Shown here: positions 1 through 64,000 of the stretch, in pieces
How the letters are laid out: each line of letters begins with the position of its first letter
Numbering within the stretch: position 1 is the stretch's first letter
From: Azoarcus sp. DN11
GTDB lineage: Bacteria > Pseudomonadota > Gammaproteobacteria > Burkholderiales > Rhodocyclaceae
Reading direction: 5' to 3'
NCBI RefSeq assembly: GCF_003628555.1
Contig: NZ_CP021731.1
Location: 2,480,001-2,544,000 of the forward strand
Length of the DNA stretch: 64,000 bases
The notes under the pieces: generated by a model
Told to the model about the DNA's origin: nothing
Seen by the model: only the letters and a program-made list of their open reading frames with translations
Database searches by the model: none
Program-made: the position numbers and the translations under genes

Positions 1-1899
<1,899 letters not shown>

Positions 1900-1927
1900 C
1901 GACGTTCCGGGGGCTGCTCCGCCGCAT

Positions 1928-2515
1928 GTGCCGGAGGAGCATGTCCCCACCGGCGGCACCGCGGGCGATGCCGCGCAGCGCGACCGCTGGGCCTGGGCGC
2001 TGACCGGGTCGGGGCATTATCTCGACGAAGCGCTGGAGCTCGCGTTCCGCCTGCCGAACGTCGATTTCTTCCTGTCGGCCGCGGCGGAGGAGGTGCTGCC
2101 GCTGTACGGCCACCGCATCGATGCGATGAAGGAGCGCTTCCGCGTGTTCCGCGACAAGAGCGCGAGCTCGGTGCCCGTCGGCATGCTGTACGACGACGTC
2201 TATCACACCGTCGTGATCGCGCCGGCCACCAGCAACACCGTCGCGAAATGCGCGGTGGGCATCTCCGACACTTTGCCGACGAACATGTTCGCGCAGGCGG
2301 GCAAGCTCGGCATCCCCGGCATCGTATTTGCGTGTGACACCGAGCCGGTGGTGGTCACGAAGAGCCCGCGCGAGTGGGTGGAGCTGCGCCCGCGCAACAT
2401 CGACCTGGAGAACGTGGCTCGGTTGCGCCGCATCGACCACTGCGTGGTCGTCGAATCGGTCGCCGCGTTGGAACAGGCCCTGAATGAACGTCTTGCGGAG
2501 CTTTCGCTGAAATGA
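1928..2515 (+). CDS. dmrB: flavoprotein, probable dihydromethanopterin reductase (DmrB-like)
   Basis: A 195-residue flavoprotein-fold protein with a stretch (YHTVVIAPATSNTVAKCAVG) typical of the FMN-binding flavoprotein superfamily. In methylotrophs such proteins next to H4MPT genes are annotated as acceptor-type dihydromethanopterin reductase, the last reduction in making H4MPT. Start is uncertain: an ATG at 1802 would overlap the helix-turn-helix codons of the previous gene and encode an unlikely N-terminus, so I chose GTG 1928 shortly before the conserved RWAWALTGSG. The gene begins 29 bases after the activator gene and is 31 bases before the next gene. The function is assigned from family and context, not from catalytic residues. 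Confidence 0.7.
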   Translation: MPEEHVPTGGTAGDAAQRDRWAWALTGSGHYLDEALELAFRLPNVDFFLSAAAEEVLPLYGHRIDAMKERFRVFRDKSASSVPVGMLYDDVYHTVVIAPATSNTVAKCAVGISDTLPTNMFAQAGKLGIPGIVFACDTEPVVVTKSPREWVELRPRNIDLENVARLRRIDHCVVVESVAALEQALNERLAELSLK

Positions 2516-2546
2516 ATCTGCCCCCACGAGCCCGGCGGGAGGCCTG

Positions 2547-3989
2547 ATGGAACACATTGTCCTGCTCACGGGACGCCTTGCGCAGCCCGCCCTGGAACGC
2601 GTGCTCACCGGCATGGCGCCCGCGCCCTTCACGTGGGAAGTGCGCGAGATCGGCCTGCAGGTGGCCGGCCTGATGACGGCCGACATGATCCGCCGCCGCG
2701 TCCCCGCGCCGGTCGCGGCCGACCGCGTGCTCGTGCCGGGGCGCTGCCGCGGCGATCTCGACGCGCTGTCGGCGCACTACGGCGTGCCGGTCGAGCGCGG
2801 GCCCGACGAGCTCAAGGACATTCCGCAGTACTTCAATCGCAGCCCCTCCGCGGGGCGCCTCGATACCTACGATATCGACATCTTCGCCGAGATCGTCGAC
2901 GCACCCCGCCTGGAGATCGCGGCGATCGTCGAGCGCGCGCGGCGCTTTGCGGCAGATGGTGCGAACGTCATCGACCTCGGCTGCCTGCCGGCGACTCCCT
3001 TCCCGCAGCTCGAAGACGCGGTCGTCGCGCTGAAGGCGGAAGGCTTCCGGGTCAGCGTCGACTCGCAGGACACCGACGAGCTGCTGCGCGGCGGACGCGC
3101 CGGCGCGGACTACCTGCTGAGCCTGACCGCCGACACGCTGTGGATCGCCGACGAGGTCGCCGCCACGCCGGTGCTGATCCCGCGCGAGCCGGGCGACGAG
3201 GCCTCGCTGTACGCGGCGATCGAGACGCTCTCGCGCCGTGGGCGGGCCTTCCTCGCCGACGCGATCCTCGACCCGATCCCGTTCGGGTTGCTCGGTTCGC
3301 TGTGCCGCTACCAGCGGCTGCGCGAGCGCTTCCCCGACGTGGCGATCATGATGGGCATCGGCAACGTCACCGAACTCACCGAGGCCGACACCAGTGGCAT
3401 CAACGCGATCCTCTTCGGCATCGCCGCCGAACTGCGCGCCGGCGCGGTGCTGACGACGCAGGTCAGCTCGCATGCGCGCCGCGCGGTGCGCGAAGCCGAC
3501 GTCGCCCGGCGCATGATGTACGAAGCGCGCGAGAGCAGTTCGCTGCCCAAGGGCATGACCGACGCGCTGATGACGGTGCACGCGAAGCGTCCGTTCCCGG
3601 ACACGCCCGAAGAGATCGACGCCACCGCCGCCGCGATCCGCGACCCGAGCTTCCGCGTGCAGGTTTCCGAGCGCGGGCTGCACATCTACAACCGCGACGG
3701 CCACCACGTGGATACCGACCCGTTCGCGCTCTATCCGCAGCTCAAGCTCGACGGCGACACCGGCCACGCGTTCTACCTTGGCGTGGAGCTCGCGCGGGCC
3801 GAGATCGCATGGTCGCTCGGCAAACGCTACGTGCAGGACCAGCCGCTCGACTGGGGCTGCGCGACCGAGCGCCGCGCGGACGACCTGCTGCACCAGTGCG
3901 CGCCGGGGCCGACGAAGCAAGCGCCCGCCACCCAATCCTTATCCCAATCCCGATCGAATCACGCGCCCGAGGTCGCGCAGCACCCATGA
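2547..3989 (+). CDS. DUF6513 / dihydropteroate synthase-related protein
   Basis: A 480-residue protein with a good ribosome site (GGGAGG) before ATG 2547. The middle (about residues 100-270) is a TIM-barrel-like dihydropteroate synthase-related domain, with VIDLGC near residue 142 and VSVDSQD near 171. The family occurs in methanogens and H4MPT-using methylotrophs and is thought to act in pterin-arylamine condensation during methanopterin biosynthesis, though I know of no settled biochemistry. The last 25 residues are low-complexity (Ser/Gln/Pro-rich), from a repeated CCCAATCC-like tract at about 3930-3955. Its stop overlaps the next start (ATGA), so the two are probably coupled. Confidence 0.82.
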   Translation: MEHIVLLTGRLAQPALERVLTGMAPAPFTWEVREIGLQVAGLMTADMIRRRVPAPVAADRVLVPGRCRGDLDALSAHYGVPVERGPDELKDIPQYFNRSPSAGRLDTYDIDIFAEIVDAPRLEIAAIVERARRFAADGANVIDLGCLPATPFPQLEDAVVALKAEGFRVSVDSQDTDELLRGGRAGADYLLSLTADTLWIADEVAATPVLIPREPGDEASLYAAIETLSRRGRAFLADAILDPIPFGLLGSLCRYQRLRERFPDVAIMMGIGNVTELTEADTSGINAILFGIAAELRAGAVLTTQVSSHARRAVREADVARRMMYEARESSSLPKGMTDALMTVHAKRPFPDTPEEIDATAAAIRDPSFRVQVSERGLHIYNRDGHHVDTDPFALYPQLKLDGDTGHAFYLGVELARAEIAWSLGKRYVQDQPLDWGCATERRADDLLHQCAPGPTKQAPATQSLSQSRSNHAPEVAQHP

Positions 3990-4567
3990 TCTTCGAGACC
4001 ATCGTCACCACCGTCGATGCCGACGGGCGCCCGCACTGCGCGCCGATGGGCGCGCGCTACGTGTCCGACGAGGTCGTGCTGATGCCGTTCCGGCCGTCGG
4101 CGACGCTCGACAACATCCTCGCGAGCGGCGTCGCGGTGATGAACCTCACGACCGACGTGCGCGTGTTCGCCGGCTGTGTCACGGGCCGGCGCGACTGGCC
4201 GACGGTGCCGGCCGAGCGCATCGCCGGGCACCGCCTCGCCGGTGCGCTGGCGCACGTCGAACTCCGGCTCGACGCCTGCGACGAGGGCCCGCAGCGGCCG
4301 GTGCTGCACTTCTCCCGCGTGTGCGAGCGCACACACGCGCCGTTCCCCGGCTTCAACCGCGCCCAGGCCGCCGTCGTCGAAGGGGCCGTGCTCGTGAGCC
4401 GGCTGCGCATGCTGCCGGCCGAGAAGGTCGACAGCGAAATGGCCTATCTGCAGATCGCGATCGACAAGACCGCCGGGCCGGCCGAGCGCGAGGCGTGGGG
4501 GTGGCTCACCGAGGCGGTCGCCGCGCATCGCGCCGCAGCCTCCGGCACAGGACGGGCCGCAGCATGA
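3986..4567 (+). CDS. DUF447 family protein of the H4MPT cluster
   Basis: 193 residues beginning MIFETIVTTVDADGRPH, a DUF447 protein with a flavin-reductase/split-barrel-like N-terminus (GRPHCAPMGARY). DUF447 genes are nearly always found in methanogens and bacteria that carry methanopterin-type C1 genes. The precise reaction is not established to my knowledge. The start overlaps the upstream stop and its own stop overlaps the next ATG, which indicates a tightly coupled operon from 1928 or 2547 to 5250. Confidence 0.82.
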   Translation: MIFETIVTTVDADGRPHCAPMGARYVSDEVVLMPFRPSATLDNILASGVAVMNLTTDVRVFAGCVTGRRDWPTVPAERIAGHRLAGALAHVELRLDACDEGPQRPVLHFSRVCERTHAPFPGFNRAQAAVVEGAVLVSRLRMLPAEKVDSEMAYLQIAIDKTAGPAEREAWGWLTEAVAAHRAAASGTGRAAA

Positions 4568-5250
4568 TCCGCCTGCTTGCGAGTGTGCGTGACTGCGACG
4601 AAGCCTTGGCCGCCGCGGGCGCAGGGGCAGATTTCATCGACTTGAAGGAGCCGCGCGCCGGCGCACTCGGCGGGCTCGCGATCGAACGCATTCGCGAGAT
4701 CGTCGCCGCTCTGCGCGACGCACATCCAGTGGTGCCGGTGAGCGCGACCATCGGCGATTACCCGGCCGACGCAGCCGACGAGATCGACGCGCGCGTGGAT
4801 GCAGTCGGCACGTGTGGCGTCGATTACGTCAAGGTCGGCATCGCCGGTGGCGACGCGCGGGCGCAGCGCGCGCTCCTCGCGCGGCTCGCGGACTCGCAGT
4901 GGGCGGTCGTGCCGGTGTTCATTGCCGACCGCGGGCTCGACCCGGCCCTCGTCGAAGCCGCCTGCCGGTTGCCGTTTCCCGCGCTGATGGCCGACACCGA
5001 GGACAAGCGGGCGGGGAGCCTGTTCGACTGCGTGAGCGAAGCCGCGCTCGCCGCGTTCGTCGAACGCGTGCGGGGCGCGGGAAAGCTCGTCGGGCTGTCG
5101 GGGGCGCTGCGCGAACACCATCTGCCCCGCCTCGCATTGCTGGCGCCGGACTTCGCGGGTTTTCGCGGGGCGCTGTGCGACGGCGCGCGTACCGGCGTGC
5201 TCGACCCCGACGCGCTGCGGTCGGTACGCCGAGCACTGGCAGATGGCTGA
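4564..5250 (+). CDS. mfnB: (5-formylfuran-3-yl)methyl phosphate synthase
   Basis: 228 residues of the former DUF556 family. MfnB condenses two glyceraldehyde-3-phosphate molecules into the furan ring precursor of methanofuran/methylofuran. The Asp/Lys-rich N-terminal active-site strand FIDLKEPRAGALGG is present near residue 24, with YVKVGIAGG near 92 and a third conserved Lys region MADTEDKRAGSLFD near 140. The length matches the family. It overlaps DUF447 by four bases. The other furan-branch genes mfnE, mfnF and mfnD lie together at 25810-28497, separated by the accessory region. Confidence 0.87.
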   Translation: MIRLLASVRDCDEALAAAGAGADFIDLKEPRAGALGGLAIERIREIVAALRDAHPVVPVSATIGDYPADAADEIDARVDAVGTCGVDYVKVGIAGGDARAQRALLARLADSQWAVVPVFIADRGLDPALVEAACRLPFPALMADTEDKRAGSLFDCVSEAALAAFVERVRGAGKLVGLSGALREHHLPRLALLAPDFAGFRGALCDGARTGVLDPDALRSVRRALADG

Positions 5251-5335
5251 CAATTTCGAGGCGCCGGTCGAGGAGCTCTCTACCTGCCTGCAAGAAGTCG
5301 AAGGTGACGCCTGCGTCCCCGGATCCGGCCGGTGA
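5243..5335 (+). pseudogene. remnant of a Phd/YefM-type antitoxin gene (3' end)
   Basis: A 30-residue reading frame, MADNFEAPVEELS..., overlaps the end of mfnB and the start of the next remnant. The segment resembles the usual C-terminus of Phd-type antitoxins (ADDFDAPLEDF-like), which precede vapC toxin genes with overlapping stop and start as here (TGA 5333-5335 inside GTG 5332). The N-terminal DNA-binding part is missing. Identification rests on this short match and on the adjacent PIN fragment. Confidence 0.45.
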
Positions 5336-5594
5336 GGCTGCTGCCCGACACGCATTTCCCGTTCTGGTGACAGGCCCGCGACCCATGCGTCACCGCGGAA
5401 GGTCGTAGCGTGGTGGAAGCTGCCGACGAAGTCTTCGTCAGCAGCGTGTCCTTGTGGGAACTCACTATCAAGGCCGGACTGGGCAAGGTTCGCGTCGATT
5501 TCCCGCATTCGCCGAACAGGTCGAAGCAATGGGCTTCACCTTGCTGCCGATCGAAAATGCCCGCATCCTCGAACTCCCCGCCTTGCGGACCTGA
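5332..5594 (+). pseudogene. 5' half of a vapC-like PIN-domain toxin gene, broken
   Basis: Read from GTG 5332, the frame gives a PIN-domain start (LLPDTH, with the first catalytic Asp), then an in-frame TGA at 5368-5370 where a Trp codon is expected. It continues with VEAADEVFVSSVSLWELTIK, a typical VapC segment. Near 5503 the frame must shift to continue as FPAFAEQVEAMGFTLLPIEN and ends at TGA 5592-5594. It therefore carries a nonsense mutation and a frameshift and lacks its 3' third. A fragment matching the missing C-terminal third lies on the same strand at 16620-16724. Confidence 0.75.
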
Positions 5595-5844
5595 GACGAC
5601 CATCGGAGCCTGTCGAAAAGCCGAATTCATACAATTCGGCCTTTACTGCCGATGGAGGGCCTCAACCTTTCCAAATGGTAACGAAAAGGAACGCATGACG
5701 TGGCTATGATCCCGGCCGGCTAGTCGTCATGTACGACGCCGTTGCCCAGCGCATATGCGAGCACCGGCGTGTCCTGCCTGTCGCGGCCACCAACCATCAG
5801 CGCCCTTGCCAGGGCGGGCCTCGATTTCAGCCAGGATGTCGGTC
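5595..5844 (+). other. non-coding junction between vapC remnant and efflux operon
   Basis: No convincing gene. A perfect 8-bp inverted repeat (GCCGAATT at 5620-5627, AATTCGGC at 5633-5640) could form a small hairpin but is followed only by CTTTA, so terminator function is doubtful. On the minus strand a short frame ending at about 5721 (ALARALMVGGRDRQDT...) may be the tail of a deleted gene; I could not identify it. Confidence 0.4.
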
Positions 5845-7047
5845 ATGGATTTCTCGCAAGGAAAACGGCGACTTGGCGTCGCTGCAGTGGCAGTGCTGCT
5901 CGGCAGCGGAACGTACCTCTGGGCCGGTCATAACGGACAGGGCGCCATAGCAGCACAGCAGCCCCTGGAGACGGCCAAACCGTCCAGCATTCCAGCTGAA
6001 GAAAGCATATTGCTGACCGATGCGCAGCTCAAGTCGGTGTCCATCCAGGCGGTGGATGAGAGGGAGTTCGCCGTGGATAAGGAGGCCGTCGGCAACATCG
6101 ACTTCAATCAAGACATGACGGTACAGGTGTCGCCACCCTATCAGGGCCGGGTCGTGCAGTTGTTCGCCAAGACCGGGGACAAGGTGGAGAAGGGCAAACC
6201 CCTGTTTGTCATCGACAGCCCGGACCTCGTGCAGGCTGAGTCGACGCTGATCGCCAGTGCGGGCGTGCTGAAGTTGACGACGAGCGCGCTCAACCGGGCC
6301 AAGGCGCTCTATGAAGTCCAGGGCATTGCCGAGAAGGATTACCAACAAGTCGTCTCGGATCAGCAGACCGCCGAGGGCGCCTTCAAAGCGGCCCGCGATG
6401 CAGTCAAGATCTTTGGCAAGAGCGAGTCGGAAATCGATCGGATCGTGCAAGAGCGTCGCATCGACGCGCACATGCCTGTAGCGAGCCCCATTCATGGCCA
6501 GGTGACGGCGCGCAATGCCGCCCCTGGGACCCTGGTGCAGCCGGGCGGAACCCCCGCACCCTATACCGTTGCGGACCTGTCCACCAAGTGGATGCTGGCG
6601 AGCGTCCCCGAGGCGGACTTGCCCTTCATGCGCTTGGGCCAAGAGGTTGATGTCCGCCTGCAGGCTTACCCCGGGCGGATATTCCACGGCAAGATCAGCA
6701 ATATCGGCGCGACGGTGGATCCTTCCACGCACCGGGTGACCATCCGCTCTGAAGTGCGCGACCCGAAGAACGAATTGCTGCCCCAGATGTTCGCCACATT
6801 CATCGTGCGCACCGGCGAGTCGGTGCGGGGGCCGGCCGTGCCAGTCAGCGGCGTGGTGCGCGAAGGCGACGGTACCATGACGGTCTGGGTGACCACCGAT
6901 CGGCGGCGTTTCACGGCAAGGAGCGTCAAACTGGGGGTCCAGCGTGATGGCGTCGACCAGATCGTCGACGGACTGAAGGCGGGAGAATTGGTGGCCGCCG
7001 ATGGCGCACTCTTCCTCAGCAACGCACGCATCCTGGGGGCGAAATGA
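5845..7047 (+). CDS. RND efflux periplasmic adaptor subunit (CzcB/HlyD family)
   Basis: 400 residues: one N-terminal hydrophobic segment (about 8-26), a lipoyl/barrel-sandwich region (VSPPYQGRVVQLFAKTGDKV, about 95-115), a helical hairpin rich in Ala/Gln/Glu (about 130-200) and the second lipoyl half (PIHGQVTARNAAPGTLVQPG, about 215). It bridges the inner-membrane pump encoded next and an outer-membrane channel. I chose ATG 5845 because AGGA lies 7-8 bases upstream; ATG 5836 is possible. The next gene is 43 bases downstream. The system looks like heavy-metal export, with the two-component pair at 13411-15553 as likely regulator. Confidence 0.88.
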   Translation: MDFSQGKRRLGVAAVAVLLGSGTYLWAGHNGQGAIAAQQPLETAKPSSIPAEESILLTDAQLKSVSIQAVDEREFAVDKEAVGNIDFNQDMTVQVSPPYQGRVVQLFAKTGDKVEKGKPLFVIDSPDLVQAESTLIASAGVLKLTTSALNRAKALYEVQGIAEKDYQQVVSDQQTAEGAFKAARDAVKIFGKSESEIDRIVQERRIDAHMPVASPIHGQVTARNAAPGTLVQPGGTPAPYTVADLSTKWMLASVPEADLPFMRLGQEVDVRLQAYPGRIFHGKISNIGATVDPSTHRVTIRSEVRDPKNELLPQMFATFIVRTGESVRGPAVPVSGVVREGDGTMTVWVTTDRRRFTARSVKLGVQRDGVDQIVDGLKAGELVAADGALFLSNARILGAK

Positions 7048-7090
7048 ACGTTGATCGTCTTCAGGCGCATGCATTGACCGGAGCCCTCCC

Positions 7091-10000
7091 ATGCTGAGGT
7101 CAATGATCTCCTTCGCGCTGCTGCGCCGGCCCATCATCCTGCTCGGCCTCATTGTGTTTATCGGTGCCGGCATCGCTGCCTTCACCAAGCTCAATATCGA
7201 AGCCTATCCGAATCCGGCGCCGGTGATCCTCGAGATCACGGCGCAGACCTCTGGTCTCTCCGCCGAGGAAATGGAGCGCTATTACACAGTGCCCATGGAA
7301 GTGGGGCTGGCGGCGACGCCCGGCGTGGAAAGCATCCGCTCCACCTCCTTTTACGGCCTGTCGTTCGTCCGCGTCACCTTCAAGTACGGTATCGATTACT
7401 ACTTTGCCTATACGCAGGCTGCCAACAGCCTGCGGCAGAACGTTTCCCTGCCCAATGGGGTGCAGCCGCAGATTCAGGCGTCGAGCCTGGTGGGCGAAAT
7501 CTACCGCTATCAGTTGAAGGGGCCGAAGCACTTCGGTCTGACCAACCTGCGCACCCTGCAGGACTGGGTGCTGCAGCGCCGCTTCCTGACGGTGCCGGGC
7601 ATTCTGCAGGTGGTTGCGTGGGGCGGCACTACCAAAGAATATGAAGTCGAGGCCGACCCGCACAAGCTGCAGGCTTACCACGTCACCCTGCCGCAACTCA
7701 TCGCCGCACTGGGCAATGCCAACATCAACGTCGGCGGCCGCACCATCAATATTGGCCAACAATCCGTCAATGTGCGCGGTGTGGGCCTGATCGACAAGGT
7801 GGAGGACATCGAGAAGGTGGTCCTCAGCCAGACCAATGGCGCGCCGGTGTTGGTGAAGGACGTAGCCAAGGCCAGCATCGGCTATGTGCCACGCCTGGGT
7901 CAGGCTGGGCGCGACGGCGACGAGGACGTGGTGACCGGCGTGCTGGTGATGAACCGTACCCTGCAAACCAACGACGTGGTCGCCCGCGTCAAGCAGGAAG
8001 TGGAAAAGATCAACAGCGACGGCACCCTGCCGTCAGGCGTCAAAATCGAGCCCTATTACGACCGCTCCACGCTCGTCGGCGTCACGACGTATACGGTGCT
8101 GCACAACTTGATCTTCGGCTGTTTGCTGGTGTTCTTCATTCAGTGGATCTTCCTTGGCGACCTGCGCAGCGCGCTCATCGTCGGCGCCAACATTCCGTTC
8201 GCGCTGTTCTTCAGCATCATCATGCTGGTCCTAGCGGGTGAATCGGCCAACCTTCTGTCCGTCGGAGCGGTGGACTTCGGCATCATTGTCGATTCGGCGG
8301 TGATCCTGGTCGAGAACATCTTCCGCAATTTCCAGAAGAGCGCCGCCGACCGGCAGGGCCTCATCGATGACTACTCGCAAAGCCATCTGCGTATGCACAT
8401 GGACGGTGCGGAAGGGTGGACCAACCGCCTGCGCATGATCTTCATCAGCGCGTTGCAGGTGGACCGGGCGGTACTGTTCTCGTCCCTCATTACGGTAGCC
8501 GCCTTCATCCCCCTGTTCACCATGCAGGGGGTGGAGGGGCAGATCTTCGGGCCCATGGCGCGCACCTATGGCTATGCGCTGGCCGGCGCCTTGATCGCCA
8601 CTTTCACCATCACTCCGGTGCTGTCCTCGTATCTGTTGCCAAAGCATGTCGAGGAGACTGAAACCTGGCTGGTGGTGCACCTGCGCCGTATCTACGCGCC
8701 TGTACTGAAATGGGCGCTGGCGCGCCGGCGCACCACAGTCGGCCTGGGCGTTGTCTTCCTGCTGCTGGCCGGACTCCTGGTGCCGCGCATCGGCAGCGAG
8801 TTTTTGCCGGCGCTGGAAGAAGGCAATTTGTGGATACGCGTCACCATGCCCCCACCATTTCGCTGGACGCTGGCAATGCGGCGGTGAACCGCATGCGCGA
8901 GATCCTCCAGAGCCATCCGGAAATCATCACTGTGGTGTCCCAGCATGGTCGCCCGGACGACGGTAGCGACGCCTCGGGGTTTAACAACTGCGAGTTCTTT
9001 GTGCCGTTGAAGCCTTTTGATGACTGGCCGGCCGGCCGGACCAAAGACCAGCTGGTGGCGGAGTTGCAACGGGAATTCGCCAACGAGTTCACCGGCATGG
9101 AGTTCAACTTCTCGCAGTACATCCAGGACAACATCGAGGAAGGGTTGTCGGGCATCAAGGGCGCCAATTCCATCAAGATCATTGGCCGGGATCTCCCCAC
9201 CCTGGAGAAACTGGCCGACCAGGTGCAGCATGAGATGGCGCAGATCTCGGGGGTGGAGGATCTGGGCGTGTTCCACGTGCTTGGCCAGCCGAACCTGAAC
9301 GTAACGGTGGACCGCGCCAAGGCAGCGCGCTACGGCCTCAACGCTGGCGACATCAATACCGTCGTGCAGGCCGCCATGGGCGGCGCCCAGGCGACCACAG
9401 TGCTGGAAGGGGACCGCCAGTTCGCGCTGACGGTACGTCTGGCGCCGGAGTACCGCAAGTCCATCGATGCTGTGCGCAAGTTGCGGGTGACATACCAGAA
9501 CGCCGCTGGCGGAACTTCCTACATCCCCTTATCGGATCTGGCCACCATCTCGTTGGATACCGGCGCCTCCTACATTTACCACGAGCGCAACGAGCGCTTC
9601 ATCCCGGTGAAGTTCAGTGTGCGCGGCCGTGACCTCGGCAGCACAGTAACCGAGGCGCAGGTGCGTATCGCCCAGAAGGTCAAGCTGCCGCAGGGCTACC
9701 GGCTGCAATGGGCCGGGGAATTCGAAGAACTGCAGCAGGCCAAGGACCGCTTGGCGGTGATCCTGCCGATCGCCCTGGTTATCATCCTGGTGCTCCTGTA
9801 CGCACTCTTCAATTCCTTGCGCGACAGCCTGTTGACGCTCGCGGCCATACCCTTCGCCATTGCCGGCGGCGTAGTGGCGCTCTATCTGTCTGGCCTGGCC
9901 TTGAGCGTGTCGGCGGCGATCGGCTTTGTCTCACTGTTCGGTGTGTCAGTGATGAACGGCATCCTCGTCATCACATACTTCAACCAACTGCGGTCGGAAG

Positions 10001-10275
10001 GACAGGAACCGATGGAGGCGATGTTCAATGCAGCTAGCCAACGCATGCGTCCCATGTTGATGACATCGCTATCGGCCTGCATCGGCCTGCTGCCGGCCGC
10101 ACTATCGACCGGCATTGGCAGCCAGGTGCAGCGGCCGCTGGCCACTGTGGTGGTGGGCGGCATGCTGATCGGCCCTGTCATGCTGCTGGTGGTGGCACCA
10201 GCCCTGCAGATGATGTTCCTCGGCGCCAAACCGGCCCAGTCTGCGCCGGCGAGTGATTACGATGAGACCGTCTAA
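7091..10275 (+). pseudogene. CzcA-type heavy-metal RND pump, frameshifted
   Basis: With one frameshift repaired this would be a 1061-residue inner-membrane proton/metal antiporter. The first part (7091 to about 8850) carries TM1, the first periplasmic loop and the TM4 motif DFGIIVDSAVILVEN typical of HME-class RND pumps. The second part (from about 8854) continues at TISLDAGN and ends after TM12. At 8849-8853 a run of five Cs appears one base short: the expected reading MPPTISLD becomes MPPPFRW and stops at 8887. The rest of both halves is intact and well conserved, so this is either a recent mutation or a sequencing error. Confidence 0.88.
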
Positions 10276-10300
10276 GAATGCATAGAAGGAGTCAATAAAC

Positions 10301-10459
10301 ATGAATATCTTGTCCCTCCTATCGCTACTGACGTGGCTACCAGCCACGCCGATGTGGGCGCAGCAACACACAACCTTGGCGCGCGCCATCAAAACGTCGG
10401 CGGCTCCGAAAGCGCCGGCCACCGTGGGTGGCGCGACGGGGCATCCGTCCACAAAATGA
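10301..10459 (+). CDS. small predicted secreted protein between pump and outer-membrane gene
   Basis: A 52-residue frame with a strong ribosome site (AGAAGGAG, about 10 bases upstream). It begins with a signal-peptide-like stretch (MNILSLLSLLTWLPATPMWA) and continues Ala/Thr/Lys-rich. The stop overlaps the ATG of the following outer-membrane gene (ATGA at 10456-10459), which suggests it is translated as part of the operon. No family recognised; it could be a small periplasmic accessory peptide of the efflux system. Confidence 0.5.
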   Translation: MNILSLLSLLTWLPATPMWAQQHTTLARAIKTSAAPKAPATVGGATGHPSTK

Positions 10460-10653
10460 CATTGTCGGCGACCCCGTTCGCGTACGCGGAGAGGAGTCCC
10501 GTCCGCCGATTTCCTCGCAGGACTGCCATTGTGATTTTTCCTCATTTCCCTGCCGTACGGTGCCAGTGTGGTACTGCCGTGGCAGCGCTACTGGCCACGC
10601 TCTTGGCCACAGGTTGTGCCGTCGGTCCGGACTTCCAGCGCCCGGCTGCACCT

Positions 10654-11822
<1,169 letters not shown>

Positions 11823-13410
11823 CTCCAAAGACGGTTACTCAGGCGACAGACTATGCGCCCGCTCCGCTGCCGGTGACGACGACTGCGGCGCCCGTGGCCG
11901 GCGGCGACGCCCAGCACTTTGTGTTCGGCCGAGACATCCCGGCCGAGTGGTGGCGTCTCTTCCAATCGCCCCAACTGGACACGCTCATCCGGCAGGCGTT
12001 CAAGGCCAACCCCACCATTGAGGCCGCACAAGCGGCGCTGCGGCAGGCGCAGGAGAATGTCTATGCACAGCAGGGCTTTTTCTATCCCACCGTGCAGGCG
12101 AACTATTCGCCTTCACGCATCAAGCTGTCGGGCAATACTGGCGGTAACTCGCCGGGCCTGCAGGGGGACGGCTCGGTGATTGCCACTGGACAGACCGATA
12201 CGGTGCCACCGGCTAGCACGCCGGTGATCTACAACTGGCACAGCGCCCAACTGACCGTGGGCTATGTGCCGGACGTGTTTGGCGGGAACCGTCGCCAGGT
12301 CGAGTCCTTGGAGGCGCAACGGCAAGCGCAACGCTTGCAACTCGAGGCCACCTATCTCACCCTGGCCAGCAACGTGGCGGCGGCGGCCATTCAGGAAGCC
12401 TCTCTGCGCGAGCAAATTGCGGCCGTGAATCACATCATCGCGACCAATACCCAATCGCTGGACATCCTGCAGCAACAGTTCCGCCTGGGCTACGCCATGC
12501 GTCTTGACGTGGCAGCCCAGGAGGCGGCCCTCGCACAGGCAAGGCAGTTGCTGCCACCGCTCCAGAAGCAGTTGGCGCAGACGCGGGATCTGATTCGGGC
12601 ACTCGCCGGCAAGCTACCGAGCGAGGAAGTGGCGGAAACCTTCACCCTGGCGGCGCTGCATTTGCCCACTGAGCTCCCCCTGAGCCTGCCGTCCGACCTC
12701 GTTGTACAGCGCCCCGATATCCGTGCAGCGGAGGAACAGCTGCACTCGGCGAGCGCCCAGGTGGGTGTCGCGCTCGCAGCACGGCTGCCCCAGTTCTCGA
12801 TCAATGCCATCGCAGGCGGCAATGCGGCGCGCTTCGGCGATATGTTCATGGACTCAGGCAAGTTCTTCAGCATCGTCGGCAACGTGACGCAGACGCTCTT
12901 CGATGGCGGCACTCTGCGGCATCGCCAACTGGCTGCGGAAGAAGCGTTGGCCCAGGCGAAAGCACAGTACCGCGGCACCGTACTGACCGCGTTCCAGAAT
13001 GTGGCCGACACCTTGCATGCCCTCCACGTCGACGCCGACGCGCTGAAAGCCGCCGTGGAGTCCGAACGGGCAGCTCAGATCACGCTGGATCTGATCCGTA
13101 AACAACAGGAACTGGGCTATGTGAATTACCTGGCCCTGCTGAATGCCGAACAAAGCTATCAGTTGGCGGCAATCACCTTGGTCCAAGCGCAGGCAGCTCG
13201 TTACGGCGATACCGCGGCACTCTTCCAAGCCCTCGGGGGCGGTTGGTGGAACCGCAAGCCAGCCGAGGGCGACAAGTTGGCCTCAGACACGCGCCTGTCG
13301 AGCCAATAAGCCAAAGGACTAGACCGGCCGGGCGTGAAAGATGGTTACGATGCATTATCTGGAGCGAATGACGATAAGGCGCAACCTATACCCCGAGACA
13401 GCGAGGCAAA

Positions 13411-14127
13411 ATGGATACCCCAAAAAACAATGGGTTTGCTATCGGCGGTCGTATCCTCGTCATCGAGGACGAGCCGGACACGATCGGCTATCTCTGCGAC
13501 GGTCTCAGGGAAGCAGGCTATACGGTCACCTGGAGTGCCGACGCCGACGAGGGGGAACGCCTGGCCGGAGCAGGGCGCTGGGACGCTATCATCCTCGACC
13601 GCATGCTGCCGCACGACGTTGACGGGCTTTCCATCCTGCGTGCTCTGCGCGCGGCCGGTGACGATACTCCGGTGATGGTCCTGAGTGCACTCGCAACGCT
13701 GGATGAACGGGTACGTGGCCTGCGCGGCGGCGGCGATGACTACCTGACCAAACCATTCGCGTTGCCGGAGGTCCTCGCCCGCATCGAAGTACTGATGCGC
13801 CGCGCCGGCAGGCAGGAGGAGGTGCGAGAACTGTGCATTGCCGACCTCCGGCTCGACTTGACGACACGGCGCGTCGAACGTGCCGGCAGGCCGGTGCTGC
13901 TGCAACCCAAGGAGTTCCGCCTGTTGGAGTACCTGGTGCGCCACCAGGGCCAGGTCGTTACCCGCACCATGCTGCTGGAGTCGGTCTGGGACTATCGCTT
14001 CGATCCGCAAACCAACGTGATTGATGTGCAGATCAACCGCCTGCGCAACAAGATCGACAAGGATTTCGCCCCGCCATTGCTGCATACGGTGCGCGGCGTC
14101 GGTTACCGGTTGAGTGTCGATGGTTAG
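13411..14127 (+). CDS. OmpR/PhoB-family response regulator (CusR-like)
   Basis: 238 residues. The receiver domain (about 12-125) has the acidic pair IEDEPD, the phospho-acceptor Asp in DAIILDRML and the switch Lys in LTKPF. A winged-helix DNA-binding domain follows (about 140-235; NVIDVQINRLRNKID, VRGVGYRL). It starts 101 bases after the efflux genes and overlaps the kinase gene start. By position it likely senses metal through the partner kinase and activates the 5845-13309 operon. Confidence 0.9.
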   Translation: MDTPKNNGFAIGGRILVIEDEPDTIGYLCDGLREAGYTVTWSADADEGERLAGAGRWDAIILDRMLPHDVDGLSILRALRAAGDDTPVMVLSALATLDERVRGLRGGGDDYLTKPFALPEVLARIEVLMRRAGRQEEVRELCIADLRLDLTTRRVERAGRPVLLQPKEFRLLEYLVRHQGQVVTRTMLLESVWDYRFDPQTNVIDVQINRLRNKIDKDFAPPLLHTVRGVGYRLSVDG

Positions 14128-15553
14128 ACTGTGGCACTCCGTCGCGTTCCGTCTGGCCTCGACGGCCGGCATCTTATTAGTGCTGGCGGTGGTTTTGCTG
14201 TCGTCAGTCTTCTATGTTGGCACCATTGGTGTACTGTCGCGGGGAGCGGACAACAAAATCCGGTCGATCTCGTCGCATCTGAATCAGGATTTCGAGACGC
14301 GTGGCCTAGCCGCGCTGGTGCTGAAGATTCAGTCGGCACTCACGGACGGAGTGGACTCGGACACCGAGATCTATCTGCTCACCACCCCCACTGGCGCGAA
14401 ATTGGCAGGCAACATCGCAGCCTGGGCTGATGCCACTGTGCCGCTGGACCGGGTCATTGAACATGACGTGACCCGCGACCATCGTATATCCTCGGCCCAT
14501 CTGCTGCTACACCGCCTGCCCGATGGCTCATTGCTGATCGTCGGACGCGACATGCAGGATTTGGTCGATATCGAGCGCCTTATTTCACGCGCACTGGCCA
14601 TTGGTGGGGCCGCAGCACTCGTTCTTGCCATCGGTGGTACGTTGTTGCTTCGCCGCCTTATCGAGCGACGTATCTCCACCATCCGGCACACGGCCCACGC
14701 CATCGAAGCGGGCAACCTCCACCAGCGCATCCCGGTGAGCGAGGGCGGCGATGAATTCACCCGCCTCAGCAACGAACTGAACCATATGCTGGACCGCATC
14801 CAGCAGTTGATGGACGGCGTGCGCCACGTCTCCAACGTCATCGCACACAACCTGCGCACACCACTGGGCCGCATACGGGGCCATTTGGAGAAGGCCCTGC
14901 GCACGCCGGCCGACAGTGTCATGTTGGCGCGGGAGGCCAATTATGTTATCGACGAGGTCGATGGCCTCATCGTCGTATTGGAAAAACTGCTGCAGATCGC
15001 GGAGGCGGAATCCGGCACGCGCCGCCAGCCCTTCGAGCCGGTTGATCTGCGCGAACTGGTCACCGATGTGGTCGAGCTCTACGACGCCGCCGCGGAGGCG
15101 CTTGGCATCCGGCTCATTAGCTCGGTCGAGGAAGCGTCGCACATTCTCGGTGACCGTGATCTTATCGCATGCGCACTCGGCAACCTGCTCGACAACGCCT
15201 TCAAATACGCCGGAGAAAACGCCCTCGTGCTCATTCACATCTTCCAGCGACGCGACGGTGTGGCCCTCATTGTCCAGGACAACGGTCCCGGCATCCCGCT
15301 CGAGGAACGCACGCGGGTCCTGCAGCGCTTCTACCGGCTGGACGGCGCCCGTCCGGGACACGGCCTGGGTCTCTCCATCGTGGCGGCCATCGCACAGGCG
15401 CACGGCGCCACCTTGCATCTTGATGACGCCAAACCGGGGCTGCAGGTGCGGCTTCTGTTTCCCTTGGTGACGTCAGGCTCCGTCACATTGGTCGCCGGCA
15501 ACAGTGTGAGTGGGAGGTCTGCGTGCAACGCCGTACATTCAGCGCCATGTTAG
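14120..15553 (+). CDS. sensor histidine kinase partner of the upstream regulator
   Basis: 477 residues from ATG 14120, overlapping the regulator gene. Two membrane helices (about 10-35 and 155-180) flank a periplasmic loop of about 120 residues. A HAMP segment leads into the H-box, here IAHNLRTPLGRIRGH, in which Asn replaces the more usual Glu/Asp after the phospho-acceptor His. The ATPase boxes follow: N-box LLDNAFKYA, G1 VQDNGPGIP and G2 GHGLGLSIV. The loop ligand is not evident from sequence; metal is inferred from neighbours. Confidence 0.9.
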   Translation: MVRLWHSVAFRLASTAGILLVLAVVLLSSVFYVGTIGVLSRGADNKIRSISSHLNQDFETRGLAALVLKIQSALTDGVDSDTEIYLLTTPTGAKLAGNIAAWADATVPLDRVIEHDVTRDHRISSAHLLLHRLPDGSLLIVGRDMQDLVDIERLISRALAIGGAAALVLAIGGTLLLRRLIERRISTIRHTAHAIEAGNLHQRIPVSEGGDEFTRLSNELNHMLDRIQQLMDGVRHVSNVIAHNLRTPLGRIRGHLEKALRTPADSVMLAREANYVIDEVDGLIVVLEKLLQIAEAESGTRRQPFEPVDLRELVTDVVELYDAAAEALGIRLISSVEEASHILGDRDLIACALGNLLDNAFKYAGENALVLIHIFQRRDGVALIVQDNGPGIPLEERTRVLQRFYRLDGARPGHGLGLSIVAAIAQAHGATLHLDDAKPGLQVRLLFPLVTSGSVTLVAGNSVSGRSACNAVHSAPC

Positions 15554-15875
15554 TGATAATTCGGTGCGTTGAATGACACTGTCATGCTGGATGGGCATTT
15601 TATGGTTCGGAAAACCGGATTGGATCGGGTCCGCTTGTAGCGCGAACGCCGGCCACCTGTCCGTCGGCAACGAGACCAGACGCGGATCAGCGCATTGGGG
15701 AACATCCTCTGTCACCTCGCCGCTAGGAGCTTACGACAGATGGGTGTCGACAGCCATGCCCGACTTCGTGGGATCGATGATATTGGGTGGCGGGATGTCC
15801 CTTCGGGTTTTCCGCCCGCGGATTTGACGGCCTCGTCGAATGCCTCCTTTGTCGGCATCGCTGCCCGCCGCATCA
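15554..15875 (+). other. region without a recognisable gene
   Basis: Short frames exist on both strands but none has a convincing ribosome site or family signature. A minus-strand frame ending about 15735 (IIDPTKSGMAVDTHLS) could be the tail of a lost gene. A 12-base match (GCCTCGTCGAAT) to sequence just left of the second AraC copy (near 23887) suggests that rearrangement joined material here. Confidence 0.3.
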
Positions 15876-16331
15876 CCGCAACAGGCATGTGGCGGCTCTT
15901 ACCCTCGTGCCTTGCGGAACTCCGCCGGCGTCTGCTGCATCAGGCGGCGGAACATCGTGATGAAGGCCGAGGCGCTGGCGTAGCCGAGTTCGAGCGCGAC
16001 GGCTTCGACCGTGCGCCCGGCGGCGAGGAGCGGCATCGCCTTGAGGATGCGCAGGCGCTGGCGCCATTCCGACAGGGGCATGCCGAGATCGCGCTGGGCG
16101 CGGCGCAACAGCGTGCGTTCGGTGGTGTTGGCGAGCCACGCAAGCTCGGCCATCGTGCGGTTGTCGTCGGGGTGGGTGTCGAGGAACCGGAGCACGGCGC
16201 CGAGCGCCTGATTGGAGGACGAAGGGAGGTAGCTGCCGGCGCAGGGGGCGTGCGCGAGCTGGTCGACGAGCACCTGCAGGAGGCGGGTGTTTTCGGCGTC
16301 GCGAAGCGTGTCGGGCGCCTGCAGGCGCAGG
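15876..16331. repeat. 456-bp direct repeat, copy 1 (AraC C-terminal region)
   Basis: Nearly identical and of equal length to 23901-24356, in the same orientation, with only scattered substitutions. Both copies stop matching immediately after GGCGCCTGCAGGCGCAGG. The two copies bracket about 7.6 kb that includes the vapC 3' fragment and the riboswitch-controlled operon. Confidence 0.9.
15899..16331 (-). pseudogene. truncated AraC-family regulator (C-terminal half only)
   Basis: Encodes the last 140 or so residues of an AraC regulator, including both helix-turn-helices (MAELAWLANTTERTLLRRAQ and VEAVALELGYASASAFITMF), but lacks the N-terminal sensing/cupin domain and any proper start. It corresponds to the C-terminal half of the intact gene at 23924-24712. 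A 124-residue product from an internal ATG at 16273 is conceivable, but no ribosome site supports it. Confidence 0.85.
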
Positions 16332-16363
16332 GTAAGTCCGGAGCTGACCGTCTTGCGCAGCCC

Positions 16364-16501
16364 TCAGTCCGATGCGTTGATCTCGTCGATGAATTCGCCG
16401 TCGCGCAATGCGCGGTCGATGGCGGCATCAAGCCGGATCAGGAGTTCGTAGAGGGTTTCGCCGTCGCGGAGCTGGAGCATAGCAGAGGCCGCATAGTTCA
16501 C
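16364..16501 (-). CDS. small unidentified protein, possibly a remnant
   Basis: A 45-residue frame from GTG 16501 (VNYAASAMLQLRDGETLYEL...) with balanced acidic/basic helical composition. Its start overlaps the stop of another short minus-strand frame (ending 16498, ...SSIHAAITVITQGADSM), an arrangement typical of coupled genes. Neither is recognised. They lie between the AraC fragment and the vapC 3' fragment, so they may be tails of genes lost in rearrangement. Confidence 0.3.
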   Translation of the reverse strand: MNYAASAMLQLRDGETLYELLIRLDAAIDRALRDGEFIDEINASD

Positions 16502-16619
16502 ATCGAATCCGCCCCCTGTGTGATCACGGTGATCGCAGCATGGATGCTCGATCCCGTCGTGTGTTCAGCCTTGAGCTTGGGTGAGCCGAGGGTCACCGTG
16601 GCGGCGTTGTGCGATCTGA

Positions 16620-16724
16620 ATCTACTTCGACCGCCTGCTGGTAGCCCAGTCGATGAGTGAGCCAGTAATTCTGCTCACGGTGGACGGCAAGCTTGCACGT
16701 TATGGCAGCACTGTCCGAGTCATC
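16620..16724 (+). pseudogene. 3' part of a vapC-like PIN-domain toxin gene
   Basis: The frame IYFDRLLVAQSMSEPVILL, then TVDGKLARYGSTVRVI, matches the C-terminal third of VapC toxins (DPFDRLLVAQA...LLTADxxLAxYG), with the conserved Asp residues in FDRLL and TVDGK. A TGA lies just upstream in frame (16617-16619), so no N-terminus is attached. It is on the same strand as the 5' fragment at 5332-5594 and supplies the part that fragment lacks. Confidence 0.7.
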
Positions 16725-16764
16725 CAATTCGCATGGTTTGGGGATGGCGGCGGTCGGCCGGTAG

Positions 16765-19700
16765 TCACCTATTTAACAGAGCGAGGGAGAGCCTCTGCCG
16801 AAAGGCGTTGATGTCCTGTCCAATTGCAAACAGACAGGGAATCAGGAACAGGACATAGATCGAGGAACTGACCATCCCGCCGATGGTCGGCGTAGCGATG
16901 GGTTTCATGATCTCGATGCCGGGTCCATTAAGGAACATGATCGGCAGCAACGACAACGTGGCACAGGCGACAGTCATCAGCTTGGGGCGCAGGCGGGCGA
17001 CGGAGCCCTCGACAACCGCCTCCATGTAGCTTGCGCCTTCGCCTCTTCTCGCCAGTGCCCAGCGGATGAACACGATCATGATGATGCCGGTCTGGATGGC
17101 TACCGCGAACAAGGCGATGTAGCCGATGATGACGGCAGTCGTCATCGAATAGCCCAGCGCCCACTGCAGCGCCACTGCGCCGACAAAGGCGAAAGGCGCC
17201 GACAGCATGATGACCAGGCTATCGGTCAGGGAGCGGAAGGCCATGACCAGCAAGGCAAGCATGATCACCAGCGTGGCGGGCACGATCCATTTGAGCTGCG
17301 CGTGGGAACGGGCGACATTCTGGTGCTCGCCGGTCCATTCAACTGCATAGCCCGCGGGCAGTTCCAGCTTCTCGGCAAGCAGCGCTTGCGCCTTGTCCAC
17401 GTAGTCCGCCGCACTGGCATTGCCGACATCGACATAGACATAACTCGTCAGGGCACCATTTTCGTTGCGCAGCATTTCCGGCAATTTACGTACCGACACC
17501 TCGGCAATTTCGCTCAGCGCCACCGAGCGCTGCCCCGACGCCACGACCGGCGTGTTGCGGATCTTTTCAAGCGTATCGATGTACTCGGGCGCGTACTGGA
17601 TGCTCAGAGGAGTAGTCAGGTTGTTGTGATCCTTGAAGGCAGCGACATTGTCCCCGCCGATGGCATAACGTGCCGTCAGCATCGCTTCGTCGGTGCGGAT
17701 GCCCAGCCGGGCCAGCCGTACCGGGTCGAACTGGGTATCGATGAAATAACCCGATGAGATGCGCTCGGCAATTACCGATTGGCTTTCCGGGAGGGTTCGC
17801 AGCAGTTCCTCGATCTGCTGGCCGAGGGTCTCCAGGGTGGCAATGTCGTTGCCCTTGATCTTCAGGCCGACGGCCGTCTGAATGCCCGTATCCTGCATTG
17901 CCACACGGGCGCTGATCGGCTGCACCCAACTGTTTACATACCCGGTGATCTTCATTGCGGCGTCCATCTCGGCGACCAGCTTTTCCTTGGTCATGCCGTC
18001 TCGCCACTCGGCCTTGGGCTTAAGGAGGATGGTGGTCTCGATCATCGACACCGGTGCTGGATCGGTTGAGGTATCGGCCCGCCCGAGCTTGCCGAACACC
18101 CGCTTGACCTCCGGGAAAGCGGCCAGCTTCTTGTCCATTTGCTGCAGGATCCATGCGGCTTCGCGGACGGGGACGCCGGGCAGTGTGGTTGGCATGTAAA
18201 GAACCGTCCCCTCGTCCATGCGCGGCATGAAATCGGTCCTGAAATGACTGAGCAGGAGGATGGCCCCGGCAATCGCCGCCAGACTGCCTCCGAGGAAAAC
18301 ATAGCGGAATCGAATGGCTTGGGTCACCGCGCGGCGATAGCCACGCACCAATCCCGAATTGGCCGGCGTGCGGCCGGGTTCCACCTGGGCGTCTTTCCTC
18401 AAAATCCATTGGATGAGGATGGGGAGCAGGAACATCGTCAGCAAGGTGGAAAAGGCCATGGCAAAGGTCTTGCTGTAGGCCAGCGGGTCGAACAACCGGC
18501 CTTCCTTTTCGGTCAGGAAGAAGACGGGCAGGAAGGACACAAGGATGATGAGCAGCGAGAACAGCAGGGGGCGAGCCACGTGGGCGATGGATTGAACGAT
18601 GATTGCCCGTCGTCCTTCCGCACTGACCACACCAGCCATGCGGCGACGTGCCGCCAGCTCGGCCGTGCAGTTCTCGACAATGACGATGGTCGCGTCCACC
18701 ATTTCGCCGATGGCAATGAAGAGGCCGGCCAGGGAGAACAGGTTGATGGTCTGATGGAAGCCCGCCAGCGGGATGGCGGTAAAGGCGACGCCCAGCAGGA
18801 GGATGACCACCGGCGCCACGGCAGTGCGGGCATTGCGCAGGAACAGGACCATCACCGTGATCACGACGACCAGTTCGTAAGCGAGCGTGCACAGGAAGTG
18901 TTCGAGCGTGTCCCAGATCAGCGCCGAGCGGTCGTAGGTGGTGACGAGATCGACACCGGGCGGCAGTCCAGCCTTGAGTTCCGTGAGCTTCTGGTCAAGG
19001 GCACGGGTGATTTCCAGGACATTCTGCTTCTGCTCCATCACCACAATGCCGCCCACCACTTCGCCCTTGCCGTCGAGTTCGGCGACTCCGCGGCGCTGGT
19101 CATAGCCCACCTGAATGAAGCCGATATCTTTCAAATGCACAGGGGTGCCGTTCGGGCGATGGCCGACGACCATCAGTTCGAGCTGGTCGATGTTGTGGTA
19201 AGTGACGATGCCACGAATCTGATAATCCCGGTTGGTCACCTCCAGCGTGCGCCCGCCCGCCTCTGGAAAGGCGTTCTGGAAGGTGGCCACGATCTGCTTC
19301 AGGGAGAGGCCCGATTCGGCCAGGAGCGGCGGAAAGAGCTTGAGCTGGTACTGCTTTTCAAGGCCACCCACCGAGGCGACTTCGGCGACGCCCGGTACAC
19401 TTTGCAGCCCCGGCTTGACCTGTTGCTCATGCAGCAGGCGCAGGTCACGCAGGTCGAGCAAGCCGTCCGCACTGACCAGTGCGTACTGATAGATCCAGCC
19501 CATGCTGCTGGCGTTGGGACCGAGCGTCACGGTGGCATCGGCAGGCAATTGCGGGCGAATCGCGTTCAGCCGGTCGGCCACGATTTTCTGGATGGGAGCG
19601 CGTTGTGATTCGCGCTTCAGGATGACGTAGATGAACGAAAACCCCATGTGCGAGGTGCTGCGGATCGACTGGATGCCGGGCGTCCCGGCCAGGGACTTGA

Positions 19701-19905
19701 TCACCGGCTCGGTGACCTGGGCCTCCAGAAGCTGCGGACTGCGCGGCCATTTTGCATAGAGGACGATCTGCGGATCGGAAATGTCTGGAATGGCGTCCAG
19801 GGGCGCCGTGAAAATGGCGTAGGCGCTCAGTACGATGGCGGCGAGCACACTCGCCAGGACGAGCAGCCGGTGCCGGATGATATTTTCAATGATGGTGATG
19901 TTCAT
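16765..19905 (-). CDS. CusA-like heavy-metal RND pump under riboswitch control
   Basis: 1046 residues, full length for an HME-class pump, with twelve membrane segments in two halves. TM4 has IAIGEMVDATIVIVENC, close to the CusA form. Two of the three periplasmic substrate methionines of E. coli CusA appear conserved (VSMIETT and VAMQDTG); the third position is Ile (RLGIRTDE). The usual role would be proton-driven export of Cu(I)/Ag(I). The gene is last in a four-gene operon, overlaps the adaptor gene by 20 bases and lies downstream of a cobalamin riboswitch, so its substrate could instead be cobalt or a corrinoid. This is unproven. Confidence 0.88.
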   Translation of the reverse strand: MNITIIENIIRHRLLVLASVLAAIVLSAYAIFTAPLDAIPDISDPQIVLYAKWPRSPQLLEAQVTEPVIKSLAGTPGIQSIRSTSHMGFSFIYVILKRESQRAPIQKIVADRLNAIRPQLPADATVTLGPNASSMGWIYQYALVSADGLLDLRDLRLLHEQQVKPGLQSVPGVAEVASVGGLEKQYQLKLFPPLLAESGLSLKQIVATFQNAFPEAGGRTLEVTNRDYQIRGIVTYHNIDQLELMVVGHRPNGTPVHLKDIGFIQVGYDQRRGVAELDGKGEVVGGIVVMEQKQNVLEITRALDQKLTELKAGLPPGVDLVTTYDRSALIWDTLEHFLCTLAYELVVVITVMVLFLRNARTAVAPVVILLLGVAFTAIPLAGFHQTINLFSLAGLFIAIGEMVDATIVIVENCTAELAARRRMAGVVSAEGRRAIIVQSIAHVARPLLFSLLIILVSFLPVFFLTEKEGRLFDPLAYSKTFAMAFSTLLTMFLLPILIQWILRKDAQVEPGRTPANSGLVRGYRRAVTQAIRFRYVFLGGSLAAIAGAILLLSHFRTDFMPRMDEGTVLYMPTTLPGVPVREAAWILQQMDKKLAAFPEVKRVFGKLGRADTSTDPAPVSMIETTILLKPKAEWRDGMTKEKLVAEMDAAMKITGYVNSWVQPISARVAMQDTGIQTAVGLKIKGNDIATLETLGQQIEELLRTLPESQSVIAERISSGYFIDTQFDPVRLARLGIRTDEAMLTARYAIGGDNVAAFKDHNNLTTPLSIQYAPEYIDTLEKIRNTPVVASGQRSVALSEIAEVSVRKLPEMLRNENGALTSYVYVDVGNASAADYVDKAQALLAEKLELPAGYAVEWTGEHQNVARSHAQLKWIVPATLVIMLALLVMAFRSLTDSLVIMLSAPFAFVGAVALQWALGYSMTTAVIIGYIALFAVAIQTGIIMIVFIRWALARRGEGASYMEAVVEGSVARLRPKLMTVACATLSLLPIMFLNGPGIEIMKPIATPTIGGMVSSSIYVLFLIPCLFAIGQDINAFRQRLSLALLNR

Positions 19906-20599
19906 TGCTGGGAGGTGTGATCGAGCACATGTCCTGTCCGGGCGCTTTCAGCTTCTCTTCGGCATCGACGAAGAAACTCCCGATCGAGACCACCCGGTCG
20001 CGTTCAAAAAGGCCATGCCGAACTTCCGTATAGAGTTCCCCTTTCAGTCCGGTACGAATCGATCGAGGTGCATACAGACCGCTGCCGGCCGGCTGCATTT
20101 CGATATAGGCGACTTGCTCGCCACCGTCCTCGATAATGGAAACGTTGGGAATCGAAAGATAGGGGCCGCGCTCGACAACGATCTCCATCAGGTAGCGAGC
20201 CCCGGGGGAGTGCCCCTGATCTGCCAGCGTCGCCTGGACAAGGACGCCGCCGGTTTGCCGCAGGACTTTAACGGTTTTGCCCTGGTGCATTTGCGTTCGG
20301 GCATTGGCGGCGAAACTGCGAGTGCGCTGGCCCACCTGGAGCCCGTCGGCTTCCAATGTGCTTAGCCGGGCCGATATGGTTCTGCCACCCGGATCGACCG
20401 TGCCGACCGTGCGTATCCAGGTCTGGATAGGGCGCACTGAGGCTTCAGTCAGGGTCAGGGTCAGGTCGCTGGCCTGTGCTTCGGTAATCTTGACGCCGCC
20501 GGCCTGGGCCGCTCGCATGCGCTCGCGCAGATCCGCGCCTTGGGCAGGCAACACTGCCAGACACCACAGGCCGGCAACGGTAATGGCAAAGCGATTCAC
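19886..20599 (-). CDS. short RND adaptor-like protein with His-rich C-terminus
   Basis: 237 residues with a signal peptide (about 1-21), far shorter than CusB (about 400). The segment RPIQTWIRTVGTVDPGGRTI resembles the beta-barrel entry of membrane-fusion proteins. SIPNVSIIEDGGEQVAYIE and the RDRVVSIGSFFVDAEEKLK tail fit the membrane-proximal part of CusB-type adaptors. I see no lipoyl halves and no long helical hairpin, so it could not reach a TolC-type channel in the normal way. The C-terminus (MCSITPPSNEHHHH) is rich in metal ligands and is encoded across the start of the pump gene. Confidence 0.75.
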   Translation of the reverse strand: MNRFAITVAGLWCLAVLPAQGADLRERMRAAQAGGVKITEAQASDLTLTLTEASVRPIQTWIRTVGTVDPGGRTISARLSTLEADGLQVGQRTRSFAANARTQMHQGKTVKVLRQTGGVLVQATLADQGHSPGARYLMEIVVERGPYLSIPNVSIIEDGGEQVAYIEMQPAGSGLYAPRSIRTGLKGELYTEVRHGLFERDRVVSIGSFFVDAEEKLKAPGQDMCSITPPSNEHHHH

Positions 20600-20637
20600 T
20601 TTGGTCTCGACTCCGGGGGAATTCCGGCAAGCCCGGA

Positions 20638-20669
20638 CCGGTCATTCCCGCCTTGGCGGAAATGACCGG
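20638..20669. other. strong hairpin in the operon between propeller and adaptor genes
   Basis: CCGGTCATTCCCGCC and GGCGGAAATGACCGG form a 15-bp stem with one mismatch around a two-base loop. It lies in the 91-base gap between the two genes and is not followed by a T-run in either direction. It may be an intercistronic RNA-processing or stability element, or a dispersed palindrome. Confidence 0.6.
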
Positions 20670-20690
20670 ATCGGGCCATCGCCAGGCAAG

Positions 20691-21929
20691 TCAATGACAA
20701 TAGTTGTCCTTGCTGTCCATGACGTGCGTTCCCCAGGGATACAAGCCGACGTTCGGAATTCGCTCGACGGCTTCCGTCTTGCCGTCGATGATGTAGACGG
20801 AGTGATCGGTCGATCCTGCCAGGTAGATTTTCTGGTCTGCCGTGTCGGTGGTGGCGGTCTCCAGTTGCAGATTCGTACCGATCTTGATGCGGCCGGCGGG
20901 CTTCAGGGTGTTCATGTCGTACACGTAAACAAAGCTTGTCGTCGAACTGATGACGAAAGCCTTGCCGGCTGCAAAGTTCACCCCGGTCATGTCCGGGCCG
21001 GCCGGCAGCGTGGCGGCCACTTCGTTCTTCTGGAGATCGATGATGGAAATGGTCTCGTCGCCGTTGTTTACCGTGATGGCGTACTTGCCGTCATGCCCCA
21101 TGTAGATGCGCCAGGGATTCTGTCCGACGCGGATGACTTTGACGACCTTGTCCTCGCGGGTATCGATGACTCCCACCACGCCCAGGTCGCCGTCGGCGGC
21201 ATAAATGTAGCGCCCGTCGATGCTCATGGCGGGCATAGAGATACCCTTGATGTCCTTCAGGTACTTGCCGGGGTCAAGGCGCGAAATTCCGGGCACGCTG
21301 GCAATCTGGATTTTCTTGAGCAACTGGTGTCGGGTCACATCGATCACGCCCACCCAATGCGCACCGTAATTGCCCACGTAAGCCTTCGAGCCATCGTGGG
21401 TGAAGGTGATATTGAGCGGTTCGGCCAAGCCTTCGATGGTCTTGATCACGCTGAGCGAAGCCATGTCGATGACGGTGATCGAGTCGCCCTCGGGATTGCC
21501 CTGGTAGTAGTAGCGCCCGTCCGGGGAAAAGGAGAAGTGCTCCGGCGCAATTCCGACCGGAATCTTTTTGACCAGTTCGAGGGTGCGGGCATCGATGACG
21601 TAGGCCGTGTTGGCTCGGGTGCCGCCGGTGACGACATAGCGCCCGTCGGGCGACATCATCACCATGTGCGGATTCACGTTGTTGCCGAGGAAAGTGTGGC
21701 CGAGGATTTTCCTGGTCTTGATGTCCATGAAGGCGATGTCGTTGGAATCACGGTTCACGATCATGACGACGGAAGTCGGGTCGGTAACAATCGTCTTGGC
21801 GGATGACGAGGCATGGGACATTGCCATACCGGGCATCAGTTTCATCTGAGCATTGGCAGACTGCGGGATAGCGACGCTGAGGGCGACAATGGCGCCGGCG
21901 ATGATGCTGTTCAGGTTCAGCTTCGGCAT
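20691..21929 (-). CDS. YncE-like beta-propeller, periplasmic
   Basis: 412 residues with a signal peptide (about 1-27), then repeated beta-propeller blades of the YVTN/YncE kind (VVMIVNRDSNDIAFMD, GRYVVTGGTRANTAYVID, KAYVGNYGAHWVGVID, GKYAITVNNGDETISIID). The mature N-terminus MKLMPGMAMSHASS is rich in Met and His, and the C-terminus ends DNYCH, both plausible metal sites. It lies 22 bases after the porin gene in the same operon. Family members bind varied partners; a metal- or corrinoid-binding or scaffold role is inference from neighbours. Confidence 0.82.
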   Translation of the reverse strand: MPKLNLNSIIAGAIVALSVAIPQSANAQMKLMPGMAMSHASSSAKTIVTDPTSVVMIVNRDSNDIAFMDIKTRKILGHTFLGNNVNPHMVMMSPDGRYVVTGGTRANTAYVIDARTLELVKKIPVGIAPEHFSFSPDGRYYYQGNPEGDSITVIDMASLSVIKTIEGLAEPLNITFTHDGSKAYVGNYGAHWVGVIDVTRHQLLKKIQIASVPGISRLDPGKYLKDIKGISMPAMSIDGRYIYAADGDLGVVGVIDTREDKVVKVIRVGQNPWRIYMGHDGKYAITVNNGDETISIIDLQKNEVAATLPAGPDMTGVNFAAGKAFVISSTTSFVYVYDMNTLKPAGRIKIGTNLQLETATTDTADQKIYLAGSTDHSVYIIDGKTEAVERIPNVGLYPWGTHVMDSKDNYCH

Positions 21930-21951
21930 TTCATGATCTCCTTGTATTCTT

Positions 21952-23442
21952 TCAGAAGCTGACCTTCAGTCGAGCCCCGGGTACCAGGTAGCTGCCCTGC
22001 GTCTTGGATTCGGTGACGTATTGCAGGAGGAAGGAAAGTGCCATGTGCTCGGTCATGCGCAGGTTGTAGAACCCTTCCATGACTTTTTCTTTGGCGCCTT
22101 CGCCCAGCTTGGTTTGCGCGTAGCCCACACCCCACATGTCGAGGGGGTTGAAGGCATAGGGAGCCTGGAAGGCCACGCCGCCGCTGTAGAACTTCATCGT
22201 GTCGGGGCCGGTGGGGAGACTGCCGACATAGCCGCTGCCATAGCGCCCGAACAGCGAGACTGCGGCAGTCAGTTTCTGGTCCGCGCTCAGGCCATAGCCG
22301 GTGCGGTTGGTGCCGCTGCTGTTGTCGCTCCTTGCCCACGCCCGGTAATGGCCTTCCTGCAGCATGAACGGCCGGGCGATATATTCCACCTCTGCCAGAG
22401 AATAGAGGGAGGTCGATAGGCTGGTTGCACGGTCATTACTCTGCTGGACGCCCAGCTTGAAATTCAGGTCGCCCTTGGGATCGTAGACGGCGGCCAATCC
22501 AAAGCCGTTGGATGTGAGGCCGAGGACCGGGTTGTTGACCAGGGCGCCGTTGATGAAACGTTCCGTTTCATCATTGGCAATGGCATTTCGGTCAAAAATG
22601 CTCGTCAAATCCAGGCGGCCGACGGTGAGGCCCAGTTTTTGATCGAACATCCCGGTTCTGATCCACGCTTCGCGCACATTCAACTGGTTGTTGCTGAGGC
22701 GGGCAGTCTGGTTGTTAACCAAGTTGAGAGCCGACGGGATTTCCTGGTCCGGGGAGGCGCCGCCGATTCCAACCAGATCTGCAAAAAACTCGGTATTCAG
22801 CGCCGCCGATTTGGCCCGGAAGGTCACGTCTGCGGCGGTAACCCCGTAGGCGTGATTTCTCGCTTGAGTCGGCCCCAGACCAGCCTGGGCTGATGATCCC
22901 TTCGTCTGATACGCCATTTGCGCCGTGGTGACACTGCTAACCCCCAATTCGACGCCGCTCTTCTTGTCGGCGGCCAAGGCGTCCTCGATCTCTTCACGAA
23001 TCGTCTGGCGGCGATAGACCCGTTCGCGCCGATAGGTCATCGCCGGCACGGCACCTTCCGCGGGGTGGTCATATTCGTTGCCGTTGGCATCGACGTAGAC
23101 CTGGACCTGCTTGACCGTGGTTTTGGGCTCGGACATCACCGCGCTGGTTTCCACATTGCTGAGCCGCGACTCCATCTCCTCCAAGCGCAGCGCCACCACG
23201 GAGGCGTTGGCCGCAGGCGTTTCAGCCTTTGGAAGGGCCTGGGCCAACAGTGCCTGTTGGGCCAGCATTTGTTGCTGCATTTCGAGCAACCGCTTTTCGA
23301 GCGTCTCGATGCGCTGCACCAGCGCCTTGCGCCCTGGATCGGCTTTGCCGGGCCTTGCCGGCTCTTCGGCAGCGTTGGCGTGGAAATTGAGTGCCGAAAG
23401 AAGCGCAACCGCGATCGCGGTGCGTTTGAGATGGTGGTGCAT
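21952..23442 (-). CDS. outer-membrane porin with N-terminal coiled coil
   Basis: 496 residues. A signal peptide (about 1-24) is followed by a coiled-coil stretch with heptads (IETLEKRLLEMQQQMLAQQA, about 45-70, and LRLEEMESRLSNVE). A beta-barrel of amphipathic strands follows and ends in the classic aromatic C-terminus (VPGARLKVSF). The arrangement resembles trimeric porins with a periplasmic coiled coil. Ribosome site AAGGGGG precedes ATG 23442. It is the first gene after the cobalamin riboswitch, so its expression should fall when cobalamin is plentiful. Confidence 0.82.
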   Translation of the reverse strand: MHHHLKRTAIAVALLSALNFHANAAEEPARPGKADPGRKALVQRIETLEKRLLEMQQQMLAQQALLAQALPKAETPAANASVVALRLEEMESRLSNVETSAVMSEPKTTVKQVQVYVDANGNEYDHPAEGAVPAMTYRRERVYRRQTIREEIEDALAADKKSGVELGVSSVTTAQMAYQTKGSSAQAGLGPTQARNHAYGVTAADVTFRAKSAALNTEFFADLVGIGGASPDQEIPSALNLVNNQTARLSNNQLNVREAWIRTGMFDQKLGLTVGRLDLTSIFDRNAIANDETERFINGALVNNPVLGLTSNGFGLAAVYDPKGDLNFKLGVQQSNDRATSLSTSLYSLAEVEYIARPFMLQEGHYRAWARSDNSSGTNRTGYGLSADQKLTAAVSLFGRYGSGYVGSLPTGPDTMKFYSGGVAFQAPYAFNPLDMWGVGYAQTKLGEGAKEKVMEGFYNLRMTEHMALSFLLQYVTESKTQGSYLVPGARLKVSF

Positions 23443-23563
23443 GGATCCCCCTTGTTCCGGCGAGCGTCCCCGCAGCCGGTCATTGTCGAACGTAAAGCGG
23501 AGCAGGGGAAAACAGGGGCAGTTGCACTGGCCGCCGCATCCCCGCAGCGCTTTTGCTGATTGT

Positions 23564-23745
23564 CGGCGGCAGGTCTCCTGGCTCTCGGGTCATCGCGCTT
23601 CGCAAGCCTTCCCGGAACATGTCCAGTGGCATACAGGGGCGAAGCGCTCGCCGATTACAGTTGCGGGGGCAGCTCCGGCATTCGGACGCTCGGTCCGGCA
23701 CCGGATTCCCTTTTAATCCCCGGGAGGGGAACCATCAACGACGTC
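23564..23745 (-). promoter_or_regulatory. cobalamin (B12) riboswitch
   Basis: On the minus strand all hallmark blocks occur in order: GGTTCCCCTCCC...TTAAAAGGGAA near the 5' end (23700-23735), the core CTGCCCCCGCAACTGTAA (about 23657-23674), GCCACTG (about 23624-23630) and the 3' B12 box GAGCCAGGAGACCTGCC (23568-23584). About 120 bases separate the box from the porin ATG and would hold the expression platform. This class normally lowers expression when adenosylcobalamin binds. Confidence 0.95.
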
Positions 23746-23746
23746 A

Positions 23747-23775
23747 GTCTATGACTTTCTGCATATCCTCGTCAA
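23747..23775 (-). promoter_or_regulatory. predicted sigma70 promoter of the riboswitch operon
   Basis: Minus strand TTGACG (23775-23770), a 17-base spacer and ATAGAC (23752-23747). Transcription would start a few bases before the riboswitch. The flanking DNA is unusually AT-rich (about 23776-23825), unlike most of the window. Confidence 0.6.
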
Positions 23776-23900
23776 GTGTTTTAACTATATATAGTGCATT
23801 TAGCTAAATGTTGCACTACCAATAGTGGTATGTACATTTCTCCGAGCTCCAGCTCCCAAGAACCGGGCCATAACCCAACTGAATCTGCCTCGTCGAATTG

Positions 23901-24356
23901 CCGCAACAGGCATGTGGCGGCTCTTACCCTCGTCCCTTGCGGAACTCCGCCGGCGTCTGCTGCATCAGGCGACGGAACATCGCGATGAAGGCCGAGGCGC
24001 TGGCGTAGCCGAGTTCGAGGGCGACGGCTTCGACGGTGCGCCCGGCGGCGAGGAGCGGCATGGCCTTGAGGATGCGCAGGCGCTGGCGCCATTCCGAGAG
24101 GGGCATGCCGAGATCGCGCTGGGCGCGGCGCAACAGCGTGCGTTCGGTGGTGTTGGCGAGCCGCGCAAGCTCGGCCATCGTGCGGTTGTCGTCGGGGTGG
24201 GTGTCGAGGAACCGGAGCACGGCACCGAGCGACGGATCGGACGAGGAGGGGAGGTAGCTGCCGGCGCAGGGGGCGTGTGCGAGCTGGTCGACGAGCACCT
24301 GCAGGAGGCGGGTGTTTTCGGCGTCGCGAAGCGTGTCGGGCGCCTGCAGGCGCAGG
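23901..24356. repeat. 456-bp direct repeat, copy 2
   Basis: Matches 15876-16331 in the same orientation without length change. This copy is part of the intact AraC gene and is therefore probably the source. Confidence 0.9.
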
Positions 24357-24712
24357 TGGTCGAGGAGCGCGACGATGAGCGGGCTGACGGCGAGCGCGCA
24401 GGGATTGCGGGGCAGGCGATCGCACAGCGGCGCGGCGACGTACAGCGAGCAGTATCCCGCCTCGTTGCGGTTGAGGCCGACATGGGCGACGCCGGGCGGC
24501 AGCCACACGCCGTACTGGGGCGGGGCGAGGAAGTGTTCGCGTTCGACCTGGATTTCCATCACGCCCCTGAACGAATAGACGAATTCGCCGCCGGCGTGCT
24601 TGTGCATCGGGAAGAGGGTGTTCGCCGGCAGGGCCGTGGCACGGAAGTGGATCGGCGCGGGCAGGTGCTCGCCCTGCGGTTCCATGCGCTGCATGTTGCG
24701 GAAGTGCTTCAT
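23924..24712 (-). CDS. AraC-family regulator with cupin domain
   Basis: 262 residues. The N-terminal AraC-type cupin (about 20-110) shows HKHAGGEFVYSFRGVMEI and WLPPGVAHVG; the C-terminal pair of helix-turn-helices (about 165-255) ends QQTPAEFRKGRG. It is divergent from the EamA transporter gene with 132 bases between starts, the usual layout for a regulator and its target exporter. Effector unknown. Its 3' half is duplicated at 15876-16331. Confidence 0.9.
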   Translation of the reverse strand: MKHFRNMQRMEPQGEHLPAPIHFRATALPANTLFPMHKHAGGEFVYSFRGVMEIQVEREHFLAPPQYGVWLPPGVAHVGLNRNEAGYCSLYVAAPLCDRLPRNPCALAVSPLIVALLDHLRLQAPDTLRDAENTRLLQVLVDQLAHAPCAGSYLPSSSDPSLGAVLRFLDTHPDDNRTMAELARLANTTERTLLRRAQRDLGMPLSEWRQRLRILKAMPLLAAGRTVEAVALELGYASASAFIAMFRRLMQQTPAEFRKGRG

Positions 24713-24844
24713 GTCTGTGCGAGGGTCTGTGCGTGGTGGCGCGGGATTGGCGGATCGTTGCTAGCGATTGGCGGATTCTGACTATATCAGTTGATACCGC
24801 CATCTTCACACTTCAGCCATCACCCGATTCGCTGGAGATCTCCG

Positions 24845-25786
24845 ATGGACCCCCGCCTCGCCCTCGATACGCGCGCCGCCGGCCTGATGACCTTGCTGTG
24901 CCTCGTGTGGGGCCTGCAGCAGGTGGTGCTGAAGGCGGTGGCCAATGACATCGCCCCCGTGTTGCAGATCGGCCTTCGATCCGGCATCGCGGCGGTGCTC
25001 GTCGGGGGCATCCTGTTCTGGCGGCGCGAGCGGCTGGCCTGGGACACCTGGCGGCCGGGGATGGTTGCGGGCCTGCTGTTCGCCCTCGAATACCTGTTCG
25101 TCGGCCAGGCGCTGCTCCTGACGAGCGCCGGCCACACGGTCGTGCTGCTCTATACCTCGCCGATCTTCGCGGCGCTGGGCCTGCACTGGAAAGTGCCCAC
25201 CGAGCGGCTGTCGCGGCTGCAATGGCTGGGCATTGCGCTCGCTTTCGGCGGCGTCGCCGTGACCTTCCTCGGGAAGGGCGATGCCGAGGCCGCCGTGCGT
25301 CCGCTGTCGCTCTGGGGCGACCTGCTCGCGCTGCTCGGCGGACTCGCGATGGGCGCGACGACGGTGACAATCCGCATGTCGCGCCTGTCGACCGCGCCTG
25401 CGGCGCAGACGCTGCTGTACCAGCTGATTGGCGCCGCGGTGTTGTTGCTCGCGGGCGCATTCGCCACCGACCAGAACGCGTTCGTCGCCACGCCGCGCGC
25501 CGTCGCGAGCCTCGCGTTCCAGTCGCTCATCGTGTCGTTCGCGAGCTTTCTCGCGTGGTTCTGGCTGCTGCGCACCTACCTCGCGTCGCGCCTGGGGGTG
25601 TTCTCGTTCCTGACCCCGGTGTTCGGGGTCGCGCTCGGGGCAGTGCTGCTCGGCGAGACGCTCGAACCGCGATTCGTCGCGGGGACCGCGCTGGTGCTGC
25701 TGGGCATACTGGTCGTCAGCGCCCACGCGCGGATCGGCGGCGCACTCGCGATGATGCGGGGAGCGGCCCGAACGGCCCTGCGCTGA
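24845..25786 (+). CDS. EamA/DMT-family transporter
   Basis: 313 residues with ten predicted membrane helices in two EamA repeats (about 10-140 and 160-300). The second repeat ends with the family signature FLTPVFGVALGAVLLGE. Members export amino acids, purines or other small metabolites. ATG 24845 has GGAG 7 bases upstream. Probably regulated by the divergent AraC gene. The substrate cannot be read from the sequence. Confidence 0.88.
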   Translation: MDPRLALDTRAAGLMTLLCLVWGLQQVVLKAVANDIAPVLQIGLRSGIAAVLVGGILFWRRERLAWDTWRPGMVAGLLFALEYLFVGQALLLTSAGHTVVLLYTSPIFAALGLHWKVPTERLSRLQWLGIALAFGGVAVTFLGKGDAEAAVRPLSLWGDLLALLGGLAMGATTVTIRMSRLSTAPAAQTLLYQLIGAAVLLLAGAFATDQNAFVATPRAVASLAFQSLIVSFASFLAWFWLLRTYLASRLGVFSFLTPVFGVALGAVLLGETLEPRFVAGTALVLLGILVVSAHARIGGALAMMRGAARTALR

Positions 25787-25809
25787 GGGCCGGTTCGTCA
25801 CGCCGTGGC

Positions 25810-26412
25810 TCACACTGCGGTTGGGGCGAGCAGGAGCTCCCTGAGCCGCGCGATGCCGGTGCGCTCCAGCAGGTGGATGGGATAGGCCGCCTCTGCGGCG
25901 AATGCCGGAAAGCGCCGGTCGACGATGCCTTCGGCCGCGAGCATGCCCCAGTCGTCTGGCGCCGGCGTCGTCACCGCGATCGGGCAGGATTTGACGAGGA
26001 TCGCGCGCTCGGCGTTGAGCCGGTTGGCGAGCCACAGCGCGAGGCTGTCGGCGGTGACGTCCCAGTTCGTCAGCTCGTCGGCCTCGCGGCGCAGGAGCTG
26101 CAGCGGCATCCACAGTGCGACGCGCCCGCTATGGACAGTGCGCTCGAGCTCGCGCTCGTCGGCCGCGAGCACGAGGCCGGGGCACAAGCCCTGCAGCATG
26201 AACGCGAACTGGCCCATCGCGAGGACCGCCATGTTGTGCGCGACGACGTCGTCGAGATGCCATTCGGCCTGCGCGAGCCGCGCGCTGTCCGCGTACGGGC
26301 CGCCGCCGGGGACGATGACGACCCGTCCGCCGCCGAGGTCGTGCAGGTGTTCGAGCCAGTCGACAAGCAGGGGATCCTTGGCCAGGCTGCCGCCGATCTT
26401 GATTACCCACAT
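25810..26412 (-). CDS. mfnE: amino-acid-kinase-fold protein, probable furan kinase (MfnE)
   Basis: 200 residues with the amino-acid-kinase start WVIKIGGSLAKDP and the phosphate loop VIVPGGGPYADSAR near residue 32. In methanofuran synthesis MfnE, of this fold, phosphorylates [5-(aminomethyl)furan-3-yl]methyl phosphate. Assignment rests on fold, size and its place next to mfnF and mfnD; the start overlaps the mfnF stop by 10 bases. The N-terminal half is well conserved, the substrate pocket cannot be judged. Confidence 0.78.
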   Translation of the reverse strand: MWVIKIGGSLAKDPLLVDWLEHLHDLGGGRVVIVPGGGPYADSARLAQAEWHLDDVVAHNMAVLAMGQFAFMLQGLCPGLVLAADERELERTVHSGRVALWMPLQLLRREADELTNWDVTADSLALWLANRLNAERAILVKSCPIAVTTPAPDDWGMLAAEGIVDRRFPAFAAEAAYPIHLLERTGIARLRELLLAPTAV

Positions 26413-27485
26413 GATGAACTCCGGTCGAGGAGGAGGGCGACGGCGACGCTCGGCGCGCAGGTGTCCGCCCACCGATGGACGGAGTCGGTGGCGGCGGCGT
26501 TGAGGCCGGCGACGGAATGGAAGGCAACGAAGGGGTGGTGGCCGTGGCGTGCGAGCTCGCGCGCGAGGAACAGGCCGCAACCCGCACCGACGAGCGGCGC
26601 GTCCGGCGGCAGCCCCGCCTGTGCCGCCACGCGCACGAGATTGGCGGTGATCTGGACGAGCATCGCGGCGCGCCAGCGCTCGGCGAGCGCTACCCAGGCC
26701 GCGGCGTCGGCGTCGCGCGCGTCCATTCCGATCATGCGCGCGATGCGGCGGCAGCTCGCCGCCTGGCTCTTGTCGCCGCCGTCAGCGGCGGAATGCTGGT
26801 CGTGCTCGGGGTCGAGCTCGCCGGTGAGGCGGAACACGTCGGCGGTGGTGGCAAAGAACTCGTTCATGACGTTGTAGCGTTCGCCGCCGAACGTCATCCG
26901 GCGCGCCAGTGCGCACAGCGGGGTGCGCACGACCCCGACATAGACGAGTTCGCCGCTCGCGAGCCGCTCGGCGTCGCCGCGACCGTGCGGGGCCGGGGCG
27001 CCGTCGCGGATCGGGATCAGGTCGGTCGTCGTGCTGCCGATATCGACGAGCAGGGCGTCGGGGTGGCGGGCGGCGACCTGGAACGCGGTCGCGAGCCAGT
27101 TGGCCGAGGCGACGTCGCGCCAGCGTGCCGGCCCGTCCTCGGCGCTCGCCCAGTCGGCCCGGCCGGCGAAGAAGCGGGTCGCGTCGCCGAGGCGCTCGGC
27201 AAGCCGTCGGACGAGCGCGGCTACGCCGGCCTCGCGGTCGGGAAAGAGGTCGGTCATCTCGGCGGTCATCGTCACGGCGTGGCGCGCCCGTCCGAAGCCG
27301 GGCCAGCGCTCGATCGCGGCGTCGATGGCCGCGTCGAGGTGCGTAAGTCCCTGCCACAGCGGGGCCGCCCACTGCGCCACGTCGCGCACGCAGCCGTCGA
27401 CGACCAGGCTCGCCTTGACGTGGGCGCCGCCGATGTCCCAGCCGACCACGGCCGGGCGGTCGCTCTGCGAGTCAGTGCGGGCCAT
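26403..27485 (-). CDS. mfnF: hydantoinase/oxoprolinase-fold methylofuran synthase (MfnF)
   Basis: 360 residues with an ASKHA-type fold: phosphate 1 loop GWDIGGAHVKASLV (about 15-28), phosphate 2 loop LLVDIGSTTTDLIPI (about 145) and a glycine-rich adenosine loop VGAGCGLFLA (about 300). MfnF joins the activated furan to the amine-bearing tyrosine/tyramine-glutamate moiety in methanofuran-type cofactors. The family is known in methylotrophs as an H4MPT-linked C1 transfer protein. It overlaps mfnD by 14 bases and mfnE by 10. Confidence 0.84.
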   Translation of the reverse strand: MARTDSQSDRPAVVGWDIGGAHVKASLVVDGCVRDVAQWAAPLWQGLTHLDAAIDAAIERWPGFGRARHAVTMTAEMTDLFPDREAGVAALVRRLAERLGDATRFFAGRADWASAEDGPARWRDVASANWLATAFQVAARHPDALLVDIGSTTTDLIPIRDGAPAPHGRGDAERLASGELVYVGVVRTPLCALARRMTFGGERYNVMNEFFATTADVFRLTGELDPEHDQHSAADGGDKSQAASCRRIARMIGMDARDADAAAWVALAERWRAAMLVQITANLVRVAAQAGLPPDAPLVGAGCGLFLARELARHGHHPFVAFHSVAGLNAAATDSVHRWADTCAPSVAVALLLDRSSSCG

Positions 27486-28497
27486 GCGCGACCTCCGCGG
27501 CGTCGGAGTCGAGGATCTCGCGGGCGAGGTTGCGGTCGAGCGCCGCGGACAAGCCGACGTAGGCGCAGGTCACCCGCGGGTTGATCTCGATCACGACCGG
27601 TCTTGCGGTTGCGGCCGCATCGTCGGACAGCGACGATGCGGGCCAGACGACGTCGACGCCGACGTAACCGGCGAGGCCCGGCAAGGCCGCGGCGATCTGC
27701 TGCGCGAGCGCGGCGAGGCGCCTGCCGGCGGCTCCGTCGATCGCCGCGATGCCGATGTCGACCCCGTGATAGACGACGGCGCCACCCGGCGATGACGCGA
27801 TGCGCTGACGATTGACGGCGAGGAGTTCCGCCCGACCCGCGCGGCACAGCAGCGACAGGCTCAGCGGAATGCCCTCGATCCAGGCTTCGAGGGTGCTCGC
27901 GGCGCCGCGGTCGAACCGCGCCACCAGGTCGTCGCGTGCCGCCGCGAAGTGCGCATGGCGTTGCGCGTCGACGCTCCCCGCGCCGTCGTCGGGCTTGACG
28001 ATCCAGCCGGCGACGCTTGCAGGTTCGGGCTCGCCCGGCTGCCACGCAGGCGGCACGTCGATCCCGCTCGCGGCAAGGCAGCGCCGCGTCGCCGATTTCG
28101 ATGCGGCCACGCGGATCGCGGGTGTCGTGCAGCCGACCCAGCGCTCGGCGCCCACGCAGTCGGAAAGCTGCGCGAGCAGGTCGTCGCTCTCGGGGGCGAC
28201 GACCCACACGCGGTCGTAGGCGGGGATTTCGCCGGCGAGGAAATCGGCGGCGGCCAGCCCGCCGTCACCGCCGTCGACGCAGCGAATGCCGGCGAGCGCG
28301 GCGGGCAGGGGCGCATGCCGGCTCACGACGCACGTGAGCTCGACGCTGTCGACCCGCTGCAGATCGGCGGCCAGCGCGTCGCGCATCGCCAGCCCCTGCG
28401 CGAGCAGCCCGGGGTCGGGCGGTTCGCCGCCGGGAGACGCGAGGCCTCCGCCGCTGATACATTCGTAGACCAGCACTCTCTTTCTTCGCTCACTCAT
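27472..28497 (-). CDS. mfnD: ATP-grasp ligase of methylofuran biosynthesis (MfnD-like)
   Basis: 341 residues. The start MSERRKRVLVYECISGGGL fits the ATP-grasp family next to H4MPT genes. ATP-grasp motifs include IVKPDDGAGS (about residue 165), a GIPLSLSLL loop (about 210) and the metal-binding end PVVIEINPRVT (about 310). In archaea MfnD ligates glutamate to tyramine; methylofuran from Methylobacterium contains tyrosine and many glutamates, so the bacterial enzyme may act on tyrosine. The ATG is on the complement of the CATG that also carries the start of the divergent HisA-like gene. Confidence 0.8.
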   Translation of the reverse strand: MSERRKRVLVYECISGGGLASPGGEPPDPGLLAQGLAMRDALAADLQRVDSVELTCVVSRHAPLPAALAGIRCVDGGDGGLAAADFLAGEIPAYDRVWVVAPESDDLLAQLSDCVGAERWVGCTTPAIRVAASKSATRRCLAASGIDVPPAWQPGEPEPASVAGWIVKPDDGAGSVDAQRHAHFAAARDDLVARFDRGAASTLEAWIEGIPLSLSLLCRAGRAELLAVNRQRIASSPGGAVVYHGVDIGIAAIDGAAGRRLAALAQQIAAALPGLAGYVGVDVVWPASSLSDDAAATARPVVIEINPRVTCAYVGLSAALDRNLAREILDSDAAEVAHGPH

Positions 28498-29203
28498 GCA
28501 AGTCGTCCCCGTCATCGATCTGCTCGCCGGCGAGGTAGTGCGCGCCGTCCGCGGCGAGCGCAGCACCTACCGTCCGATCCGTTCCGCACTCTGCTCCGGC
28601 AGCGAGCCGCTGGCGGTGGCCCGCGCACTGCTCGACTGCACCGGATCCAGCATCCTCTACATCGCCGATCTCGACGCGCTGACCGGCGGCGTGCCGCAGG
28701 CCGGTGTCCTCTCCGCCTTGCTCGCCGCGCTGCCCGCCACCACGCTCTGGCTCGACGGTGGCTTCCGCGACGGGGCGGCGTTTGCCGCGCTCGTCCGGCA
28801 GCTCGGTGCCGATGGCGACCGCGTCGCGCCGGTGTTCGCGAGCGAATCGCTCGCCTCCCCGCAGGCCGCCCGCGAGGCCTTCGTGCACCACCCCGGCGCG
28901 ATCCTTTCACTCGACCGGCGCGGCGACCAGGTCCTCGATCCGGCCGGCTGCTGGGCCGACGCTTCGCTCTGGCCTGCCCGCGTCATCGTCATGACGCTCG
29001 AACGCGTCGGTGCTTTCGCCGGGCCCGAGCTCGAACTTGTCGCGGCGATCCGCCGCCGCGCGCCCGGCGCGATGCTCATCGGTGCCGGCGGCATCCGCGA
29101 TGCGGCCGACCTCGACCGCGCGGCGGCGGCTGGCGCCGATGCCTGGCTCGTCGCATCGGCGCTGCACGATCGCCGTCTCGCTCCCCACGACGTCTCCCGC
29201 TGA
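28496..29203 (+). CDS. HisA/HisF-like TIM-barrel protein of the H4MPT cluster
   Basis: 235 residues, a HisA-like barrel: VPVIDLLAGEVVRAVRG at the N-terminus, LYIADLDALTGG (about 55), LWLDGGFRDG (about 83) and a phosphate-binding end LIGAGGIRDAADL (about 193). True HisA genes lie in his operons; this kind of homologue is linked to methanopterin or methylofuran genes in methylotrophs, with no settled reaction. The start codon overlaps the mfnD start on the other strand, with no clear ribosome site. Confidence 0.8.
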   Translation: MQVVPVIDLLAGEVVRAVRGERSTYRPIRSALCSGSEPLAVARALLDCTGSSILYIADLDALTGGVPQAGVLSALLAALPATTLWLDGGFRDGAAFAALVRQLGADGDRVAPVFASESLASPQAAREAFVHHPGAILSLDRRGDQVLDPAGCWADASLWPARVIVMTLERVGAFAGPELELVAAIRRRAPGAMLIGAGGIRDAADLDRAAAAGADAWLVASALHDRRLAPHDVSR

Positions 29204-29334
29204 GCAGGCGGCGCAACCGGCCGCACCGGCCGTTCGCTTCCTTGTCTAAATCACGATCCATGCCAAGACGCCGCCAGTCGCGGGACTTGCGCATACCGTG
29301 CGCGCCACCGCGTTGCGGTCGCCGACTGTGCGGC

Positions 29335-29374
29335 AACGGGACCACTGTGTAACGGGACATTTTGTAATCGTCCC
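29335..29374 (+). promoter_or_regulatory. candidate activator-binding sites upstream of xoxF
   Basis: The octamer AACGGGAC occurs twice (29335-29342 and 29351-29358, 16 bases apart), and the second copy is mirrored by GTCCC at 29370-29374. The cluster lies about 113-150 bases upstream of a -24/-12 promoter, a normal position for a sigma54 activator. Binding by the AcoR-type regulator at 1-1899 is inference. Confidence 0.45.
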
Positions 29375-29486
29375 TGCGCGCGCGGACACCGCTGCACGCG
29401 GCTTCCCGCCGGAAAACGCCGTGCACTGTCCGTTTTGGTGCGCGTGACGGGTCGGGGTCGTCGCAATTCGCATGCACAGCGCGTCA

Positions 29487-29501
29487 TGGCACGTCGTTTG
29501 C
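29487..29501 (+). promoter_or_regulatory. sigma54 (-24/-12) promoter before xoxF
   Basis: TGGCAC at 29487-29492, five bases, TTGC at 29498-29501: a perfect match to the sigma54 core pattern with correct spacing. Transcription would begin near 29513, leaving a leader of about 150 bases before xoxF. Confidence 0.7.
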
Positions 29502-29514
29502 GTTCTACCTCGAT

Positions 29515-29536
29515 GGGACAGGGAGGAAACTGTCCC
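29515..29536. promoter_or_regulatory. GGGACAG/CTGTCCC inverted repeat at the predicted xoxF transcript start
   Basis: A perfect 7-bp inverted repeat (29515-29521, 29530-29536) with an 8-base spacer, sharing the GGGAC core with the upstream repeats. It may be a further regulator site or an RNA hairpin in the leader. The rest of 29204-29661 holds no gene. Confidence 0.45.
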
Positions 29537-29661
29537 GGCCGCCCGACCTCCCGCCCGTCCGACGGGGTGCCCAGGGACGGCGACTTGGCATCGATTGTGA
29601 CCGGCCGGTGGTGCTGGATGAAACCCGGCAACGAAACGCTCGAAAACAAGAGGAGACATCA

Positions 29662-31465
29662 ATGAGTATGGCCTTGAAGCATCCACTGATTGCCGGGGTC
29701 GTTTTCACGTGCGCGGGGCTCGCACACGCCGACGCGCAACTCGACCGCGCCTTGCAGGACCCGGCCAACTGGGCCGTGCAGGCAGGCGACAACTACAACC
29801 AACGCTACAGCACGCTCAAGCAGATCAACGCCGGCAACGTCAAGAAACTGCAGGCGGCATGGACCTTTTCGACCGGCGTGCTGCGCGGTCATGAAGGTTC
29901 GCCGCTCGTGATCGGCAGCGTCATGTACGTCCATACGCCGTTCCCCAACAATGTCTTTGCGCTGGACCTGAAGACGCAGGAGATCCTGTGGAAGTACGAG
30001 CCGAAGCAGGACGCGGCCGTTATCGCGCAGATGTGCTGCGACACCGTCAACCGCGGCCTCGCTTACGGTGACGGGAAGATCTTCCTGCAACGCGCCGACA
30101 GCGTGCTCGACGCGCTCGACGCGAAGACCGGCAAGGTCGTGTGGTCGGTCAAGAACGGCGATCCGAAGCTCGGCGCCGTGAACACCAATGCGCCGCATGT
30201 CTTTGGCGACAAGGTCATCACCGGCGTGTCGGGCGGCGAGTGGGGGGGTACGCGGCCACCTGACCGCCTACGACCTCAAGACCGGCAAGCAGGTCTGGCG
30301 CGGCTACAGCACCGGCCCGGACGACGAGATGCTGATCGACCCGGAAAAGACGGTGACCTGGACCGACGGCAAGCTCATGCCGGTCGGCAAGGACTCGTCG
30401 CTGAAGACCTGGAAGGACGATCAATGGAAGACCGGCGGCGGGACGACGTGGGGCTGGTACAGCTACGACAAGGACCTGAACCTCGTCTATTACGGCAGCG
30501 GCAACCCGAGTACGTGGAACCCCTCGCAGCGGCCCGGCGACAACAAATGGTCGATGAGCATCTGGGCGCGTGACCTCAACACCGGCAAGGTGAAGTGGGT
30601 GTACCAGATGACGCCGCACGACGAGTGGGATTTCGACGGCGTCAACGAGATGATCCTCGCGGACATCGACGTCAAGGGCAAGAAGACCAAGGCGCTGGTG
30701 CACTTCGACCGCAACGGCTTCGGCTACACGCTCGATCGCACGACCGGCGCGCTGCTCGTCGCCGAGAAGTTCGACCCGGCGGTCAACTGGGCTACCCACG
30801 TCGACATGAAGACCGGCCGTCCGGAGGTCGTCGCGAAATACAGCACGCAACAGAACGGGCCCGACGTGAACACGAAGGGGATCTGCCCCGCGGCGCTCGG
30901 CTCGAAGGACCAGCAGCCGGCGTCCTTCGATCCGAAGACCGGACTCTTCTACGTGCCGACCAACCACGTCTGCATGGATTACGAGCCGTTCGAGATCCAA
31001 TACACCGCTGGTCAACCGTATGTCGGCGCGACGCTGTCGATGTATCCGGCGCCGAAGAGCCACGGCGGCATGGGCAACTTCATCGCGTGGGATGCCGGCA
31101 AGGGCAAGATCGTGTGGTCCAAGCCCGAGAAGTTCTCGGTGTGGAGCGGCGCCCTCACGACCGCGGGCGACGTGCTCTTCTACGGCACGCTCGAGGGCTA
31201 CCTGAAGGCGGTGAGCCTGAAGGACGGCAAGGAGTTGTGGAAGTTCAAGACCCCGTCCGGGATCATCGGCAACGTCTTCACGTACATGTATGAAGGCAAG
31301 CAGTACGTCGGTGTGTATTCGGGCATCGGCGGATGGGCCGGTATCGGCATGGCCGCGGGTCTCGAGAAGGACGCCGAAGGCCTGGGTGCGGTCGGCGGCT
31401 ATCGCGACCTGCAGAAGCACACCGCGCTGGGCGGCTCGCTCACGGTGTTCGCGCTGCCCGACTGA
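29662..31465 (+). CDS. xoxF: lanthanide-type PQQ methanol dehydrogenase XoxF (one frameshift in this sequence)
   Basis: After correcting one frameshift the product is 600 residues: a signal peptide (about 1-24) and an eight-bladed quinoprotein propeller. The vicinal disulfide MCCDTVN is near residue 124. The catalytic Asp region reads [13 protein letters not shown] (near 320), where the second Asp (WDFD) is the extra metal ligand that marks lanthanide enzymes; MxaF has Ala there. It oxidises methanol in the periplasm and passes electrons to XoxG. The frame breaks at 30242-30248, a run of seven Gs where six are expected (GGEWGVRGHL). Ribosome site GAGGAG precedes ATG 29662. Confidence 0.95.
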
Positions 31466-31477
31466 GGCAGCAAACGG

Positions 31478-31520
31478 AAACCGAACCGGCGGCGTCGCGA
31501 ACCCGCCGCCGGTGCGGTTT
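31478..31520 (+). terminator. long hairpin between xoxF and xoxG
   Basis: Arms AAACCGAACCGGCGGCG (31478-31494) and CGCCGCCGGTGCGGTTT (31504-31520) pair almost fully. No T-run follows (CCCCC instead), so it is better seen as a partial terminator or a 3' stability element that could keep xoxF mRNA above xoxGJ levels. Confidence 0.5.
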
Positions 31521-31618
31521 CCCCCAGCACCGCTGCCATTCAACTGGCAATCAGACGCCCGTCCGCCCCCTTCGGGCCGGGCAGGGCGCAACGACTTCGA
31601 CACCGGAGGAGACAGTCG

Positions 31619-32017
31619 ATGAAGAGACGAGCACTCATTTGTTCCCTGGCGGTCCTCATGACGAGCGTCGCGGTGCCGGCCACGGCGTTGAGCGACCCGC
31701 TATACACCGTCGTCGATGGCTACAAGGTCGACCCGAACACGATGCAGGGCTTTCGCACCTGGCGTTCGGCCGCGTGCGACCGCTGCCACGGCCCGAACCA
31801 GGAAGGCCTGGTCGGCCCCTCGCTGATCGAGCGGCTGAAAGTGCTGACCCCGGACGAATTCAAGACGACGGTGCTCGGCGGACGTCTCGCGAAGGGAATG
31901 CCGAGCTTCGGACAGAATCCGAAGGTTGTCGAACACATCGACCAGCTCTACGCGTACCTCAAGGGACGCTCGGACGGTGCCATCACGCGCGCCAAGGTCG
32001 TCGAAATCGAGCAATGA
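31619..32017 (+). CDS. xoxG: cytochrome c, XoxF electron acceptor
   Basis: 132 residues with a signal peptide (about 1-24) and one heme-binding site CDRCH near residue 53. The segment VVDGYKVDPNTMQGFRTWRS before the heme site is typical of cytochromes encoded next to xoxF, and MPSFGQNPKVV (about 94) supplies the Met ligand region. It carries electrons from reduced PQQ to the respiratory chain. xoxJ begins two bases after its stop. Confidence 0.9.
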   Translation: MKRRALICSLAVLMTSVAVPATALSDPLYTVVDGYKVDPNTMQGFRTWRSAACDRCHGPNQEGLVGPSLIERLKVLTPDEFKTTVLGGRLAKGMPSFGQNPKVVEHIDQLYAYLKGRSDGAITRAKVVEIEQ

Positions 32018-32018
32018 C

Positions 32019-32897
32019 ATGATCAACCGCCCGCTGTCATGGCTGCGTGGCAGCCTCCTTGTCCTCGCATGCGCACTCGGTGGCACGGCGATGCAGGCAT
32101 CCGCCGAGGATGCCCCGCCGCGCAAGGCTTTCCGCGTCTGCAAGGACCCGCACAACCCTCCATTCACCGATGCGCGCGGCGAAGGCTTCGAGGACAGGAT
32201 CGCCGCCCTCTTCGCGGCCCGGCTCGGCCTGCCGGTCGAAAACTACACCTTCCCGCAACGGCTCGGCTTCGTGCGCAACACGCTGCGCTACAAGCTCCCG
32301 GGCAAGGACTACCCCTGCGACATCGTCATGGGCGTGCCGGCCGATTTCGGCCAGCTGCTTCCGACCAAACCCTATTACCGTTCGACCTACGTGCTCGTGC
32401 TCGCGTCCGGCCGGGGGCTCGACGGTGTGCGCACCGAAGAGGAGTTCCTCGCGCTGCCTGCGGACAGGCTCGCCAACCTGAAGATCGGCGTATTCGACCG
32501 CTCGCCCGGCTCGGCGTGGCTGGCGCACCACGACCTGGTCGAGCGCGGCGTCCCGTACAAGATCATGAACCCGAATCCCGATGAGGTGGCTGGTGACCTC
32601 ATCGCGCGCGACCTCGCAAGCGGCGCGATCGACGTCGCGGTACTGTGGGGACCGATCGGCAGCTACACCCAGCGCAAGGCGAGCGACGCGGTGCTGCGCG
32701 TGGTGCCGCTTTCGTCCGAACGGGGGGTCAAGTTCGACTACGAGATGGCGATGGGCGTGCGCTTCGGCGAGAAGGCCTGGAAGCAGCAGATCGAGGCGCT
32801 GATCGACGAAAACCAGGCCGAAATCGCGAAGATCCTCGAGGAGTTTGGCGTACCGCTCGCGCCTGACTCGACCCCGCACGCGACGGCGACGCATTGA
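32019..32897 (+). CDS. xoxJ: periplasmic solute-binding-like protein XoxJ
   Basis: 292 residues, signal peptide about 1-29 (ending ASAED), then a family-3-type binding fold starting FRVCKDPHNPPFTDARGEG, with KIGVFDRSPGSAW and DLASGAIDVAVLWGPIGSY. XoxJ accompanies XoxF and XoxG and is thought to help activate or load the dehydrogenase. The gene follows xoxG directly. Confidence 0.9.
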   Translation: MINRPLSWLRGSLLVLACALGGTAMQASAEDAPPRKAFRVCKDPHNPPFTDARGEGFEDRIAALFAARLGLPVENYTFPQRLGFVRNTLRYKLPGKDYPCDIVMGVPADFGQLLPTKPYYRSTYVLVLASGRGLDGVRTEEEFLALPADRLANLKIGVFDRSPGSAWLAHHDLVERGVPYKIMNPNPDEVAGDLIARDLASGAIDVAVLWGPIGSYTQRKASDAVLRVVPLSSERGVKFDYEMAMGVRFGEKAWKQQIEALIDENQAEIAKILEEFGVPLAPDSTPHATATH

Positions 32898-32940
32898 GGT
32901 GCGCATTGCGGAGGACGACGGGCGCGACGAGAGACGAACG

Positions 32941-33663
32941 ATGATGCGACGCATGCTGTCGTCGCTCCCGCTGCTGGCCGCGCTGCTCGCGGTGACGCCC
33001 GCCGCCGCGGCCGACGCCGCCGGCCCCGTCTCGGAGGCCGAGCGGCTGGTCTTCGAAGACGCGCATCTTCGCAACCTGCCGGCCAAAGCGAGCCTGCACT
33101 ACCGCTATCGTCACAGCGAGACCGGGCAGGCGGAGATCGATGACGAGGTGGTGCTGACCGCAAGCCCCGAAGAGGGCAAGGAACGGGTCGTGCACGTCGA
33201 CTACCTGCACGGCGAGCGGCATCTCGCGCTGCCGGACGTTGCGGACCCGATCAGCAACCCGCTGATCCTGTACTTCCTCGAGGCCGACGTGCGCGACATG
33301 CGTCGGCGCCTGGGCGGGCAGGAAAACTACTTCCGCCACCGCATCCGCCTCGCGCTTGCGGAGGCTGCGACGCTGTCGGACGTCGTCGTGAGTCACGAGG
33401 GCAAGGCCGTGCAGGCCACACGCATTGAGATCCGGCCGTACGCCGCCGACGAGCAGCAGGAGCGGCTGCGGGGATTGGGGAACAAGATTTATCGGTTCAC
33501 GCTGTCGCGGCTGGTGCCGGGCGGCGTGTACGAGTTGAGCACGCACGTTGCCGCGCCCGCCGGCGGCCAGCCGCTGCTTGAAGAGGTCGTGACACTTCGC
33601 GGTGAAGGCGGCGGCGACGCACCCCGGCAGGGGCCGGGCTACATGACGGAGGAGGGGAAATAG
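32941..33663 (+). CDS. conserved periplasmic protein of quinoprotein clusters
   Basis: 240 residues from ATG 32941, with a signal peptide (about 1-23, AAAADA). The mature part is mixed alpha/beta with FLEADVRDMRRRLGGQENYF in the centre and a C-terminal beta-rich segment. No catalytic motif seen. It lies between xoxJ and the relay genes in one transcription unit (43-base and 2-base gaps), so a role in maturing or serving the methanol dehydrogenase is likely but unproven. Confidence 0.7.
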   Translation: MMRRMLSSLPLLAALLAVTPAAAADAAGPVSEAERLVFEDAHLRNLPAKASLHYRYRHSETGQAEIDDEVVLTASPEEGKERVVHVDYLHGERHLALPDVADPISNPLILYFLEADVRDMRRRLGGQENYFRHRIRLALAEAATLSDVVVSHEGKAVQATRIEIRPYAADEQQERLRGLGNKIYRFTLSRLVPGGVYELSTHVAAPAGGQPLLEEVVTLRGEGGGDAPRQGPGYMTEEGK

Positions 33664-33665
33664 CG

Positions 33666-34016
33666 ATGATGAAGAAACTGTTTTGCCTGCTTGCCTGCGG
33701 GATCGCGCCCTGGGCGCCGGCGGCCCTCGCCGCGAACGATTTTCCGACGGTCGAGCGCGTCGAATACGTGCTCGGCTGCGCGCGCGATGCCCACGGGCCG
33801 GCGCAGGAGGCCATCTACAAGTGCTCGTGCATGATCGACGCGATCGCCAAACGCCTGAGCTATGACAAGTACGTCGAGTACTCGACCGCCGCCAACGCGC
33901 TCAGCATCGGCGGCGAACGCGGCGAGACGATGCGCGCCTACGGCGCGGGCAGGGAAATGGCGTCGAAGTTCCGCGCCATCCAGGCCGAGGCGCGCAAGGC
34001 GTGCCTGATGAGCTGA
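33666..34016 (+). CDS. small periplasmic Cys-containing protein of the xox cluster
   Basis: 116 residues with a signal peptide (about 1-22). The mature protein has conserved-looking cysteines (VLGCARDAHG, YKCSCMIDAI, ARKACLMS), suggesting one or two disulfides. No known domain recognised. Its 3' end overlaps the next gene by 16 bases if that gene starts at GTG 34001. Confidence 0.65.
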   Translation: MMKKLFCLLACGIAPWAPAALAANDFPTVERVEYVLGCARDAHGPAQEAIYKCSCMIDAIAKRLSYDKYVEYSTAANALSIGGERGETMRAYGAGREMASKFRAIQAEARKACLMS

Positions 34017-34951
34017 GGCGCGCTGCCGTCCGCGCGGCGCGCCGCCTGATGGCCTTTGCCTTCGCCGCGTTCGGGCCGGCGTGGGGCGGCACGGCGCTGC
34101 CGTTCGACATCGTCGAGGCCGCGCCGGGCCTCTTCGTCCACACCGGCCGGCACGAGGAAACGTCGCGGGCGAACCGCGGCGACATCGCGAACGTCGGCTT
34201 CATCGTCGGCGAGCGCTGCGTCGCGGTCATCGACACCGGCGGAAGCCTCGCCGTCGGCCAGGCGCTGGCCGCAGCGGTGCGCCGGGCCACCGATCGGCCG
34301 GTGTGCTACGTCATCAACACGCACATGCACCCGGACCACGTGTTCGGCAACGCCGCGTTTTCCGGCGGGACCGTCCGTTTCGTCGGCGCCGCGAGCCTTC
34401 CCGAGGCGCTCGCTGCGCGCGCTACGCATTACGAGGCCGGGCTTGCCGAAGCGCTTGGCGATGCGGCGGCGGGCAGCCGCATCGTCGCGCCGGACCTGCT
34501 GGTCGATGACCGCCTGCGCCTCGACCTCGGCGGCCGTGTGCTGGTCATGCAACGCTGGCCGACGGCGCACACGAACAACGACCTGACGGTGCTCGACGAG
34601 GCGAGCGGCACGCTGTGGCTCGGCGATCTGCTGTTCGATGAGCGCATCCCTTCCGTCGACGGCAGCATCAAGGGGTGGATCGCGGTCGGCGAACGGCTGC
34701 GCGAGCAGGCGGTGACGCGGGTCATCCCCGGTCACGGCCGCATCGCGCCGCCGTGGCCGGCGGCCCTGGACACGCAGTCGCGCTATCTGCGGCAAGTCGT
34801 GGCGAGCGTGCGCGCGGCGCTTGCGGCGGGCAAGACGCTGCGCGAGACCGTCGACGCCGCCGATCCGGCCGACGCCAACGGGTGGCTCCTCGCCGAGGCC
34901 TATCATCGGCGCAACGTCACCGCCGCGTATGCGGAACTCGAATGGGAGTAG
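34001..34951 (+). CDS. quinoprotein relay system metallo-hydrolase (SoxH-related), active-site intact
   Basis: 316 residues from GTG 34001; ATG 34049 is an alternative that leaves a shorter signal peptide. Metallo-beta-lactamase fold with the zinc motif NTHMHPDH (about residue 107), VIPGHGRI (about 243) and a conserved HTNNDLTV (about 190). It resembles SoxH-like hydrolases that travel with PQQ dehydrogenases and a SoxYZ-like carrier. The substrate is unknown. Confidence 0.82.
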   Translation: MPDELRRAAVRAARRLMAFAFAAFGPAWGGTALPFDIVEAAPGLFVHTGRHEETSRANRGDIANVGFIVGERCVAVIDTGGSLAVGQALAAAVRRATDRPVCYVINTHMHPDHVFGNAAFSGGTVRFVGAASLPEALAARATHYEAGLAEALGDAAAGSRIVAPDLLVDDRLRLDLGGRVLVMQRWPTAHTNNDLTVLDEASGTLWLGDLLFDERIPSVDGSIKGWIAVGERLREQAVTRVIPGHGRIAPPWPAALDTQSRYLRQVVASVRAALAAGKTLRETVDAADPADANGWLLAEAYHRRNVTAAYAELEWE

Positions 34952-34956
34952 CGGGC

Positions 34957-35781
34957 ATGCGCCACCTCCTGCAGTGGATCCTCACCTGCTGCGTCGCCGG
35001 CAGTGGCGCGGCGTTCGCGGCGTCTGACGACGCCGACGCGAACGCCGTGTGGCGGAGCCTACGGGCGGGCCTGTTTAGTGAACGGCCGATCGCCGCGGCG
35101 GATGCCGACACGCTGGTGCTCGAAGCGCCCGCCCGCGCCGAGGACGCCGCGATCGTGCCGATCGCCGTGCGCAGCCGCCTCGACCCGGCGACCGGGCGGG
35201 GCGTGAAGACCGTCTGGCTGGTCGTCGACGGCAATCCGTCGCCGGTGGCTGCGACCCTGCACTTCGGCCCCGCAAGCGGGGGGGCTGATGTCGAGACGCG
35301 CCTGCGCATCGAGCAGTACGGTTTTGTGCGCGCGATCGCCGAGCTGGACGACGGCTCGCTCCACATGGCGACGCGCTTCGTGAAGGCGTCCGGCGGTTGT
35401 TCCGCACCGGCCGGCAAGGATCCGGCCGCGGCTGCGGCGAACCTCGGCCGCATGCGGCTGAAGGTGGAGGAGGCGGGCAGCGCGGGCGGGGCGTTGCGGC
35501 GGGCGCAGCTGATGATCAGCCACCCGAATACTTCCGGTCTTGCGATGGACCAGCTCACACGGCTGTACCCGAAGCCGCATTTTGTGCGTCAGGTGACGGT
35601 GCGCTACCGCGGCCAGCCGGTGTTCGCCGCGGAGGTCAATTTCTCGATCAGCGAGAACCCGAGCTTCCGCTTCGTGTTCCGCAGCGACGGCGACGGCGAG
35701 CTGGAGGCCGTAGTCGTCGATACCGAGGACCGGACGTTCCAGAGCCGCGTCCCGGTCGCCGCTCGCGCCGACGGAGGCTGA
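34957..35781 (+). CDS. SoxYZ-like carrier protein of the quinoprotein relay
   Basis: 274 residues: signal peptide (about 1-22), a SoxY-like half ending in the Cys-bearing KASGGCSAPAG (near 150) and a SoxZ-like half (about 170-270; VTVRYRGQPVFAAEVNFSIS). Fused SoxYZ-like carriers occur with quinoprotein dehydrogenases; the single Cys would carry a covalently bound intermediate acted on by the flanking hydrolases. The next gene starts immediately at GTG 35782. Confidence 0.85.
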   Translation: MRHLLQWILTCCVAGSGAAFAASDDADANAVWRSLRAGLFSERPIAAADADTLVLEAPARAEDAAIVPIAVRSRLDPATGRGVKTVWLVVDGNPSPVAATLHFGPASGGADVETRLRIEQYGFVRAIAELDDGSLHMATRFVKASGGCSAPAGKDPAAAAANLGRMRLKVEEAGSAGGALRRAQLMISHPNTSGLAMDQLTRLYPKPHFVRQVTVRYRGQPVFAAEVNFSISENPSFRFVFRSDGDGELEAVVVDTEDRTFQSRVPVAARADGG

Positions 35782-36729
35782 GTGCGCGCGGCCGTCGGCC
35801 GGTGGCTCCTGCTTGCGGCGCTGCTGGTGCCGACGCCGGCCCGCTGCGCCGCGGAATTCGAGCCGGTCGCACCCGGCGCCTACGTACTGTCTGCCGAGGC
35901 GCTGGCCGCTCAGGGCGCACCCGCGGAAACCGGCAACGTCGGCCTGCTCGTCGGTGATGCCGCCGCGCTGCTCGTCGACACCGGGGCGTCGTACCGCCAG
36001 GGGCGCGAAGTCCTCGCCGCCCTGCGGCGCGCGACCGACCGGCCGCCGCGGCTTGCGCTGGTCTCGCACGCGTTGCCGGAATTCCTGTTCGGCGCGGCAG
36101 CCCTGCAGGACGCGGGGCTGCGCGTCGTCGCCCAGCCCGACAGTGCCAAGCTCATCGCCCAGCGCTGCCAGATCTGTCTGGATCGCGCGATCGCCCAGTA
36201 CGGTGCGGAGGCGATGGCCGGCACGCGCGTGCCGGTGCTCGAAAGCAGCGCAACCGGGGATTGGCAGGTCGATCTGGGCGGTCGGCAGGTCGAAGTGCTC
36301 GATTTCGGCTGGGCGAGCACGCCCGGCAGTGTGGGGGTGTTCGATCGAGCGAGCGGCACGCTATACGCGGGGGGCGTCGTGCTCGCCGGTCGTGTGCCGA
36401 TGTTGCGGGATGCGGACTTCGACGGCTGGGTCGCCGCGCTCGGCCGGATCGCACGCCTGCCGGTGCGGCGCGTCGTGCCGGGGCACGGGCCGGTGGTCAC
36501 GCTCGACGCGGTTGCGCAACTGCGCGCCTATCTGCTCGAACTCGATGCCGAAGTGCGGCGCTTATATGCGAGCGGGGCGAGTCTGCCCGAGGCGGTGGCC
36601 GAAGCGCGGCTCCCGGCTTACGCGACGTGGGTGGGTTACCCCGAGCTTCACCGGCAGAACGTGCATTACCGCTATCTTGCGGTCGAACGAGAGGATTTCG
36701 ATGCCGCCGCGGGAACGTCCGGCCGGTAG
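35782..36729 (+). CDS. quinoprotein relay metallo-hydrolase homologue with degenerate zinc motif
   Basis: 315 residues from GTG 35782, signal peptide about 1-24. The overall fold is SoxH-like (GNVGLLVGDAAALLVDTGAS, VVPGHGPVVTL), but the position of the HxHxDH zinc motif reads VSHALPEFLFG, so most metal ligands are gone. It has a cysteine pair (QRCQICLD). It may bind rather than cleave, or work as partner to the intact homologue at 34001. End of the xox operon. Confidence 0.8.
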   Translation: MRAAVGRWLLLAALLVPTPARCAAEFEPVAPGAYVLSAEALAAQGAPAETGNVGLLVGDAAALLVDTGASYRQGREVLAALRRATDRPPRLALVSHALPEFLFGAAALQDAGLRVVAQPDSAKLIAQRCQICLDRAIAQYGAEAMAGTRVPVLESSATGDWQVDLGGRQVEVLDFGWASTPGSVGVFDRASGTLYAGGVVLAGRVPMLRDADFDGWVAALGRIARLPVRRVVPGHGPVVTLDAVAQLRAYLLELDAEVRRLYASGASLPEAVAEARLPAYATWVGYPELHRQNVHYRYLAVEREDFDAAAGTSGR

Positions 36730-36784
36730 CACGCGGGAAAATCGGACGCCGGAAACGAAAGGGCCGCGATTGCGGCCCTGTGTC

Positions 36785-37081
36785 TTATTGCTGCGCGGCG
36801 CTCGCCAGCAATTCGGCGTGGTACCTTGCCCGCAGTTCCGCGAGCACCAGCGAGTCGTCCGGTACCTTGCGGGTGAAGGTCCAGCCGGTGGGCGTGTGGA
36901 CGAACGCGAAGCCGGTCGGCGGATCGATGTAGACATCGAACGAGCCGGGGCGGGACTGCGGGACCTCGCTGGAGGTCAGGTAGTTGCCGTAGGGGGCCGG
37001 GTCGTCGGTGGCGGCCTGCGCGCCGAAAGCGGCGCTAAGCAGGACGGTGCCTGCGAGGGCGTATGCGAGCAGCGGTTTCAT
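36785..37081 (-). CDS. small periplasmic protein of unknown function
   Basis: 98 residues from ATG 37081: signal peptide (about 1-22, AQAAT) then a mature chain with PGSFDVYIDPPTGFAFVHTP and a helical C-terminus. No domain recognised. It is convergent with the xox operon, whose last stop is 55 bases away. Ribosome-site-like GGGAAGG lies just upstream. Confidence 0.6.
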   Translation of the reverse strand: MKPLLAYALAGTVLLSAAFGAQAATDDPAPYGNYLTSSEVPQSRPGSFDVYIDPPTGFAFVHTPTGWTFTRKVPDDSLVLAELRARYHAELLASAAQQ

Positions 37082-37310
37082 CGTGGGTCCTTCCCGTAAA
37101 AGAAAACTGGGTAGGGTTACGGTATGCCCTGGGCACACTTGTTATCCCCGCGTCGAGCTTCCTTATACGGGAAATGCCGCGCTGCAGCAAATTTAAATTG
37201 CTGATCTCGAAATAGGGTTTTCTCTGCCGCTGGCCGGCTTGTCCCGCAGATGCGGATCGGGGGCTACGCCATGTATGTTGCGCCGCATGATGCGGCCCCG
37301 GACTCCTCGA

Positions 37311-37832
37311 TCATTTTCCTTCCGCGAGTTTCTTCAGGTTGTCCAGACCAGCCTTGTAGATGCCGGTCACCGCCGCGATCGCCGCCTCGTCGTTGCGTTC
37401 CGGCGGCGGATTGTTGTTGGGCTCGCCGCGATAGAAGCCGGCTTTCCATTCGACGAGGGTGGTGCCGCCATCGCCCGGCAGCACGTTGAGCGTCGAGCTG
37501 TAGTTCGTGACGGGAACGGGGCCGGGGTCGGTCATCTTGTACGTCAGGCGGCGCTCCTCTGCGGAGTAGCGCGTCAGTTCCTCGACGATCCTGCCGCCAC
37601 CCTTGAGAGTCAGCGTGCGCACCGAGCCGACCTCGTTGCCGGCGGTTGCCCGCGACGATTCGATGGCCGGGTGCCAGCTCTGTAGCGCGGCAAAATCCTT
37701 GACGCGCTCCCAGACTGCCTCCGGTGGCGCGGCGATCGTGATCGTCTCGGTGACTTTCTGGTGCATCGGGCCGTGTGCCCAGGCGGCAGTGGCGGCACAC
37801 AGCAGGGTCGCGGCGATCAGGGTCTTGCGCAT
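37311..37832 (-). CDS. periplasmic SRPBCC protein, MxaD-like
   Basis: 173 residues with signal peptide (about 1-19, AAWAHG) followed by a START/polyketide-cyclase fold: ITIAAPPEAVWERVKDFAAL (about 32-52), GSVRTLTLKGGG and VEWKAGFYRGE. MxaD of methanol dehydrogenase clusters has this fold and is reported to aid dehydrogenase-cytochrome interaction, so a role with XoxF is likely. Confidence 0.78.
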   Translation of the reverse strand: MRKTLIAATLLCAATAAWAHGPMHQKVTETITIAAPPEAVWERVKDFAALQSWHPAIESSRATAGNEVGSVRTLTLKGGGRIVEELTRYSAEERRLTYKMTDPGPVPVTNYSSTLNVLPGDGGTTLVEWKAGFYRGEPNNNPPPERNDEAAIAAVTGIYKAGLDNLKKLAEGK

Positions 37833-38275
37833 CGTGGTCGGCTCCAGTGGGGGAATAAATGATCCCCTGCCCGAAAAAGGGGGGCGGGCAGGGGTCGGCG
37901 TAGCCGTTCCGCGGCTGCGGTCCGGTCGCCGAGGGGGAGATGAGGTTGGGCACGCCACGGTCGGTGGCGGTGCGGCGTTCGAGGCGGCGGAAAGTGGCGG
38001 ATGGACATGGCAAACGGGGCGGTTCGGGCCGGTTTCCGCTTCTTTCAGGATTCGTGCCAGATGCCGGGATCCGCACAGCCGAAGCGGGAGTTGTGCGCCG
38101 GTTGGCCGCCAGAGTGCCGATGGGCATGTGGCTTCGTGACAGTGTGTCCCGTGCCGCGGCGGGCGGCGCTGACACACTGTTGAGCCAAGCAGCGCCGTCG
38201 GGCGCCCGTTCGGGGGCGAAGGGCTTGCGCGGCAGGGGCGCTGCGAAGTGGCATGTCGCTTGCCTTGGAGTGACC
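37833..38275. other. gene-free divergent spacer with a 10-bp perfect hairpin
   Basis: Lies between the MxaD-like gene (minus) and fhcB (plus). CCCCTGCCCG at 37864-37873 and CGGGCAGGGG at 37885-37894 form a perfect stem with an 11-base loop, in the leader of the minus-strand gene. Both promoters should be here, but I see no confident -35/-10 or -24/-12 pair. Frames through the remainder look like non-coding GC-rich shadow. Confidence 0.5.
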
Positions 38276-39562
38276 ATGACTGCCAATCCCGCCTCTCCAC
38301 CTTCCGCCGCGGCGACGGGCCGGCCGTGGACCTGCCCGTTCTGCCCGCTGTGCTGCGACGGTTTTTCGCTCGCGGCTGCGCCGCAGCCGACGCTGATCGG
38401 CAGCGACTGTGGGCGTGCAGCCGCGGCCTTGTCGTGCTTCGGGGCCGCACCTGCGTCGGCGACGGCCACGGTCGACGGACGCGCTGCCGACCATGAAAGC
38501 GCCGTCGCTGCGGCCGCCGCGATCCTGGCCGCGAGTGCCCAACCGCTCTTCGCGGGGCTCGCGACCGACGTCGCCGGCATGCGCGCCTTGTACCGGCTTG
38601 CGAACGGCTGCGGTGCGATCCTCGATCACGCCAATGGCGACGCGCTGATGGTGTCGACCCGCGCGCTGCAGGACCGCGGCGTCTTCTACACGACGCTGGC
38701 CGAGATTCGCAACCGCGCCGACCTGGTCGTCTGCCTCGGCACGAACGCGACCGACCACTATCCGGAGTTCTTCCGCCGCACGGCGCCGGCCGCGGATGCG
38801 CCCGCGCGGCATGTCGTCTTCCTCGGCGCACGCATGGCGGCTTCCGCGCCTGGGCTGGAGGCGTGCACGACGGAGGAGATTGGGTTCGCCGGCGACGTTT
38901 TCGACACCGTCGCGCTCATCGCTGCGCGGCTCGCCGGACGCCGTACGGCCGCGAGCGATCCCGCGCTCGATGCGCTCGTCGCCCGCATGCAGGCGGCGCG
39001 CTACACGGTCGTCGTATGGGAATCCTCCAGCCTGCCGGCGCATGGCGCGCTCGTCGCCGAGGCGATCCAGCGCATCGTCAATACGCTCAACCGCACGACG
39101 CGCGCGGCGGCGTTCTGCCTCGGCGGCGGCGATGGCGGCTACACGGCGAACCAGGTGACGACCTGGCTGTCGGGCCTGCCGCTGCGCACCGGCGTGCATG
39201 CGCGCGGGCTCGTGCATGAGCCGCAACGCTACGCGACGGCGCAGGTCCTCGCGCAGCGTGCCGTGGATGCGCTGCTGTGGGTGTCCGCGTTCTCGCCGGA
39301 GCTGGCGCCGCCCGACACCGACCTGCCGCTCGTGGTGCTCGGCCACCCGGGGCTCGAAGCGGCCGCGACGCGGGTGAATTCGGTGTTCATTCCGGTGTCG
39401 ACGCCGGGCATCGGCTCGGCCGGACATCTCTTCCGCGCCGACGGCGGCGTCGTGCTGCCGCTCGTGCCGATCTACGCAGACACGCTGCCGGGCGTCGCCG
39501 CGGTCGTGGCGGACATCGCTACGAGCATCGCCGCGGCGCGCGCGGAAGGAGGGGCGCGATGA
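38276..39562 (+). CDS. fhcB: formyltransferase/hydrolase complex subunit B
   Basis: 428 residues related to the molybdopterin-domain subunit FwdB/FmdB. The N-terminal WTCPFCPLCCDGF holds the cysteine cluster motif, followed by LGTNATDHYPEFF and GGGDGGYTANQVTTW. In bacteria the Fhc complex hydrolyses formyl-methylofuran to formate, and subunit B is thought to be non-redox. First of four genes in order B-A-D-C; stop and next start overlap. Confidence 0.9.
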   Translation: MTANPASPPSAAATGRPWTCPFCPLCCDGFSLAAAPQPTLIGSDCGRAAAALSCFGAAPASATATVDGRAADHESAVAAAAAILAASAQPLFAGLATDVAGMRALYRLANGCGAILDHANGDALMVSTRALQDRGVFYTTLAEIRNRADLVVCLGTNATDHYPEFFRRTAPAADAPARHVVFLGARMAASAPGLEACTTEEIGFAGDVFDTVALIAARLAGRRTAASDPALDALVARMQAARYTVVVWESSSLPAHGALVAEAIQRIVNTLNRTTRAAAFCLGGGDGGYTANQVTTWLSGLPLRTGVHARGLVHEPQRYATAQVLAQRAVDALLWVSAFSPELAPPDTDLPLVVLGHPGLEAAATRVNSVFIPVSTPGIGSAGHLFRADGGVVLPLVPIYADTLPGVAAVVADIATSIAAARAEGGAR

Positions 39563-41235
39563 CCACGCTGCGTCTGAAGGGCGGCCGCGTCATCGACCCG
39601 GCCAACGGTATCGACGGCGAGGTCCGCGACATCGGCGTGCGCGACGGCCGCATCGTGGCGCTGCATCCGGCCGAGAAGGTCGATCGCGAAGTCGACGTCT
39701 CCGGCATGATCGTGATGGCCGGCGGCATCGACATGCACACGCATATCGGCGGCGGCAAGGTGAACCTCGCGCGCATGCTGCTGCCCGAGGACCACCGTGC
39801 GAACCGCGCGCCGGACAACCCGCTGGAACTCGCGTCCGCCGGCTGCTGCACGCCGGGCACGCTCGCGACCGGCTACCGCTACGCGGAGATGGGCTACACC
39901 GCGGCCTTCGAGCCGGCGATGGCGCCGTCGAATGCGCGCCATGCGCACATGGAGATGGGCGATACGCCGATCCTCGACCACGGCGCCTACGTGATGCTCG
40001 GCAACGACGAGCTGATGCTGCGCATGCTCGCCGAGGGCCAGGACTTCGAGCGCATCCGCGACTACGTCGGCTGGACGATCCACGCGACGCGCGCGATGGG
40101 CGTCAAGGTCGTCAATCCCGGCGGCATTTCGGCGTTCAAGTTCAACCAGCGGAAACTCGACGTCGACGAAGACCACGCGCACTGGCGCGTTACGCCGCGC
40201 CAAGTCGTGCAGACGCTCGCACGCGCGCTCACCGAGCTCGGTATCCCGCATCCGCTGCACATCCACGCGAGCAACCTCGGCGTGCCGGGCAACATCGGCT
40301 CGACGCTCGCGACGATCGCCGCGCTCGAAGGGCTGCGCGGGCATCTGACGCACGTGCAGTTCCACGCGTACGGCACCGAGGGCGCGCGCAAGTTCTCGTC
40401 GGCGGCGCGCGAGCTGGCCGAGGCGGTCAATGCCAACCCGAACGTGAGCATCGACGTCGGCCAGATCACTTTCGGGCAGACCGTCACCGCCTCCGGCGAC
40501 ACGATGCGCCAGCACGCGAACGCGGACCTCGGCAGTCCGCGCAAGTGGATCGGCGCCGACATCGAGTGCGACGCCGGCTGCGGCGTCGTGCCCTTCCGCT
40601 ATCGCGAGCAGAGCTTCGTCAATGCGCTGCAGTGGGCGATCGGCCTCGAGCTCTTCCTGCTGGTCGACGATCCGTGGCGCGTCGTGCTGACGACCGACCA
40701 CCCGAACGGCGGCCCCTTCACGAGTTATCCGCACCTCATCCGCCTGCTGATGGACAAGTCCTTCCGTGACGAGCAGCTCGCGAAGCTGCACCCCGAGGTC
40801 GCCGCTAACGCGCTACTGCGCGGGATCGGCCGCGAACTCAGCCTGTACGAGATCGCGATCATGACGCGTGCCGCGCCCGCGCGGCTGCTCGGGCTCACCG
40901 ACCGCGGCCAGCTCGGCGAGGGCGCCGCGGCCGACATCGCGGTCTATCGCGAAGACGCCGATCGCGAGGCGATGTTCACGACCCCGGAATACGTGTTCAA
41001 GGACGGCGAGCTGGTCGTGCAGCAGGGCCGGCTCGTTGCGACGCCGGTCGGTGGCACGCATTTCCTCGAGCCGGAGTTCGATCCGGCGATCGAGCGCATG
41101 CTCGCGAAGTACGCCGACGAGCATCTGGCGACCGCCTGGCGCCACGCTGCCATCGGCCGCGACGAGCTGTGCGCGTGCGCGAACGGCGGGCGCCTGCTGG
41201 CATGCCCGCTGCACGGGCGCGGGGGGCGCAAATGA
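39559..41235 (+). CDS. fhcA: formyltransferase/hydrolase complex subunit A (amidohydrolase)
   Basis: 558 residues of the amidohydrolase superfamily. The binuclear metal site shows MHTHIGGGK (near residue 55), HIHASNLG (near 235) and the Asp in TTDHPNGGPFT (near 382). It hydrolyses N-formylmethylofuran to formate and is the catalytic subunit of Fhc. A Cys-rich C-terminal tail (ELCACANGG...ACPLHG) is notable. Overlaps fhcB and fhcD by four bases each. Confidence 0.93.
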   Translation: MTTLRLKGGRVIDPANGIDGEVRDIGVRDGRIVALHPAEKVDREVDVSGMIVMAGGIDMHTHIGGGKVNLARMLLPEDHRANRAPDNPLELASAGCCTPGTLATGYRYAEMGYTAAFEPAMAPSNARHAHMEMGDTPILDHGAYVMLGNDELMLRMLAEGQDFERIRDYVGWTIHATRAMGVKVVNPGGISAFKFNQRKLDVDEDHAHWRVTPRQVVQTLARALTELGIPHPLHIHASNLGVPGNIGSTLATIAALEGLRGHLTHVQFHAYGTEGARKFSSAARELAEAVNANPNVSIDVGQITFGQTVTASGDTMRQHANADLGSPRKWIGADIECDAGCGVVPFRYREQSFVNALQWAIGLELFLLVDDPWRVVLTTDHPNGGPFTSYPHLIRLLMDKSFRDEQLAKLHPEVAANALLRGIGRELSLYEIAIMTRAAPARLLGLTDRGQLGEGAAADIAVYREDADREAMFTTPEYVFKDGELVVQQGRLVATPVGGTHFLEPEFDPAIERMLAKYADEHLATAWRHAAIGRDELCACANGGRLLACPLHGRGGRK

Positions 41236-42239
41236 GCGCCGCGGCGATGCTGGAGCTCAACGGCGTCGTGATCGACGACACCTTCGCCGAGGCCTTCCCG
41301 ATGAAGGCCACGCGCCTTGTCATCACGGCGCACAACGCGACGTGGGCGAACCACGCCGCGGTCGCGCTGACCGGTTTCGCAACCTCGGTGATCGCCTGCG
41401 GCTGCGAAGCGGGCATCGAGCGCGTGCTGGACCCGGGTGAGACGCCGGACGGGCGGCCGGGGGTGGCGGTGCTGATCTTTTCGATGTCCGGGAAGGACCT
41501 CGCGAAGCAGATTGAACGGCGTGTCGGCCAGTGCGTGCTGACCTGCCCGACGACCGCGGTGTATGCCGGCCTCGATGCCGCCCCCGACGCAGACCGGACT
41601 GCGCTCGGCAAGAACCTGCGCTTCTTCGGCGACGGCTGGCAGATCTCGAAAGTGATCGACGGCCGGCGCTTCTGGCGCGTGCCGGTGATGGACGGCGAGT
41701 TCGTCGCTGAGGAGACCACGCCGGTGGTCAAGGCCGTCGGCGGCGGCAACCTGCTGATCCTCGCGCACGACACCGAGGCCGCGCTCGGCGCTGCGGAAGC
41801 GGCTGTCGTGGCGATGCGCGCGTTGCCGAACGTGATCCTGCCTTTCCCCGGCGGGGTGGTGCGCTCGGGCTCGAAGATCGGCAGCAAGTACGCGTCGCTG
41901 CCGGCATCGAGCAACGACGCGTTCTGCCCGGCGCTGACGCCGCTCGCGAAGCGGACCGAATTGACGCCGGAGATCGGTTGCGTGATGGAGATCGTCATCG
42001 ACGGGCTCACCGACGGCGACGTGGCCGCGGCGATGCGCGTCGGCATGGAAGCGGTCGTCGCACGGGGCGCGGCCGCCGGGGTGCGGCGCATCTCCGCCGG
42101 CAACTATGGCGGCAAGCTCGGACCCTACCTGTACCGCCTGCACGCGCTGCTGGGCAAGGGTGGAGCAGGGGTTTCGCGGAGCAACGCTCCGCGCCTGCGG
42201 AACGGGCTGGCTGTGCAAAGCCAGCCCCCCGGGGCATAG
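41232..42239 (+). CDS. fhcD: formylmethylofuran:H4MPT formyltransferase (Fhc subunit D)
   Basis: 335 residues. The N-terminal IDDTFAEAFPMKATRLVITA and C-terminal RISAGNYGGKLGPYLYRLH match the Ftr family, which moves the formyl group from formyl-H4MPT to methylofuran in the Fhc complex. Family members usually end soon after YRLHALL; here about 28 further residues (from GKGGAGVSRSN) are encoded by a palindromic repeat element at 42176-42244, so the tail is probably not functional. Confidence 0.92.
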   Translation: MSAAAMLELNGVVIDDTFAEAFPMKATRLVITAHNATWANHAAVALTGFATSVIACGCEAGIERVLDPGETPDGRPGVAVLIFSMSGKDLAKQIERRVGQCVLTCPTTAVYAGLDAAPDADRTALGKNLRFFGDGWQISKVIDGRRFWRVPVMDGEFVAEETTPVVKAVGGGNLLILAHDTEAALGAAEAAVVAMRALPNVILPFPGGVVRSGSKIGSKYASLPASSNDAFCPALTPLAKRTELTPEIGCVMEIVIDGLTDGDVAAAMRVGMEAVVARGAAAGVRRISAGNYGGKLGPYLYRLHALLGKGGAGVSRSNAPRLRNGLAVQSQPPGA

Positions 42240-42244
42240 CCCGT
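42176..42244. repeat. palindromic repeat at the 3' end of fhcD
   Basis: Three nested or adjacent inverted repeats: GCGGAG/CTCCGC (42176-42192), GGGCTGGCT/AGCCAGCCC (42204-42227) and ACGGGCT/AGCCCGT (42202-42208 with 42238-42244). It looks like a REP/MITE-type unit that landed at the end of fhcD and extends its reading frame. Confidence 0.7.
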
Positions 42245-42258
42245 TGGAGAGCAATCGA

Positions 42259-43089
42259 GTGAATACGAGCATAGTCCCGGCCTTCCGCCTGCGGCTCCGC
42301 ACACAACCCGCGTTGCGGCTGGATCTGTCGGGATTCGTGCCGCAGGCACTGGACCGCGAGACGCCGTCGGGTGTCGCACGCCGGACGCTGTGGCACGGCA
42401 ACGTGCAGGTGCCAATCGGCGAATTCTTCGACGTCGAAGCGATGGCCGCCGATGGCCCCGAACTCGTCTTCGAAGGCGATCTGTCGCGCTGCGACGGGCT
42501 CGGCCGCGGGCTCGACGGCGGGCGAATCCGTGTCGAAGGCGATGTCGGGGACTACGTCGGCGCCGGGATGCGGGCCGGCGAGATCGTCGTTACCGGCAGC
42601 GCCGGCATGCTCGCCGCGTGCGAGATGGCGGGCGGGCGGCTGGAGGTCGGCGGCGACGTCGGCGACTACGCGGCCAGCGCGCTGCCCGGCGACATGGACG
42701 GCATGCGCGGCGGCCTCTTCATCGTGCGCGGCAAGGCCGGCGCGCGCTTTGGCGACCGCATGCGGCGCGGTACCGCAGTCGTGTTCGGCGACGCGGGCGA
42801 CTTCCTCGCGTCGCGGCTGGTGGCCGGCACGATCACGGTCGCGGGCGCGGTCGGCGCACATTGCGGTTACGGCATGCGCCGCGGCACGCTGATCTTCGCC
42901 GGCCCGCAGCCCGAGCCGCCGCCGACCTTCGTGCCGACGGGCCACGACGTGCAGGTGATCTGGACGCTGCTCGCGCGGAGCCTGGCGGTGCACGGCGGCC
43001 CGTTCGCCGCGCTCGCGGCCGGCCGACCGCGGCGCTTCGTCGGCGATCTCGCCGCCGACGGCAAGGGGGAATGGCTGCTGCCGGCCTGA
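42259..43089 (+). CDS. fhcC: formyltransferase/hydrolase complex subunit C
   Basis: 276 residues from GTG 42259 (GGAGAG upstream). The body is a run of right-handed beta-helix repeats (GGRIRVEGDVGDYVGAGM, GGRLEVGGDVGDYAASALPG, GDRMRRGTAVVFGDAGDFL), as in FwdC/FmdC and the C-terminal domain of glutamate synthase. It is a structural subunit of Fhc. Last gene of the fhcBADC set. Confidence 0.92.
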   Translation: MNTSIVPAFRLRLRTQPALRLDLSGFVPQALDRETPSGVARRTLWHGNVQVPIGEFFDVEAMAADGPELVFEGDLSRCDGLGRGLDGGRIRVEGDVGDYVGAGMRAGEIVVTGSAGMLAACEMAGGRLEVGGDVGDYAASALPGDMDGMRGGLFIVRGKAGARFGDRMRRGTAVVFGDAGDFLASRLVAGTITVAGAVGAHCGYGMRRGTLIFAGPQPEPPPTFVPTGHDVQVIWTLLARSLAVHGGPFAALAAGRPRRFVGDLAADGKGEWLLPA

Positions 43090-43193
43090 GCCGGCGGCGG
43101 TGAGTTCTCCCGCCTACCGAGCCGGTCGCCACGGCGGCCGGCCGCCCCCAACCCCGATCTCATACCCAACCTCATCCCATCCCTGGAGCACTC

Positions 43194-43724
43194 ATGAGCG
43201 ACTACACCTTTCACGCCGGCGAGGCGACCGTACTGGCGGCCGACGGCCAATACACCGACGCGATGCCGGAGATCCTGATCGGCCGCACCGACGGCCCGGT
43301 CGGCCAGGCCTTCGCGAACCTTATGGCGCAGAGCAAGGGCCACACCGCGATGTTCGCGATCCGCGCGTGCAACCAGCTGGTGCGGCCGGCGACGATGCTC
43401 GTTCCGAAAGTCACCTTGAAGGACAGCGCCAACATCGAGCTCTTCGGCGGCGTCGTGCAATCGGCAACTGCCGATGCCGTCGTCGACTGCCTGATCGAAG
43501 GCGTGATCCCGAAGGCCGAGGCGAACCGCCTGTGCATCATCAGCCTGGTGTGGATCGACCCGCGCTGCGCGACGCACGCCGAGCTCGACAAGAAGGACAT
43601 GTACCGCACGAACTACGAGGCGACGAAGCTCGCGATCCGCCGCGCGCTCGCCAACGAGCCGACGGTCGACGAGCTGATCGCCAATCGCCACACGATCCGC
43701 CACGACATGGACGACTGGAGCTGA
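43194..43724 (+). CDS. formaldehyde-activating enzyme homologue lacking the catalytic His
   Basis: 176 residues of the Fae family, with KVTLKDSANIELFGG, CLIEGVIPKAEANRLC and NYEATKLAIRRALANEPT. Canonical Fae condenses formaldehyde with H4MPT using a His in the N-terminal AHIDLIIG stretch. Here the aligned stretch reads DAMPEILIG, with Met in place of His. The protein is therefore probably a Fae2/Fae3-like paralogue with a different or regulatory role; the true fae would lie outside this window. Confidence 0.85.
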   Translation: MSDYTFHAGEATVLAADGQYTDAMPEILIGRTDGPVGQAFANLMAQSKGHTAMFAIRACNQLVRPATMLVPKVTLKDSANIELFGGVVQSATADAVVDCLIEGVIPKAEANRLCIISLVWIDPRCATHAELDKKDMYRTNYEATKLAIRRALANEPTVDELIANRHTIRHDMDDWS

Positions 43725-43862
43725 CGGCCGGCGCCGGCCGCCCGCCGACCCGGTCGGTCGGATTCGAGCGCAGCGAGGCATGAGAGCGTCGGCCCTGATA
43801 ACGCCGACTGTCGGCCTCGCTGGCAAAGTCGTCTTCAACACAACCCGCGCAGGAGGACCCCC

Positions 43863-45209
43863 ATGGCCTGCTTTGCCTTGCTCGACGACTGTAACGCCAC
43901 CGCCGCGTATCCGACGAGCCGGCTGTACACCGGCTTCGTGCGCGAGCACCGCTGCGACGACCCCGCGACGCTCGAAGCCGTCTGGAGCGGTGTTGAGCGC
44001 GATCTGCGCGCGGGCGGCCATGCGGTCGTGCTTGCCGACTACGAATGGGGCGCGCGCCTGCACGGTGTCGACACGCGCGCCGCCGCGGAGGGCGGGGCGC
44101 TGCGCGTGCTGATCTTCGCGCGGCTCGCGCAGTTGTCGGCCGACGAGGTCGACGCCTGGCTGCTCGCGCAGGATGCCGACGAGCGCGCCGGTTACCCGTA
44201 CGACGGCGCGCATCGCGCCCCCGCGGCTATCCTCGCGCCGCGTGCGAGCGTCGACCGCAAGGCCTTCGACGACGCGATCGCGCGCATCCACCACGCGATC
44301 GGCGAGGGCGAAACCTACCAGGTCAACTACACTTACCGGCTCGATTTCGACGTGTTCGGTTCGCCGGTGTCGCTGTACCGGCGCCTGCGCGGGCGGCAGC
44401 CGGTGGCCTACGGCGCGTTCATCGCGCTGCCCGCGGGACCGGGGCCGAGCCACGTGCTGTCGTGCTCGCCGGAACTCTTCCTGCGCCATCACGACGGACG
44501 TCTCGTCACGCGGCCGATGAAGGGCACGTCGCGGCGCGCACCGGACGTCGAGGGCGACAGCGAGCTCGCGCGCATGCTCGAAGGGGACGTCAAGAACCGC
44601 GCCGAGAACCTGATGATCGTCGACCTCTTGAGGAACGACCTCGGCCGCATCGCGAAGGTCGGCAGCGTGCGCGTGCCGGCGCTGTTCTCGATCGAGCCGT
44701 ATTCGACGGTGTTCCAGATGACCTCGACGGTGGAGGCGGACCTGCCCGACGAGGTCGGCTTCCCGGCCATCCTGCGCGCGCTCTTCCCCTGCGGCTCGAT
44801 CACCGGCGCGCCCAAGCACCGCACGATGCAGCTGATCGGCGAGCTCGAGGGCACCCCGCGCGGCCTCTATACCGGCAGCATCGGCTGGATCGACGCGCCG
44901 GGATCGGGGCGGTCGGGGGCAGCGTGCGGCGACTTCTGCCTGTCGGTCGCGATCCGCACGCTGACGCTCGACGCCGCGCACGGCAAGCTGCAGCGCGGCC
45001 GGATGGGGGTCGGCGCGGGGATCGTCATCGACAGCACCGCGGCGGAGGAATTCGAGGAATGCGCGCTGAAGGCGCGGTTCCTGACGGGACTCGTCGCCGA
45101 CGAAGGCGACGCGGTGCCGCCGCGTGAGGCGCGCGCGCCCGCAGACATCGTGGCGCAGGCGGCGATGCGTGCGGACACGGTACCGCGCGGCGCGGCGGGC
45201 GGGGTATGA
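43863..45209 (+). CDS. pabB: aminodeoxychorismate synthase component I
   Basis: 448 residues of the chorismate-binding family. Motifs include GETYQVNYTYR (about 150), the TRPMKGTSRR active-site stretch (about 217), RNDLGRIAKVGSV (about 255) and FPCGSITGAPKHRTMQ (about 310). It makes 4-amino-4-deoxychorismate for p-aminobenzoate, a building block of both folate and H4MPT; its position inside the H4MPT cluster suggests dedication to the latter. The HAD gene starts within its stop (ATGA). Confidence 0.9.
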   Translation: MACFALLDDCNATAAYPTSRLYTGFVREHRCDDPATLEAVWSGVERDLRAGGHAVVLADYEWGARLHGVDTRAAAEGGALRVLIFARLAQLSADEVDAWLLAQDADERAGYPYDGAHRAPAAILAPRASVDRKAFDDAIARIHHAIGEGETYQVNYTYRLDFDVFGSPVSLYRRLRGRQPVAYGAFIALPAGPGPSHVLSCSPELFLRHHDGRLVTRPMKGTSRRAPDVEGDSELARMLEGDVKNRAENLMIVDLLRNDLGRIAKVGSVRVPALFSIEPYSTVFQMTSTVEADLPDEVGFPAILRALFPCGSITGAPKHRTMQLIGELEGTPRGLYTGSIGWIDAPGSGRSGAACGDFCLSVAIRTLTLDAAHGKLQRGRMGVGAGIVIDSTAAEEFEECALKARFLTGLVADEGDAVPPREARAPADIVAQAAMRADTVPRGAAGGV

Positions 45210-45919
45210 CGCCGATGGCTGCGCGGGCGCGGGCGCTTGCGGCGACGCCGCGCTGCATCGCGCTGTTCGATCTCGACCTGACGCTCATCTCCTACGACAG
45301 CGGGATGGCTTTCCTGCGCTTTCTCGTCGACCGCGGTGCGTTCGAGGCCGACGTTCCCGAGCGCTACCTCGACGCCTGCCAGCAGTATGTGCGCGGCGAG
45401 CTGCCGGTGGCCCGGCTGCATGCGATCGCAATGGCGCCGCTGGCGCGCTTTTCGGTGGCCGAAGGCGACGCGCTGGCCGCCGCGTTCGGTGCGCAGATCG
45501 CCGTGACGATTCCGCAAGCGGCGCGCGCGCTCGTGGCCGCGCATCGGGAGCGGGGCGACCTGTGCGCCCTGGTGACCGCGACCAACGATGTCGTCGCAAC
45601 GCCGTTCGCGCGCGAGTTCGGGCTGGACCAGTTGCTGTCGAGCCGCGCCGAGATCCGGGACGGCCGGTACACCGGCGCGGTCGAGGGCGAGTTGTGCCAC
45701 GGCGCTGCGAAGGTCGCGCGCGTCGAACAATGGCTCGCCGAGAACGGACTCGCCTGGCCGGGGCTTGCGCACTCGGTGTTCTATTCGGATTCGGCGAGTG
45801 ACCTGCCGCTGCTCGAACGCGTCGCCGAAGCCGTCGTCGTCCGCCCGGATCCGCGCTTGCGCGCCGAGGCTGAAAAGCGCGGCTGGCGCATCGTCGAGGC
45901 GCTGGCCGATGAGCGCTAA
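45206..45919 (+). CDS. HAD-superfamily (subclass IB) phosphatase
   Basis: 237 residues with HAD motif I FDLDLTLI (about 22), motif II TATN (about 129), a Lys in motif III and motif IV YSDSASDLPLLE (about 193). This is the SerB-like subclass. Within the H4MPT cluster it may dephosphorylate a pterin or furan intermediate, but no substrate is evident. Overlaps pabB by four bases. Confidence 0.85.
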   Translation: MTPMAARARALAATPRCIALFDLDLTLISYDSGMAFLRFLVDRGAFEADVPERYLDACQQYVRGELPVARLHAIAMAPLARFSVAEGDALAAAFGAQIAVTIPQAARALVAAHRERGDLCALVTATNDVVATPFAREFGLDQLLSSRAEIRDGRYTGAVEGELCHGAAKVARVEQWLAENGLAWPGLAHSVFYSDSASDLPLLERVAEAVVVRPDPRLRAEAEKRGWRIVEALADER

Positions 45920-45955
45920 CGGACAGGACTCGGCCAATCGCGACGGAGTGGGGCG

Positions 45956-47200
45956 ATGACCGGTCTCCTCACGACGCTGCAGCGCCGCTGGCAGCTCCCT
46001 GACGGGCGCGGCACGGCCGCACTCCAGGAGTTCGCACGGCATCACGGCACGCCGCTGTACCTGTACTCGGCGCCGCTCGTCGAGCGCAGGATCGGCGAAC
46101 TGCGCGCCGAACTGCCCGCGGGGCTTGCGCTGCTGTACGCCGTGAAGGCGAACCCGCTGCCGGCGGTCGTTGCACGCATCGCGCCGCTGGTCGATGGCTG
46201 CGACGTGACGTCCGCGGCCGAGATCGCGCTCGCACGCGCGGCCGGGGTCGCCGGCGAGACGCTCAGCGTCGCCGGCCCCGGCAAGCGCGACGAGGACCTC
46301 GCCGCTGCGGTCGCCGCGGATGCGCTCGTCGTCGTCGAATCGCTGGCCGAGGCGCGACGGCTTGCGGCGCTCGCGAACGGCTGCCGGCCGCGCGTCGCAC
46401 TGCGCGTGAATCCTCCGTTCAGCCTCGCCGCCGACGCGCAGATGGGCGGCGGGCCGCGCAAGTTCGGCGTCGACAGCGAGGACGCGCCGACCGTGCTCGG
46501 CGAACTCGGCCGCCTGCCGCTCGCCTTCGAAGGTTTCCACGTCTATGCGGGCTCGCGCTGCCTCGACGCGCTCGCGATCGCCGAAGCGCAGCGCGCGACC
46601 TTGAAACTTGCGTGCGAGCTCGCGTCCTTCGCGCCCGCGCCCGTGCGCGTACTGAACCTCGGCGGCGGACTGGGCATTCCGTGCTTCCCCGGCGAGACGG
46701 CGCTCGATCTGGCGGTCGTCGGCGATGCGCTGCGCGCCTTGTCGAAAGAGGCGGCACGCCGGCTTCCTGGTGCCCGCCTCACGCTCGAACTCGGTCGCTA
46801 TCTGGTCGGCGAGGCGGGCCTGTACCTGACGCGCGTGGTCGAACGCAAGATTTCGCGCGGCGGGACCTTCCTGATCGTCGACGGCGGCGCGCACCACCAC
46901 TGGCACGCCACCGGCGCGCTGGAAGGGCGCCGTCACCTGCATTTCCCGATCGCCGTGGTCGGGGCAGGGCGGCGCGCGACCGAGCGCGTGACGCTGGTCG
47001 GCCCGCTGTGCGCCCCGCACGACACCTGGGCTGAGGACATCGAGCTGCCCGTGACCGGGCCGGGCGACCTCGTGGTGGTGTTCCAGTCCGGCGCCTATGG
47101 CGCGAGCGCGAGCCCGCAAGCCTTTCTCGGCCGGCCGCCGGCCGCCGAGCTTCTGGTCGACCGGGCAGCATGGCTGTCCGACCCGCCCCCCCGAACGTAG
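45956..47200 (+). CDS. fold-III PLP-dependent decarboxylase (DAP/ornithine-type) in the H4MPT cluster
   Basis: 414 residues of the alanine-racemase-fold decarboxylases. The PLP Lys is in YAVKANPLP (about 62), the phosphate-binding glycines in [10 protein letters not shown] (about 236), and the second-subunit catalytic Cys in [13 protein letters not shown] (about 345). Family members decarboxylate diaminopimelate, ornithine, arginine or related carrier-bound amino acids. Its place between pabB/HAD and folE suggests a substrate in cofactor synthesis, for instance tyrosine or a glutamyl-tyrosine, but this is speculative. Confidence 0.85.
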
Positions 47201-47216
47201 CCGCAGGAGACTGAAC

Positions 47217-47954
47217 ATGCTTGACGAACACGATCGCGACGGCGCCGGGGCGCAGAGTCGATCCACCAATACTGCGCGTGGGAAGCCGCGCGCGCCGAAG
47301 GCTTTGAAGGCCGCGAAACCGGAGACGTCGACCCCGTCCGCCAAGTCGCGCAACGCTGCCTCCCGCCCGACCCGCAAGGAAGCTGAAGCCGCCGTGCGCA
47401 CGCTGCTGCGCTGGGCCGGCGACGATCCGGCGCGCGAGGGCTTGCGCGACACCCCGGCGCGCGTCGTGCGGGCCTACGAGGAGTTCTTCGCCGGCTACCG
47501 CACCGATCCGGCGGAACTGCTCGCGCGCACCTTCGAGGAGGTCGAGGGCTACGACGAGATGATCGTGCTGCGCGACATCCGTTTCGAGAGCTATTGCGAG
47601 CATCACATGGTGCCGATCATCGGCCGCGCGCACGTCGCCTACCTGCCGCGCCACCGCGTCGTCGGCATCTCCAAGCTCGCGCGCCTGGTCGACGCCTATG
47701 CGAAGCGGCTGCAGATCCAGGAGAAGATGACGGTGCAGATCGCCGACACGCTGCAGGCGGTGCTACAGCCGAAAGGGGTCGCGGTAGTGATCGAGGCGGC
47801 GCACCAGTGCATGACGACGCGCGGCGTGCACAAGCCGGGGGTGGCGATGGTCACCAGCCGGATGCTCGGCGCCTTCCGCGACGATGCGACGACGCGCCGC
47901 GAATTCTTCGCTCTCGTCGGCGGTGGCGGGGCGCAGGCGCCCACTCATGGCTGA
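47217..47954 (+). CDS. folE: GTP cyclohydrolase I
   Basis: 245 residues from ATG 47217. The core (from about 55) is standard type I: zinc ligands in SYCEHHMVP (about 126) and [10 protein letters not shown] (about 198), and the signature [14 protein letters not shown]. It converts GTP to dihydroneopterin triphosphate, the pterin precursor shared by folate and H4MPT. The first 55 residues are an unusual Lys/Ala/Ser-rich extension. Confidence 0.93.
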
Positions 47955-48018
47955 TCCGGGCGGCGCACGCGGCGGGCGGCCGGAGCGCCGCGCGCTGCGG
48001 GGTTGCGCCGATGAAGGG

Positions 48019-48939
48019 TCAGGCCGCGAGCGCGCGCAGCCGCTCGGCGCCTTCCGCCTGGAAATAGTCGAGCAGCGCCACCATTGCCGGCGTCGGCGCG
48101 CGGCCCTCGGGCACGAGCACGTTCCACTCGCGCATCACCGGCGTGCCGAGCACGGGGAGCCGCACGATGCGGCCGGCGGCGAGCTCCATCGCGAAGCACT
48201 GGTGCGACAGGAACGCGATCCCCATGCCCGCCATCGCCGCCTGCTTGAGCGTCTCGTTGCTGCCCAGCTCGTCGGCGCGCACCGCCTTGACATGGGCCGC
48301 GCGCAGGAAGCGTTCGAGGTTCGCGCGCGTGCCCGAGCCCTGTTCGCGCAGCAGCAGCCGCTCGCCGGCGAGTGCGCTGGGCGGGATGCGCGCGCGGCCG
48401 GCGAGCGGGTGATCGGGCGCGGCGACGAAGGACAGCGGATGCGGCGCGAACGGGATGCGGCGCAGCGGCAGGCCGCTCGGCGGCTCGCCGGTGATCGCGA
48501 GGTCGGCGCGCTGGTCGCGCAGCAGCCGGTGCACGACCTCGCGGTTCGCGACCGTCAGGCGGAAGCCGACGTCCGGGTAGCGCCGGCCGAATTCGGCCAA
48601 GAGATAGGGCACGAAATACTCCGACGTGGTGATCGCCGCGACCTCGATCGTGCCCGCCGGCATGTCGCGCTGCGCCTTCAGCTGCAGCTCGGCCATTTCT
48701 ATGGATTCGAGCGCGACGCGCGCCTGGCGCACGAGGATCTCGCCGGCCGCGGTCAGGTGGATCTGGCGCCGGCCGTCGACCAGCACCTCGCCGGTGATCT
48801 CCTCGAGCTCCTTCAGCTGCATCGACACCGCCGGCTGCGTGACGTGCAGCAGATGCGCGGCGGCGGTGAAGCTGCCGGAGTCGGCGACGGCGACCAGCGC
48901 GCGCAGCTGGCGCATGCTCAAGCGTTGAACGAGTCGCAT
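48019..48939 (-). CDS. cbbR: LysR-type activator of the Calvin-cycle operon
   Basis: 306 residues: N-terminal helix-turn-helix (MRQLRALVAVADSGSFTAAA...HVTQPAVSMQLKELEE) and a two-lobed effector domain (EVAAITTSEYFVPYLLAEF, GSNETLKQAAMAGMGIAFLS). Divergent from cbbL with a 109-base spacer carrying a LysR-type site, the standard cbbR layout. CbbR proteins respond to Calvin-cycle metabolites or redox cofactors. Confidence 0.93.
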   Translation of the reverse strand: MRLVQRLSMRQLRALVAVADSGSFTAAAHLLHVTQPAVSMQLKELEEITGEVLVDGRRQIHLTAAGEILVRQARVALESIEMAELQLKAQRDMPAGTIEVAAITTSEYFVPYLLAEFGRRYPDVGFRLTVANREVVHRLLRDQRADLAITGEPPSGLPLRRIPFAPHPLSFVAAPDHPLAGRARIPPSALAGERLLLREQGSGTRANLERFLRAAHVKAVRADELGSNETLKQAAMAGMGIAFLSHQCFAMELAAGRIVRLPVLGTPVMREWNVLVPEGRAPTPAMVALLDYFQAEGAERLRALAA

Positions 48940-48981
48940 CAGGAATCCTTATTTCAAACCCACTGATTATTCGATTGGAGC

Positions 48982-48994
48982 TTATTCATCGTAA
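48982..48994. promoter_or_regulatory. probable CbbR binding site
   Basis: TTA, seven bases, TAA (48982-48994): a perfect dyad of the T-N11-A class used by CbbR. A further AT-rich half-site region lies at about 48950-48972. A weak promoter (TTGGAG then TATTGT, 18 apart) overlaps it in the cbbL direction. Confidence 0.65.
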
Positions 48995-50515
<1,521 letters not shown>

Positions 50516-50547
50516 TCCGCCCCGACCCCAGATCCAGGAGAGATGAC

Positions 50548-50973
50548 ATGAGAATCACCCAAGGCGCCTTTTCCTTCCTGCCCGACCTCACCGACGCGCA
50601 GATCTCCGCGCAGGTCGAGTACTGCCTGGTGCAGGGTTGGGCGGTCAGCATCGAATACACCGACGACCCGCACCCGCGCAACACCTACTGGTCGATGTGG
50701 GGCCACCCGATGTTCGACCTCGTCGATCCCGCCGGCGTCATGAGCGAGCTCGCCGAATGCCGCGCGACCTGGCCCGACCGCTACATCCGCATCAACGCGT
50801 TCGACTCCATGCATGGCTGGGAAACGATGCGCATGTCGTTCCTCGTCAATCGGCCGGCGCACGAGCCCGGCTTCCGCCTCGTGCGCCAGGAAGGCGAAGG
50901 GCGCGTCGTGCGCTACACGCTCGAAAGCTACGCCGTCGTGCGCGCGCCCGAAGGAGAACGCTACACCGCCTGA
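50548..50973 (+). CDS. cbbS: RuBisCO small subunit
   Basis: 141 residues, [19 protein letters not shown] start and the red-type C-terminal extension forming a hairpin ([22 protein letters not shown]). Lies 32 bases after cbbL with ribosome site AGGAG. Together they form the L8S8 enzyme. Confidence 0.97.
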
Positions 50974-51035
50974 CGCCTGCAGGAACGCGCCCCATCGACG
51001 GCGCGCCGCACCCCCGCCCACGAGGAGACACCACG

Positions 51036-52022
51036 ATGAACGCCGTCGATCGGCAGGCCGCGGGCCTGCCTTCCGCATCGCCCGACACCGCGCGCCGCGC
51101 CGAGACGGACGCGCCGTCCGGCACCGTCGACCTCGCAGCCGAGTACCGCGAGGCCGGCGTCGGCGAGGTGCTCGACGAGCTCGACCGCGAGCTGGTCGGC
51201 CTCGTGCCGGTGAAGCGCCGCGTGCGCGAGATCGCGGCGCTGCTGCTGGTCGACCGCGCGCGCCGCCGCATCGGCCTCGCGACCGAGGCGCCGTCGCTGC
51301 ACATGAGCTTCACCGGCAACCCCGGCACCGGCAAGACTACCGTCGCGCTGCGCATCGCGCAGATCCTGCAGCGGCTCGGCTACGTGCGCCGCGGGCACGT
51401 CGTCGCGGTGACGCGCGACGACCTCGTCGGCCAGTACATCGGCCACACCGCGCCCAAGACCAAGGAAGTGCTGAAGCGCGCGATGGGCGGGGTGCTCTTC
51501 ATCGACGAGGCCTACTACCTGTACCGCCCCGAGAACGAAAAGGACTACGGCCAGGAGGCGATCGAGATCCTGCTGCAGGTGATGGAGAACCAGCGCGACG
51601 ACCTCGTCGTGGTGCTCGCCGGCTACGGCGACCGCATGGAACGCTTCTTCGAATCGAACCCCGGCCTGAAATCGCGCATCGCGCACCACATCGATTTCCC
51701 CGACTACTCCGACGGCGAGCTCGGCGACATCGCCGGGAAGATGCTCGCGCGTTGGAACTATCGCTTCGACGACGCGGCGCGGCGCGCCTTCGACGAATAC
51801 ATCGTGCTGCGTCGCCGCCAGCCGCATTTCGCGAACGCCCGCAGCGTGCGCAACGCCCTCGACCGCATGCGTCTGCGCCAGGCGCTGCGCCTCTTCGAGG
51901 CGGGCGCGACCGTCGATGCCGCGGCGCTGACGACGCTGACCGAGGCCGACGTGCGCAGCAGCCGCCATTTCCGGCCCGCCACCGCGCCCACCGAACGCAT
52001 CGCCGAACGCACCGAATTCTGA
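51036..52022 (+). CDS. cbbX: red-type RuBisCO activase
   Basis: 328 residues, an AAA+ protein with Walker [14 protein letters not shown] (about 93), Walker [14 protein letters not shown] (about 151) and the substrate pore loop near YIGHTAPKT (about 134). CbbX remodels inhibited red-type RuBisCO by pulling on the large-subunit C-terminus. The C-terminus is Ala/Arg-rich. Directly follows cbbS, as usual. Confidence 0.96.
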
Positions 52023-52039
52023 CCCAGGGGAACGCCGCC

Positions 52040-53113
52040 ATGTTCGACATCGAACGCACGACACTGACCGAATACCTGATCGCCCAGCGCCGCCTGCATC
52101 CGGGCGCGACCGGCGAGTTCAACGCACTGATCCTGCAGGTGGCGCAGGCCTGCAAGGCGATCTCGCGCGCCGTCGCGCAGGGCGCGCTCGCGGGCGTGCT
52201 CGGATCGCTCGACAGCGAGAACGTGCAGGGCGAGACGCAGAAGAAGCTCGACGTGCTCGCCGACCGCATCTTCCTGCGCGCAACGCACTGGGGCGACGAC
52301 CTCGCCGGCATGGTGTCGGAGGAGAACGAAGCGCCGATCCCGCTGCCGGCCGGCGGCTCGCGCGGCAAGTACCTGCTGGTGTTCGATCCGCTCGACGGTT
52401 CGTCGAATATCGACGTGAACGTCGCGGTCGGTTCGATCTTCTCGGTGCTGCGTGCGCCGACGCCGGGCGAGGACGCGCGGCCCGAGGATTTCCTGCAGCC
52501 GGGGACGCGCCAGGTGGCGGCCGGCTACGCGATCTACGGGCCGTCGACGATGCTGGTGCTGACCGTCGGCGACGGCGTCGCGGGCTTCACCTTCGACCCG
52601 ATCCTCGGCGAATTCTTCCTCACGCACCCGGAGATCGGCATCCCGACGACGACGCGCGAGTTCGCGATCAACGCGGCCAACTCGCGCTTCTGGGAGCCGC
52701 CGGTGCGCCGCTATGTCGACGAATGCCTCGCCGGCCGCAGCGGCCCGCGCGAATCCGATTTCAACATGCGCTGGGTGGCGTCGCTGGTCGCCGAGACGCA
52801 CCGCATCCTGATGCGCGGCGGCGTGTTCCTGTACCCGCGCGACCGCAAGGACCCGGCCAAGCCCGGCCGGCTGCGCCTGCTCTACGAGTGCAACCCGATC
52901 GGCATGATCGTCGAACAGGCCGGCGGGCGCGCCTCGACCGGCGAGCGGCCGGTGCTCGACGTCGACCCGACGAGCCTGCACCAGCGCATCGGCTTCGTGT
53001 TCGGCTCGCGCGAGGAGGTCGAGCGCATCGAGCGCTACCACCGCGAGCCTGCGCCGCAGCCCGAGAGCGACTTGCCGCTGTTCCACGCGCGGAGCCTGTT
53101 CCGGCAGAACTGA
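52040..53113 (+). CDS. cbbF: class I fructose-1,6-bisphosphatase
   Basis: 357 residues with metal-binding VSEENE (about 95) and FDPLDGSSNIDVN (about 116), then YECNPIGMIVEQAGG (about 285). It removes the C1 phosphate from fructose-1,6-bisphosphate (and probably acts on sedoheptulose bisphosphate) in RuBP regeneration. 17 bases after cbbX. Confidence 0.95.
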   Translation: MFDIERTTLTEYLIAQRRLHPGATGEFNALILQVAQACKAISRAVAQGALAGVLGSLDSENVQGETQKKLDVLADRIFLRATHWGDDLAGMVSEENEAPIPLPAGGSRGKYLLVFDPLDGSSNIDVNVAVGSIFSVLRAPTPGEDARPEDFLQPGTRQVAAGYAIYGPSTMLVLTVGDGVAGFTFDPILGEFFLTHPEIGIPTTTREFAINAANSRFWEPPVRRYVDECLAGRSGPRESDFNMRWVASLVAETHRILMRGGVFLYPRDRKDPAKPGRLRLLYECNPIGMIVEQAGGRASTGERPVLDVDPTSLHQRIGFVFGSREEVERIERYHREPAPQPESDLPLFHARSLFRQN

Positions 53114-53138
53114 TTTCTCAAACGCCAAGGGGGACATC

Positions 53139-54014
53139 ATGTCCGAACGCCACCCAATCGTCGCCATCACCGGCTCGTCAGGAGCCGGAACGAGCACCGT
53201 GCAGCGTACTTTCGAGGAGATCTTCCGCCGCGAGAAGGTCACCGCGGCCGTCGTCGAGGGCGACAGTTTCCACGCATTCGACCGCCTGGAGATGCGCAAG
53301 CGTCTCGCCGAGCTGGAAGGCGTGCCGAACAACCATTTCAGCCACTTCGGCGAGGAGGCGAACCTGTTCGCCGAGCTGGAGCAGTTATTCCGCAGCTATG
53401 CCGAATCCGGCCGCGGCATGCGGCGCAAGTACCTGCACAGCGCCGAGGAGGCCGAGCCCTACGGCCAGCCCGCTGGCACCTTCACCGCGTGGGAGGAGAT
53501 CCCGGCGGGCTGCGATCTGTTGTTCTACGAGGGGCTGCACGGCGCGGTGGTCACCGACAGGGTGGATGTCGCGCGTTTTCCCGATCTGCTGATCGGCGTG
53601 GTGCCGGTGATCAACCTGGAATGGATCCAGAAGCTGCACCGCGACAAGAGCACGCGCGGCTATTCGACCGAGGCGGTGACCGACACGATCCTGCGCCGGA
53701 TGCACGATTACGTGCATTACATCTGCCCGCAGTTCGCGCGCACGCACGTGAATTTCCAGCGTGTGCCGATGGTGGATACGTCGAACCCGTTCATCGCGCG
53801 CGCGGTGCCGACGGCCGACGAGAGCATGGTGGTGATCCGCTTCGCGGATCCGAAGGGGATCGATTTCGCGTACCTGCTGAACATGATCCACGGCAGCTTC
53901 ATGAGCCGCGCGAACACCATCGTCGTGCCCGGCGGAAAGATGGAGTTGGCGATGCAGCTGATTTTCACGCCGTTCATCTGGAGGCTGGTGGAGCGCAGGA
54001 GGAAGGTGCTGTGA
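53139..54014 (+). CDS. cbbP: phosphoribulokinase
   Basis: 291 residues. The P-loop ITGSSGAGTSTVQ begins at residue 10; VEGDSFHAFDR supplies the catalytic Asp (about 42) and FYEGLHGAVV (about 130) is the family signature. It makes ribulose-1,5-bisphosphate from ribulose-5-phosphate with ATP. Size matches the proteobacterial octameric class. Confidence 0.96.
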   Translation: MSERHPIVAITGSSGAGTSTVQRTFEEIFRREKVTAAVVEGDSFHAFDRLEMRKRLAELEGVPNNHFSHFGEEANLFAELEQLFRSYAESGRGMRRKYLHSAEEAEPYGQPAGTFTAWEEIPAGCDLLFYEGLHGAVVTDRVDVARFPDLLIGVVPVINLEWIQKLHRDKSTRGYSTEAVTDTILRRMHDYVHYICPQFARTHVNFQRVPMVDTSNPFIARAVPTADESMVVIRFADPKGIDFAYLLNMIHGSFMSRANTIVVPGGKMELAMQLIFTPFIWRLVERRRKVL

Positions 54015-54041
54015 GGGCGGGGGTTTTTGTGCCTTCGATGC

Positions 54042-54133
54042 GTGACGCCCGGGGTATTTGTTCCGCCGGCTGCGGAACTCGCCCTGCGGGCTCAGACAGT
54101 CCTCGCCGGCTCCACAAACACCCCGGACGTCAC
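54042..54133. repeat. 92-bp palindromic element between cbbP and cbbT
   Basis: The ends GTGACGCCCGGGGTATTTGT (54042-54061) and ACAAACACCCCGGACGTCAC (54114-54133) are inverted with 18 of 20 matching. The inner part has further short palindromes (CCGCCGGCTGCGG). This is a REP/MITE-like unit; no gene lies in 54015-54188. Confidence 0.7.
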
Positions 54134-54188
54134 TCGCGCTGTGCCGGTTCCGACCGCGCCTGATCAATCCCCCTCTGGAGATCCGCCC

Positions 54189-56246
54189 GTGAACATGAGA
54201 CTCGAATCGCCAGCCCTCGACCCAGCAACCCTCGACGCCCAGTGTGCAAACGCGCTGCGTTTTCTCGCGATCGACGCGGTCGAGCAGGCCAATTCCGGCC
54301 ACCCCGGTATGCCGATGGGCATGGCGGAAATCGCCGTCGCGCTGTGGCGCCGCCACCTGTGCCATGACCCGGCCGACCCGCAGTGGCCCGACCGCGATCG
54401 CTTCGTGCTGTCGAATGGTCATGGCTCGATGCTGTTGTATGCGCTGCTGCACCTGACCGGCTACGACCTGCCACTCGACGAGTTGAAGCGCTTTCGCCAG
54501 TTGCACTCGAAGACCCCGGGCCACCCCGAGCACGGACTGACGCCCGGTGTCGAGACGACGACCGGCCCGCTCGGCCAGGGTCTGACCAACGCCGTCGGCA
54601 TGGCGCTGGCCGAGAAGCTGCTGGCGCACACCTTCAACCGGCCCGGGCATGACATCGTCGACCACCGCACCTGGGTGTTTCTCGGCGACGGCTGCCTGAT
54701 GGAGGGCGTGAGCCACGAGGCGGCGTCGTTCGCAGGTGTGCAGCGGCTGTCGAAGCTCGTCGCGTTGTGGGACGACAACCGCATCTCGATCGACGGCGAC
54801 GTCGGCGGCTGGTTCGGCGACGATACGCCGCAGCGCTTCCGCGCCTACGGCTGGAACGTGATCGAGGGCGTCGATGGGCACGACGTCGAGGCGGTCGACC
54901 GTGCGATCCGCGAGGCACTCGCGAACGCCGAGAACGACGTCGGTCCGACGCTGATCTGCTGCCGCACGACGATCGGCCACGGCAGCCCGGCGCGTGCCGG
55001 TACCGCCGCGGTGCACGGTGCGCCGCTGGGCAGGGACGAAGTCGCCGCGACGCGTGCCGCGCTCGGCTGGCCACATGCGCCGTTCGATGTGCCGGCCGAG
55101 GTGCGCGCTGCCTTCGACGCCCGCGACGCCGGGGCGGCGCGGCACGGTGAATGGAACGCGCGCTTCGCCGCCTACCGCGCGCAATGGCCCGATGCGGCGA
55201 AGGAGTTCGAGCGCCGGGTCGCGGGCGATCTGCCGGCGGACTTCGCGGCGCAGGCCGACGCGTTCCTCGCCGAGGTGCAGGGCGAGCGCCCCAAGGTCGC
55301 GACGCGCAAGGCGAGCCAGCAGGCCATCGGGCGGCTCGCGCAGGCACTGCCCGAGTTGCTCGGCGGTTCGGCGGATCTGACGCATTCCAACCTCACCGAC
55401 TGGTCGGGCTGCGGCGCGGTGCGCGCGGACGCGGGCGGGCGCCACATCAACTGGGGCGTGCGCGAGTTCGGCATGGCCGCGGCGCTCAACGGCGTCGCGC
55501 TGCACGGCGGCTTCGTGCCCTTCGGCGCGACCTTCCTGGTGTTCTCGGACTATGCGCGCAACGCGATCCGCATGAGCGCGCTGCTTCGGCAGCGGGTCGT
55601 GCATGTAATGACGCACGACTCGATCGGTCTCGGCGAGGACGGCCCGACGCACCAGCCGGTCGAGCATATCCCGTCGCTGCGCCTGATCCCGGGGCTCGAC
55701 GTGTGGCGTCCGTGCGACGCTGCCGAAACACAGGCCGCGTGGAATGCGGCGGTGATGCGCGCGGACGGCCCTAGCCTGCTCGCGCTGTCGCGCCAGAACC
55801 TGCCGAACCAGGCGCGCAGCGCCGGTCAGCTCGCGGCGATCGCGCGCGGCGGCTATGTGCTCGCGGAAGCTCAGAACGGCAAGCCGGCCGTCGTGCTGAT
55901 CGCGACCGGCTCCGAAGTCGAGCTGGCGATGGCCGCCCGCACGCGCCTCGCCGCCGACGGCATCCATGCACGGGTCGTGTCGATGCCCTGCACGAGCCGC
56001 TTCGACGCGCAGGACGCCGACTGGCGCGACGCGGTGCTGCCGCCGGGCGTGCCGCGCGTCGCGGTCGAGGCGGCCCGGCCCGACGGCTGGTGGAAATACG
56101 TCGCCGGCCGCGATGGACGCACCCGCGGCGATGTCGTCGGCATCGAGCGCTTCGGCGAATCGGCCCCGGCGGGCGAGCTCGCAGCGCTCTTCGGGCTGAC
56201 GCCGGAGCGCGTTGCCGACGCCGCGAGGCGGCTGGTCGCGGGGTGA
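54189..56246 (+). CDS. cbbT: transketolase
   Basis: 685 residues from GTG 54189 (GGAG eight bases upstream); ATG 54195 is the alternative. The frame stays open upstream to about 54027, but that part is the repeat element. Thiamine diphosphate motif [16 protein letters not shown] (about 160), [13 protein letters not shown] near the start and [14 protein letters not shown] (about 480). It shuffles two-carbon units in RuBP regeneration. Confidence 0.95.
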
Positions 56247-56267
56247 GCCGAACGGCCCGGCTGTGAT

Positions 56268-56428
56268 GTAGGGCGGGCAAGTAATTAGGTGATGTCAGGT
56301 TAGTGGGACACGGCCCCCTCCCCTTCAAGGGGAGGGTTGGGGTGGGGATGGGTTAAACAAACGCCGCCGAAACCCATCCCCCTCCTAGCCTCCCCCTTGA
56401 AGGGGGAGGAACGAGGAGCCCGCCCTAC
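56268..56428. repeat. about 160-bp complex inverted repeat between cbbT and cbbG
   Basis: Outer arms TAGGGCGGGC (56269-56278) and GCCCGCCCTA (56418-56427). Inside are two self-complementary hairpins (CCTCCCCTTCAAGGGGAGG near 56317; CCTCCCCCTTGAAGGGGGAG near 56390) that can also pair with each other through GGGGATGGGTT/AACCCATCCCC. Typical of dispersed non-coding repeats; possible effect on mRNA downstream of cbbT. Confidence 0.75.
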
Positions 56429-56466
56429 GCCCTTAAGGAATTCGTAACACCATCGAGGAGACCGCA

Positions 56467-57480
56467 TTGACCATCCGAGTCGCAATCAATGGCTACGGCC
56501 GCATCGGGCGCAACGTGCTGCGCGCCCATTACGAAGGAGGGCGACGCCACCCGATCAGCATCGTCGCGGTGAATGCGCCGCGCGGCACGCCCGAGGCGAA
56601 CGCCCACCTGACGCGCTACGACAGCCTGCAGGGCCCGTTCCCGCACGCGATCGACGTGGACGGCGACAACTGGATCGTCGGCGGCGACCGCATCCGCGTC
56701 ATCAGCGAGCGCGACCCGGCGAAGCTGCCGTGGCGCGAGATGGGTATCGACGTCGTACTCGAATGCACCGGCCGCTTCCGCTCGAAGGCGGCCGCTCAGC
56801 CACACCTCGACGCTGGTGCGGGCAAGGTGCTGATCTCAGCGCCGGGCGGCACCGATGTCGACGCGACCGTCGTGTATGGCGTCAATCACGGCACGCTGCA
56901 GCGCGGGCATCGCGTGGTGTCGAATGCGAGCTGCACGACCAACTGCCTCGCGCCCATCGTCTACGCGCTGCATCGCCCGCTCGGCATCGTGCGCGGAAAG
57001 ATGACGACCGTGCATTCCTACACCAACGACCAGGTGCTGCTCGACGTCTATCACGAGGACGCGCGCCGCGCCCGCAGCGCCACGCAGTCGATGATTCCGA
57101 CCAAGACCGGCGCCGCCGCCGCGGTCGGCCTCGTGCTGCCCGAGCTCGCGGGCCGGCTCGACGGCTATGCGATCCGTGTGCCGACGCCCAACGTGTCCTT
57201 CACCGACTTCACTTTCGTCGCAGAGCGCGAGACCACGAAGAACGAGGTGAACAACCTCGTCCGCGAAGCCGCGCACGGCGCGCTGAAGGGGATTCTCGCG
57301 GTCAACGACCTGCCGCTGGTGTCCTGCGACTTCAACCACAACCCGCATTCGAGCATCTTCGACGCCACGCTGACGCGGGTCGATCACGACCTCGTCACCG
57401 TCACCGCGTGGTACGACAACGAGTGGGGCTTCTCGCTCCGCATGCTCGATACGACGGTCGCGATGATGGAGGCCGACTGA
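56467..57480 (+). CDS. cbbG: glyceraldehyde-3-phosphate dehydrogenase
   Basis: 337 residues from TTG 56467 (GAGGAG upstream; the Met-replacing TTG is followed by the normal [15 protein letters not shown]). Catalytic Cys in [12 protein letters not shown] (about 153), [11 protein letters not shown] near the end. It reduces 1,3-bisphosphoglycerate in the Calvin cycle. Separated from cbbT by the repeat, so it may need its own expression signals. Confidence 0.94.
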
Positions 57481-57481
57481 C

Positions 57482-58807
57482 ATGCTGATGAACGAGTCCT
57501 CGAACTTGCGCTGTCCGTCGCTCTCCGCCTGGCCGGCCGCCGCGCGTGACACGGCCTTGCGCGCCCGCGACGATTTCCTGCGGCTCGAACAGGTGCCGCT
57601 GATGGGGCGCCGCGTGTTCATCCGCGCCGACTTCAACGTGCCGCTCACGCCGGACGGCCGCGTCGCCGACGACACGCGCATCCGCGCGACGCTGCCCGGC
57701 ATCCGCCAGTGCCTCGCCGCCGGCGCGACGGTCGCGATCGCCTCGCATCTGGGGCGGCCGAAGGAGGGCGCGCTCGGGCCCACCGAATCGCTCGCGCCGG
57801 TCGCCGACTGTCTGTCGCGGCTGCTCGGCCGGCCCGTGCCGCTCATCCGGGAGTGGACCGACGGCCGCTTCGCGATGCGCGCCGGCGAGCTCGTGCTGCT
57901 CGAGAACTGCCGCGGCAACGCCGGCGAGAAGGCCGACGACCCCGCGCTCGCGGCGCGCATCGCGAGCTGGATCGACGTCTATGTGAACGAAGCCTTCGGC
58001 ACCGCGCATCGCAAGGAATGCACGTTGCACGCGCTCGCGCTGGCCGCGCCGGTTGCCTGCGCCGGTCCGCTGCTCGCGGCGGAACTCGACGCACTCGGGC
58101 GCGCGCTCACGCAGCCCGAACGTCCGCTGGTCGCGATCGTCGGCGGCTCGAAGGTATCGACCAAGCTCACGATCCTCGAAAGCCTCGCCGACCAGGTCGA
58201 TGCGCTCGTCGTCGGCGGCGGCATCGCGAACACCTTCCTCGCGGCGCGCGGGCTCGCGGTCGGCACCTCGCTGCACGAGCCCGATCTCCTCGATGCCGCG
58301 CGCGCCGTCGAACTGCGCCTCGCGGCGCGCGGCGCGCGACTGTGGCTGCCCGAGGACGTCGTCGTCGCGGACCGCTTCAGCGCCGACGCGCGCGTCGCGG
58401 TGCGGTCGGCCGATGACGTTCAGCCCGGCGAGATGATTCTCGACATCGGCCCACGCGCGCAGGCGGGCCTCGCCGACGAGCTCGCCAATGCCGGCACGAT
58501 CGTCTGGAACGGCCCGGTCGGCGTGTTCGAGCTCGCGCCCTTCGCGGCGGGCACGCAAGCGCTGGCGGCGGCAGTCGCCGCGAGCCGCGGGTATTCGATC
58601 GCCGGCGGCGGCGATACGCTCGCCGCGATTGCCGCCTTCGGCATCGGCGCGCGCATCGACTACATCTCCACCGGTGGCGGCGCCTTCCTCGAGTTCCTCG
58701 AAGGGCGCGAGCTGCCCGCGGTGGCCGCGCTGCGCGCCCGCGCGCACCTGAACAGCCGCCGCATCGTGCCGGTGCCGGCCTACGAGCACGAACCGGAGCC
58801 GGGCTGA
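57482..58807 (+). CDS. cbbK: phosphoglycerate kinase
   Basis: 441 residues. The enzyme proper begins near residue 35 ([20 protein letters not shown]); [30 protein letters not shown] and GGGDTLAAI mark substrate and ATP sites. The first 35 or so residues are an extension relative to typical PGK; an internal start is possible but none has a better ribosome site. Begins one base after cbbG ends. Confidence 0.94.
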
Positions 58808-58851
58808 TCCGTTCCTCCACCACCGAATCCCCACCCTACGAGGAGACAACG

Positions 58852-59889
58852 ATGGCAATGATCGCCCTGAGACAACTGCTCGACCACGCCGCCGAACACG
58901 GCTACGGCGTGCCCGCATTCAACATCAACAACATGGAACAGATCCAGGCCATCATGGCCGCGGCCGAGCGCACCGACAGCCCGGTGATCCTGCAGGCCTC
59001 GGCCGGCGCGCGCGGCTATGCCGGCGAGGCCTTCCTGCGCAAGATGGTCGAGGCCGCCGCCGAACAGTGGCCGGACATACCGATCTGCCTGCACCAGGAT
59101 CACGGCGCGAGCCCCGCGGTGTGCCAGCAGTCGATTCGCTCCGGCTTCACCAGCGTGATGATGGATGGCTCGCTGAAGGAGGACATGAAGACGCCCGCGA
59201 ACTACGACTACAACGTCGCCGTCACGCGCCGCGTGGTCGAGATGGCGCACGCGGTCGGCGTGTCGGTCGAGGGCGAGCTCGGCTGCCTCGGCTCGCTCGA
59301 GACCGGGCAGGCGGGCGAGGAGGACGGCGTCGGCGCCGAAGGCACGCTGGACCACGCGCAACTCCTCACCGACCCGGCTGAAGCGGCAGACTTCGTCGCC
59401 GCGACCGGCGTCGACGCGCTCGCGGTCGCGATCGGCACGAGCCACGGCGCCTACAAGTTCACGCGCCCGCCGACCGGCGACATCCTCGCGATCGAACGCA
59501 TCGCCGAGATCCATCGTCGCATCCCCGACACCCACCTCGTGATGCACGGATCGAGCAGCGTGCCGCAGGAATGGCTCGCGATCTTCCGCGAGTTCGGCGG
59601 CGAGATCGGCGAGACCTACGGTGTCCCGGTCGAGGCGATCGTCGCCGGCATCCGCAACGGCGTGCGCAAGGTCAATATCGACACCGACCTGCGCCTGGCG
59701 ATGAGCGCCGCGATCCGCCGCCTCGCGGTGAAATCGCCGGGCGAATTCGACCCGCGCAAGTTCTTCAAGGTCGCAAAAGAAGGAGCCGAGGCGATCTGCG
59801 TCGCGCGCTTCGAAGCCTTCGGCACCGCGGGCCAGGCGCCCCGCATCAAGCCCCTGCCGCTCGCGAAGATGGCCAGGCGCTACGCCTGA
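58852..59889 (+). CDS. cbbA: class II fructose-bisphosphate aldolase
   Basis: 345 residues. Zinc ligands in [10 protein letters not shown] (about 83), EGELGCLG (about 142) and [12 protein letters not shown] (about 230); [14 protein letters not shown] near 275. It joins dihydroxyacetone phosphate with glyceraldehyde-3-phosphate or erythrose-4-phosphate. Last cbb gene; ribosome site GAGGAG. Confidence 0.95.
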
Positions 59890-59955
59890 CGGCGCGCCGT
59901 CGCCGGTCGCGAAGCGCCCCGCGGCCGACGACGATCACTTCCCTCGTCTATCTTC

Positions 59956-62721
59956 TCATTGCCAGCCCCAACGGCGGCTGTAGATACCTTTCATCGCCTG
60001 CGTCAGTCCCATATACCCCAGCAGGATCATCGGCAGGAAGACGAAGTACAGCGGCGGCAAGGCCTGGAGCTTGAAGGAATCTGCAAGCGGCCCCATCGGC
60101 AGGAAGATCCCCACCGCCATGATGATGCCGGTCATCACCAGCAAGGGCGTGGCGGCGCGGCTCTGGATGAAGGGGAGCTTGGGCGTGCGGATCATGTGCA
60201 CGATCAGGGTCTGCGTCAGCAAGCCGACGATGAACCAGCCGGACTGGAACAGGGTCTGCTGCTCCGGCGTCGTCGCACCGAACACGAACCACATCATGGC
60301 GAACGTCGTGATGTCGAAGATCGAGCTGATCGGCCCGAAGAACATCATGAAACGGCCGATGTCGCCCGGCTGCCAGCGCTGCGGTTGACGCAGCAGGTCG
60401 TCATCCACATTGTCGAAGGGGATGGCGATCTGCGAGATGTCGTACAGCAGGTTCTGCATCAGCAGTTGCATCGGCAGCATCGGCAGAAACGGAATGAACG
60501 CGCTGGCCGTCAGCACCGAGAACACGTTGCCGAAGTTCGAGCTCGCCGTCATCTTGATGTACTTGAGCATGTTGGCGAAGGTGCGGCGGCCTTCGAGCAC
60601 GCCTTCCTCCAGCACCATCAGGCTCTTTTCCAGCAGGATGATGTCGGCGGCTTCCTTGGCGATGTCCACCGCCGTGTCCACCGAGATGCCGATGTCGGCG
60701 GTACGCAGGGCCGGGGCGTCGTTGATGCCGTCACCCATGAAGCCAACCACGTGCCCGTTGCCTTTCAGCAGCCGCACGATGCGCTCCTTGTGCGAAGGCG
60801 TGAGCCTGGCGAAGACGTCGTGCCTCTCCACCGCCTTGGCAAGTGCGGCATCGGTCATCTGCTCGACGTCGGAACCGAGCAGCACGCCGTCGGGCTCCAG
60901 GCCCACCTCGCGACAAATCTTGGCCGTGACCAGTTCGTTGTCGCCGGTGAGTACCTTGACGGCCACGCCATGCTCGGCCAGCGCCTGCAGCGCCGGCGCG
61001 GTGGACTCCTTCGGCGGATCGAGGAAAGCGACATAGCCGATGAGCGTCAATTCACGCTCGTCGCCCACGCCGTAGGCCTCCCTTGCCGGCGGCATGTCCT
61101 TGGCGGCGACGGCAACCACGCGCAGGCCTTCTTCGTTGAGCGCGGCCGTCACGGCGCGGATGCGGGCCAGCAGGTCGGGCGTCAAGGCCTCGACCGCCTC
61201 GCCGTGGCGCACCCGCGTGCAAGCGGACAGGATTTCCTCGACCGCGCCCTTGGTGATAAGCACATGGTGTTCGTCATGCTCGGCCACCACCACCGACATG
61301 CGGCGACGCGTGAAGTCGAACGGAATCTCGTCGACCTTGCGGAAATCCGCCGCCACTTTCAGCTCCCGATGCACCCCGGCATGTTCCAGCACGGCCACGT
61401 CGAGCAGGTTCTTGAGCCCCGTCTGGTAATAGCTGTTCAAGTACGCGAGTTCGAGCACGTCGTCGGAGTGCTCGCCCCATACGTCGACGTGTCGCGACAG
61501 GAAGATCCTGTCCTGCGTCAGCGTGCCGGTCTTGTCGGTGCACAACACGTCCATCGCGCCGAAGTTCTGGATGGCGTCGAGCCGCTTGACGATGACCTTC
61601 CGGCGCGACAGCACTACCGCGCCCTTGGCGAGCGTCGACGTGACGATCATCGGCAACATTTCGGGCGTCAGCCCCACGGCGATCGACAGCGCGAACAGCA
61701 GCGCCTCCATCCAGTCGTGCTTGGTGACCCCATTGATGAAGAGCACCAGCGGCGACATCACTAACATGAAACGGATCAGGAGCCAGCTCACCTTGTTCAC
61801 GCCCGCCTGGAACGAAGTGGGAGCCCGGTCGGTCGCCGTGACGCGGCTGGCCAACGCGCCGAAATAGGTACCGTTTCCGGTGCCGAGCACGATGGCCGTG
61901 GCCGAGCCGGACACCACGTTGGTGCCCATGAACAGGATGTTGTCCAGTTCCAGCGGGTTGATGGCCTTCTTGTCGCGCTGGGTGCCGAACTTCTCCACCG
62001 GCATCGATTCGCCCGTCATCGCGGCCTGCGACACGAAGAGGTCTTTCGCGCCAAGCACACGGCAATCGGCCGGGATCATGTCGCCGGCAGACAGTATGAC
62101 CAAATCACCGGGCACCAGCAGCTTGATGGGTAATTCCACTCGCTGCGCCAGCCGCATGTGGAGATGCACACCAAAATAGTGCTCGGCCTCCGGCGCGGCA
62201 TCCTCCGATGCATCGCGGCGCATCACAGTGGCTGTGTTGCTCACCATCGCCTTGAGGGCGTCGGCGGCCTTGTTGGATTTCGCCTCCTGCCAGAAGCGCA
62301 GCAGCGTGGAGAGCACCACCATCGAACCGATCACAATGGTGGCCTTGAGGTCCTCGGTCACGTAGGAGATGACCGCGAGCAGCGTCAGCAGCAGGTTGAA
62401 GGGGTTGCGGTAGCAGTGCCACAGGTGCATCCACCAGGGCAACGGCTTTTCGTGCTCGACCTCGTTGAGGCCCACGCGCTCGCGGATGGCATCGGCTTGG
62501 CACTCGGAGAGCCCGTCATCGTGGCTGCCGAGCCGATTGAGCAGTGTTTCCGCATCGGCCGTGGAAGCGGCGACGAGCGTCTTGGTCAGGCTGGCCGGCA
62601 CCTCGCGGCTGACACCGGTCTGCGCCAGGGTATCCAGCAGAGCCAGACGGCGGAAGTGCCGGGCGATGTGGCGGGTACGAAGAAATCCCGCAAAAAATTG
62701 CTTCAGGATGGTGAAGTTCAT
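59956..62721 (-). CDS. mgtA: magnesium-translocating P-type ATPase (MgtA/MgtB)
   Basis: 921 residues from ATG 62721 (AAGGAG upstream); longer frames to 62895 lack support. P-type signatures: actuator TGESMPVEK (about 270), phosphorylation site DKTGTLT (about 392), hinge MGDGINDAPALR (about 660), and about ten membrane segments. The type IIIB family imports Mg2+. Its stop lies 66 bases beyond the end of the convergent cbb operon. An outer-membrane porin gene precedes it on the same strand by 74 bases. Confidence 0.93.
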   Translation of the reverse strand: MNFTILKQFFAGFLRTRHIARHFRRLALLDTLAQTGVSREVPASLTKTLVAASTADAETLLNRLGSHDDGLSECQADAIRERVGLNEVEHEKPLPWWMHLWHCYRNPFNLLLTLLAVISYVTEDLKATIVIGSMVVLSTLLRFWQEAKSNKAADALKAMVSNTATVMRRDASEDAAPEAEHYFGVHLHMRLAQRVELPIKLLVPGDLVILSAGDMIPADCRVLGAKDLFVSQAAMTGESMPVEKFGTQRDKKAINPLELDNILFMGTNVVSGSATAIVLGTGNGTYFGALASRVTATDRAPTSFQAGVNKVSWLLIRFMLVMSPLVLFINGVTKHDWMEALLFALSIAVGLTPEMLPMIVTSTLAKGAVVLSRRKVIVKRLDAIQNFGAMDVLCTDKTGTLTQDRIFLSRHVDVWGEHSDDVLELAYLNSYYQTGLKNLLDVAVLEHAGVHRELKVAADFRKVDEIPFDFTRRRMSVVVAEHDEHHVLITKGAVEEILSACTRVRHGEAVEALTPDLLARIRAVTAALNEEGLRVVAVAAKDMPPAREAYGVGDERELTLIGYVAFLDPPKESTAPALQALAEHGVAVKVLTGDNELVTAKICREVGLEPDGVLLGSDVEQMTDAALAKAVERHDVFARLTPSHKERIVRLLKGNGHVVGFMGDGINDAPALRTADIGISVDTAVDIAKEAADIILLEKSLMVLEEGVLEGRRTFANMLKYIKMTASSNFGNVFSVLTASAFIPFLPMLPMQLLMQNLLYDISQIAIPFDNVDDDLLRQPQRWQPGDIGRFMMFFGPISSIFDITTFAMMWFVFGATTPEQQTLFQSGWFIVGLLTQTLIVHMIRTPKLPFIQSRAATPLLVMTGIIMAVGIFLPMGPLADSFKLQALPPLYFVFLPMILLGYMGLTQAMKGIYSRRWGWQ

Positions 62722-62795
62722 GTTTTCTCCTTGTCGCCACCATCCTGAACCGGTCAGGATGGTGGCTGCCGAGACGGACAGTCCATGGTGTTTTC

Positions 62796-64000
62796 TCAAA
62801 ACTCCGTATGCAGGCGCACGGATGCGACGTTGACGGGGCCGCGGTCGGCGTTGTAGGCCGGGTTGCGGATGCGCTGCCAATCCAGCGTTATCCACGCGGC
62901 CTTGGCGAGGTTCAGGTTGTAGAAGGACTCGACGATGGCTTCCGGCCGGTAGTTCAACCGCCCATCGCCGATGAAGAAGCCCAGGCCGCCCGCTGCAAGG
63001 TAGTCGCGGTGAACGTCGGAGAGGCCGTTGCGCGCCACGGCGAGGCCGAGGCTGTCCTGCCCGCGCCCCCAGGAGGTTCCCTTGATCAGGACACCGCCCG
63101 ACAGCGAGCGGTCGATCTCGGTGAAGGCGTAGGTTTCGGTTTTGCCGTCCGCCCAGTTCGCGCGGCCGAACAGCCCGACGTCGTCCAGCAGGGCTTGTTC
63201 GAGGCTGAAACCGATGCCGCGCTTGGTCTGCTCGCCAGTGCGCACGTCGTTGATGTCGGGTGTTCCTCCGGTCCTCTCGGCAAGGTCAAGCGCATCCTGG
63301 TAGCGGGACATCCGGGTGCGGTTGCTGAAGGCCAGCACGCGCAGCTTGCCGGGCTGTCCCGCGATGCTGTGGGCATGCTCCAGCTCGACCTGATCGCCGT
63401 AGTGCCGGAAGATGTGCCGATCGAGCGCCTGCTGATTGGGCAGCTTGGGCTGGATGAAGCGGCCTGCCCGCACCACCCAGTCGTCGTGATACCACTCCAG
63501 CGCAACGCCCCAGGAGTAGCCGCGCGCGTCAGCCGCGTAGTCATACGCCCCGTGCGTCATCAGCGACCAGTTGAGGAACTGGGTGCGCGGATCGTGGCTA
63601 TACGCGTTGCCGTCGAAGACATCGAGCACCGACAGGTTGCCCGCCGTCAGCACCCAGCGGCGTCGATCGACCATCCCCGCCAGCTGGTTGGCCCCCGACT
63701 CGACGGCCTCCTGCTCGCCACCTTCACCCCAGGTCTGGCGAAGGAACAGGCGGGCGCGATAGCTCTTCAGCCTTCGGCTGGAAGAGCGGGCGATCTCGCC
63801 GTTGGTGAATCCGCCCAGGCCCGTGAGACCGGACAGCGCGAGGCCCCGTGCCGCTTCGGGGTTGAAATACAACTCGCCGCCAGCCCACGGACGCCAGCCG
63901 AACATGGCCGTGGTCGTGAAGGAATAGCTCCTTTCCTTGTCGGTTTTCAGGCTGTGGCCGCCCGAGTAAGCGGCCGGGAAAGACCGCTTGTCCTGCCACA
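62796..64000 (-). CDS. OprB-family carbohydrate porin (5' end outside window)
   Basis: The frame is open to base 64000, giving at least 401 residues of the C-terminal part. It begins inside the barrel (WQDKRSFPAAYSGGHSLKT) and contains the family segment WAGGELYFNPEAARG and the typical aromatic barrel end SVRLHTEF. OprB-like porins let sugars or other small solutes pass the outer membrane. It is upstream of mgtA on the same strand and may share a transcript; any link to Mg2+ uptake is inference. Confidence 0.88.
   Translation of the reverse strand, partial: WQDKRSFPAAYSGGHSLKTDKERSYSFTTTAMFGWRPWAGGELYFNPEAARGLALSGLTGLGGFTNGEIARSSSRRLKSYRARLFLRQTWGEGGEQEAVESGANQLAGMVDRRRWVLTAGNLSVLDVFDGNAYSHDPRTQFLNWSLMTHGAYDYAADARGYSWGVALEWYHDDWVVRAGRFIQPKLPNQQALDRHIFRHYGDQVELEHAHSIAGQPGKLRVLAFSNRTRMSRYQDALDLAERTGGTPDINDVRTGEQTKRGIGFSLEQALLDDVGLFGRANWADGKTETYAFTEIDRSLSGGVLIKGTSWGRGQDSLGLAVARNGLSDVHRDYLAAGGLGFFIGDGRLNYRPEAIVESFYNLNLAKAAWITLDWQRIRNPAYNADRGPVNVASVRLHTEF

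Follow-up and report, generated by a model that had tools for sequence, protein, structure and literature searches.

The locus described here raises the question of why a cobalamin riboswitch should precede an operon that ends in an RND pump of the CusA family. Known targets of cobalamin riboswitches are B12 synthesis, the uptake of cobalt and corrinoids, and B12-independent isoenzymes. In the 64,000-nt stretch of the Azoarcus sp. DN11 genome that was analyzed (hereafter the window), the operon lies on the minus strand and encodes, in order, a porin, a beta-propeller, a short adaptor and the pump. The four genes are packed behind the riboswitch as originally predicted, with gaps of 22 nt between porin and propeller and 91 nt between propeller and adaptor, and a 20-nt overlap of adaptor and pump. 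The cobalamin (AdoCbl) riboswitch aptamer (RF00174; 23551..23751, minus strand), also predicted from the sequence, was recovered at full length by a covariance-model search (positions 1-189 of 189; 123.2 bits against a gathering score of 31.5; E 1.9e-30). It is the top-scoring of the seven cobalamin riboswitches found in the host genome and lies 108 nt from the porin start. The promoter said to accompany it fared less well; a sigma-70-like sequence, TTGACG-18-TAGACT (23746..23775, minus strand), is present, but the match is weak (9/12 positions; 1 found versus 0.3 expected), and the second hexamer shares 6 nt with the start of the aptamer model, which makes it doubtful that this is the real promoter. 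RNA folding of the leader revealed no clear hairpin sequestering the ribosome-binding site and no clear switch (z -0.35). From the general mode of action of cobalamin riboswitches, we infer that abundant adenosylcobalamin would shut the operon off and that scarcity would switch it on.

The same gene order was found in Acidobacteria, Alphaproteobacteria and beta/gammaproteobacteria, and the porin is the first gene also in the other loci compared, except that the sequence of one (L056) ends before the porin. In the beta/gammaproteobacteria, a cobalamin riboswitch is found directly upstream in all 8 copies with upstream sequence. None was found upstream of the 12 acidobacterial and alphaproteobacterial copies at the gathering score, nor in a relaxed search (E up to 1) of 4 of them; 11 of these 12 host genomes carry cobalamin riboswitches elsewhere. 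In five hosts of the riboswitch group, the whole genome yielded just 2-4 cobalamin riboswitches, the count being a lower bound in four of the five, where scoring covered 79 of 98-183 candidates. Three beta/gamma copies have cobalamin-synthesis genes as neighbors: a cbiA-type gene lies on the divergent side of the operon in L057, together with cbtA, and in L075, where it was recognized by eye, and a cbiA-type gene follows the pump in L058. Because of the 8/8 riboswitches and these cobalamin genes, the genomic comparison shows the link between the operon and B12 to be real; in beta/gammaproteobacteria the operon is, at the level of sequence, a B12-regulon member by virtue of its own cobalamin riboswitch. 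Cobalt uptake genes under B12 riboswitches share this class of regulator; one such gene, for CbtA, lies near the L057 copy. They encode importers, however, whereas the window operon encodes an RND pump of an exporter family.

The patchy distribution of the four-gene system and a repeat flanking it suggest that the system may be mobile. The two direct repeat copies (472 columns, 95.6% identical) lie at 23885..24356, inside and just beyond an AraC-type gene (23924-24712, minus strand) on the upstream side, and at 15861..16331 on the downstream side, in an AraC-type gene fragment. A plasmid origin was rejected, as in none of the 60 matching plasmid records does the match extend over 80% of the adaptor, and identity stays below 60% throughout; a viral origin was also rejected, with a relative encoded in 0 of 53 viral stretches. 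Among the best matches listed in the open-licence literature searched, no description of the operon was found.

The pump (1046 aa; 16765..19905, minus strand) matches the CusA/CzcA family TIGR00914 with 801.2 bits (cut-off 701.45) and carries Met571, Met621, Met670 and Glu623 of the Cu(I)/Ag(I) type. Equivalents of CusA M573, M623, M672 and E625, the methionine triad and glutamate as defined in PMC8092243, are present at all four positions in 20/20 pumps compared, as is that of the proton-relay residue D405. The full CusA methionine relay of transmembrane and exit pairs was not found: M391 and M501 are present in 0/20 pumps and M410 in 1/20, M403 in 14/20 and M486 in 19/20, and the exit pair M271/M755 in 0/20, while the placement of M1009 is unsure. 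Since the triad is kept and three transmembrane relay methionines of CusA are lost almost without exception, the pump appears to load from the periplasm rather than the cytosol, as a Cu(I)-class pump confined to that compartment. The argument from relay loss is partial, because M403 and M486 persist and because the two other Met-triad pumps of the host, which keep M391, M403, M410, M486 and M501, do not keep the complete exit pair either. The host's divalent-type pump does not have the CusA methionine site. Copper-type neighbors occur beside some acidobacterial and alphaproteobacterial copies, CusF-type proteins are encoded near two copies without riboswitch, and CopC, carried by 42 of 120 adaptor homologues among the matches listed, is fused to the adaptor in one alphaproteobacterial copy without riboswitch. 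Given the methionine site in all 20 pumps, the CopC fusion and the CusF neighbors, cobalt is not supported as the pump substrate.

The adaptor (237 aa; 19886..20599, minus strand) has no Pfam match and scores 24-26 bits against CzcB/CusB family models, below their cut-offs of 319-390. Its best structural alignment is with CusB and corresponds to membrane-proximal and beta-barrel parts. Residues 47 to 212 of the predicted model are free of helices, and only 183 residues span CusB 79-393; the adaptor therefore lacks lipoyl and hairpin domains, in agreement with the original prediction. The window adaptor ends in the metal-ligand tail noted originally (EHHHH), and a His-rich C-terminus is present in 8/9 adaptors of the riboswitch group versus 0/11 in the other copies. 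BesA of Borrelia burgdorferi, unlike the window adaptor, keeps its lipoyl domain, and its pump has an outer-membrane exit duct, BesC.

The operon encodes no TolC-type channel, as had been noted; its outer-membrane component is an OprB-like porin (496 aa; 21952..23442, minus strand) with a heptad-rich N-terminal stretch, which scores 40 bits against Pfam OprB (cut-off 22.9) with the best stretch at profile positions 193-353 of 372. The heptads of its putative coiled coil were read by eye, and no solved structural relative with a meaningful score was found for the porin. A NodT-like outer-membrane factor, recognized by eye at 11795-13309 (plus strand), adjoins another RND system. The operon has in common with CusCBA of Escherichia coli a pump of the CusA/CzcA family (801 bits) with the methionine triad, glutamate and D405, and an adaptor of CusB-like fold. 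It differs in the lack of lipoyl and hairpin domains in the adaptor, in a porin in place of the TolC-type CusC, in an extra propeller, in a pump group nearly devoid of the relay residues M391, M410 and M501, and in control by a B12 riboswitch.

The propeller (412 aa; 20691..21929, minus strand) is a periplasmic eight-bladed beta-propeller for which fold and profile comparison gave the d1 domain of cytochrome cd1 as closest fold. Its 42 homologues are 70-91% identical to it and, with the window protein, form an alignment of 43 rows in which His88, Arg60 and Arg274 are kept in 43/43 rows and Arg105 in 41/43. The proposed C-terminal metal-ligand tail (DNYCH) proved general, its Cys-His being kept in 21/21 copies at the loci and in all 43 rows, while the Met-rich N-terminus (MKLMPGMAMSH) did not, since it is absent from several copies. 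The match to PF02239 (69.1, cut-off 25.5) is weak evidence alone because the YNCE (56.3, cut-off 27.1) and Lactonase (42.8, cut-off 21.7) profiles pass as well. Structure comparison placed d1 propellers closest, although the top Foldseek match by E-value is the generic propeller 1l0q, and hhalign against NirS gave a probability of 59.7% (E 8.8e-5). His88, Arg60, Arg105 and Arg274 align with the equivalents of the d1-binding NirS residues H182, R156, R198 and R372, the histidine being the iron ligand and the arginines the carboxylate-binding residues; the last match depends on a two-residue gap. Compared with the cytochrome cd1 nitrite reductase NirS, and with NirN and NirF, the propeller has no cytochrome c domain; relative to NirS it adds the C-terminal Cys-His, and the catalytic His327 and His369 are replaced by Lys225 and Trp273. 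A profile match to NirF was offset by one blade, as can occur with repeat proteins, and was set aside. No strong NirS/F/N-type match was found in five riboswitch hosts. The zinc chaperone AztD (NF038015, 14.5 versus a cut-off of 400) and lactonase-type NosZ (NF052460, 119.8 versus 700) were rejected as identities. Passages of PMC6504805 describe Cus genes in Thiohalobacter and Guyparkeria, one CusA-type and two CusB-type, near thiocyanate dehydrogenase, a copper beta-propeller enzyme; this enzyme is seven-bladed, its gene order is different, and those passages mention no B12 riboswitch.

Taking these features together, we tentatively propose that the operon is a system induced at low B12 that would help cobalamin synthesis by clearing competing periplasmic metal, chiefly copper, or a metal-tetrapyrrole. 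Once the operon is switched on, the pump would draw on the proton gradient to take up a soft metal, with Cu(I) the likeliest, from the periplasm and not the cytosol; the short adaptor would ring the pump without bridging to TolC, and the metal would leave the periplasm via the operon's porin. The propeller, with its tetrapyrrole-binding fold and conserved axial-His position, could capture the metal or metal-tetrapyrrole and pass it on, and the benefit would be that copper is kept from cobalt uptake and corrin metalation while B12 is being made. We know of no RND precedent for porin export without a sealed duct. Against a copper reading, a Cu(I) pump explains neither the tetrapyrrole-type propeller nor B12 as signal, the adaptor tails of the riboswitch group are His-rich and not Met-rich, so that Co(II), Ni(II), Zn(II) or Cu(II) would fit at least equally, and the host already owns two other Met-triad pumps. 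According to PMC7689651, cobalt import follows AdoCbl while cobalt efflux generally follows cobalt itself, a pattern that disfavors a plain cobalt exporter.

The d1-like propeller could instead be a periplasmic corrinoid carrier, with His88 as axial cobalt ligand, and the porin, adaptor and pump could move corrinoid or Co(II) at low B12. We consider such trafficking possible but doubtful, given that 20/20 pumps carry the Cu(I)/Ag(I) methionine site, that riboswitch-less copies can adjoin copper proteins, and that the likeness to NirS is limited by the 59.7% hhalign probability, the gap needed for Arg274 and 1l0q as first Foldseek match. We know of no RND importer of such a kind. The stronger form, in which the His88 propeller, the lipoyl- and hairpin-free adaptor, the CusA-derived pump and the porin together carry corrinoid or a cobalt-tetrapyrrole across the envelope under B12 control, seems unlikely. 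Of the original suggestion of cobalt or corrinoid handling, cobalt as pump substrate is not supported as worded, and the cd1-like propeller lends a corrinoid role indirect support.

That an ordinary copper/silver efflux operon picked up a functionally meaningless B12 riboswitch would account for the methionine triad, the copper-type neighbors of some acidobacterial and alphaproteobacterial copies, and the patchy distribution and flanking repeat that suggest mobility. It is improbable, however, as the riboswitch is present in 8/8 beta/gamma copies despite adaptors just 35-76% identical to the window's, riboswitch-bearing copies form two separate well-supported groups in the pump tree, three copies adjoin cobalamin genes, and the host has its two other Met-triad pumps. 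A loop in denitrifiers, in which copper shortage stops NosZ, accumulating N2O inactivates B12 and the riboswitch turns on a copper system feeding NosZ, is very improbable. It draws on the report in PMC5987163 (citing Sullivan 2013) that N2O modulates genes under B12 riboswitches and accumulates when copper is limiting, and nosZ is present in the window host, the Dechloromonas strain TW-R-39-2 (G222) and a Dechloromonas MAG. Nevertheless, a CusA-class pump is expected to remove copper and not to supply it, and nosZ was found in only 4 of the 17 hosts tested (a set leaving out G782, G789 and G791) and not in the riboswitch hosts G591 and G469, for which reason the loop was rejected as a general explanation.

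The original idea of a B12-controlled trans-envelope system of unusual make-up, with a reduced adaptor, is supported; the system is conserved and lies beside cobalamin-synthesis genes in some hosts. A conserved CusA-class pump system under a B12 switch means that the B12 regulon reaches either envelope metal export or an as yet unrecognized corrinoid transport step; if the corrinoid reading were true, we would know of no earlier RND system in corrinoid metabolism and of no earlier cd1-type beta-propeller that binds cobalamin. The highly conserved propeller looks like an uncharacterized tetrapyrrole- or metal-binding protein, a candidate that is directly testable, and an RND adaptor kept across phyla without lipoyl and hairpin domains bears on how RND pumping may proceed without a TolC bridge. 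Some bacteria seem to have tied envelope metal machinery to their B12 supply.

The cobalamin riboswitch predicted upstream of the four genes was borne out by a full-length covariance-model match at window 23751-23551 (minus strand; 123.2 bits), which is the sole Rfam match at gathering score in the window. On the same strand, the porin gene starts 108 nt past the riboswitch and is followed, with no large gaps, by the genes encoding the propeller, the adaptor and the RND pump. The porin exceeded the OprB Pfam cut-off and the pump that of the CusA/CzcA family; the adaptor had no Pfam matches, and its sequence match to CusB covers the C-terminal half. A match to the promoter of the original prediction was likewise present, but it is a weak one, with 6 nt lying within the aptamer. 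Upstream of this promoter-like site, a palindrome (window 23792-23818; TAGTGC ... ATTTAGCTAAAT ... GCACTA) represents a possible operator. The C-terminal Cys-His of the propeller (window 20694-20699), present in 21/21 loci copies and 43/43 alignment rows, could be a metal site.

The four-gene unit has a sparse, patchy distribution. At E values up to 0.001, a protein search returned 277 relatives of the adaptor; a CopC domain occurs in 42 of the 120 that were listed. A pattern-based scan of a named genome collection identified 13 loci (1 Dechloromonas, 2 alphaproteobacterial and 10 acidobacterial), all with the order porin-propeller-adaptor-pump, although contig ends cut the pumps of loci L038 and L048 and the L043 pump match is in two pieces. 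Genome searches found further copies in genomes G222 (L055), G469 (L058), G791 (L075), G782 (L076), G789 (L077, pump cut) and G591, which has two diverged copies, the complete L057 and L056, cut at the contig start inside the propeller gene. The unit was found in 2/395 genomes of the host's family, 3/369 of a draw from its class (host counted), 4/24 of the order of G591, 1/3 of the order of G469 and, among 398 genomes drawn from the phylum, in the host alone; these counts may miss copies because only the best candidates were scored.

The gene order sought in other genomes thus recurs, and in 8/8 beta/gammaproteobacterial copies with upstream sequence a cobalamin riboswitch immediately precedes the porin gene (at about 110-200 nt, gene starts as called). 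Outside the window, these scored 116 (L055), 87.8 (L057), 89.6 (L058), 81 (L075), 65.5 (L076), 83.1 (L077) and 36.3 bits (L038, cut by the contig end). No riboswitch was found upstream of the unit in the 12 acidobacterial and alphaproteobacterial loci, and 11 of the 12 genomes bearing them have cobalamin riboswitches elsewhere. G469 carries 2 (every candidate scored); as lower bounds, G591 and G782 carry at least 3, G789 at least 2 and G791 at least 4. In the pump tree, the copies with a riboswitch fall into two distinct, supported groups, which requires at least two changes; the propeller tree forces no more than one. L040, which has no riboswitch, shows a Fur-family regulator upstream (4549-5022) and CusF downstream (12402-12782); another regulator may replace B12 control at this locus. 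Downstream of the acidobacterial copy in L042 is a gene (14633-15325) of the HupE/UreJ family, which includes nickel/cobalt permeases.

Cobalamin genes adjoin several copies. L057 and L075 have a second riboswitch, on the opposite strand, about 0.9 kb ahead of a cbiA-type gene, which in L057 is followed by a CbtA gene, and in L058 the pump gene is followed, 110 nt further on, by the start of a cbiA-type gene. For L057, Pfam confirmed both cbiA and CbtA, and for L058 it confirmed cbiA; the L075 cbiA-type gene and additional L057 cobalamin genes were identified by eye. In L062 (10259-11016), another stretch of the host genome, a cobalamin riboswitch lies near a match to Rfam PYLIS_3 (mttB), together with mttB-type-looking and cobT-type-looking genes (by eye).

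The operon is bracketed by direct repeats of roughly 472 nt that share 95.6% identity (window 23885-24356 upstream and 15861-16331 downstream). They lie in and around an AraC-type gene, which is a full reading frame on the upstream side and a fragment on the downstream side. As the G+C content of the operon (60.3%) is also below that of the window (67.1%) and the flanks (63.5% and 69.3%), acquisition by the host lineage would fit. The window also contains a second RND pump (7127-8851 and 8884-10206, plus strand), whose match is split over two open frames. Genes identified by eye in its vicinity encode a NodT-like outer-membrane factor (11795-13309) and, at 13411-15553, a two-component system.

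In CusA, as described in PMC8092243, M573, M623, M672 and E625 are the Cu(I) ligands, and a relay is made up of additional Met pairs. Every one of the 20 family pumps counted has the Met triad and the Glu. Of the transmembrane relay residues, M391 and M501 are absent from all of these pumps, whereas M410 remains in 1, M403 in 14 and M486 in 19; the exit pair M271/M755 is retained by none. Unlike the operon family, the host's other Met-triad pumps (L081 and L082) retain all five relay residues; both lack M755 and just one has M271, so what sets the operon pumps apart is the transmembrane relay loss alone. The triad is absent from L083, the divalent-type pump of the host. Retention of the triad and Glu with loss of transmembrane relay Met points to a probable periplasmic pump of the Cu(I)/Ag(I) class.

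According to PMC7689651, the import of cobalt responds to a product such as adenosylcobalamin and its efflux generally to cobalt itself; a plain cobalt exporter under a B12 switch would therefore make little sense. A loop in which copper shortage leads to N2O, B12 inactivation and riboswitch-driven copper handling for NosZ would fit some hosts only. A corrinoid or metal-tetrapyrrole transport system centred on the propeller, whose fold is d1-like, is favored by that fold and by the adjoining cobalamin genes, which place it just behind the leading reading. Slightly ahead, because the Met site is in every pump counted, is a Cu(I)-class system that would clear competing metal during cobalt uptake and corrin building. 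For the regulatory tie of the unit to cobalamin, the support is as strong as sequence data can give.
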